A program made the translations under genes and the position numbers. Below, one piece after another: positions 1 through 34,421 of a DNA stretch of 34,421 nucleotides (position 1 is the first letter of the stretch; each line of letters opens with the position of its first letter). Under the pieces are notes generated by a model that had not been told where the DNA came from, searched no databases, and saw only the letters and a program-made list of their open reading frames with translations. Source of the DNA: a virus; IMG/VR virus record IMGVR_UViG_3300021141_000030, positions 1-34,421 of that record. One strand, given 5' to 3'.

Positions 1-531
1 GTCGAGCTAGCTAATCGCAGGCAGTGCCTGGATACGGACGCGAAGGGTGTTGCGGTCAAAGACGACAAGACCGGGCAGGTAGTAGACTACCAGGACGTTA
101 CCTTTGCAGGTTACGCTAGCACCTGGGCGCACATCACACCGTCTGACCGCCAGGGTGACAACGTCCAAGTCGGTGCGTTCCGCTCTACTATCCGTGATTT
201 TATGGCCAACCCGGTGATGCTCATCGACCACCGGATGTCGGTGGAGAACATCGCCGGACACTACACGATTGTCAGGGAAGATGATCGCGGCTTGTTTGTG
301 CAAGGCCAGGTTTCTAACTCGCCGCACATGAAGCATGCCAGGTTCGCTCTCATGGAGAAGTCTCTGCGGACGCTATCTATCGGCGGAATCTGGGTCTACG
401 AGCCTGACGGTCGAACGATCAGCAAAGCCTATCTCTTTGAGATCAGTCTGGTAGCAGTGCCTGCCAACCCTGACGCTATCATCCAGGCACGCAGCCTCGA
501 CCTTGCAGCCCTAACACGCATTTCTCAATGA
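1..531 (+). CDS. HK97-family prohead protease (5' end outside window)
   Basis: The reading frame is open from base 1 and ends at TGA 529-531, so only the C-terminal 176 residues are visible. They match the HK97 gp4-like prohead protease family (peptidase U35/S78), which cleaves the scaffold or delta domain of the capsid protein during head maturation. Visible hallmarks in order are the GYAST segment, GDxVxxGAF, the NPVMLIDHR block with the likely catalytic His (codon at 229), the SLRTLSIGG block with the likely catalytic Ser, and the closing EISLVAVPANPDA. The expected capsid substrate is present at 8969, but about 8.4 kb away rather than adjacent. The next gene overlaps by four bases (ATGA). 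Family assignment is firm; the identity of the catalytic Ser is by family analogy. Confidence 0.9.
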   Translation, partial: VELANRRQCLDTDAKGVAVKDDKTGQVVDYQDVTFAGYASTWAHITPSDRQGDNVQVGAFRSTIRDFMANPVMLIDHRMSVENIAGHYTIVREDDRGLFVQGQVSNSPHMKHARFALMEKSLRTLSIGGIWVYEPDGRTISKAYLFEISLVAVPANPDAIIQARSLDLAALTRISQ

Positions 532-1190
532 ATCTACAGCCGTTTTTCCGCATTGCCGCAGGTGTTACCGTAGCGCCCGCAATTCCTAGCGCCGCAGGCA
601 CCTACACTATTTCGACGGAGCCGGGAGGCAAGCAGCCTTCTAACTTTCCAGGAACAGTCAGGGTAGCTAGCGGCAAATTCTGGCCGCTCAACTGCCAGGC
701 AGGTGCCTTGGATACGTCGAGAAACATGCTGACGATTTCTCTAAACCCGCTCACTACTAGCGCAACAAATCCTCACAGGTACTGGGTGTGCTACGGCGGC
801 TGGAACCTATCCGGGCTAGACCCTGATGGCGAAACGATTGTAGGCGCGGCACGCCCGCCTGTGATGCTGGCGATGTACAATCGAACGCCGTATGTGCTGG
901 CGTGGCAGATCACTAGCGGCGCTCTAACAGAGCCTCTGAATTTGAATACCGCTTTGCGCCTGCTGCCGGGGGCGTGCGTAGGCTTGGAGGGTGCGCCGCA
1001 ACCCGCCTACTACAATAGGCTAGGTACTTGGTGCTATGATACTGTCCAGGGTGTGTCAGGCCCAGGGTCGTTCCTGCATGTAAAGGCGATGGATGACGGT
1101 CCTGTGTACGACCGCACAACCGCTGCCCCGGTCAACGGTTATCTCGAAATTGTTATCGCCCAGGCAGCAACGTCGTACTGGCTGCCATGA
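528..1190 (+). CDS. Uncharacterised phage protein, possibly virion-associated
   Basis: A 220-residue protein that I do not recognise. It starts at an ATG overlapping the protease stop (ATGA) and its own stop overlaps the start of the glycosyltransferase gene, so it is translationally coupled on both sides. The sequence is rich in Gly, Pro, Thr, aromatic and beta-prone residues, with no evident membrane segment, coiled coil or catalytic motif, which would suit a small beta-rich structural protein such as a head or tail decoration. The position between a head protease and glycan genes fits a virion component, but this is inference only. The upstream sequence has CTAAC rather than a Shine-Dalgarno sequence. 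Confidence 0.6.
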   Translation: MNLQPFFRIAAGVTVAPAIPSAAGTYTISTEPGGKQPSNFPGTVRVASGKFWPLNCQAGALDTSRNMLTISLNPLTTSATNPHRYWVCYGGWNLSGLDPDGETIVGAARPPVMLAMYNRTPYVLAWQITSGALTEPLNLNTALRLLPGACVGLEGAPQPAYYNRLGTWCYDTVQGVSGPGSFLHVKAMDDGPVYDRTTAAPVNGYLEIVIAQAATSYWLP

Positions 1191-1903
1191 AGCTGAAGGC
1201 TTTCTGTATCAGCCTCCCTAACCGTGCTGATCGACGCAAGGCCCTTGACGAAGCCTGGGATGCTAGCGGTCTAGCTGCAATCTTCGACTTGGAGTTCATC
1301 CCTGGAGTACAGATCAGCCCTAACATTCAAGGACCGCAGAGGGTGGCGCTCTGCGACCTAGCATGCGCGGCATCGCACCGAAGGGCTATCGCTATGGCCG
1401 CGGCAGAGGATGCGGAAGGTGTGCTAGTGCTGGAAGACGATGCGGTGCCCGTCAACTCCCGCCAGCTTCACGACTTCCTCTTCAAGACACTAGCTAAGGC
1501 ACCGCACTGGAACACGGTAAACCTTGGAGGTTGTCGCGCTAACTGGCGTCCGGCAACTCCCGCCCTCCGGGTTTTTCCGCACGACTGCGGCGAGCTTTTT
1601 ACGGTTAAGGGAATGGTCACCACGCACGCTATCCTTTACCACCGCAACGTCTTCGACGATGTGTTAGTGTCAGTGCCCTGCGAAACCGAAATCGCTTCCG
1701 GTATCGTGCCGCAGACCTTTAGACCGTATGACCAGTGGCTAGCGTCTCACGGTACAATGCTGACAGGGTGCCGTCCGTACTTCGTTCAGTCGGGAAGTTC
1801 TAGCGACATCCTAGGCATGCCGCACGGTCAGGACATCGCCGCTCTAATCCAAGACACCTATGCACGCATACGCTCTTCCTGCCAAGTCGCACCTATGGCG
1901 TGA
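1187..1903 (+). CDS. Glycosyltransferase family 25 (LPS glycosyltransferase-like)
   Basis: A 238-residue protein with the GT25 layout: an N-terminal strand AFCISLPNRADRRKAL (family form: I-N-L-x-x-R-x-D-R), a SHRRAIAMA segment, then VLVLEDDAVP with the acidic EDD motif at residues 83-85 that binds metal and nucleotide sugar in this family. A C-terminal region keeps PYDQWLASHG, resembling the family's distal acidic site. GT25 enzymes, such as LgtB-type LPS galactosyltransferases, transfer hexoses to glycans; collagen galactosyltransferases are also members. Donor and acceptor cannot be read from the sequence. The start overlaps the previous stop (ATGA) and the 3' end overlaps the next gene by 44 bases. 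A second GT25 gene lies at 19862. Confidence 0.8.
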   Translation: MKLKAFCISLPNRADRRKALDEAWDASGLAAIFDLEFIPGVQISPNIQGPQRVALCDLACAASHRRAIAMAAAEDAEGVLVLEDDAVPVNSRQLHDFLFKTLAKAPHWNTVNLGGCRANWRPATPALRVFPHDCGELFTVKGMVTTHAILYHRNVFDDVLVSVPCETEIASGIVPQTFRPYDQWLASHGTMLTGCRPYFVQSGSSSDILGMPHGQDIAALIQDTYARIRSSCQVAPMA

Positions 1904-2444
1904 AACTACCGCCGCAATCTCGGGACGCGGATGCGCCCTAGCGCCTTTCCATGTGGATGGCGGTAAAGCATGGTGCGTCCGCACCTACTCCAGCCCGGAT
2001 ACGAACGGTTATGCTAGGAAGCTAGCGGGCCTGCGTAACGTGCTGGGGCGCTCCTTCTCTGAGACGCAGACACCTCCCACTCCCATCGAAAATTTGCAAG
2101 GCGTGCAACTGTTCGCGCTAGTAGAAGACCCGCTAGTGCGGCTGCGGAAAGTCTGGTTCTATCGAACCTCCTCCCCGGCATTCACGGCTCGCTGCCCACT
2201 GCGCTTCCGCGACGTGTCAGGCAAGTCATTCGGAGATTTCGTGCGGTGGGGGCTAGCTCAAGATCCGCTCTCCTGTGACGAGCTAATCAGACCGCAATGG
2301 GCTATGCTGCCGGAAGGCTGCAAGCTGTACAAGGTGCAGTGCGATAACGACATCGAAGAGCCGTCCGCGCTAACACGGGACATCGTGCGGGCGCTGTACG
2401 CGGATGACCTGCCTTTGTGGGAGGAAGCGGCTGCGATGCCTTGA
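1860..2444 (+). CDS. Sulfotransferase-like protein (weak Sulfotransfer_2 resemblance)
   Basis: A 194-residue protein starting inside the 3' end of the GT25 gene (44-base overlap; no other in-frame ATG close by). The middle resembles carbohydrate sulfotransferases of the Sulfotransfer_2 type: FALVEDPLVRLRKVWFYR corresponds to the family's F-x-x-x-R-D-P-x-x-R-L-x-S-x-Y block, followed by SFGDFVRWGL, an IRPQ segment and LYADDLPLW, which corresponds to the C-terminal Y-x-x-D. The usual N-terminal 5'-phosphosulfate loop (K-x-G-x-T-S) is not visible, so PAPS binding is uncertain. Overlap with a glycosyltransferase gene supports a glycan-modifying role. It could also be an inactive relative or an unrelated alpha/beta protein. 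Confidence 0.45.
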   Translation: MHAYALPAKSHLWRETTAAISGRGCALAPFHVDGGKAWCVRTYSSPDTNGYARKLAGLRNVLGRSFSETQTPPTPIENLQGVQLFALVEDPLVRLRKVWFYRTSSPAFTARCPLRFRDVSGKSFGDFVRWGLAQDPLSCDELIRPQWAMLPEGCKLYKVQCDNDIEEPSALTRDIVRALYADDLPLWEEAAAMP

Positions 2445-2468
2445 CTTAGCCTGCGGCGGGAGTATCAG
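2441..2468 (+). promoter_or_regulatory. Possible sigma70-like promoter before the fibre gene
   Basis: TTGACT at 2441-2446, overlapping the previous stop codon, is followed after 16 bases by TATCAG at 2463-2468. The predicted start of transcription would fall within a few bases of the ATG at 2477, giving a leaderless or nearly leaderless mRNA. The -10 match is only partial. A TTGACTAGCG-type box recurs at 7656 and 8852. Confidence 0.3.
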
Positions 2469-2476
2469 TCAGGCAA

Positions 2477-5400
2477 ATGGAACCGCAGACCGTCAACCTA
2501 GCCCTTTCAACCTCCGGCGTAGTCCCGGTCTCGGTCGTAGCGTACAACGCTAACACACTCATCCTGTCTTGCGAAGGAGACCTCTCTAACGGCACTTTCG
2601 AGGAACTGGTTGCGGAGATTTACCAGAACGCGAATTTAGGAGAAGACCCGCTAGCTACCGTTACCTACGTCGGGACGCTAGGCTCCGGCCCGCACCTGCT
2701 ATCCTTTACGCCGGAGCAGACTAACCTGCTGCCGTCCGCGCCTTCGATCCTGTCGCGCACGTTCTACCTCGTAGTTCGCGGGACTGGCACTGGCGGGATC
2801 AAGACGGTTTTTGTGCTAGGGCGTCTGACCTTGCAGGCTAATCCGGCAAGCGACATCGGCGCTCCGCCTCCAGCGCCATCGCTCTATGCGTCGAACGTCT
2901 TCCGGTATGTTGCGGCGGCAGGCAGCACTAGCATCACAGCCTCTGGTCGTGACGATACTCTAACATTTTCGGTGCTGGGCGCTGGAACGGTATCGCTTAA
3001 CCCTACGACCAAGACAGTGTCTGTTAGGGTCTACGGCGGTGCGGCTTGGCAGTCCGGCGTAGCGTATGCCCTCGACACGGTCGTAGGCAACGACGGGAAC
3101 GCCTACCTTTGTACGGCAGCACACACCTCTGCGCTAGCTACAGAGCCGGGGACAGGCGCTTCGTGGGAAACCGTCTGGAAGCTGTCAAGCGCCGCAGCAT
3201 CTGGCGACGTGACCGGACCTGCTAGTTCTACCGATAACGCTATCGTCCGATTCGACGGAACGACGGGCAAAGTTATTCAGAACAGCGGAGCTAGCGTAAG
3301 CGACGCAGGCGCAGTCTCTACGGATGCGCTAGTGCTTGCGCAGACTCCGACCACCGCCCTGTCCGCTGGCGTTATGCGCTACGACTCAGGTGAAAAGGTG
3401 CCGGAAGTCGGGATTGAGACCGTTACCTTGAAGCTAGGGGTGCAGCAGTACGTTAGGGTGTATAACGACACTGCCCTGACAATGACGCGAGGTCAGGTTG
3501 TCTACATTAGCGGAGCGCAAGGCAACCGGGTCGCAGTCCGTCTGGCTAGCGCTGCATCGGAATCTACTAGCGCAGGCACGCTAGGTCTGGTGTCGCAGAC
3601 GATTGCGGCTGGCGCGGAAGGATTTGTCCAAGTGCAGGGTCCGATGTACAATCTCGACACCTCGCTGCTGACGGCTGGCGCTCTCATGTTCCTATCCTCT
3701 ACGGCAGGGACACTAACAGCTACCGAGCCTCCTGCTCCACAGCACGGCGTCCGCGTAGCATATGTCGAGCGCGTCCACGCTACGGTCGGCAGTCTCTTCA
3801 TTAAGGTAGACAACGGGTATGAGCTAGGCGAACTGCATAACGTAACTGACAGCCTGTCCGGTCAGGTTGCGGTGCTTGTGAAAAACGCAAGCACTAACGT
3901 GTGGGAGTCGAAGACGGCGGCGCAGACGCTTACGCTTATTGGCGCTTACCCAAGCAGCAACCCTAGCAATTTCAGCGCTAACTCTACGGACGCCTACCTG
4001 TTAAGCCGCACTAACCATACAGGTACACAGGCTACTAGTACGATTACGGGTCTAGACACGGCGCTGTCTGCTAAAGCGGATCTGGTAGGCGGGAAGCTGG
4101 ATACTGCGCAACTTCCTGACCTAGCCATCAGTCAGTATCTCGGCACCGTAGCTAACCAAGCAGCGATGCTAGCATTAGTAGGCCAGCGCGGAGACTGGGC
4201 TATCAGGAGCGACGATGGTAAGGTCTACATCGTTACCGCCGAGCCTAGCAGCTCTATCGGCAACTGGACTTCACTGTCCTATCCTACTGCTCCCGTGCTT
4301 TCTGTTGCAGGCAAGACCGGAACTGTAACGCTAGTGGCGGCTGACATCTCTAACAGCACAGCTACCGGGCAGAGCTTAATGACAGCAGCAAATAGTGCTG
4401 CCGCAACCGCCGTCCTAGACACGTTTACTACCTCGGTCAAAGGGCTAGCGCCTGCGTCCGGTGGAGGCACTACGAATTTTCTACGAGCCGATGGGACGTG
4501 GGCAGCGCCTGCTGGCGGAAGCGGAGGAACACCTGGCGGAGCCACCGGAGAGCTTCAGTACAACAACGCGGGCGCGTTTGAGTCTGTTACCAACTCTTCT
4601 GTTTCCGGCAGCACGATCACGCTAGGTAACGCAGAAGCGATAGGGGCTGGCATTACTCCGTACCTGACGCTGCGAAACACTACTGCATCTACTGCTGTCC
4701 TTAATCAGAACAGCCCTGCTATAGCGTGGCTCGGGGCTGGGTGGGCGTCAACTCCAGCGGAGTCTCGAGTTACGGAGTGGAGGTCATACAGCCTAAACGC
4801 AAGCGGTGCTGCTGATCCAACATCTCAGTTAGCGTTTCAAGGACGAGTTTCTGGAGGTGCATGGCAGACCATACTACGTCTTCAGGTAGGTGCTAATGGT
4901 AACTATATTTCGGGGTCTGGGGTAGCAGCAGAGTTTGGCGCGACATCAATTACGGCGTGCAACGTCCTATCCGTGGCGCAGCTTAACTCTTCAGTAACAG
5001 GACTCAGGCTCAGGAGCGACTATAACGTATCTTGGTCTAACTCTACTACTGTACCTGGCTCGCCAGACCTGTATATCCGAAGGCGAGCCGCAAATAATCT
5101 GCAACTCGGCGTCTCTGACACTTCGGTTATTTCAGCACAGACTATATCAATTAACTCTGGAACAGTCGCAGATTCCTCACTGGCGTCGGTATCTTTTACT
5201 CTGGATTCGTCTCGAGGGTGCGGTAGCGGGGTAGGTGGAGAGCTTATAGCGCGTACAGCGCCAGCCTCTGCTGGCGGAAGCAGTACTCAAAACCAGTTAG
5301 TCGAAACGCTGCGTATTCGACCTGGGCAAGGTATCGCTGTGGCCAATAGCGGTCTTATCTCGGCAACGTCACGCGATAGCCTGTCGCGAACAACTGTACT

Positions 5401-5905
5401 TCATGCAGTCAGTGTGGGGTCCGCCGCATCCGTCCCTCTTTCCGAATCCTGGGGCGTGAAGTGGACGACAGGCACGTTCTACGGTACTGGAGTGCGGGTT
5501 TACAACAAGCAGGGGAGTTATGTAAGCCAACCGCACACTAGCGGAGCTACGACAGAGCCTGGCGTAGGGCCTAACTGGACATCTGTATGGACTCTAGTAA
5601 CTCGGCCAGGGATGTCCATCCCTACGGATACAGTAGGACAGGCTCTGATACTGATTACTGGAACCAGCACTGCGGGAGACGTGGCGCGGTATATGCGTCA
5701 GGTTTCGTACAAGAACGTGGCGGGAACATCCAGCCTAGTCGGAGCCGTAACTACAGTAGGAGCAGACGTCACAGCGACAACATCTATCTCCGTTACAGTC
5801 TCGGACGGTACCGACTCCCTTGAGGTCAACTGCACCGGGGTATCTGGTCAGACTTGGCGATGGCAGGCTGTAATTTTTGCTCAAGAACTGGCAATCGGCT
5901 CCTAA
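2477..5905 (+). CDS. Tail fibre / receptor-binding protein
   Basis: A 1142-residue, low-Cys, Ser/Thr/Ala/Gly-rich protein typical of phage fibres. Recognisable pieces include GDVTGPASSTDNAIVRFDG (about residues 243-262) and NFLRADGTWAAPAGG (about 667-680), both recurring in phage tail fibres, and a Gly-rich hinge after the latter. Two segments resemble CBM5/12-like carbohydrate-binding modules: one near residues 190-235 (W-x-x-G-V-x-Y, D-T-V-V, N-A-Y-L-C) and one near 991-1040 (Y-V-S-x-P-H-T-S, EPGVGPNW). The C-terminal part is probably the receptor-binding tip. Bases 4625-5536 lack the CTAG words frequent elsewhere in the gene, suggesting an exchanged module. The next gene begins one base after its TAA. 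Confidence 0.85.
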   Translation: MEPQTVNLALSTSGVVPVSVVAYNANTLILSCEGDLSNGTFEELVAEIYQNANLGEDPLATVTYVGTLGSGPHLLSFTPEQTNLLPSAPSILSRTFYLVVRGTGTGGIKTVFVLGRLTLQANPASDIGAPPPAPSLYASNVFRYVAAAGSTSITASGRDDTLTFSVLGAGTVSLNPTTKTVSVRVYGGAAWQSGVAYALDTVVGNDGNAYLCTAAHTSALATEPGTGASWETVWKLSSAAASGDVTGPASSTDNAIVRFDGTTGKVIQNSGASVSDAGAVSTDALVLAQTPTTALSAGVMRYDSGEKVPEVGIETVTLKLGVQQYVRVYNDTALTMTRGQVVYISGAQGNRVAVRLASAASESTSAGTLGLVSQTIAAGAEGFVQVQGPMYNLDTSLLTAGALMFLSSTAGTLTATEPPAPQHGVRVAYVERVHATVGSLFIKVDNGYELGELHNVTDSLSGQVAVLVKNASTNVWESKTAAQTLTLIGAYPSSNPSNFSANSTDAYLLSRTNHTGTQATSTITGLDTALSAKADLVGGKLDTAQLPDLAISQYLGTVANQAAMLALVGQRGDWAIRSDDGKVYIVTAEPSSSIGNWTSLSYPTAPVLSVAGKTGTVTLVAADISNSTATGQSLMTAANSAAATAVLDTFTTSVKGLAPASGGGTTNFLRADGTWAAPAGGSGGTPGGATGELQYNNAGAFESVTNSSVSGSTITLGNAEAIGAGITPYLTLRNTTASTAVLNQNSPAIAWLGAGWASTPAESRVTEWRSYSLNASGAADPTSQLAFQGRVSGGAWQTILRLQVGANGNYISGSGVAAEFGATSITACNVLSVAQLNSSVTGLRLRSDYNVSWSNSTTVPGSPDLYIRRRAANNLQLGVSDTSVISAQTISINSGTVADSSLASVSFTLDSSRGCGSGVGGELIARTAPASAGGSSTQNQLVETLRIRPGQGIAVANSGLISATSRDSLSRTTVLHAVSVGSAASVPLSESWGVKWTTGTFYGTGVRVYNKQGSYVSQPHTSGATTEPGVGPNWTSVWTLVTRPGMSIPTDTVGQALILITGTSTAGDVARYMRQVSYKNVAGTSSLVGAVTTVGADVTATTSISVTVSDGTDSLEVNCTGVSGQTWRWQAVIFAQELAIGS

Positions 5906-5906
5906 C

Positions 5907-6542
5907 ATGCTTATGAAGACCTTTGGAATTTCCAGCACACTCCAGCTCGTCGATCTTCCGGCGACACCTTGCGGCGAGCCTGACTGGCTAGCGGCTACGC
6001 CGCCGGGTATGTTTACCGCACAAGATCCTCGGGCACCATGGAATCAAGATCCTCGGGCACCATGGAATGCTCCTGACCCTGTGCTGTCGGAGGACGCGGC
6101 TCCAGATACGCCGCAGCTCGAGCCTATCAATCGAGATCCGTCGGCATATCCTGGCCTGCTGTGGACTCCCCCTGAAGTAGTGCCGCTAGTCAAGCTAGCC
6201 GCGCCTGAAGTTATTTCAGGCATGGTTGCGGAACCTCTGCTAGTGTGGCACTCTGATCGAGTAGAGCGTGATTGGGAAGTGCGGAATATGACTGCGGAGG
6301 AGCTGGCCGCATCTACGCGCAAAATTTGGGCTAACAGCGCAGCATTCTGGGAGGTTTTTACTAGCTCCGAAAAAGAGGCTATTGCGGTCAGCGCACATCC
6401 TACCGTCCGCGCTCTAGTCATAACTCTATCAACTTGGCCTTCTGCTTTATTCTCAGACGACCCGCGTGTTACTAGCGGACTTGAACTGCTGCAAGCGGTC
6501 GGCATACTAACCGCAGAGCGCATAGCGCAAATCCTAGCATAA
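5907..6542 (+). CDS. Fibre-associated protein, possible tail-fibre assembly factor
   Basis: A protein of 211 residues beginning at ATG 5907, one base after the fibre stop; an in-frame TTG at 5877 would lie inside the fibre gene and is less likely. A second ATG at 5913 is possible. The N-terminal half is Pro/Asp-rich and includes a perfect tandem duplication encoding QDPRAPWN twice. The middle has RDWEVRNMTAEELAA, and the C-terminal region ends with GLELLQAVGILTAERIAQIL, a pattern seen in small proteins encoded after tail fibres. A role in fibre assembly or attachment is inferred from the position and this C-terminal pattern. Confidence 0.55.
   Translation: MLMKTFGISSTLQLVDLPATPCGEPDWLAATPPGMFTAQDPRAPWNQDPRAPWNAPDPVLSEDAAPDTPQLEPINRDPSAYPGLLWTPPEVVPLVKLAAPEVISGMVAEPLLVWHSDRVERDWEVRNMTAEELAASTRKIWANSAAFWEVFTSSEKEAIAVSAHPTVRALVITLSTWPSALFSDDPRVTSGLELLQAVGILTAERIAQILA
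6021..6068 (+). repeat. Perfect 24-bp tandem duplication
   Basis: Bases 6021-6044 and 6045-6068 are identical and encode QDPRAPWN twice in frame within the fibre-associated gene. It looks like a recent slippage duplication that kept the frame. Confidence 0.95.
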
Positions 6543-6548
6543 AAGGCT

Positions 6549-7400
6549 GTGCGAAAGGTTATTGTTACAGGCGGAGCCGGATTCATAGGCACGCACCTGT
6601 TGCACGCCTTGCAAAATCTAGCGGACGCAGAGGCGCTAGACCTAGCCCTGCCGGGAGGCATCGACATCCTAGACCGAAAGGCAGTGGAGAGGGCGGTGGC
6701 TTGTGCCGACACCGTCATTCACTTAGCTGCCGTCTCTAGCGTAGGCGAGGCGCTGGCTAATCCCTCGCGCTGTGCGGCGGTCAACGTAGACGGCACACGC
6801 ACGGTCTTAGAAGCCGCCCGCAAGGCTCGCGTCAGGCGGGTCGTCTTTGCTAGCAGCGCCGCAGTCTACGGAGAAGTCAGAAAGGGATGGGCTAGCAGAG
6901 AGTCTGACCGACTAGCGCCTGCCTGCATCTACGGGCACACTAAGCGGCTAGGCGAGCAGGCAGTCGAGGAGTACGCTGGCAGGAATCGGAGTGCTGTGGC
7001 TCTGCGGTTCTTTAACGTGTACGGCCCTAGCCAGCTAGGAGGCGTCGTTCCTGCTATGCTTCGGGCAGCGGCTAGCGGCGAGCCTATCTACATCCACGGC
7101 TCTCCAGATGTCAGCCGCGACTTCGTCCATGTCAGAGACGTGGTAAGAGCCATCATCCACTACGCATTCGACTTTCACGGAGCCGGAGTGTATAACGTCG
7201 GTACAGGGAAAGCTACTACGTTAGGTACGCTAGCGGCTGCGGTCTGCATGCTGACGCGCTCTAAGTCTTCGATCCGCGTAACGCCGACACAGGATTGCGG
7301 AGTCAGGCGTTCGCTAGCATCGACGGAGAAAGCCGCCCGCACCGGGTTTTCCGCGCAACATTCTTTGCGGCAGGGTCTTGTGGATTTGTCACCTTTCTGA
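6549..7400 (+). CDS. NAD-dependent epimerase/dehydratase (extended SDR, GalE-like)
   Basis: A 283-residue extended short-chain dehydrogenase/reductase. The N-terminal VTGGAGFIG (G8-x-x-G11-x-x-G14) is the NAD-binding Rossmann loop; SSAAVYGE carries the conserved Ser, and Y128-x-x-x-K132 (in IYGHTK) is the catalytic pair. ALRFFNVYGP, DVSRDFVHVRDVVRA and GVYNVGTGK are typical of UDP-glucose 4-epimerase and related sugar-nucleotide enzymes. The product is likely a modified nucleotide sugar for the phage's glycosyltransferases, though the substrate is unknown. It starts with GTG seven bases after the upstream stop. The family is usually 300-340 residues, so the C-terminal substrate lobe is a little short. 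Confidence 0.85.
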   Translation: MRKVIVTGGAGFIGTHLLHALQNLADAEALDLALPGGIDILDRKAVERAVACADTVIHLAAVSSVGEALANPSRCAAVNVDGTRTVLEAARKARVRRVVFASSAAVYGEVRKGWASRESDRLAPACIYGHTKRLGEQAVEEYAGRNRSAVALRFFNVYGPSQLGGVVPAMLRAAASGEPIYIHGSPDVSRDFVHVRDVVRAIIHYAFDFHGAGVYNVGTGKATTLGTLAAAVCMLTRSKSSIRVTPTQDCGVRRSLASTEKAARTGFSAQHSLRQGLVDLSPF

Positions 7401-7413
7401 TATAGGGGACGCC

Positions 7414-7659
7414 ATGGACAGCTTGACCTCCTACGACAAATTCACCATCGCCGTGCTAACCATTCAGGCGGTTGCCGTGGGCAAACTGTGGCTGGATACT
7501 CGCACGCAGAACAAGAAGATCACGGCACTGAGCAGCCTTGTCGGCAGGCTGTACGGGTTCAAGGATGCTGTTAAGCGGTGCCACGTCCGCCAGTGCCCTT
7601 TCCGGGCAGAGGTTGACGCTATGACAGGTCCATTGCCTGACCCTGGCGCAGAGCATTGA
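7414..7659 (+). CDS. Small membrane-anchored protein of the lysis region
   Basis: An 81-residue protein with one N-terminal hydrophobic segment (FTIAVLTIQAVAVGKLWL) followed by a charged, polar tail with two Cys residues. ATG 7414 is preferred because it follows GGGG with suitable spacing; an in-frame TTG at 7378 would overlap the epimerase gene. Placement just before a holin-like gene and a putative endolysin suggests a lysis accessory role, for example spanin-like or antiholin, but no defining motif is present. Confidence 0.5.
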   Translation: MDSLTSYDKFTIAVLTIQAVAVGKLWLDTRTQNKKITALSSLVGRLYGFKDAVKRCHVRQCPFRAEVDAMTGPLPDPGAEH

Positions 7660-7684
7660 CTAGCGGCCCTCGGTGCGTTACGGT
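7656..7684 (+). promoter_or_regulatory. Possible promoter before the holin-like gene
   Basis: TTGACT at 7656-7661 overlaps the previous stop and is followed after 17 bases by TACGGT (7679-7684), a weak -10. The predicted start of transcription falls at about the ATG at 7690. The first 12 bases closely match the box at 8852 (TTGACTAGCG then G or C, CC). Confidence 0.25.
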
Positions 7685-7689
7685 CCCGC

Positions 7690-7911
7690 ATGATTAAATC
7701 TCTGAAACCTTTTCTCGCCAGCAAGAAGACGCTGCTAGGCGGTATCGTTTCCTTCCTGGGGGCGCTGCTTAATCTCGTCGAGCATCTGTACGCTGTGTCT
7801 AACGGCGCTCCACTATCCATCGAACGGATCAGCCTTAGCGTCGCCGGGTTCGGTGCCGCATTCAGCGGATTTGCTAGCAAGGACGCAGACAAGACGGGGG
7901 TGCCGAAATGA
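7690..7911 (+). CDS. Putative holin
   Basis: A 73-residue protein with a basic N-terminus (KSLKPFLASKK), a first hydrophobic segment (TLLGGIVSFLGALLNLVEHL) and a second weaker one (ISLSVAGFGAAFSGFA), then a charged C-terminal tail. Size, double hydrophobic layout and position two genes upstream of a putative endolysin fit a small phage holin, which forms membrane lesions that release or activate the endolysin. No family signature was recognised, so the assignment rests on topology and context. The stop overlaps the next start (ATGA). Confidence 0.5.
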   Translation: MIKSLKPFLASKKTLLGGIVSFLGALLNLVEHLYAVSNGAPLSIERISLSVAGFGAAFSGFASKDADKTGVPK

Positions 7912-8210
7912 GAACCGACCTTCACACGACTACGGAGCCGGAATGCGATTGCGGGTTCTGCGAGTTCCGCGAAGAGTGCGCTAACTGCGACAACCATGCC
8001 GAGCGGTCTTCGTTCCATGGCGGGAACTCCGCTATAAAAGCAGGCGTCCTGTCACTGGTGCTAGCGGTTATCATCCTGATTGTGTCTATGTCCGTCGGAG
8101 GCTGTGCAGGGTACGATACTACTGTGGCGTTCAGCTACGAAGGCGTCGGAACGCAGGTCAGCATCCGCAAGGCTAACACGGGCAAGCAGCCTGTTGAAGT
8201 TCAGAAGTAA
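7908..8210 (+). CDS. Cys-rich single-pass membrane protein, possible spanin-like
   Basis: A 100-residue protein with an unusual N-terminal Cys cluster (CDCGFCEFREECANC, six Cys in 15 residues counting the flanks of each pair) that could bind metal, then a strong hydrophobic helix (AGVLSLVLAVIILIVSMSV) ending in GGCAGYD, and a short C-terminal beta-like domain. The helix followed by G-G-C recalls a lipobox, yet the signal would be internal rather than N-terminal, so lipoprotein processing is doubtful. The gene overlaps the holin-like gene by four bases and precedes the putative endolysin by five. A spanin or lysis-regulator role is inferred from position only. Confidence 0.5.
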   Translation: MRTDLHTTTEPECDCGFCEFREECANCDNHAERSSFHGGNSAIKAGVLSLVLAVIILIVSMSVGGCAGYDTTVAFSYEGVGTQVSIRKANTGKQPVEVQK

Positions 8211-8215
8211 CCGAT

Positions 8216-8824
8216 ATGGCTCTGCTCCCACCGTCTACTCCAAAGGAAACACGACAGGGCTTGCTAGACCTTATGCGGAAGGCGTATCCTGACAGGCAGA
8301 TCCCTAACTACCTGCTTGTCGGCAAACGCGGGTACTACCTCAACAGCATGGGCGATAAGGGCCGCAATGACCGCAAGGTCTACGACGACGCCATCTTCCT
8401 CCTGACGCCTAACGTCTTTGCCGGGTTCAATGCTAACGTCGATCCGTCGGCCTGGCGTCAGGACATCGCTACCCTCCAGCCCGGATGGTACGAGTCGTAC
8501 CAGTTCGATACGCATAACGGTTCTGCTCCTCACCCGGCTATCTGCCAGCGGGCTGGGACCGTGATCGTGTACCGTGACGGAACGCAGAATGTTAAGGCCG
8601 GAACCGAAGACAAGCGAGGCGTCTGCCTCGGAAAAGGCTTGTGGGTAGGCATGTTCGGAATCAACATCCACCGAGGCGGGAAGAACGGAACGTCCTCGCT
8701 AGGATGCCAGACTGTGCCGCCTAACCAGTGGGACGCCTTCTACGCACTAGCTAAAGGAGAAGCCGTGCGCCTGTTCGGTACGCGGTGGAGTCGAGTCACT
8801 ATCCCCTACTGCCTGATCGGCTAA
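8216..8824 (+). CDS. YkuD-like putative endolysin / L,D-transpeptidase-fold protein
   Basis: A 202-residue soluble protein. Its C-terminal half has GINIHRGGKNGTSSLGCQT, with H152 and C164 spaced like the catalytic pair of YkuD (L,D-transpeptidase) proteins, whose signature is H-G-x-n-S-H-G-C. Here the second His is replaced by Leu (SLGC). The N-terminal part has YYLNSMGDKGRNDRKVYDDAIF and FNANVDPS. The fold acts on peptidoglycan peptides, so in this lysis-region position it most likely cleaves or edits cell wall. No classical lysozyme, amidase or signal-peptide sequence is seen. The wall-degrading role is inference; the His/Cys motif is visible. Confidence 0.6.
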   Translation: MALLPPSTPKETRQGLLDLMRKAYPDRQIPNYLLVGKRGYYLNSMGDKGRNDRKVYDDAIFLLTPNVFAGFNANVDPSAWRQDIATLQPGWYESYQFDTHNGSAPHPAICQRAGTVIVYRDGTQNVKAGTEDKRGVCLGKGLWVGMFGINIHRGGKNGTSSLGCQTVPPNQWDAFYALAKGEAVRLFGTRWSRVTIPYCLIG

Positions 8825-8831
8825 AAGAAAA

Positions 8832-8848
8832 TTTGCACATCGTGCAAA
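8832..8848. promoter_or_regulatory. Perfect 17-bp palindrome upstream of the capsid gene
   Basis: TTTGCAC, then ATC, then GTGCAAA forms perfect 7-base arms, eight bases after the putative endolysin stop and three bases before a TTGACT box. There is no T run, so an operator is more likely than a terminator. Confidence 0.4.
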
Positions 8849-8851
8849 GTA

Positions 8852-8880
8852 TTGACTAGCGCCCAGCCTGTGCAACTATC
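8852..8880 (+). promoter_or_regulatory. Possible promoter of the capsid operon
   Basis: TTGACT at 8852-8857 is a good -35; 17 bases later is ACTATC, a poor -10. The remaining leader to 8969 is about 90 bases, long for this phage, and carries the YAACCRA element at 8940-8946. The promoter call rests on the -35 and the position. Confidence 0.3.
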
Positions 8881-8968
8881 ACCTTAGCTTTAAGGCGCTG
8901 GAGAAACCGATGGGAGTACCGGGCGACGCAAGCCAAGTTCAACCAAAGAAACCCCACTAACACACCCC

Positions 8969-10609
8969 ATGAAACTAACTAATGCTCAACGCAAGCGCCT
9001 CGCCGTCTTGCTCTCCAAGACCGCCCTGCAACTGTCTCCTGACGATGTGGCGGAACTCGCCACGCTCAAGTCCCTAGCAGAAGCTGAAAAGCTCACGCTG
9101 GACGAGAAGTTCGTTACCGAAGCCCTCGCTCTTGAAGACGAAGGCGACACGGCTCTGACCGCCGACCAGCTTAAAGGCATGGTCTCCTCGGCCCTAGCCG
9201 ATACCCTCGCCGCGAAAGGCGTCGATCAGGCTGCTATCCTCAAGGCGATTGAAGAAGCTAACCAAGGCCACGTCAAACTCGCTGACGTGCAGACCGCTGT
9301 GAAGAATGCGCTAGCCGCATTCACTCCTGCGGGCAACGCCGCTGACACTGCCGAGGCTATCAAAGCCGCGATTGCTGAAGCGCAAAAGGGCGCTCTTACT
9401 GCGGAGCAGCTAGCCAGCGCACTGACGACGGCGCTCAACTCGCAGCGCACTAACAGCAAGAACGTCTTCCCGACCGACTTCGGTACTGACGTGATTGTTC
9501 ACCGGAAGGGCAACCTAACGGTTGCGCAGAAGGAGCTTCTCAACGTCTGCCTCGGAGCTAACCAGCGCGAAGGCATCGACGCTAAGATGTTCGACCGCGC
9601 TATCGCCTCCGGGACTAAAGCGCTAGATGGCCTTCGTGCGAAGACGCTGACTACTGGCGGCGCGGCGACTGGTGCAGAGCTTATCCCTAGCGATCTGTCT
9701 AGCGAACTCCAGATGCGTCTGTACTTGGACAGTCCGCTCGCTGCGGCTATGATTTCGCAAGAAGTCGTTATGCCGACGGACACCTACAAGCTCCCGCTCA
9801 AGACTTCGCGGACGCAATACCGCCTAGGTTCGGAAGCTCCTGGAACTGATCCTGTCGGGTCTGAACCAGGCACCGGGCTTGTCACGCTAGACGCGCAGAA
9901 GCTCATCGGCATCGCTGACTACTCCTACGAGGCGGACGAAGATGCTATCGTGCCTATCCTGCCTATGCTCCAAGACGACCTAGCCCTCGGCGCAGCGGAC
10001 GCTCTGGAAGACGCTATCATCAACGGAGATACCACAGCGACTCACATGGACACGGGCACTGCGGCTACCGCCCCGTCCAAGCTGTGGCTCGGTCTTCGTA
10101 AGCGGGCTTTGACGGCTACGCTTACGGGCAACTGGAGTGGTGGCGTTACTAACGCTAACATCCTAGGCGCTCTAAAAGTCTTGGGTAAATGGGGTATTCG
10201 GCGCAGCGATCTGGTTATTGTCGCAGGCCCTTCCGGCTATAACGACCTTGTCGGCCTAGCAGAAACCTTGACCGCAGAAAAGGTGGGCAATCCTGCACTA
10301 GCGCGTATCCTGACTGGTGTGGCGGGTGTTATCTACGGAGTGCCTATTATCGTCTCCGAGCGTGTCCGGGAGGATCTTAACGCAACAGGCGTCTACGACG
10401 GCGTCACGGCTACGAAAGGCTCTATGCTTATCGTCCACAAGCCTAGCTGGTATCTCGGCGTCCGCCGTGGGTTTACGGTCGAGACCGACATGGACAAGAA
10501 GAAGCAGACGAAGAGCGTCATCGCTTCGTTCCGCCGCGCCTTCATGCCGAAGGAAACTCCATCCTTGACGCAAAAAACTGTGTTTCTAGGGTTTAACTTC
10601 GCTGCCTGA
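8969..10609 (+). CDS. Major capsid protein, HK97 fold
   Basis: A 546-residue capsid protein. Residues 1 to about 160 are Ala/Glu/Lys-rich and helical, with repeated LTADQL-like and AEAIKAAIAEA segments, matching an N-terminal delta (scaffold) domain that the protease removes. From about residue 165 the HK97 capsid core follows: a GGAATGAELIPSDLSSEL region, PLAAAMISQEVVMPTDTYKLPL, then LIGIADYSYEADEDAIVPILPMLQDDL and DALEDAIINGDT, the usual helix and E-loop/P-domain order. The C-terminal part includes GVPIIVSERVRED and the closing A-domain strands. HK97-like capsids are typically 380-600 residues. A strong terminator follows. Confidence is high from the family pattern. Confidence 0.92.
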   Translation: MKLTNAQRKRLAVLLSKTALQLSPDDVAELATLKSLAEAEKLTLDEKFVTEALALEDEGDTALTADQLKGMVSSALADTLAAKGVDQAAILKAIEEANQGHVKLADVQTAVKNALAAFTPAGNAADTAEAIKAAIAEAQKGALTAEQLASALTTALNSQRTNSKNVFPTDFGTDVIVHRKGNLTVAQKELLNVCLGANQREGIDAKMFDRAIASGTKALDGLRAKTLTTGGAATGAELIPSDLSSELQMRLYLDSPLAAAMISQEVVMPTDTYKLPLKTSRTQYRLGSEAPGTDPVGSEPGTGLVTLDAQKLIGIADYSYEADEDAIVPILPMLQDDLALGAADALEDAIINGDTTATHMDTGTAATAPSKLWLGLRKRALTATLTGNWSGGVTNANILGALKVLGKWGIRRSDLVIVAGPSGYNDLVGLAETLTAEKVGNPALARILTGVAGVIYGVPIIVSERVREDLNATGVYDGVTATKGSMLIVHKPSWYLGVRRGFTVETDMDKKKQTKSVIASFRRAFMPKETPSLTQKTVFLGFNFAA

Positions 10610-10628
10610 TCTCTAGCAGTATGACTAC

Positions 10629-10668
10629 AGTCCCGCCCTTGGAATTACCGAGGGCGGGACTTTCATTT
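10629..10668 (+). terminator. Rho-independent terminator after the capsid gene
   Basis: AGTCCCGCCCT (10629-10639) pairs perfectly with AGGGCGGGACT (10651-10661), and the stem extends by TGG/CCG to leave an AATTA loop. TTCATTT follows, giving a moderate U-tract. It lies 20 bases past the capsid stop and would let the abundant capsid transcript end here. Confidence 0.85.
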
Positions 10669-10695
10669 GCAAGTGCTGCATTTCAGCGCTAGTAT
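10667..10695 (+). promoter_or_regulatory. Likely promoter of the connector/tail operon
   Basis: TTGCAA (10667-10672), 17-base spacer, TAGTAT (10690-10695). This is the cleanest sigma70-like pair in the window and it sits directly after the terminator. Predicted transcription begins near 10702, about 36 bases before the ATG at 10738. Confidence 0.55.
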
Positions 10696-10737
10696 CTTTC
10701 GCGGCTAACCGCTAACACTAACCAAGCTAACTCTGCT

Positions 10738-11340
10738 ATGCCACGCACCCACATCTATAAAGGACTTCCCGGATTCGTCGGGCGTTTCGGATTCACTAAG
10801 GTAGGCGACCATGTTGACCTGCACCTAGATGAAGAACTAAATGCTATGAGCAGCGGTGATTTTGAGCCGCTATCCGAGCAGGAGTTGCCAGAAAAAATTA
10901 TCCCGCTACGAGGTAGAGCAACCTATGATCTTCGTCACATCGACTGGAGTAGCAGGCATGCAGCTAGCTACATTCGTTCGATGTCTCGGCATACTGTGCT
11001 TAACATTGCCGTAGCTATGAATGAGCTAGGGCTGCGTGTAGATGTCTTTGAGCATAACACTATCGACGACATCGTAGACAATATCCGCCGCGCCGCACGC
11101 GCTCATGGCTGGGACACTCTTACCCCGCAAGAAAGAGGAAACTGCCCTGCCCCTAGCCGCGATGAAGAAGAAGCTAGCGAGGGTAGTTCTGAAGGGCAAG
11201 ATACAGGAGAGCAGCTAAAGCCTGACGCTGGAGACTCTGCGGACACTGCGACTGTGCAGGAGGAAGAGCCTAGCGCTGAAGAGGAGAAGGAAGTCGAACC
11301 GCCTGTCAAAGGGCCTGCTCGTAAACGCGCCCACAAATGA
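10738..11340 (+). CDS. Uncharacterised head-region protein with acidic C-terminal tail
   Basis: A 200-residue protein, not recognised. The N-terminal 130 residues look folded, with YKGLPGFVGRFGFTKVGDHVDLHLDEEL and a helical NELGLRVDVFEHNTIDDIVDNIRRAAR segment. From about residue 140 the sequence is a long, disordered Glu/Ser/Asp-rich tail ending in a short basic RKRAHK. It lies directly after the capsid gene, where head-decoration, assembly-chaperone or head-tail joining proteins are common. The leader carries TAACCAAG and three CTAAC words but no Shine-Dalgarno sequence. The stop overlaps the next gene (ATGA). Confidence 0.6.
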   Translation: MPRTHIYKGLPGFVGRFGFTKVGDHVDLHLDEELNAMSSGDFEPLSEQELPEKIIPLRGRATYDLRHIDWSSRHAASYIRSMSRHTVLNIAVAMNELGLRVDVFEHNTIDDIVDNIRRAARAHGWDTLTPQERGNCPAPSRDEEEASEGSSEGQDTGEQLKPDAGDSADTATVQEEEPSAEEEKEVEPPVKGPARKRAHK

Positions 11341-11531
11341 ACCCTAGCATCGACCAAGCAACATTCGGGCGCTGGCTAGCGGATGCCGGACTGGAGCCTG
11401 CCGAAAAAACGGCGCTGGCAAAGCAGTACGGCAGAGGCGGTCCTAGCTCGGAAGAAGCTATTCGCCTTGTCCGCAGGAAGCTAGCGGGCAAGCCTATGAC
11501 GAAGCCCGGACCTCTCGGGCAGACGAAGTGA
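11337..11531 (+). CDS. Small uncharacterised protein
   Basis: A 64-residue basic, helical protein starting in an ATGA overlap with the previous gene. A conserved-looking stretch FGRWLADAGLEPAEKTALAKQ is followed by EEAIRLVRRKLAGKPM, consistent with a small helical head-region protein. No homologous family was recognised. The ATGA coupling and codon pattern like its neighbours support a real gene. Confidence 0.55.
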   Translation: MNPSIDQATFGRWLADAGLEPAEKTALAKQYGRGGPSSEEAIRLVRRKLAGKPMTKPGPLGQTK

Positions 11532-11561
11532 ACTAACCGAACACACCTAACGCTAGCACCT

Positions 11562-12167
11562 ATGCCACTCGACCGCCCCTACTGCACTGTCCAGCAACTG
11601 CGCGACTTCATCAGTAACGACAACCCAGACCTTGAGGCAAAGTTCGAGGAAGCGGTTAATCGCGCCTCTCGGTATGTCGATCAGAGGCTAGGTGCTAGCT
11701 CATGGTTCCAGGACTACAGCGTTACCGCCTACCCCGTAGACAAGCGGGACGTGCTGGACAGCTTCATCCTGCTCCCGTTCCCTATCATAACGCTTACCGA
11801 GGTCGTGCAGGAAGGAGAGACGCTAGCCGAAGGAGAGGAAGATGACTACCAGTTTACGGTAGGCGAGCGCACTATTCGCTCTAACGGGACGTGGGGCGCT
11901 ATCCCGTACACTGGCAGTATCATCCGCATCAAAGGCACCTTCGGCTATGCCTTGAGCGAGATTGATGCTAACAACACACCACCTCCGTCTCTTCCGTTCG
12001 ACATTAACGATGCCGCGATCCGCATTGCCGCAGTTCTGTCAGGGATGTGGAAGAAGTCTTCCCGGTCTATCGACGGCTCCAGCGAGACCGTGCTAGTGCA
12101 GAGCATCCCTAGGGAAGTGGAAGCGTCCCTCCGCAAGATGCGCCTAACCGCTCATCGGGTCATGTGA
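11562..12167 (+). CDS. Head-tail connector / adaptor protein (gp6-like)
   Basis: A 201-residue protein that resembles phage connector adaptors of the HK97 gp6/SPP1 gp15 type: an N-terminal helical part (CTVQQLRDFISN, LEAKFEEAVNRASRYVDQRLG), a middle beta part (FPIITLTEVVQEGETLAEGEEDDYQF, IIRIKGTFGYA) and a C-terminal helical segment with an AAIRIAAVLSGMWKKSSRS region. Such proteins sit under the portal and close the packaged head. The order after the capsid gene and before a gp10-like protein fits the standard head-completion cluster. The leader holds TAACCGAAC, and no Shine-Dalgarno is present. Confidence 0.7.
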   Translation: MPLDRPYCTVQQLRDFISNDNPDLEAKFEEAVNRASRYVDQRLGASSWFQDYSVTAYPVDKRDVLDSFILLPFPIITLTEVVQEGETLAEGEEDDYQFTVGERTIRSNGTWGAIPYTGSIIRIKGTFGYALSEIDANNTPPPSLPFDINDAAIRIAAVLSGMWKKSSRSIDGSSETVLVQSIPREVEASLRKMRLTAHRVM

Positions 12168-12168
12168 T

Positions 12169-12708
12169 ATGGCTTTAATCCGTGTCATCGCTAACACCCA
12201 AGACCTGCGCAAAAAACTGCGCAGGCTGCGGATTGCGCTGACGCCCGAGGCGCAGGACAAGGTGATGCGCCGGATTGCCGAAGTATGGCGCGGTCGCATG
12301 GTACTTCGGACGCCTAAACGGTGGACTGGCCTAACAAGGAAGGCGTGGGCAGTCCGCAACAGCGTGTCTACCAGAGGCGGAGCAGCCATCATGGTTGTAA
12401 ATACGTCGAAGACTATGGTGTTCCTTGAGCGAGGCACTAAAGCCCACGGCCCTAAAAACGCCAAGCGGCTATTCGTACCCCTAACTAGACGCGCCGCGCA
12501 GGCTGGCCCTAGGGTCGTAGTGCAGGAGCTGATTGAGGCTAGGGCTGCGAAGCGTAAGCCTAAGTTTCGCGCAGGCCGTGACTTCGTCTTTGCTAAAAGG
12601 GTGCGCGGGATTCGTCCTATGTGGATCGTTAGAGACGCCCTGCCCTTTATGAGACTGACTGCTCGGGCCTCGATGCGCCAGTTTATTCAAGCCGTACTTT
12701 CCATGTAA
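12169..12708 (+). CDS. HK97 gp10-like neck / tail-completion protein
   Basis: A 179-residue, very basic protein beginning one base after the connector stop. Features are an N-terminal helix (NTQDLRKKLRRLRIALTPEAQDKVMRRIAEVWRGRMVLRTP), then AAIMVVNTSKTMVFLERGTKAHGPK, where the F-L-E-x-G-T-x-x-x-x-P-K pattern matches the HK97 gp10 family, and a C-terminal helix. These proteins take part in joining heads to tails. The placement before a tail-terminator-like gene agrees. The stop and next start share one base (TAATG). Confidence 0.7.
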   Translation: MALIRVIANTQDLRKKLRRLRIALTPEAQDKVMRRIAEVWRGRMVLRTPKRWTGLTRKAWAVRNSVSTRGGAAIMVVNTSKTMVFLERGTKAHGPKNAKRLFVPLTRRAAQAGPRVVVQELIEARAAKRKPKFRAGRDFVFAKRVRGIRPMWIVRDALPFMRLTARASMRQFIQAVLSM

Positions 12709-13322
12709 TGAAGACACCAATCCCTAACACCTCACGATTCGCCGTCTATAACGCTCCTATAGCCTGCATCTTCAAAAGGCTAGCCCGCGACCATGCCGCA
12801 GGGCGGATGCTAGCCGGAATGAAACTGCCTGTTAAGACTTCGGCTTCCGGCGCGAGCGTACTTTTTGCAAGCAGTGCATTTGAAGACATCGGCGAGGGCG
12901 AGCTTCCATGCGTCCGATACCGAGGCACACTGACTACCGAAACCCGCAGTGACTACGCAGGAGCGCTAGGGCCTACGATGCCGAAGCAAGGGGCGAAAGA
13001 CTCACCTACTACGGCGGTCAGGCAGATTCAGATTTCCATTCTAACATCTATCGCGGCAGGCGCTCTCAACCCGCACCCTACGGTGGCAGGCTCTAAGCTA
13101 GGCCACGAGGATTGGGTTGCGCTAGTAATGGACGCGATAGAGATGGACGACAGCGGCAAGACCGACGCCACGCTGGACGGTTCCTCTGCCTGGCCAATCG
13201 TCTACAATACCACGCTGCCGGAAGTGGAGTCAGAGATATACTACGAGACCATCCTGACCATAGCGGCTCGCGTTCCGTCCATGTACCGGGCGCAGCGCAG
13301 GCTATGCACGTCAGAGGAATAG
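12708..13322 (+). CDS. Probable tail terminator / tail completion protein
   Basis: A 204-residue protein between a gp10-like gene and a tail-tube candidate, the usual place of the tail terminator. The C-terminal portion (PIVYNTTLPEVESEIYYETILTIAARVP) reads like the closing strands of this family, and WVALVMDAIEM matches a helix of similar proteins. The N-terminal half is not diagnostic. It is one of the few genes here ending with TAG (13320-13322), which shows TAG works as a stop in this phage. Assignment is mostly by synteny. Confidence 0.5.
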   Translation: MKTPIPNTSRFAVYNAPIACIFKRLARDHAAGRMLAGMKLPVKTSASGASVLFASSAFEDIGEGELPCVRYRGTLTTETRSDYAGALGPTMPKQGAKDSPTTAVRQIQISILTSIAAGALNPHPTVAGSKLGHEDWVALVMDAIEMDDSGKTDATLDGSSAWPIVYNTTLPEVESEIYYETILTIAARVPSMYRAQRRLCTSEE

Positions 13323-13333
13323 CCGCCAGGGTA

Positions 13334-13362
13334 TTGACATGGAGCCGGGTATGTGGTTCAGT
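13334..13362 (+). promoter_or_regulatory. Possible promoter before the tail-tube candidate
   Basis: A consensus TTGACA (13334-13339) is followed after 17 bases by TTCAGT, a weak -10. The gap between genes is 73 bases and ends with CACTAACCCTGAC before the ATG at 13396. Confidence 0.3.
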
Positions 13363-13395
13363 TCGGGACACTAACCCTGACTCTACTCACAACTT

Positions 13396-13773
13396 ATGGC
13401 ATGCGCTAACCTTGTAAATGTCGGCTCTGGTCCGCCCGTGTGGGGCGTGCCTGACGAAGAGCTGTCCCTGAAAACCCAGTCCGTCTCCTTCACGCTCAGT
13501 AGCGACCTGAAGGAAATCCGTAACGGATGCGGAGAGGTGTGCAACGCGGCCTTCTACAATCGCGGCAACGAAGTGGAAATCACTGGCTACGGCGCACCGG
13601 GCACTAGTAACGACGACGTGGGCGATACTGTGGTCCTCGCTAACGCTGCCGTGTTCTCCGGTGAACTGATCGTCGGCACGCTCTACATCACAAAGATCCA
13701 AGTCACCCTCTCCAATGAAGACTACATCCAGACAGTGGTTTCGCTGAAGAGCTGGGACGCTATCGGAGCCTAA
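13396..13773 (+). CDS. Putative tail tube protein
   Basis: A 125-residue beta-rich protein without membrane segment or signal peptide. It has alternating polar/hydrophobic strands (SVSFTLSSDLKEIRNGCGEVCNAAFYNRGNEVEITGYG; SGELIVGTLYITKIQVTLSNEDYIQTVVSLKSW, both quoted only in part by position: about residues 30-66 and 89-121). The separate gene unit, its own promoter-like sequence and its place between terminator-like and tape-measure genes suit the abundant tail-tube protein. At 125 residues it is shorter than most major tail proteins (150-250), so a minor tail role is possible. Confidence 0.45.
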   Translation: MACANLVNVGSGPPVWGVPDEELSLKTQSVSFTLSSDLKEIRNGCGEVCNAAFYNRGNEVEITGYGAPGTSNDDVGDTVVLANAAVFSGELIVGTLYITKIQVTLSNEDYIQTVVSLKSWDAIGA

Positions 13774-13823
13774 CGCAGGCTGAGTTCTAACCCTGCCGGG
13801 TGCTAATTCCCCGGCTAACTTTT

Positions 13824-14357
13824 ATGGCCAGAGACACTAACGCTATTCGCGCCAAAGGCGTGGACCTACAGAACCGCAACACCTATGTGGTCAAAGACCG
13901 GGTGCTAGCCGCCGCACTCCTCTCTGTGGGGGTGCCACTTGCAAGACCTGCAAAACTTGTCCAGTACGCTAGCGGACACAGGCAGGCGATCTTCATTTTC
14001 CAGTCGCACGATCCTGAGAGAATCGTGGACGTATCGAAAGCGCTAGTAGCGTCTAGCGACCCATTCCGTTATGTCGCGGAAAACCCTGTCTGCCCGCTCT
14101 CATTTGCGCTAGCCGCTATTATCAACTTCGCAGACATCGAACGCAAGCACCTGTCAGAACGGGCTGTGGTGCCTATGGCGGTACACGACCAGCAGGGAGT
14201 CAAGACGCACCTCTGGCTAACAGAAGGATCTCGCAAGCACATCGCGGCTTTGCGCCGAGGGATGAAGCCTGCGACTGCCGAGCCTGTACCCTCCGCACTT
14301 GAACGGCTAGTGCATACGCCGGAAACACAATTACCCACCACCACCCCACAAGAATGA
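13824..14357 (+). CDS. Uncharacterised tail-region protein
   Basis: A 177-residue protein from ATG 13824, preceded by CGGCTAAC; an upstream in-frame GTG at 13800 is less likely. No family was recognised. Visible features are a mixed alpha/beta core with LAAALLSVGVPLARP, IFIFQSHDPERIVDVSKALVAS and a C-terminal Pro/Thr-rich tail. It precedes the chaperone-like gene and the tape measure, so it may take part in tail assembly. The stop overlaps the next start (ATGA); no slippery heptamer was seen there. Confidence 0.5.
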   Translation: MARDTNAIRAKGVDLQNRNTYVVKDRVLAAALLSVGVPLARPAKLVQYASGHRQAIFIFQSHDPERIVDVSKALVASSDPFRYVAENPVCPLSFALAAIINFADIERKHLSERAVVPMAVHDQQGVKTHLWLTEGSRKHIAALRRGMKPATAEPVPSALERLVHTPETQLPTTTPQE

Positions 14358-14899
14358 GACCTAAGAGAGCAACAGCACAGCCTGCCGCAGCGTACAGCGA
14401 AGAAGACAAGCAACTGGACGCAGTGCTAGGCGGCGGCGCGTCTCCCGCGCTGCCGGATGAGGAGGCTGCGAAACTGGTTATCGGTGAGGGTGAGGCGGCG
14501 GGTCTGGATGGAAGCGGATGGGTTGTCGCAGGCTTTAATCTCCGGTGCCTGACCCTGTCCGACCTGATGATCTTCATGCGCAGCAACAATGCGCTAGTCA
14601 CAGCGAAAGCCGATAACGTGGCAGACACCGTGCTGGCTGCGTGCGAGGTCGTATTTATCGGCAGCCTGCCTACTAGCCGAGAAGCGCTAGCCGTCTCGAA
14701 AGCGCCCGACTACAGGCAGCAGGTCGAGGAGTTCTCCGCGTCCATCCCTTACGGCCCTGCGGTGTTTGAGCTAGTGTCAGAAGTGACGCAGTACCTTCAG
14801 GACGGCGGGCGCACTCGCGTTCTAGCTAGCGCTCCCGCTACTCCGGGCCTACCCCGCACGGAGGGAAACGACTGCACGCCCCCTGGCCAATCAGACTGA
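14354..14899 (+). CDS. Possible tail assembly chaperone
   Basis: A 181-residue protein directly upstream of the tape measure, the classic position of tail assembly chaperones (lambda G / gpGT). An acidic, disordered N-terminus leads to a helical core GWVVAGFNLRCLTLSDLMIFMRSNNALVTA (about residues 53-84), where the L-T-L-x-D-x-x-x-F pattern is common in such chaperones, and then helical VADTVLAACEVVFIGSLPTSREAL. The usual programmed -1 frameshift into a second product could not be found, so either it is absent or uses an atypical site. The function is mainly inferred from synteny. Confidence 0.45.
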   Translation: MRPKRATAQPAAAYSEEDKQLDAVLGGGASPALPDEEAAKLVIGEGEAAGLDGSGWVVAGFNLRCLTLSDLMIFMRSNNALVTAKADNVADTVLAACEVVFIGSLPTSREALAVSKAPDYRQQVEEFSASIPYGPAVFELVSEVTQYLQDGGRTRVLASAPATPGLPRTEGNDCTPPGQSD

Positions 14900-15031
14900 T
14901 TGTTTCAGTGCGGGCGGTTAGTGGGCTTCTGCCGGATCAAATTCTACACGACATATCGCTAGCTACTGCATTCAGTTACGAACACTGTCACTTCGCCACT
15001 CAAGGACTAATCTGCCGACACCTGCACTAAC
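14900..15031. other. Intergenic region before the tape measure gene
   Basis: A 132-base gap, one of the longest in the window. It ends in GCACTAAC before the ATG and has no convincing promoter, terminator hairpin or small ORF. I see nothing further in it. Confidence 0.5.
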
Positions 15032-17413
15032 ATGAGTACTACCCAATCCAATGTAGGAATTGACTTCCTCTCCGACCCTAGCAATGCTTTGGCCGGGTTG
15101 AAGCAGATCGACATGGGATTGGCTAGGCTGGAGGGCCGTACTTCGCGGGTCATGTCGATGTTCACCCGGCTGGAAAAAAGCCTACCTTCTGAAGCTATCG
15201 TCAAGCGGATGAACGCGATGGCTACAGCGACCGGGGATCTTGACAAGAAGCTGCTGGCTAGCTCAAACTCTGCAAGTCAGCTAGCCTCGTCCGCGAGTAA
15301 GCTAGCAGGGATAGAGCAGGTGCTGGCGACGATGGCGTCCTCTCTAGCCCTTGTCGCCGCTAATGCTAACAGAGCGTCTACTGCTATCAATTCCGTATCT
15401 AAGCGCTCGCAGCAGAGCGTAACGTCTCGGCACCGCACTGCGGTCATGAGCGGCGGTAGCGCTAGCGTCGCTGACGCGGGTGGCGGCGCGGGTGGAGGCG
15501 GCATGCTAAATCTGTCGATGCTAGGAAGATTCGCCGCTCCTGCGGCTGTGCTTGCGGCGACTGGCGCGGTTATGCGGGACACGATCAAGGACGCTATGGA
15601 CTTTGAGCAGGCTATGGCTGGAGTCGCTGCGGTAGGTGAGATCGACAAAACGTCCGCCGCATTCAATACTCTTAGGGAAGCCGCTCTGTCAGGAAGTAAC
15701 GCCTTCAACTCTATCGAAAAGGCGGGAGGACTGCGGGAGCTAGTAGCGGCAGGTATGAGCGCCGAGCAGGCTGCTGGCTCGCTAACAGCTACGCTTCGCC
15801 TAGCGGCGGCGGGAGAAATTCAGATGGGCCGTGCTGCCGAAATTATGGTCGCCTCTATGTCGGCGTTTCAGCTAGGCGCAAAAGACACGACACGGATTAT
15901 CGACACGCTAACGGCAGCCGCTAACGCATCGCCTGCTTCCATCGACGACATGGGTGAGTCCATGAAGTTCATTGCGCCTGTTGCGTCCGCGATGAAAATC
16001 CCGATTGAGACAGTGTCGGCGGCACTGGCAATCTTGGCAAACAACGGTGTCAGGGGCGGCATGGCTGGTCGCGGTCTAGGCGCAATATTTGCTAGGCTGG
16101 TAGCGCCTACCAAGGACGCGGAAGAGGCTATGGCTAGCGCAGGCGTGGCCGCGTATGAGCTATCGCCTAGCTTAAACTCGGTTGAAGACATCATGAAAAA
16201 GCTAGCGCGGCTTGACCAAAGCACGCTAGTAAAACTCTTCGGAGCGGAAAACCTTGACATCTCTTCTATCCTAGCCGCAAACGCTAGCAGCTTCGGGGCT
16301 ATGCAGGCTAAGATGGAAAGCGCAGCGGGCGCTGGCGCTAGGTTTGAGCAAGCTATCGGTGATACTGCGGCAGGCAGTGCGAAAAAGCTAGGCAATGCCG
16401 TAGACGACCTTCAGGTTCGCATAGGGTCTATGGCTGGCGGTCCTATCAAATCCGCAGTGGACGGGCTTACGCAAATGGTAGGTCTTATGGGTTCTGCAAT
16501 ATCGGCAATGAGCAATAATAGCGACGGAGGTGCGGTCGTTAATCTCCGCGCCCTGCGCGAGCAGTTCGTTGCGATTAACAAGACTATTCTGGAATCGAAG
16601 ACTGAAGAGGAAATGCGTAAAAGCACAGAGGCTCTTGAGCAATTCCAGAAAGTGCTAGAGAGAACGAGGGCCGAAGGCATTGAAGGTGCCAGCGGTAAAA
16701 CCAAATCATACTACGCCGAGCTAGCTGTAGACGCTAACCTTCTTAAGGATGCGCTCGGTGGAATCTTCTACGAGAACAAGCGCAACGCGGAGGCTGCGAT
16801 GTGGGCAAAGAATGCGCAGAAGGACATCAGGCCAGCCGCCGGACTATCATCTTTCTTCAAGTTCGACCCTACCAAGTGGAACCCTAGCCAAGCTCTGAAA
16901 AGTTCCGAGCAGATGGACAAGGAAAAGAAGCAGGCGCAGTCTAAGGAGGATATTATGCGCAGCATCGCAGCGGCAGAAGCCGAGGCTGCGGGCGACACTA
17001 CTGCGGCTGACCGGATACAGCGCGAGATCGACCTGCTACGCGAGAAGCGTTCTATCATCGAAGCTACAGGCGTTAGCGACATCGAAGCAGCATCGCTTGC
17101 AGAACGGCTAGTAAATGCCCGTGCCGATAAAGCTAAGAACGGGCCTAGCTTTCAAGGCGTGGCGGACTCTTTGCAGAGCATGGGCGGTGGCGGCGGATTC
17201 TTTGCGGGCAAGCAAGACCCTGCGGAAGTTCAGCGCCAGCAGCTAACGACTTTGCAGTCTATCAACGAGAACTCGGCAAAGACTAATACTCTGCTAGGCG
17301 GCACGTCTCCTGCATCCGCAGGCGGCACTCTGGACAGGGCTATCCTTTCCGAGCTTGAACGCATCTCGAAAAATACTAGCAATACGTCAGTTCTCCGCGT
17401 GACTTCAACCTGA
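15032..17413 (+). CDS. Tape measure protein (TP901 family)
   Basis: A 793-residue tape measure. The core DFEQAMAGVAAVGEIDKTSAAFNTL through AGGLRELVAAGMSAEQAAGSL, ASPASIDDMGESMKFIAPVA and GRGLGAIFARL (about residues 190-355) is the conserved TP901-type tape measure region. The N-terminal part is helical with an Ala/Ser-rich stretch, then a Gly-rich linker and a short hydrophobic patch; the C-terminal half is helical and charged with coiled-coil character. By the usual 1.5 angstrom per residue rule the tail would be near 120 nm, which is an estimate. Start: ATG 15032 after CACTAAC. The next gene follows after seven bases. Confidence 0.9.
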   Translation: MSTTQSNVGIDFLSDPSNALAGLKQIDMGLARLEGRTSRVMSMFTRLEKSLPSEAIVKRMNAMATATGDLDKKLLASSNSASQLASSASKLAGIEQVLATMASSLALVAANANRASTAINSVSKRSQQSVTSRHRTAVMSGGSASVADAGGGAGGGGMLNLSMLGRFAAPAAVLAATGAVMRDTIKDAMDFEQAMAGVAAVGEIDKTSAAFNTLREAALSGSNAFNSIEKAGGLRELVAAGMSAEQAAGSLTATLRLAAAGEIQMGRAAEIMVASMSAFQLGAKDTTRIIDTLTAAANASPASIDDMGESMKFIAPVASAMKIPIETVSAALAILANNGVRGGMAGRGLGAIFARLVAPTKDAEEAMASAGVAAYELSPSLNSVEDIMKKLARLDQSTLVKLFGAENLDISSILAANASSFGAMQAKMESAAGAGARFEQAIGDTAAGSAKKLGNAVDDLQVRIGSMAGGPIKSAVDGLTQMVGLMGSAISAMSNNSDGGAVVNLRALREQFVAINKTILESKTEEEMRKSTEALEQFQKVLERTRAEGIEGASGKTKSYYAELAVDANLLKDALGGIFYENKRNAEAAMWAKNAQKDIRPAAGLSSFFKFDPTKWNPSQALKSSEQMDKEKKQAQSKEDIMRSIAAAEAEAAGDTTAADRIQREIDLLREKRSIIEATGVSDIEAASLAERLVNARADKAKNGPSFQGVADSLQSMGGGGGFFAGKQDPAEVQRQQLTTLQSINENSAKTNTLLGGTSPASAGGTLDRAILSELERISKNTSNTSVLRVTST

Positions 17414-17420
17414 TAACATT

Positions 17421-18194
17421 ATGGCAGACACTAGCAGAATCCTCTACATTGGTAGCTCCCTGGCAACGCTAGTCGAAGGCGTTGACCATAGCATAGAGAT
17501 CGACGACAGCGGAGTAGGCAGCGCCGTGCTTGAGTACACCTGCAAGTACGACGATGCCATTAGGCTAGTCAGGGCGCTCAAAGTGCATCCAGAATTTTCC
17601 TGGCTTATGCGGAAGAAGGCTACCATCAGGAGGATCGAAGGCTACCTGGCGACTGTTAGCGTGAATTTTGAAGGAGTCGATCCAGAGCCTTCTCCCGGCA
17701 GCAATGGGCCGGGTATGCCGGAGCAGGCTACAGGCGAGGACGGTGAGCTTGTAACGTACACGCTGGAAGGAGCCACAGACAGCGAGCCTATTGAGACGCA
17801 CCCTGACTTCCCGGAGTTTGCTGGCAAGCCTGCCGATCCTGCAACGTGGAAGAATGGTGCCGAGTTCGACAAAAAGACAGGAGAGTTCCTAGGCTTCCGA
17901 CCGCTCATCTCTGGAGCGCCTAACCCCAAGGCCGGAATCAAGTCCTACTATAGCCCAGGGCTAGTCTACACCCGCGTTCGCACCATCCCTGACCGCACGA
18001 AGATAACGCAAGGCATCAACCTAGCATCTCTAGGCAAGATCGACACACCGCCAGCTTCGTACCTCCTCCCTAACGTAGGCACGCGCACATGGCTCAAGTC
18101 TACTGCTCGGATGGAGACCGTCGGCAACGGTCTTCGCTTGCATGAAAGCTGGAAGCTGTCAGGTAGGGCTGGATGGGACGCCGACATTTACTAA
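17421..18194 (+). CDS. Uncharacterised distal tail protein
   Basis: A 257-residue protein immediately downstream of the tape measure, where distal tail or tail-tip components are encoded. The N-terminal 70 residues are beta-rich (ILYIGSSLATLVEGVDHSIEIDDSGVGSAVLEY region), a Pro/Gly/Glu-rich acidic loop spans about residues 90-135, and the C-terminal part ends with HESWKLSGRAGWDADIY, an aromatic closing strand common in tail-tip proteins. No catalytic motif was seen. I do not recognise the family. Confidence 0.5.
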   Translation: MADTSRILYIGSSLATLVEGVDHSIEIDDSGVGSAVLEYTCKYDDAIRLVRALKVHPEFSWLMRKKATIRRIEGYLATVSVNFEGVDPEPSPGSNGPGMPEQATGEDGELVTYTLEGATDSEPIETHPDFPEFAGKPADPATWKNGAEFDKKTGEFLGFRPLISGAPNPKAGIKSYYSPGLVYTRVRTIPDRTKITQGINLASLGKIDTPPASYLLPNVGTRTWLKSTARMETVGNGLRLHESWKLSGRAGWDADIY

Positions 18195-18198
18195 CGCC

Positions 18199-19677
18199 AT
18201 GGCACTAGGAACCTTCAAAATCACAGGTCAGCCGGAACTGGCTGCGGCGCTCAATCGGATTGCGGCGGAGGTAAACAAGGTCGGCGCTAACAGCCTAGGC
18301 GTCTCGGAAGGACCGGGCATTCGCCTTCGCCGTGAAGGCAGTATGGTAGTGATTGAGCTAGCGCAGGAGGCGCTTGATGCCCGCCGCTCCCTCTTCCCTT
18401 ACGTCGTAGACCGAGGCGGCGTGTTCGGCGTCAGCCTAACGGACGGTCAATCGCAATGGCTGCGGCAGCGCCCGGTAGGCGCGACTAGCCAGAGATCGCA
18501 CAGCATAGAGCGCTCTGTCGTTATGGTGCATGAGGGCGACCCGTCTACTACCTATACGAAGCTGAGTGCTACGCCCGCGCCCTACAAAGTGCTAGCGCCG
18601 GGTACTTACATTTCCTGGCTTCGTGTGTCGGCCCTGCGGGCTGAAGTTGCATTCCTTGCAAACGGTACAGCGCCAACCGCACAGGACGGCGAGATGCTAG
18701 TGGCGCTCAACAAGTTTGAGCTTGTAGCGTCGGGCGCAGCCGTGAAGATTGTTAGCGTGGAAGTGTACGAAGATAGCCCGCAGGCGGCTACGCTAGACTG
18801 GAAGCTAGGGTTTGCGGGTGCGATGACAGGCGCAACCACTGCCTATTTCTCTGCGGGCAGGGTGTCCTACGCTGACTGGGCTAGCGCTACCGTCACAGGC
18901 ATCCCGTTTGCTTCGCTGCGGGAAGTAGGTATCGGCGGGGCATCCGTTACAGTATCCGCTAGCCACAGCGTCTACGCACAGATCAATTTCTCTAAAGCTA
19001 GCAGGACTATCAACGGCATCACGGTCAACTACTACACACCAACGGGCGGCTCTATCATATCGACTACGTCCGCTCCAGTGAACACCGAAACTACCGGACA
19101 CGTTTTACTAGCGGAGTTCATCACGGTCAAAGACGAGGCAGGCGCTGACGTTCTGTGGCTACAGCAGCGGCATACAGGGGTCATTGCTGCACCTGCACTA
19201 ACAGGGATCAAGATAGACCCGGGCTCTAGCTCTTCTTCGTCCGGCTCCAGCACTAGCTCTGCATCGCTCGGCTCTGACAAGTCCACTGCTATCGTGCCTG
19301 CACCGTGGCTCGCGTCAGGCTACGCTGCCCTCTTCGCGCATGAGATGCCTGATGTTAGGTTCGATGACGTGATGACGCTAAAGATCAAGGGTCGGATTTC
19401 GCGGGTGCCTGTCGATCCTCGCTTCATGGCAGTCTGCGAGTACGATACTGTCGAAGTGTGTAGTGCGTCAGGAGATACTGGTCCAGTGCGATGCGCTAGG
19501 GTGGTTCGCGGCGAACTGATTGTCGAGTGCTACCGATTCGGCAGGAGACCTGCAAAGGTGTGCGTGCGACTGACGGCTATTCGGAAAGGATTTGTCGGGA
19601 TGCGATTCCCGTCGCGCTCTGCCCAACAGTTTGAAGCTAACGAAGCATTTATCAACTCTGCCTACCCACGCGAATGA
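18199..19677 (+). CDS. Tail-tip / fibre-like structural protein with Ser-rich linker
   Basis: A 492-residue protein from ATG 18199, four bases after the previous stop and preceded by TACTAACGCC. An in-frame ATG at 18142 lies inside the previous gene and is rejected. The N-terminal region has a helical start (LAAALNRIAAEVNKV) and G-P-G-I-R-L-R-R-E-G-S-M-V-V-I, as found in phage proteins that attach a fibre. Long beta-rich parts follow, interrupted at about residues 342-358 by a Ser-rich linker, then a Cys-containing C-terminal domain. The linker resembles the next gene's Ser-rich composition and might be an O-glycosylation region. The stop overlaps the next start (ATGA). Confidence 0.55.
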   Translation: MALGTFKITGQPELAAALNRIAAEVNKVGANSLGVSEGPGIRLRREGSMVVIELAQEALDARRSLFPYVVDRGGVFGVSLTDGQSQWLRQRPVGATSQRSHSIERSVVMVHEGDPSTTYTKLSATPAPYKVLAPGTYISWLRVSALRAEVAFLANGTAPTAQDGEMLVALNKFELVASGAAVKIVSVEVYEDSPQAATLDWKLGFAGAMTGATTAYFSAGRVSYADWASATVTGIPFASLREVGIGGASVTVSASHSVYAQINFSKASRTINGITVNYYTPTGGSIISTTSAPVNTETTGHVLLAEFITVKDEAGADVLWLQQRHTGVIAAPALTGIKIDPGSSSSSSGSSTSSASLGSDKSTAIVPAPWLASGYAALFAHEMPDVRFDDVMTLKIKGRISRVPVDPRFMAVCEYDTVEVCSASGDTGPVRCARVVRGELIVECYRFGRRPAKVCVRLTAIRKGFVGMRFPSRSAQQFEANEAFINSAYPRE

Positions 19678-19865
19678 CATCATCCTCCTCATCCTCCCCC
19701 TCGTCTTCCAGCGGGTCTGCAAAGACTAGCACCTCGGTGTCGGAGTCTAGCAGTTCCGTCTACTCTTCTGGCGGATCAAGCTCTGCACCCCTGCCTAGCG
19801 GTTCAGGCGGCGGTGGCGAAGAAGGCGGTGGCGAAGAAGGCGGTGGCGAAGCAGTAGACCCATGA
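19674..19865 (+). CDS. Small mucin-like Ser/Gly-rich protein
   Basis: A 63-residue, low-complexity protein. About the first 45 residues are dominated by Ser with Thr, Pro and Gly (runs such as SSSSSSPSSSSGS), followed by Gly/Glu repeats encoded by a 15-base tandem repeat. It has no hydrophobic segment. Its start (ATGA) overlaps the tail-tip gene and its stop overlaps the GT25 gene, so it is locked in one translational chain with two glycan enzymes. The composition is what one would expect of an acceptor for O-linked glycans. That role is inference; a flexible linker is the alternative. Confidence 0.55.
   Translation: MTSSSSSSPSSSSGSAKTSTSVSESSSSVYSSGGSSSAPLPSGSGGGGEEGGGEEGGGEAVDP
19809..19850 (+). 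repeat. 15-bp tandem repeat, about 2.8 copies
   Basis: GGCGGTGGCGAAGAA occurs at 19809-19823 and 19824-19838 and partly at 19839-19850, encoding GGGEE units at the end of the Ser-rich protein. Confidence 0.9.
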
Positions 19866-20539
19866 AGACACTAACAGAGTTGTTCGACAGAGTCTATCTC
19901 ATCAATTGCGCTCATAGGCCGGACAGGCGAACACAGGTGCTAGAGCATCTCATGTCGTCCAGGATGGTGAAGGACTGGGATCGGTTTGAGGTAGTTAATG
20001 CAGTGATAGGCGACTGGACTTCACACCCTGCCTGCTGGCAGTCGGGCGCGGGCGCGTGGGGTTGCATGCGGTCACACCAAAGAATTGTAGAGGATGCCCT
20101 TCACATCAGAGACGAGCGGTATCAGCTAGCGCTAGGCAGCATCCTGGTGCTGGAAGACGACGTGTTCTTTCTGGACAATGCGCTAGAAGACCTCAACCGA
20201 TTCATGGACAACGTGCCTAACGACTGGGGGCAGATATACCTTGGCGGGCAGCACCGTCAGGACTTTGAAGAGACCGAGTCGCCGCACGTTATCGTAGGAA
20301 GGTCAGTCAACCGGACGCACGCCTATGCGCTTCATGCTAGGACTTTCCATCAATTCTACCGGCACATCTGCCACGCCCCTGACTACGCAGGCACTAACAA
20401 GCACGTCGATCACCAGCTAGAGCTAGCCCACCAACGGCGCGACTGGAAGGTCTACTGCCCTCGCCGCTGGATTTGCGGGCAGGAAGCAGGAAGCTCTAAC
20501 ATTAGCGGAAAAACCAACGACCGCCAGACTTGGATATGA
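19862..20539 (+). CDS. Glycosyltransferase family 25, second copy
   Basis: A 225-residue GT25-like protein. LFDRVYLINCAHRPDRRTQVLEHL is the family's N-terminal I-N-x-x-x-R-x-D-R block, GAGAWGCMRSHQRIVEDAL is the conserved G-C-x-x-S-H block, and ILVLEDDVFF has the acidic EDD (98-100). It keeps the G-C-x-x-S-H block better than the paralogue at 1187 and the two differ widely, so they are probably not a recent duplication. It sits between the Ser-rich protein and a GT9-FkbM fusion with ATGA overlaps on both sides, which suggests that the three products act on the same glycan. Confidence 0.85.
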   Translation: MKTLTELFDRVYLINCAHRPDRRTQVLEHLMSSRMVKDWDRFEVVNAVIGDWTSHPACWQSGAGAWGCMRSHQRIVEDALHIRDERYQLALGSILVLEDDVFFLDNALEDLNRFMDNVPNDWGQIYLGGQHRQDFEETESPHVIVGRSVNRTHAYALHARTFHQFYRHICHAPDYAGTNKHVDHQLELAHQRRDWKVYCPRRWICGQEAGSSNISGKTNDRQTWI

Positions 20540-21945
20540 AACGATACTACCCTGTAGGAACTCCGCCTGACTTTTCGCACTCAGGGGACTATGGCGACAC
20601 GATCTTTTCGCTAGCAACCGTCAAAGCAGTAGGCGGCGCGGATCGGTTCATTCTGTCGTGCGATCCTTACAGAACTGTCATGCCTATGACAGAGGCGCAC
20701 GCTTCGGTTATTGCTCCTCTGCTAGAGGCCCAGCCATACATCGGAGAAGTGCTATGGTCTCCGGCACCGTGTGGCTCCTCCTTAGACGGGTGGAGGGATC
20801 ACTTGCGGGATTACCCTAACCTTATATCCGCCCATGGGGGTACGCGAGGCATAGGCTGGGACGTTCGACTGCTAGAGCGTCCGTGGCTGATTGCTCCTTG
20901 CCCTGCGTCTGGTGTTGGGTATGTTTTTGTGAGGACTGCACGCGCACGCGGAGAAGATGCACACTGGCATAAGCTAGTAGAGCTTTACGGTCACGACGCT
21001 ATCTTCCTAGGGCTGCAAGAAGAGCATGAGGCTTTCACAGCCCAGTTCGGTCACATTCCTTGGGTGCCAACCGCTAACTTTCTTGAAGCTGCTAACATAA
21101 TTGCAGGCTGCAAAGCATTCTTCGGGAATCAGACGGCGCTCCACGCTATCGCCGTAGGGCTCGGAAAACCTATCGTCAGGGAAGCACCTAGAGAAGACCG
21201 CTTCGACACTAGCAGGTTCTTCAGGGAAAACGAGATCAGTGTCTATGAGGGCGAGTCGATCAGTCAGGCTGCGGTAGAGTGTTTGCGGGAGTCGCCCCTA
21301 ACTACCACCCTACAGCGGCGGGTAGTGCCTAGTGGATGGGTTGACACCTGCTGGATCGGAGATCACTACTGGCACAGGTACAACCTTAGAGACTTGCTAT
21401 CTTCTGACACCTACAGATTCCGCACTAAGCTCCTAGAGCTAGACTTGCGCCCTAGGAAGATAGTAGACATTGGGGGTTTCATAGGTCTTGCGTCGTGGGC
21501 GATGCACCGTATATGGCCGGATGCTACGCAAGTTATATACGAGCCTAACGTCGATGCGCAGCAGTTGTTATGGCTCAACAACCCTAGCGCTAAGATCGTT
21601 CCTGCGGCTGTACACCCTAGCGAGCGATGGCTTCCGTACTCCAAACCGCAGTCTGACCCTGGCTGCAATCACTGCCTAGGAACATCACGCCGGACTGTAC
21701 CTGCTGTGTGGCTAGACGAAAGTGACGGCCCTATCGACGTTATCAAAACTGACTGCGAAGGAGGGGAGTGGGAGGTGCTAGCTGCCTTGCACACGCTGGA
21801 GAATCTTCCAAAGCTGATCTTCGGGGAGTATCACGGGGCATGCGGAGTAGAGCGCCTAACGGATATGCTGGGCAAGGACTACACCTTGGATTTCCGAGAG
21901 GATAGCAGCGAAATCGGGCTATTCTGGGCGCTTCGTAAGGCGTAG
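20536..21945 (+). CDS. GT9-like glycosyltransferase fused to FkbM methyltransferase
   Basis: A 469-residue two-domain protein from ATG 20536 (ATGA overlap; in-frame TTG at 20530 is less likely). Residues 1 to about 260 resemble heptosyltransferase-like GT9 proteins: GDYGDTIFSLATVKAV near the N-terminus and a nucleotide-sugar site region ANIIAGCKAFFGNQTALHAIAVGLGKP. From about residue 300 an FkbM-type SAM-dependent methyltransferase begins, with VDIGGFIGLASWAM as the SAM-binding loop, IYEPN as the acidic strand end, and VIKTDCEGGEWEVL, the FkbM hallmark K-x-D-x-E-G-x-E. It probably adds and O-methylates a sugar. It ends in TAG. Confidence 0.75.
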   Translation: MKRYYPVGTPPDFSHSGDYGDTIFSLATVKAVGGADRFILSCDPYRTVMPMTEAHASVIAPLLEAQPYIGEVLWSPAPCGSSLDGWRDHLRDYPNLISAHGGTRGIGWDVRLLERPWLIAPCPASGVGYVFVRTARARGEDAHWHKLVELYGHDAIFLGLQEEHEAFTAQFGHIPWVPTANFLEAANIIAGCKAFFGNQTALHAIAVGLGKPIVREAPREDRFDTSRFFRENEISVYEGESISQAAVECLRESPLTTTLQRRVVPSGWVDTCWIGDHYWHRYNLRDLLSSDTYRFRTKLLELDLRPRKIVDIGGFIGLASWAMHRIWPDATQVIYEPNVDAQQLLWLNNPSAKIVPAAVHPSERWLPYSKPQSDPGCNHCLGTSRRTVPAVWLDESDGPIDVIKTDCEGGEWEVLAALHTLENLPKLIFGEYHGACGVERLTDMLGKDYTLDFREDSSEIGLFWALRKA

Positions 21946-21961
21946 AGGGTCGGTCTGAGAA

Positions 21962-21991
21962 ATGCACGGCTTGCAAATTTCCAGGCCGTAA
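21962..21991 (+). other. Micro-ORF MHGLQISRP, possible leader peptide
   Basis: ATG CAC GGC TTG CAA ATT TCC AGG CCG TAA, nine codons, 16 bases after the fusion gene stop and about 105 bases before the AAA+ gene. The same first seven residues occur in a second micro-ORF at 31683. No ribosome-binding site is evident. It might be a translated leader, or the match may reflect the TTGCAAAT DNA element. Confidence 0.3.
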
Positions 21992-22048
21992 CTTTGCAAA
22001 TCTTTGCAAATTGCAATCTCTGAAAATTCTTTGAGTCTCTGCTTGCAA
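21963..22048 (+). repeat. Cluster of TTGCAAAT elements
   Basis: TTGCAAAT occurs at 21971, 21995, 22004 and 22043 on the + strand within about 80 bases, in an AT-rich gap. The word recurs in other gaps of the replication region (24509, 28872, 31692, 31731). Such clustering suggests a regulator-binding or promoter element at the start of the presumed early genes. Confidence 0.45.
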
Positions 22049-22069
22049 ATCTTTTGCCGGGTGTAAAGT
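22043..22069 (+). promoter_or_regulatory. Possible promoter of the AAA+ cassette
   Basis: TTGCAA (22043-22048), 15-base spacer, TAAAGT (22064-22069). The -10 is fair and the spacing short. The similar pair with 16-base spacing at 24509 supports it. The leader contains CCAACCATACTAAC before ATG 22097. Confidence 0.35.
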
Positions 22070-22096
22070 AGACCCACACCCCAACCATACTAACAC

Positions 22097-23761
22097 ATGC
22101 AAGACGAACACAAATCCATTTCCGACTTCCTCGCCGCCTTTACACGCTACGACTCCTCCGCCGTAGGCGTTATGGTGATCCGGTCTCGCGAGCCTAACAG
22201 AGTCGAGCAGGCTCTGCACGAATACTGCGCTCGCTCCCCGCAAGGTGCCCGCCCTTTCCGGTGCTGGGACTTGGCTAGGAACTGGCGCATCGCAGACCAC
22301 GCCACGGGCAGTTTCAAGCGGGAGGAGGCGGGCGTAGTCAAGGCGCTGAAAGCAGTGCTAGACGTTAGCGCGGTTACGTCCCCAGCACCTATGGACCCTC
22401 GCACGGTGTGCATGTTCTCGGACCTGCACGCTTTTCTCGGAGCGCAGCCCAACCCGGAAATTGTTAGCCTGCTGCGGTACTATGCGTGGGAGCTTCCTGC
22501 TAGGTCCGGCCAGCGCATCATACTCTCGGTCCCCGAAACCTTTAACGTGCCCGAGGAACTGTCCCACGACATTCCAGTCATCGACATGGCACTCCCTGAC
22601 ACAGCAGAGCTTGAGACCCTTATCGCTAAGGTATTCGCAGACGACGCAGAGCAGCGGCGCGGAACGCCCCAGACCTACCCTGCGGACGAGATGCGCCAGC
22701 TGGCGGTGTCGGCGGGAGGGCTGACCTGCCTGGAAGCAGAGACGGCGGTATGTGCTACCTTGATCGACTTCCGCGACCAGATCCCTAACATACCATTTAC
22801 ATCCTTCAACCGCCGGGTGATGGCGGCGAAGGCGGACACGATCAAGGCGTCTGGCCTGCTGGAGATTATGCCAGAAGTGGCTCTGGAGAACGTCGGCGGG
22901 CTGGACCTGCTAAAGGAGTGGGCGCAGGCGCGGGCGGTTGACCGCACGCCGGAAGCGCTAGCGTTCGGGGTAAAGCGTCCGCGAGGCGTCACCCTTATCG
23001 GCCCTCCTGGTACAGGTAAAAGCCTGACAGCGTCTACCTTCGGCGCAATCTTCCGCATCCCTGCTATCAAAATCCACATCGGCGCTCTCTTCGGCGGTAT
23101 CGTAGGGCAGACCGAGGCTAACGTCCGCCGTCTGTGCAAGGACATCGAAGCGCTAGGTGAGTGCGTTGTGTTTGCCGACGAGATCGACCGGACCATGGGC
23201 ATGAACACGGTCGGCGGCGACGGCGGCATTACTCGGCGCATGATCGGAACGCTGCTGGACTTCATGCAGACTAACGAAACTGGCGCGTTCTTCTGCTTCG
23301 CTGCTAACCGCGCCGAGGGCATCGACTCTGCTCTCGTCCGCAAAGGCCGGATCGACGAAGTCTTCGGGGTCAACCCGCCTAACACAGTCGAGCGTCTGGA
23401 AATCCTCCGCATCCACCTGCGAAAAGCCAAGCAAGATCCTAGCAAGATCAAAGACCTGCAAGCCGCAGCAGCAGAGTCTTCTGGCTACGTCGGCGCGGAG
23501 CTTGAGAGCGCGGTTCAACGTGCGGTCAGCACCGCCTTCCGTAAAGGGGCACCTGTGAGCGGAGCGACAATTTTGCAAGAATTGCAAACTATCAAACCGC
23601 TCTCCCAGTCCTTCGCGGAAGACTTCGCTGCGATGGAAGCGTGGGCTAGCAAGAACGCGGTGCCCGCCTCTTCTCCCGACCCGTCCAAGCCTGCTCGCAA
23701 AGCGCCAGCCGCTACGCAAGCCGACGCCTCCGGCCCAGCCCGCCGCCGAAATATGAACTAA
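22097..23761 (+). CDS. Ycf46-like AAA+ ATPase
   Basis: A 554-residue AAA+ protein with the layout of cyanobacterial/plastid Ycf46. The N-terminal domain (about 1-200) has VMVIRSREPNRVEQAL, TVCMFSDLHAFL, LLRYYAW and IILSVPETFNVPEEL, matching the Ycf46 N-domain. The ATPase domain has Walker A GPPGTGKS (302-309), GALFGGIVGQTEANVRRL as the pore-loop/second-region-of-homology part, Walker B FADEID (D361, E362), sensor-1 FAANR and RKGRIDE with the likely arginine finger. The C-terminal tail (about 500-554) is Ala/Pro/Lys-rich and disordered. All catalytic residues are present. The substrate is unknown. DUF1257 and DUF2997 genes follow, as near ycf46-related genes in some bacteria. Confidence 0.85.
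   Translation: MQDEHKSISDFLAAFTRYDSSAVGVMVIRSREPNRVEQALHEYCARSPQGARPFRCWDLARNWRIADHATGSFKREEAGVVKALKAVLDVSAVTSPAPMDPRTVCMFSDLHAFLGAQPNPEIVSLLRYYAWELPARSGQRIILSVPETFNVPEELSHDIPVIDMALPDTAELETLIAKVFADDAEQRRGTPQTYPADEMRQLAVSAGGLTCLEAETAVCATLIDFRDQIPNIPFTSFNRRVMAAKADTIKASGLLEIMPEVALENVGGLDLLKEWAQARAVDRTPEALAFGVKRPRGVTLIGPPGTGKSLTASTFGAIFRIPAIKIHIGALFGGIVGQTEANVRRLCKDIEALGECVVFADEIDRTMGMNTVGGDGGITRRMIGTLLDFMQTNETGAFFCFAANRAEGIDSALVRKGRIDEVFGVNPPNTVERLEILRIHLRKAKQDPSKIKDLQAAAAESSGYVGAELESAVQRAVSTAFRKGAPVSGATILQELQTIKPLSQSFAEDFAAMEAWASKNAVPASSPDPSKPARKAPAATQADASGPARRRNMN
23574..23589 (+). repeat. 16-bp repeat, copy 1
   Basis: TGCAAGAATTGCAAAC here is identical to 26345-26360. Both copies are inside coding sequence, in frames giving LQELQT and MQELQT respectively. 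Confidence 0.8.
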
Positions 23762-23794
23762 CAGAACACGAACCAGACCCAACCACCTAACAAT

Positions 23795-24505
23795 ATGCCA
23801 ATAATCTCACTAGACGTAGGAAGCGTAAACCTGGCCCGGTCATCTGCGAGAGTGCTAGTATTCCACGCGCCCACAGACCCGTCTATGAAAGAGGTCAACA
23901 TCTACACCGCCTCGGGCGAGACTGCACGACACATCCAGCGCCGAGGCTACCAGGCGAAGCGCCCATCGGTCGCCAAGCGTATGCACGCAGGCGAGCAGCG
24001 TGTGCCGCAGGACATGACGGTCTACGGCTATATGCAGGCTAGCAGCTACACCGTCCCTAACGGAACGATTATCAAAGTTATGGGGCAGACGACTAGCAAC
24101 TGGTCTCCGAATGGATCTAGCGCAGGCATCTCTAAGATCACCGCCAACAGGTACTACCTTGTACGGGATGGCGCGGCACTGCTGGACGTTAAAGTCAGGA
24201 TGCTCCGTTCTGTCGATTGCGTGACAGACCACGCTAGTATCTCCGGGCCGCTGGAGCGGCTTACCGTAGAGCAGGCAGAGGCGCTAGGAGTTACGCCGCA
24301 GCGCGAAGAATACCGCAAGCTCTACCGCGACGACGTGTGCGACTACGTCTTCTCCGAGACGGTCCTAGCGCCTGCCTCTACCGAGGTAACGATAGCGCCT
24401 ACGGCCCAGCCTGCTGCACAGCCTGGAGTGCCTACGGTAGCCGGACCCGCTGCCGTTCTAGTGGCTCTGCCTACAAAGCGCCGCCGACAAATTGGGGTAA
24501 ACTAA
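23795..24505 (+). CDS. Uncharacterised protein of the AAA+ cassette
   Basis: A 236-residue protein between the Ycf46-like ATPase and the DUF1257 gene. It is beta-rich for the first 180 residues (VNIYTASGETARHIQRRGYQ; MTVYGYMQASSYTVPNGTIIKVMGQ) and ends in a Pro/Ala/Val-rich tail with a basic PTKRRRQ. No family recognised. It may be a client or partner of the ATPase. The leader has AGACCCAACCACCTAAC before the ATG, with no Shine-Dalgarno. Confidence 0.6.
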   Translation: MPIISLDVGSVNLARSSARVLVFHAPTDPSMKEVNIYTASGETARHIQRRGYQAKRPSVAKRMHAGEQRVPQDMTVYGYMQASSYTVPNGTIIKVMGQTTSNWSPNGSSAGISKITANRYYLVRDGAALLDVKVRMLRSVDCVTDHASISGPLERLTVEQAEALGVTPQREEYRKLYRDDVCDYVFSETVLAPASTEVTIAPTAQPAAQPGVPTVAGPAAVLVALPTKRRRQIGVN

Positions 24506-24508
24506 CAC

Positions 24509-24536
24509 TTGCAAATTCAATCCCTTGTATTAAAGT
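24509..24536 (+). promoter_or_regulatory. Possible promoter before the DUF1257 gene
   Basis: TTGCAA (24509-24514), 16-base spacer, TAAAGT (24531-24536). Predicted transcription begins about 12 bases before ATG 24555. It shares both boxes with the candidate at 22043. Confidence 0.4.
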
Positions 24537-24554
24537 AACTCGTACCAGAAATAT

Positions 24555-25016
24555 ATGTCACACACTAGCACAGTCAATCAAGTCCCTATCCGTTCTATCT
24601 CCGCCTTGCAGAGCGCACTGCGCAAGCTAGCCGAACAAGGCATCAAGGCTTCTCTCGAAGCTAACGCCGCGCCTCGTATGTACTACCCGGACCAGCTACG
24701 CCGCGAGGGGCGTCCTTCCGAAGTCTGCGACTACGTTGTCAGGCTTCCCGACTGCTACTTCGACATCGGGCTGGTCTCCGATAACAAAGGCGGATACCTA
24801 GCAAAGTACGACGCCCACCCCGGAGCTACGCCGTACCACGCAGGCGGCTCCACGCATCTCCGCAAGCTGCTAGGCAACCCGGAGTCGCCTATAGGCAAGC
24901 TCCTTGTTAGCTACAGCGCCGCCGCAGCAGTAGAGCTAGCCGAGTCGCAAGGCTTCATGATTAGCGACTACATCACCGAACCGGACGGCAGCATAACAAT
25001 TAAGGCAATGGTCTGA
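24555..25016 (+). CDS. DUF1257 (Ycf35-like) protein
   Basis: A 153-residue protein matching the DUF1257/Ycf35 pattern: an N-terminal MSHTSTVNQVPIRSISALQSAL, a CDYVVRLPDCYFDIGLV strand pair, a KGGYLAKYDAH segment, and a C-terminal LLVSYSAAAAVELAESQGFMIS followed by DGSITIKAMV, the family's closing 'Q-G-F-x-I ... D-G-S-I-x-I'. The family is of unknown function and is found in cyanobacteria and plastids, where it co-occurs with Ycf46 and DUF2997 proteins. Finding the group together in a phage suggests they act jointly. The next gene starts after a run of three 11-base repeats. Confidence 0.75.
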   Translation: MSHTSTVNQVPIRSISALQSALRKLAEQGIKASLEANAAPRMYYPDQLRREGRPSEVCDYVVRLPDCYFDIGLVSDNKGGYLAKYDAHPGATPYHAGGSTHLRKLLGNPESPIGKLLVSYSAAAAVELAESQGFMISDYITEPDGSITIKAMV

Positions 25017-25047
25017 ACTACTAACGAACTACTAACGAACTACTAGA
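25015..25047 (+). repeat. Three 11-bp tandem repeats before DUF2997
   Basis: GAACTACTAAC at 25015-25025 and 25026-25036, then GAACTACTAGA at 25037-25047, ending just before ATG 25048. The period is one helical turn of DNA. The first copy overlaps the upstream stop codon. Confidence 0.9.
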
Positions 25048-25242
25048 ATGAAGTCGATTACAATTAAGATTCGCCCTGACGGGGCGGTAAAGATCGAAGC
25101 CGAAGGCTTCACCGACGCCTCCTGCAAAGACGCCACCCGTGCTATCGAAGAGGGTCTCAGCGGCGGAACCACAGTAGGCTACGAGGACAAGCCCGAGGCT
25201 TGCATCCCGGCGACAGGCGGCGCAACCACTACCGGATACTAA
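25048..25242 (+). CDS. DUF2997 protein
   Basis: A 64-residue protein with the DUF2997 pattern: MKSITIKIRPDGAVKIEAEGFTDASC, then KDATRAIEEGL, then YEDKPEA. The family pairs a short beta hairpin with a conserved G-F-x-x-x-x-C and a K-P-E motif. It is usually encoded beside DUF1257, as here. Function is unknown. The C-terminal tail is Gly/Thr-rich. Its only leader is the tandem repeats, with no Shine-Dalgarno; TAA is one base before the next ATG. Confidence 0.75.
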   Translation: MKSITIKIRPDGAVKIEAEGFTDASCKDATRAIEEGLSGGTTVGYEDKPEACIPATGGATTTGY

Positions 25243-25243
25243 C

Positions 25244-25678
25244 ATGAACTCTCCTACCCTCCCAACTCAGACGCCTAACAGGCTGCAAGTCCTTCGCATA
25301 TCTCCAGATGGTGGATTGCACGGCTTGCAAATCTCCGGCGGTATCGACTTCAAGCAGCTAGGCGATACGCAGACTGATCGTGTTAGCGAAATCAAATGGG
25401 ACTACCGGGAGCAGCGGTGGTTCATCCAGTTCCGGCGTGGGCCGCTAGCTCGCCGCAAGCTCCGCAAGGCGCACCTTAAAGCCTACGGCGTAGTGTCTGC
25501 CAGGGCCGAGCAGGACTCGTCGCCTGTGGCATACTACCGGGAATATCAGGAGGCGGTAGCGGACGAGGTAGACGTAGTAAACGCCGCAGCAGCGCGAGGC
25601 GAGCGGTGGATTGAGTGCCCTAAGCCTAGCCCGATCCGGCGGCTCGTAGACGCACTGGCTAGGAGGTGGAGGCGCTAG
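25244..25678 (+). CDS. Uncharacterised protein of the AAA+ cassette
   Basis: A 144-residue protein starting one base after the DUF2997 stop (CTAACATG). VSEIKWDYREQRWFIQFRRG resembles short domains found in other phage proteins, but no named family was recognised. Near residues 24-32 it contains GLHGLQISGG, whose HGLQIS is the same as in the two micro-ORFs, encoded by nearly the same DNA (25317-25335). The C-terminus is basic (RRLVDALARRWRR). It ends in TAG. Coupling to the cassette suggests a shared function. Confidence 0.55.
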   Translation: MNSPTLPTQTPNRLQVLRISPDGGLHGLQISGGIDFKQLGDTQTDRVSEIKWDYREQRWFIQFRRGPLARRKLRKAHLKAYGVVSARAEQDSSPVAYYREYQEAVADEVDVVNAAAARGERWIECPKPSPIRRLVDALARRWRR

Positions 25679-25687
25679 GCAAAACAA

Positions 25688-25722
25688 AGCCCGGTCGCGC
25701 ATGGGACGTGCGAGACCGGGCT
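25688..25722. terminator. Strong hairpin in the leader of the initiator gene
   Basis: AGCCCGGTC pairs with GACCGGGCT, and CGCA with TGCG inside, interrupted by one mismatch, loop about 7 bases. There is no T run after it on the + strand, but AAAACAAA precedes it, giving TTTGTTTT after the hairpin on the - strand. It could stop antisense transcription, or act as a processing or attenuation hairpin for the + strand. Confidence 0.5.
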
Positions 25723-25761
25723 AGAATTGCGAAGCAGACCCAACCAAGAGACTAGCAAGCA

Positions 25762-27027
25762 ATGCCGAAGTCTATCATACCACGCCAGCGTGTCAACAAA
25801 AACCTGTCGGAAGATTGGGGAGACGGTGCGCTGAAAAACCCGCTAGAATTCCGCGAGTGGTGGAAGGTTCTTATGCGCGTGTGGCGTCCTGCCCTAACAG
25901 TATCCCAGTTCATGGTCGCGGCTTTCATCTTCGACCGGACGGCAGCGTGGGGTAAGGAGTGGGAGGTGATAACACTTCGACACTTCATCGACGGGGTGTC
26001 CGGTAAGGACGGCGCTTGCTATGCTCCAGGTCTAGGACTCAGCCAGCCTACGGTCTCAGCAGCCCTAGCTAGCCTCTGCGAGCAGGGTCTAGTACGGAAG
26101 CGGGCCGTAAGGAACCGCTACGCATACGCACTCAACTACGAATACAACCCGGAGAATCCGATGAAACTGCCAGTTCCAAAACGTGTTAGTAACCCTCAAG
26201 GGGTAAAAGAATCTTATACCCAAGTGCCCAAAAAGGTAAAAAATACTTTTACCCTTAACTGTACCAAAAGCATTAAGAGAAATGTACCAAAAACACCCTG
26301 CCCGTCTTCGACGGACAAGGATGAGTTTGATATGGAAGCGAGAATGCAAGAATTGCAAACCCTAGCAAACGCAACCATGGCGCACACCTCCTCCCGCCGG
26401 AAGGTGAAGCAGGACGCCTTAACACCGCAAGGCTGCTGCACGCTATGGATGGACGCCTGTGTCGAGTTCCACCCGGACTCTACCCAGCTATCGCTTACAC
26501 AGTCCGACTCTGCTATCCTCCGCCGCTTCCTAGTCCGCGCCTTCGGCAGGGACGCAGCAAAGGCTCGCACGTTTGTCCGCTGGCTCTCCGAACACTGGCT
26601 AATCCTGCGGGCAGAGCTTTTCCACTGGATGCAGAACACTCCGCCATCTGTGCCTTCTGTTAGGTTCACAGTCAAGTTCTCTGACAAGTTTGAAGCAGCC
26701 TTCGCAGCCCGCGATGAGTACGAGCGGCTAGCGGCGCTACCTCTCAGGGACCGTGAGGTTAGGACGCTCATGCTGCGGAAGGGCATGACGAAGGCGGCAG
26801 CAGAGGCGCACGTTGACGCGCAGCACGCCCAGACGGTACAGGCGAAGGAGACCCGCAAGGCAGCGCGGGAGGCGGTACAGGCAGCGAATACGCTAACCAC
26901 CGCACAGCAGCGGCAGCGCGATGCGGATGCCGCGAAACGCCGATGGTCCCGCTTGTCGTCCGCGAAGCATAGTGCTACGCAGACCGCCCCGGACAGCTTG
27001 CCAGATTTTGACTCACTCCCAGACTAA
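25762..27027 (+). CDS. Replication initiator, lambda O-like winged-helix protein
   Basis: A 421-residue protein. Residues about 30-130 form a winged-helix DNA-binding domain like phage replication protein O (VLMRVWRPALTVSQFMVAAFIFDRTAAWGKEW; then GLSQPTVSAALASLCEQGLVRKRAVRN as the recognition helix/wing). A low-complexity Lys/Asn/Thr linker (about 130-190) follows, encoded by AT-rich DNA full of repeats that resembles an origin. The C-terminal half is helical and basic with a repetitive Ala/Lys/Arg/Gln stretch, probably for helicase contact. The neighbouring genes for a loader-like protein, helicase, polymerase and primase support the role. The leader has AGACCCAACCA before the ATG. Confidence 0.7.
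   Translation: MPKSIIPRQRVNKNLSEDWGDGALKNPLEFREWWKVLMRVWRPALTVSQFMVAAFIFDRTAAWGKEWEVITLRHFIDGVSGKDGACYAPGLGLSQPTVSAALASLCEQGLVRKRAVRNRYAYALNYEYNPENPMKLPVPKRVSNPQGVKESYTQVPKKVKNTFTLNCTKSIKRNVPKTPCPSSTDKDEFDMEARMQELQTLANATMAHTSSRRKVKQDALTPQGCCTLWMDACVEFHPDSTQLSLTQSDSAILRRFLVRAFGRDAAKARTFVRWLSEHWLILRAELFHWMQNTPPSVPSVRFTVKFSDKFEAAFAARDEYERLAALPLRDREVRTLMLRKGMTKAAAEAHVDAQHAQTVQAKETRKAAREAVQAANTLTTAQQRQRDADAAKRRWSRLSSAKHSATQTAPDSLPDFDSLPD
26192..26292. other. Putative replication origin inside the initiator gene
   Basis: An AT-rich stretch within a GC-rich gene. It contains a near-palindrome at 26201-26221 (arms GGGTAAAAGA and TCTTATACCC, 9 of 10 matching), a perfect palindrome at 26235-26253 (GGTAAAA, AATAC, TTTTACC), both using a GGGTAAAA half-site, and TGTACCAAAA twice (26260-26269, 26283-26292). 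The layout matches lambda, where initiator binding sites lie within the O gene. Confidence 0.55.
26345..26360 (+). repeat. 16-bp repeat, copy 2
   Basis: Identical to 23574-23589; it lies about 50 bases downstream of the origin-like repeats within the initiator gene. Confidence 0.8.
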
Positions 27028-27049
27028 CATATAACCCGACACACACACC

Positions 27050-27601
27050 GTGAACGAAAAAGACCCAACCGAAAACAAGCAGATGAGCGATGCTTTCCTA
27101 GCGTCGTACATCCCTAGCAGATACCACAATATGAAGCTGACAATGTCGAACTGCGGATGCGCTGATGCCGAGCGCTGGTCGCAGTGGCTACCGGATGCGG
27201 CGTCGCAGTTCAAGAAAGGCGGATTCCTCCACATGGCAGGAGACGGAGTCCCTAACATCGACAAAGTGTTCATCGCTGCGAGAGCGCTAGTCTCGAAAGG
27301 CATAGCTACAGCCGTCATCCCACTCCCTAGCGCTTGCCGCATGATTGCTGGAGCGGGCGTCGAATGGTCGGACGCCGTTAGAGACAGACATGCGCTAGTG
27401 ATTCCAGGATTTACCGGACAGCAGGCGCGTCTACCAGTAGACGAGAAAGCAGCCTATTCGCTAGAATGGTTCCTTCGCCGCTGGCTCCTAAGCGGGAAGG
27501 CTCTGCTGACTCAGGGCGCGACTCCGCTAGCAGGATCAAGCTGGTGGCCAGCCTCATTCCTCACAACGCTCTCAGGGTTCACTATCCAAGCACCACAATG
27601 A
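27050..27601 (+). CDS. DnaC/DnaI-like helicase loader lacking Walker motifs
   Basis: A 183-residue protein encoded immediately upstream of the DnaB-like helicase with an ATGA overlap. The order matches helicase loaders: FLASYIPSRYHNMKL (the I-P-x-R-Y entry), a domain beginning GGFLHMAGDGVPNIDKVFIAARALV where loaders carry the G-x-G-K-T loop, RHALVIPGF where they carry L-V-I-D-D, and SLEWFLRRWLLSGKALLTQGATPL as their R-x-x-x-x-x-T-S-N sensor region. The P-loop Lys-Thr and the Walker B acids are missing, so ATP use is unlikely. GTG 27050 is used; ATG 27083 (after AGACCCAACCG) is an equally good start. The homology is by pattern and needs profile checking. Confidence 0.5.
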   Translation: MNEKDPTENKQMSDAFLASYIPSRYHNMKLTMSNCGCADAERWSQWLPDAASQFKKGGFLHMAGDGVPNIDKVFIAARALVSKGIATAVIPLPSACRMIAGAGVEWSDAVRDRHALVIPGFTGQQARLPVDEKAAYSLEWFLRRWLLSGKALLTQGATPLAGSSWWPASFLTTLSGFTIQAPQ

Positions 27602-28848
27602 GCGCCGGACTACTATTCCTTTACGCCTGCGCACAGCGGCAGTCCGCCGCCGTCTTCCGTCGCGCACCTCGGACGCACTTTACTGAACAGGAGCTTCCGT
27701 TCGCAGACTTTGCTAGGGCCTACCTTACGTCCTACACGGTATTTCCTAACCTTGAAGCGTTCGCGCAGAACCGTAAAAGCCTGGACGAGTTTCCTAGCGA
27801 GCAGCCGCCCGAGGCTCTGCTAGGGCGCATCGCGCAGCGAGCGGCGTACAATTCTGTCAGGGACCGCATGAGCGCTCTAACAATGTCGATGCAGTCGCGC
27901 GACATCGACAGCATCCAGGCGCTCCTCCGCGAGATGCTGGCTGGAGTAAACCATGCGCAGAACGCTAACGCATCAGTCACAATGGAGCAGCACGCGCAGA
28001 CCGTCCTGGCTAACATCGAGGCTGCACGCACTCACGTCGGGCTTTTCGGAGCATCCTTGTGCTGGCCTACGTTTGACGCAGCCACGCACGGACTAGGCGG
28101 AGGAGAGCTAGGATTCATCGTAGGTAGACCGGGCACGGGTAAGTCCTGGACGCTCCTGAGTGTAGCCCACGCCAATCACTTGCTAGGCAAATCAGTACTG
28201 TTCGTTTCGATGGAGATGGGGCTGGATCAGATTGTACGCAGATGGCTAGGGCTTATGACCGGAGTAAACCCCAACGATATGCGGACAGGGACAACGGACT
28301 GGCATGAGACCGAACGCCTGCGGGCAGCAGCAGCAGACCTCGGAAACCACGCACCGATCCATCTTGTTAGCGGTGACTTCAGCAAGGATACGGACGGCAT
28401 CATTTCCATCATCGACGACGTAGGCCCGGAAGTAGTCTGCATTGACGCGCTCTACCTGCTCCGCAGCAATGGCGCAGAACACGTTAAGAAGTGGGAGGCG
28501 CTATCCGATGTCGTTAGGGACATAAAGCGCATGGCACTCTCTCGAAATATCCCAGTGATCTCTACAGTACAGTTTAACCGGAACCAGTCCGGCGCGTCGA
28601 GCAAGGCTATGTCGCTAGACAATATCGGCGGCACCGACTCTATCCCGCAAGATGCTAGCGTAGTGGTCGGCCTGCGCCCGGCACCGCCGCCCCACTCACA
28701 TTCCAAGATCATCGCAGAGATGCTGAAGAACCGGGAAGGCGATCAACCTGTTATCGGCATAGGCCGATCCTTCACGCCTATCAGATTCGATGAACTCCCG
28801 GCGGAAGAGGAAGAGGAAGACAACAACAGCAACGAGTGGATGGTATAA
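27598..28848 (+). CDS. DnaB-like replicative helicase
   Basis: A 416-residue protein from ATG 27598 (ATGA overlap). The N-terminal 150 residues are a helical, DnaB N-domain-like part (LPFADFARAYLTSY; RIAQRAAYNSVRDRM). The RecA-type ATPase has Walker A GRPGTGKS (176-183), VLFVSMEMGLDQIVRRWLGLMTG (the DnaB H1a/H2 region), Walker B VVCIDALYLL (D283), then IPVISTVQFNRNQSG (H3), and DASVVVGLRP near the end. It unwinds DNA at the fork and would work with the primase at 32362. An acidic tail (EEEEEDNNSNEW) closes it. Length is close to the lower end of the DnaB family. Confidence 0.8.
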   Translation: MSAGLLFLYACAQRQSAAVFRRAPRTHFTEQELPFADFARAYLTSYTVFPNLEAFAQNRKSLDEFPSEQPPEALLGRIAQRAAYNSVRDRMSALTMSMQSRDIDSIQALLREMLAGVNHAQNANASVTMEQHAQTVLANIEAARTHVGLFGASLCWPTFDAATHGLGGGELGFIVGRPGTGKSWTLLSVAHANHLLGKSVLFVSMEMGLDQIVRRWLGLMTGVNPNDMRTGTTDWHETERLRAAAADLGNHAPIHLVSGDFSKDTDGIISIIDDVGPEVVCIDALYLLRSNGAEHVKKWEALSDVVRDIKRMALSRNIPVISTVQFNRNQSGASSKAMSLDNIGGTDSIPQDASVVVGLRPAPPPHSHSKIIAEMLKNREGDQPVIGIGRSFTPIRFDELPAEEEEEDNNSNEWMV

Positions 28849-28878
28849 CCCTAGCAACAACTGCAAACCTTGCAAATT

Positions 28879-31680
28879 ATGAAAACAACTCAAGTCGGAC
28901 AACTGCTAGTGCAGAGTGACTCAGATACTCCGAAGCTGCTCATTATCACAGACGCGCCTTCCGTAGCAAGCCAGACGGCGCAGGTCTGCATGCCGGAAAA
29001 ACAAAAGGCACGGCTGCTTGAGATGCTAGGCGATGCGGCGGCAGAGGGTGTCGCGTTCGTTACCCCATGCGCTCCTATACCGGAAGCAATCTCGGAAAAC
29101 GAAAAGCTCATAGCGCAGCATCTTGAGGAATACGCTAGCGAGTTTGCGGCGGCGGTCGCAATGTTCCCATCTGCTCGGTGCGTTGTTACGCTAGGGACAA
29201 AGGCGCTGCGGCAGGCAGCAGGCAAAGCGATGAAGATCACGACAGCACGCGGATCGTTCCACACGTTCGACAGGACGGGGACGCGCCCGGTGATGCCTAT
29301 CCAAAGTATGGCTAATCTGTTTATCCGTCCGCAGATCGCGCCTATCGTAGAGTCGGACCTGAAGCAGGTCATCACGCTAGCAGAGTGCGGCTGGGAGATG
29401 CAGGAAGCTACACAAGCAAGCGCTCTGGACTACCAGTGGTCTGTAGACATCGAAGAGTTAGTAGCCTCCCAGCCAAGAGCGCTCGTAGTCGATACAGAAA
29501 CGCTAGGCTACAAGTGGTTTAACCAGAGAGCGATCCTAACAGTTCAGCTTTGCGCCGAAGAAGGCAAGGCTATCATCGTCCCGTTCAATCTAGAGTACTG
29601 GAACAACGATGCGCTGCGAGGAGAAAGCTCTAGACACCTACCTAAGCTCACAAGCCGCACACTCCTCCGACTACAGCGTCAGGTCAAAGAGTTGCTGGAA
29701 AACCCTAACGTGGCGGTGTGCGGGCACAACCTTAAGTTCGACGCACACCATTTCCGGCAGTACGGAATTGAGATAGCAGACTGGCGTCACGACACGCTCC
29801 AGCTAGCACATACGGTAGACGAGAACATGCGCCAGAAGAATCTCGACGAATGCACCCGCCGATGGGTTCCTGCCCTAGCAGGCTACGCGGACGCCTTCAA
29901 CGCGGACCCGGTACACGTCGGCAAGTCCCGCATGGATCTGGTCCCGCATGACAAGATGATCCGTTACGGCTGCGGAGACGTAGACGCTGGGTTGAGACTA
30001 GCAAAGGTGCTGATTGCCGAAGCCAAGAAAGATCCTCGCAACTACGCGGTCTACACCGAAGTGAAAATGCCAGCTATCAAGCACGTCTTTTTCAACCATG
30101 CCGAACGCTACGGGCTTCCGGTAGACAAGGCAGAGCTTAAAGCGCTAGGGCAGTCGCTGACTACACGGTGCGCCAGCATGGAGAAAGAGCTGCTAGAAGA
30201 AGCGGCGCAGAAATGGCCTGGAGTTCTACGCAGGCACGCCGACAAAGGGTTGAAGTTTTCGCGGGCCGATTTCGTTAGGGATATTCTGTTCGCACAGGAC
30301 GGCATGTTTCTTGAGTCCATCGTAGCTACGAAGAAGACGCGGAAGCTAGCCGTAGATGAGCAACTTGAAAGCACTAGCAAGAAGGACCATCTGCCGTATT
30401 TCTCTCACATTCCGTGGGTGGCGAAGTACATGGAGTACTCGACCATCGCCACGCTCATTAAGAGTTTTATGGGCCGGGAGTCTTCCGAGCAGTGGGTAGA
30501 AGTCCCACGCCTGAAGTCAGGCGGCTACGGCAAGCGCATCGTGGAAGCGTTCGCCGCGTCCAACATAGCTATACCCGAAGGGCCGAGGAGGGTACGCGAT
30601 AGCGGATTCGGAGACGCGGTCACCGCAGTAACTCCTAGCACAGTTTTCTCCTACCGAGGCACAACCTACGGGATCGACAAGGCTAGGGTGTTTGAACTGA
30701 ACGAAGAGGCGGCGAAAGGTTTCTGGTGGTATCTAGAGAACATAGACCCTGACGCACTCCACCCGTCTTTCGGCTTAGACGTAGCAGTCACCGGACGCAG
30801 CAACTGCCGAGAGCCTAACCTACAGAACATCCCAAAGCGAGGCGAAGAAGCTATGGCCTTCCGCAAGATATTCAAAGCTCCTCCTGGGTGGGTGTTCGTA
30901 GAGTGCGACTTGAGCCAGGCAGAGCTTCGGATCGCCGCCTGCCAGGCTAACGAGACTAACATGATTAAGGTGTACGCAGAGGGCGGCGACATTCACGCCA
31001 TGACGGCGCAGCGGGTAGCAGGAATGACAGACGCCCAGTGGAAAGCGGCAGGTAAGCCCAAGCAGAAAGAGTTAAGGCAAATGGCTAAGGCGGTTAACTT
31101 CGGCTTCTTGTACGGCATGTGGTGGAGGAAGTTTGTTAGCTACGCCAAGACCTCCTACGGCGTGACCGTTACAGACCGACAGGCAGAAAGAGCCAGGGAA
31201 ACCTACTTTACGTTATACCCCGGCCTGACAAAGTACCACGATAACATGCGGGCATTTGTCGCCAAGCACAAATACGTTAGGTCACTGCACGGGGCACTTC
31301 GCAGACTGCCCGACATCGACAGCGTAGAAGAAGGCACACGGAAGGAAGCAGAACGGCAGGGAATTAACTCGCCTGTCCAAGGATTCGCATCCGACCTAGG
31401 GCTTATGGGCGCGACCCTGTTCGCTAACGGATGCGACCCGGACCAGATGCGAGTGCTAGGGTTCATCCACGACGCTACCGTTGTGCTGGCTAGAGAAGAG
31501 GTAGCGACCGATGCCGCGCAATGGCTGCGGTGGTGTATGCAGAACCAGCCGCTGAAGGAGAAGTTCGGCCTAACATTGAAAGTTCCGGTTGTGGCAGATG
31601 TATCGGTTGGAAAGTCGCTAGCAGAGATGGAGGAGCAGCCCGACATTCAGCCCGTCCGCCCGCCCTGGGTGGCGGTCTAA
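28879..31680 (+). CDS. Family A DNA polymerase with UDG-like N-terminal domain and 3'-5' exonuclease
   Basis: A 933-residue polymerase from ATG 28879. Residues about 1-170 resemble family 4 uracil-DNA glycosylases, as in phage SPO1 polymerase: LLIITDAPS, FVTPCAPIPEAISENE, RCVVTLGTKALR and an ARGSF segment, but the catalytic His region is degenerate (MPIQSMANLF in place of H-P-x-x-L). The exonuclease domain has D205-x-E207 (ExoI), N284-L-K-F-D288 (ExoII) and Y363-x-x-x-D367 (ExoIII). The polymerase domain has motif A D677-L-S-Q-A-E-L, motif B with K737, F741 and Y745, and motif C H864-D865-A866, where the usual Glu is Ala. No 5'-nuclease domain. It replicates the phage genome. Confidence 0.92.
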   Translation: MKTTQVGQLLVQSDSDTPKLLIITDAPSVASQTAQVCMPEKQKARLLEMLGDAAAEGVAFVTPCAPIPEAISENEKLIAQHLEEYASEFAAAVAMFPSARCVVTLGTKALRQAAGKAMKITTARGSFHTFDRTGTRPVMPIQSMANLFIRPQIAPIVESDLKQVITLAECGWEMQEATQASALDYQWSVDIEELVASQPRALVVDTETLGYKWFNQRAILTVQLCAEEGKAIIVPFNLEYWNNDALRGESSRHLPKLTSRTLLRLQRQVKELLENPNVAVCGHNLKFDAHHFRQYGIEIADWRHDTLQLAHTVDENMRQKNLDECTRRWVPALAGYADAFNADPVHVGKSRMDLVPHDKMIRYGCGDVDAGLRLAKVLIAEAKKDPRNYAVYTEVKMPAIKHVFFNHAERYGLPVDKAELKALGQSLTTRCASMEKELLEEAAQKWPGVLRRHADKGLKFSRADFVRDILFAQDGMFLESIVATKKTRKLAVDEQLESTSKKDHLPYFSHIPWVAKYMEYSTIATLIKSFMGRESSEQWVEVPRLKSGGYGKRIVEAFAASNIAIPEGPRRVRDSGFGDAVTAVTPSTVFSYRGTTYGIDKARVFELNEEAAKGFWWYLENIDPDALHPSFGLDVAVTGRSNCREPNLQNIPKRGEEAMAFRKIFKAPPGWVFVECDLSQAELRIAACQANETNMIKVYAEGGDIHAMTAQRVAGMTDAQWKAAGKPKQKELRQMAKAVNFGFLYGMWWRKFVSYAKTSYGVTVTDRQAERARETYFTLYPGLTKYHDNMRAFVAKHKYVRSLHGALRRLPDIDSVEEGTRKEAERQGINSPVQGFASDLGLMGATLFANGCDPDQMRVLGFIHDATVVLAREEVATDAAQWLRWCMQNQPLKEKFGLTLKVPVVADVSVGKSLAEMEEQPDIQPVRPPWVAV

Positions 31681-31682
31681 AA

Positions 31683-31712
31683 ATGCACGGCTTGCAAATC
31701 TCAAAGGCATAA
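31683..31712 (+). other. Micro-ORF MHGLQISKA, possible leader peptide
   Basis: ATG CAC GGC TTG CAA ATC TCA AAG GCA TAA, nine codons, starting two bases after the polymerase stop and about 100 bases before ATG 31812. It shares MHGLQIS with the micro-ORF at 21962, in a similar leader arrangement. No ribosome-binding site is visible, so translation is uncertain. Confidence 0.3.
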
Positions 31713-31811
31713 AATAATTCGCAATAACACTTGCAAATCCAATACACGGTGCAATGGTAGCAGTGCGGAGACGCACCCAACCGAAACATAACCACTAACA
31801 CTACAAGCACT

Positions 31812-32273
31812 ATGGCACGCACTACATCCTCACCTGTCGCACAGCCTGCGCCAGCACGCAGACGGGCACCCGTTACCGGGATAGCAGGGAAGCCTGAAGT
31901 TTCGCTAGACATTATGCGCCTGGCGAGGGACTTCTACACTAACAACAAAGCGGCAAACGCCGCTAAGAGCGCGGCGGAGAAGGCACGCAAGGCGCTGCTT
32001 ACCGCGATGCAGGAGGCGGGGCTGAAAGACGCAGACATCGACCTCCTGACCGAGAGCGGGGATATGCTGCCGCTGCGGGCGTACATCGACACGCCTACCA
32101 CAGAGTCGATCTCGGTAGAAGCCCTTCGCAAACACGTTAGCGAGGAAGTCTTCATGAAGTGCGTTAGCGCTACGAAGAAGGCGGTTACCGAACACGCTGG
32201 ATCAGCACTAGCTACAACCTGCGCACGTCCGGGAGTAGGCACTACGAACGTCCACGTCGAGGTTCGCAAGTAA
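31812..32273 (+). CDS. Uncharacterised replication-region protein
   Basis: A 153-residue protein between polymerase and primase genes. After a Pro/Ala/Arg-rich N-terminus, residues 40-80 form a long amphipathic, coiled-coil-like helix (AANAAKSAAEKARKALLTAMQEAGL), followed by a beta-containing part and TTNVHVEVRK at the end. No family was recognised. The long leader has TTGCAAAT at 31731, and ACCCAACCGAAAC before the start. Confidence 0.55.
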   Translation: MARTTSSPVAQPAPARRRAPVTGIAGKPEVSLDIMRLARDFYTNNKAANAAKSAAEKARKALLTAMQEAGLKDADIDLLTESGDMLPLRAYIDTPTTESISVEALRKHVSEEVFMKCVSATKKAVTEHAGSALATTCARPGVGTTNVHVEVRK

Positions 32274-32291
32274 GCAGGAAACGATCTGCGA

Positions 32292-32347
32292 TGCGCCGTG
32301 CGGGAAATAAAACACCTGGGAGGGTACGGAGAAACCCGCACGGCGCA
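32292..32347. promoter_or_regulatory. 13-bp perfect inverted repeat between genes
   Basis: TGCGCCGTGCGGG (32292-32304) pairs perfectly with CCCGCACGGCGCA (32335-32347) around a 30-base loop that includes GGGAGGGTACGGAG. It fills most of the 88-base gap before the primase gene. No T run follows, so a simple terminator is unlikely. It could be an RNA structure, a protein-binding site or a DNA cruciform. Confidence 0.6.
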
Positions 32348-32361
32348 AAGCACCTAGCACA

Positions 32362-33345
32362 ATGACAGAGAGCAACATCAGGGAAGTATGCAGGCGGCTA
32401 GGGCTTCACGATCCTATGCAGGCGCAGGACGGTTGGCTAGTGCTGGCTTGCCCTTTCGCTGCTAGCAACCATGCTCGCGGTACAGACCGCAGACCCTCCT
32501 TCCGCATCCACGCGAATCCGACAGGCCGGAGCGGATACCACTGCTTCTCCTGCCACGAACACGGCAACGTCGCAGACCTTGTTAGTAAGGTCACGGCGCA
32601 AGACGGCAGGTTTGACCCGGCCCTAGCAGCGTGGGCCGAAGCGCTAGAGATCGAAGTAGATTTCGAGGAGTTTGAGACCGAGATGATTCGCAAGGAGTCC
32701 GTTAGCCAGAAGCTGGACGAGTCGGTCGCCTATTACATGTATCCGGCGGCGTGGAGCGTGCGGTCTGCTAGGGAGTACCTGCTGCGGAGGGGTGTAGGGG
32801 AAGGCACCGCAGCCATCTTGGAGCTACGGTTCGACCCTGACGCACAGCGCGTCATGTTCCCAGTGAAGTCCTTAAACGGTATCCTGCACGGGTTCGTCGG
32901 CAGGAGTGTTAGTGATCTGGCAAAGGTTCCGAAGTACACCTACCCTCCGCTTAACAAGTCAAAGCATCTGCTAGGCGGACACCTGCTGCGGCAAGGTTTT
33001 CCTACAATCATCGTCGAAGGGCAGTTTGCCTACGCACGGCTAGTCGAGGAAGGAGTTAGAGAGTTTGCGGATGTAGCAGCAGTCATGGGCAGCAAACTGT
33101 CAAGCATGCAGGCCTCCCTTTTAATTGAGAAGGGCGACCCAGTTCATTTGCTATTCGACGGAGACGACGCGGGCGACCAAGGCATCTTCGGTCGGTGGGA
33201 TGCCAAGCTAGGCAAATACGAGACAGGCGGCGCGTTCCATCTATTAGACGGCGAAGTGGAAGTGTATGCGCCACAGCTACCTCCGCATGGAGACCCTGAC
33301 AGACTCTCAGGCGAAGAGGTCTATAACATGATTTTCCCGGAATAA
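32362..33345 (+). CDS. DnaG-type primase (zinc ribbon and TOPRIM)
   Basis: A 327-residue primase. The N-terminal CHC2-like zinc ribbon uses C30, H37, C61 and C64 (ACPFAASNH and YHCFSCHEHGN). The middle has AVMFPVKSLNGILHGFVGRSV-like strands (the V-M-F-P and G-x-x-G-R-x pattern of the primase core), and the TOPRIM domain has VEGQ (E219) and LLFDGDDAGDQG (D266, D268, D269). There is no C-terminal helicase-interaction domain, as in other short phage primases. It makes RNA primers at the fork with the helicase at 27598. It follows the inverted repeat at 32292. Confidence 0.88.
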   Translation: MTESNIREVCRRLGLHDPMQAQDGWLVLACPFAASNHARGTDRRPSFRIHANPTGRSGYHCFSCHEHGNVADLVSKVTAQDGRFDPALAAWAEALEIEVDFEEFETEMIRKESVSQKLDESVAYYMYPAAWSVRSAREYLLRRGVGEGTAAILELRFDPDAQRVMFPVKSLNGILHGFVGRSVSDLAKVPKYTYPPLNKSKHLLGGHLLRQGFPTIIVEGQFAYARLVEEGVREFADVAAVMGSKLSSMQASLLIEKGDPVHLLFDGDDAGDQGIFGRWDAKLGKYETGGAFHLLDGEVEVYAPQLPPHGDPDRLSGEEVYNMIFPE

Positions 33346-33350
33346 ACAAA

Positions 33351-33379
33351 TTGCAAAGGCTGCAAACTAGAACTAGAAC
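33351..33379 (+). promoter_or_regulatory. Possible promoter before the SSB-like gene
   Basis: TTGCAA (33351-33356), 17-base spacer, TAGAAC (33374-33379), followed by a leader with two CTAACAC words before ATG 33432. Confidence 0.35.
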
Positions 33380-33431
33380 AACAACGAAGTCTCGACTTCA
33401 CTAACACAACCCTACTAACACAACAAGCAAT

Positions 33432-34421
33432 ATGCCACTACCTATCCAACGCAAACCTGCCTCGACCGCACGCACTCCACAGCGTACCGTGTCGGCGGGC
33501 ATTAGCGGACCCGCAGCGCTTCGCATCGCAGAAGAAGAAGAGCGCAAGCAGCAGGCACGCCGCGAAGCCGGACACCTCCCGTACCGCTTTTGGCTTCCGA
33601 AAGGCGAAGGCAAAGGCGTCATTCTGCTAGACGACTGGTTCATCGCACCAGACGAAGAGAGTCAGGGGTCTATCCTCATTACAGAGCATGACCTGATCGA
33701 CCCGCAGACTAGCAAACGCAACCTCCGGGAAATCTGTCTGGCGTCTGTCGGGCAGCACTGCCCGTACTGCCAGGCAGGCGAGCGCAGTTCGCGGCGATTC
33801 CTTATGACGGTCTACGAGATCGGTGAATGGACTAGCAACAAAGATGGACGCCTGCACAAAGGTTCACGACGCATCATGGCGGTGCCCGTCGGTATGCGGA
33901 ACACGTTCCTTCAACTCCAAGCAGCCTGTGAGCGTAACCAGCACACGATGCGCGGAATGTACCTCTTCATGCAGCGCGGGACGGATGACAAGTCGGCAGC
34001 AATCGGCGAGCCTGTCATGCTGGACAATAACCAGATATTCGAGATGCTAGACTGGAACGAAGTCGAAGCGGAGTACGGCAACGAGCCGCTCATGTCTACG
34101 CAGAATCCGGGTAAAGTCGTCAAGCCTGCTAACGAAGACCTCACACCCGTTGACTACTGCAAGGCATTCGCGGTGCCTGTTGCAGACGAGGAGCGGCCTG
34201 CGGCTAGGGGAGGAGTACCTAAAGCCCTGCCCGGTTCGCGCAGGGAGCAGGAAGCCGTCCTAGCAGAAGACGACGACGACCAGATCCCCATGCAGCACGA
34301 AGGAGACGCGCAAGAGCAGGAGGAAGAGGCACAGCCTGCCGCACCTGCTAGGGCGCGAGTGCCTATGCGCCAGCCCGCCGCTACGTCGCGCCCGCAGGCA
34401 GCGCCTGCCGCACGTCCTGCG
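33432..34421 (+). CDS. Probable single-stranded DNA-binding protein (3' end outside window)
   Basis: Open to the window end, 330 codons visible, from ATG 33432. The pattern PYRFWLPKGEGKGVILLDDWF, then ILITEHDL, then ICLASVGQHCPYCQAGERSSRRFLMTVYEIGEW matches phage gp32-like or related ssDNA-binding proteins that have an F-x-L-x-x-G-E-x-x-x-I-x-x-L-D-D block followed by a C-P-x-C motif. Downstream are acidic stretches (AEDDDDQ, EQEEEAQ) within a long Pro/Ala/Arg-rich disordered part, as in the acidic tails that recruit replication partners. The primase and polymerase next door agree. Confidence 0.6.
   Translation, partial: MPLPIQRKPASTARTPQRTVSAGISGPAALRIAEEEERKQQARREAGHLPYRFWLPKGEGKGVILLDDWFIAPDEESQGSILITEHDLIDPQTSKRNLREICLASVGQHCPYCQAGERSSRRFLMTVYEIGEWTSNKDGRLHKGSRRIMAVPVGMRNTFLQLQAACERNQHTMRGMYLFMQRGTDDKSAAIGEPVMLDNNQIFEMLDWNEVEAEYGNEPLMSTQNPGKVVKPANEDLTPVDYCKAFAVPVADEERPAARGGVPKALPGSRREQEAVLAEDDDDQIPMQHEGDAQEQEEEAQPAAPARARVPMRQPAATSRPQAAPAARPA

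Follow-up and report, generated by a model that had tools for sequence, protein, structure and literature searches.

A Ycf46-Type AAA+ ATPase Cassette With DUF1257 and DUF2997 Proteins Is a Fixed Core Element Preceding the Replication Genes of a Phage Clade

Five + strand genes of a phage (22097-25678 of the 34,421-nucleotide window analyzed here, IMG/VR record IMGVR_UViG_3300021141_000030) form a vertically inherited, fixed-position core element of a phage clade, of single origin and directly before the replication genes, and represent the conserved phage version of a module known, though uncharacterized, from bacteria and plastids. The five ORFs are intact where the initial annotation had placed them and encode, in order, a Ycf46-type AAA+ ATPase, a protein designated U2, a DUF1257 (Ycf35-type) protein, a DUF2997 protein, and a protein designated U5. 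Plastids and cyanobacteria have Ycf46 and Ycf35, proteins for which we know of no defined biochemical role. The clade includes cultured, easily manipulated phages, and a tractable phage could reveal what the Ycf46/Ycf35 module does; DUF1257-DUF2997 fusions and a recurrent NrdG-like radical-SAM neighbor in bacteria are leads that narrow the search.

Recurrence and Inheritance in Phages

The window covers part of a phage of a type with genomes of 77-110 kb. The same five-gene order occurs in 27 phage loci (22 distinct), and in 25 loci the order AAA, U2, DUF1257, DUF2997, U5, O-like, DnaC-like, DnaB is kept, in phages whose hosts include Rhizobium, Agrobacterium, Rhodobacter, Aeromonas, and Pseudomonas. 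The suggestion that the genes are locked together as a fixed part of the phage is thus borne out, as is their placement at the head of the replication region, where they run into the initiator, loader, and DnaB genes. Repeated co-occurrence in other phages, chosen beforehand as the test of the idea, was also found: DUF2997 is present in 17/17 related phage records vs 6/299 and 9/195 sampled bacterial genomes, and in one of 14 control genomes, a recurrence in related phages far above chance. A single-protein scan of viral contigs returned no relatives; these came with alignment queries. In a phylogenetic tree the cassette ATPases of phages form a single clade (support 98/85), indicating that the cassette was acquired once and then kept.

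Other phages have related AAA motors without the DUF proteins; in 19/20 loci these keep a different partner of ~280 aa, which is what a motor with interchangeable partners would show. This partner seemed to resemble DUF3150, but Pfam gave no match and the assignment was dropped. Among AAA proteins collected by their P-loop region, DUF1257 accompanies 21/42 close vs 5/27 distant ones (Fisher p 0.011), so that an AAA protein alone does not predict the DUFs.

The Five Proteins

The ATPase (22097..23761, +) has 554 aa, including an N-terminal domain of ~240 aa, and matches PF00004 (E 2.5e-22, 80.2 bits, cut-off 21.2) and, over its full length, phrog_8638 (E 3.8e-112). Its name, Ycf46, is one that we take from family context and prior knowledge rather than from comparison with plastid Ycf46 or Synechocystis slr0374. 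Judged by its residues, the classical AAA domain has an intact Walker A (GPPGTGKS), Walker B (DE, 361-362), sensor 1 (Asn404), and Arg finger (R415/R418), and G302, G305, G307, K308, D361, E362, N404, R415, and R418 are invariant in nine homologues, in agreement with the earlier reading of a complete ATPase with intact motifs. The nearest solved structures to the AAA core are CDC48/p97-type remodeling ATPases (E ~1e-55), and the alignment contains an [I/L/W]VG pore-loop-like motif; the position that is usually aromatic in threading loops is Ile in the window ATPase, which counts against the remodeling-motor reading favored below. The protein aligns with a Pseudanabaena plasmid AAA at 30% identity and 98% coverage, and its C-terminal PLS...WA..A.PAS region aligns with the AAA neighbors of cyanobacterial DUF1257/DUF2997, sharing with them the full-length two-part architecture.

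The third gene (24555..25016, +; 153 aa) had been called DUF1257, and profile placement upholds this. Its product scores 12.0 bits (E 0.25) against PF06868, below the gathering cut-off of 22.2 bits, and is therefore filed as a divergent DUF1257 homologue and not as a Pfam member. The phage family matches bacterial DUF1257 proteins over 126 columns in hhalign (99.5%, E 3e-23), one member of that bacterial comparison set passes PF06868 (28.3 bits), and the homologue in Rhizobium phage RHph_I4 carries a DUF1257 annotation. Foldseek matched an AF2 model of the window protein (pLDDT 86.1) to no solved structure at E<=0.001, and against KA1/TBP/helix-grip folds the best VIA Z was 4.2 (3.7 Å over 82 residues). 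The fourth gene (25048..25242, +) encodes 64 aa with an invariant Cys26 and is DUF2997, as proposed earlier (PF11211, 2.4e-10, 40.6 bits, above the gathering cut-off of 24.1). Two Bacillota genomes (L194, L196) have natural fusions of DUF2997 and DUF1257, from which it follows that the two proteins probably bind each other.

The other two genes had been introduced as partners of no known family, a description that has held for only one of them: U2 is special to the phage clade, whereas U5 follows DUF2997 in bacteria too. U2 (23795..24505, +; 236 aa) is predicted to fold as a beta-sandwich followed by a disordered C-terminal tail that has a basic motif at its end; it has no match in Pfam, PHROG, or NCBIfam, and its homologues were found only in this clade. 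Its AF2 model (pLDDT 75.9) resembles only protein from Pseudomonas phage SM1 and a single protein of an uncultured phage; among solved structures Foldseek found nothing at E<=0.001, and VIA Z did not exceed 3.3. For this model, as for that of DUF1257, a missing fold match is no proof of a new fold. A relationship of U2 to DUF1257 was rejected (profile comparison, 0.1%).

U5 (25244..25678, +; 144 aa) has an N-terminal domain of ~80 aa that is found again right behind DUF2997 in bacteria and in other phages; its iterated profile gave 36 matches. That U5 is a duplicated DUF2997 was rejected (profile comparison, 12%), and the only hits of its profile to solved structures were short ones to designed repeat proteins, which were set aside as low-complexity noise.

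Leader and Flanking Replication Genes

The cassette is preceded by a 151-bp intergenic gap (21946..22096, +) that looks like a promoter/operator and holds four of the 11 copies of TTGCAAAT in the window, where 0.4 would be expected. A promoter role of this leader would fit the repeats; a sigma-70 scan of it found sites no more frequent than in shuffles. Downstream are three core genes. The first (25762..27027, +; syntenic in 25 loci) encodes a winged-helix O-like replication initiator with weak MarR_2/Phage_rep_O matches and a match to phrog_678 (replication initiation O-like) at 0.0014. It is followed by a DnaC-like helicase loader of 183 aa (27050..27601, +), which matches E. coli DnaC (6qel) at 1e-4 and has an eroded P-loop, the loader alignment being without GxxGxGK, and by a DnaB-type replicative helicase (27466..28848, +; PF03796 1.8e-25, phrog_19 5.6e-54). 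The AAA protein was considered as the phage helicase loader and set aside; this role fits poorly because the gene before DnaB, at 27050, already encodes a DnaC-like loader.

Relatives in Bacteria, Cyanobacteria, and Plastids

In bacterial genome contigs both DUFs lie near an AAA gene in 44/80 loci, and none of the 80 has U2 or U5. In bacterial loci sampled by DUF2997 alone, DUF1257 adjoins it in 14/17, with an AAA gene within the 3.1 kb read in nine of them, and U5 adjoins DUF1257-DUF2997 in 8/17. Bacterial copies neighbor radical-SAM, HHH-membrane, ferredoxin, or chaperone genes and not replication genes, and the original role may therefore have been something other than replication. An NrdG-like radical-SAM protein accompanies the module in Bacillota and Actinomycetota; among 88 bacterial and plasmid loci an NrdG-like Fer4_12 protein is found in 30 and a PflA-like radical-SAM protein in seven, and TIGR02491 was matched at 116.4 bits, vs a cut-off of 126.1. 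In Synechocystis, DUF2997, DUF1257, and the ferredoxin gene fed7 form an operon (PMC4284462). An Fe-S protein, whether ferredoxin or radical SAM, is also missing from many bacterial copies, and we regard it as an accessory and not strictly defining feature of the Ycf46-DUF1257-DUF2997 module.

Cyanobacterial and plastid Ycf46, Ycf35 (DUF1257), and DUF2997 belong to the same protein families as the phage set, and cyanobacterial plasmids carry AAA, DUF2997, and DUF1257 together as the phage does, although AAA identity to the plasmid copies is only ~28-32% and the phage set, which adjoins replication genes, adds U2 and U5 and lacks the ferredoxin. The Bacillota/Actinomycetota operon, AAA-DUF1257-DUF2997-(membrane HHH protein)-NrdG-like radical SAM, has its first three genes in the phage order, whereas the phage has U2 and U5 instead of the HHH and radical-SAM genes. 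Operons on the side of Verrucomicrobiota (the phylum of locus L150) share the order DUF1257-DUF2997-U5 with the phage; unlike in the phage, their AAA gene is downstream and further off, or was not found within the 16 kb read, and they have no U2 and no replication genes nearby.

Proposed Function and Alternatives

The reading that we favor, at a probability of about 0.45, is that the cassette encodes a ring-forming Ycf46-type protein-remodeling motor with small adaptors, made early as part of the replication programme. Its observed base is the gene content, the ATPase motifs, the synteny with replication genes, the single vertical origin, and the DUF1257-DUF2997 fusions. The AAA+ protein would form a ring that remodels proteins; DUF1257 and DUF2997, bound to each other, would serve with U5 as adaptor or substrate-presenting subunits, and U2 would supply a phage-specific contact. 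With its genes presumably expressed first in the early region, the motor would spend ATP on taking apart or refolding at least one protein complex, of host or phage, and so let phage DNA synthesis proceed. The synteny itself may stem from common early transcription and not from a common function.

A broader proposal, which we hold more tentatively, is that AAA, DUF1257, DUF2997, and U5 constitute an undescribed general remodeling machine with exchangeable clients. In bacteria and cyanobacteria these would be NrdG-like radical-SAM or ferredoxin systems; in the siphophage clade as a whole, where the machine would have become welded to replisome genes, the client would be a target in the host or at the start of replication.

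A motor acting directly on the phage replisome (the O-like initiator, the DnaC-like loader, or DnaB), for example by freeing the helicase from initiator or loader, seems unlikely. The fixed position directly upstream of initiator, loader, and DnaB in 25 loci is consistent with it, the loader has lost its P-loop, so that an external ATPase could supply the energy, and in Stenotrophomonas phage DLP_5 a divergent AAA gene without the DUFs precedes the same O-like/loader/DnaB genes; however, the phage already has a DnaC-like loader, and the bacterial relatives show no linkage to replication genes.

Less probable again are two further explanations, which we rate alike. If the module kept or activated an Fe-S or radical enzyme, the phage cassette might serve a host enzyme such as a ribonucleotide reductase or another radical enzyme. 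The bacterial Fer4_12 and radical-SAM neighbors, the Synechocystis fed7 operon, and the invariant Cys of DUF2997 point this way, but a radical-SAM gene is absent from the window and from seven named relatives of 79-110 kb and occurs in only 2/17 related phage records, far from the cassette. If instead the motor disarmed a host protein assembly early in infection, as host takeover or counter-defense, the position of the cassette at the head of the presumed early region, after the repeat-bearing gap, would be explained, and the clade-specific U2 could face the host. Counter-defense genes are usually accessory and variable, however, whereas the cassette stays the same over a host range from Rhizobium to Pseudomonas and was inherited as one clade.

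Last, that the phage carries an IetAS-like anti-phage or superinfection-exclusion system is very improbable, and the idea was rejected: the ATPase has the classical AAA core in common with the IetA ATPase and matches IetA profiles there (70.5 bits; NCBIfam IteA 60.2 bits, far below the cut-off of 510), but the match is limited to that core and leaves out the N-terminal part, no IetS-like protease or other PADLOC match was found in the cassette, and a defense or accessory-island role fits poorly because the cassette is one vertically inherited element at a fixed core location.

Gene Content and Family Assignment

The five ORFs at 22097-25678 (+ strand) of this 34,421-base virus record, initially annotated as a cassette, are all intact, lie on the same strand and almost abut. 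The first (22097-23761, 554 aa) has a classical AAA domain (PF00004, 2.5e-22) and a full-length match to phrog_8638 (3.8e-112), a family listed in PHROGs as of unknown function. The solved structures closest to its AAA part are CDC48/p97-type ATPases, and Walker A, Walker B, the sensor-1 Asn and two Arg candidates are conserved in 9 homologues. The naming of the fourth ORF as DUF2997 was borne out by a score over the Pfam cut-off, and the phage family profile also matches the bacterial one (99.1%, 5e-19). The third ORF scored only 12.0 bits against Pfam DUF1257, under the 22.2-bit cut-off, but its phage family profile aligned with bacterial DUF1257 over the whole length (99.5%, 3e-23); given this combination, we file it as a divergent DUF1257 homologue on profile similarity, which upholds the proposed name at the profile level and not at the Pfam cut-off.

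The two remaining ORFs had been described as unknown partners. Homologues of U2 (23795-24505) were found in this phage clade only; U5 (25244-25678) is no orphan and recurs in bacteria. For U2 the prediction is a beta-sandwich followed by a disordered C-terminal tail, which ends in a conserved Arg motif, and its significant fold matches were confined to homologues from Pseudomonas phage SM1 and one uncultured phage. Comparison of predicted models of U2 and the DUF1257 protein with solved structures gave no informative fold match.

Recurrence and Origin in Phages

With tblastn, DUF1257 relatives turned up in 11 records, all from phages of Rhizobium, Aeromonas or Pseudomonas. The order AAA-U2-DUF1257-DUF2997-U5 recurs in Rhizobium phages L338C and RHph_I4, Aeromonas phage HJ05, Pseudomonas phage SM1, Rhodobacter phage RcDurkin, Agrobacterium phage JP1, metagenomic viruses and a phage-like Rhizobium plasmid. 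The expected co-occurrence in other phages was thus confirmed, with all five genes in order at 27 loci (22 distinct, several being near-duplicates; gene calls are ORF-based wherever records carry no annotation). In 25 of the 27, the order runs on into the O-like initiator, DnaC-like loader and DnaB. DUF2997 was present in 17/17 related phage records, compared with 6/299 genomes of Bacillota (the phylum of compared locus L100), 9/195 of Verrucomicrobiota (that of L150) and 1/14 control genomes. The phage-like plasmid, Rhizobium bangladeshense p7 (L086, a 109-kb record), carries this phage block along with tail genes and DnaB, and is probably a phage-plasmid.

In a maximum-likelihood tree built from 77 AAA proteins, the 21 from phages with the five-gene cassette all formed one clade (98/85), recovered in 95% of bootstrap trees, with the window's protein inside it on a long branch. 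Given this single clade, the cassette would most simply have been acquired one time and then passed on together with the replication genes. Related records that were searched whole span 77-110 kb; the window is accordingly regarded as a fragment.

A related phage AAA clade, including that of the Corndog-type mycobacteriophage Catdawg, lacks DUF1257 and DUF2997. At these loci (L004, L013, L016, L022, L028, L030 and 14 further viral loci) a different conserved partner of ~280 aa, without a Pfam match, occurs in 19/20, and one of ~116 aa in 9/20. By gene content, the constant part is the motor and the partners appear exchangeable.

GenBank entries of the cassette phages name single genes DUF1257 or DUF2997, so the families were already known. 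We found no published description of the cassette as such, and the publications found on ycf46 or ycf35 treat no phage copy; either may be described elsewhere.

Bacterial and Cyanobacterial Relatives

The usual operon in Bacillota and Actinomycetota comprises AAA, DUF1257, DUF2997, a helix-hairpin-helix membrane protein and an NrdG-type Fer4_12 radical-SAM protein (116.4 bits against TIGR02491, under the cut-off of 126.1), the last two each found in 30/88 bacterial and plasmid loci. Seven loci from Planctomycetota, Verrucomicrobiota and related groups carry a different radical-SAM protein, and the Synechocystis operon has the order DUF2997-ycf35-fed7 (PMC4284462). A radical-SAM gene was absent from 15/17 related phage records searched, including all seven named ones; the Fe-S/radical-enzyme link, strong in bacteria, is therefore not supported in phages.

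The U5 profile gave 36 matches. Among 17 bacterial loci picked via DUF2997 alone, ignoring AAA, DUF1257 adjoins in 14, AAA lies inside the 3.1 kb read in nine (and in longer stretches in two more), and U5 occurs in eight, behind DUF2997 as in the phage. DUF1257 and DUF2997 are naturally fused in two Bacillota genomes (L194, 1153-1683; L196, 1003-1668), which suggests that they bind each other.

Two plasmids show other settings. A Pseudanabaena plasmid (L079, 1613-9770) encodes in one run GrpE, Hsp70, DUF1257, a HEC-02-like ATPase, DUF2997, AAA and a WD40 protein; this set may be a chaperone or a conflict system. On a Treponema plasmid (L085, 5315-9539), a related AAA is flanked by a 4Fe-4S protein and a baseplate-V-like gene, which suggests that a contractile injection system employs it.

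Presumed Early Region and Proposed Working

The longest gap in the window lies directly before the cassette and holds four copies of TTGCAAAT. The window has 11 copies (0.4 expected; 0/100 shuffles), most of them in gaps upstream of early genes: 21971, 21994, 22004, 22043, 24509, 25325, 28870, 31692 and 31731 on the + strand, 2092 and 10665 on the - strand. They are candidates for operator-like or stoperator-like elements, or may belong to an early promoter. Downstream follow initiator, loader, helicase and polymerase genes. The placement at the start of a presumed early region agrees with this position, from which early timing is itself deduced: because it lies behind the TTGCAAAT-bearing gap and before the replication genes, the cassette is taken to be early, serving the start of DNA synthesis.

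CDC48/p97 ATPases assemble into rings and spend ATP on taking proteins apart or remodelling them. By analogy, the cassette AAA would form a ring for ATP-driven protein remodelling, DUF1257 and DUF2997 would bind each other and present substrates to this motor, and U5 would be a further subunit and U2 a phage-specific one. The 183-aa gene before DnaB (27050-27601) resembles DnaC (E 1e-4 to the E. coli protein), and its family has lost the P-loop in all aligned phages; the motor thus does not have to be the loader itself, though it might supply the loader's energy.

Of 35 gene starts in the window (e.g., those with leaders at 22074-22096 and 25025-25047), three have Shine-Dalgarno sequences (background 21%) and 16 have CTAAC/TAAC-type leaders (background 14%), while related phages L001, L002, L003 and L010 use Shine-Dalgarno at 13/18, 20/21, 16/20 and 5/6. 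The window's host may have unusual translation initiation. Between the tail-side genes and the cassette lie a glycosyltransferase family 25 gene (19862-20539) and, after it, one whose FkbM methyltransferase domain is borderline (20530-21945).
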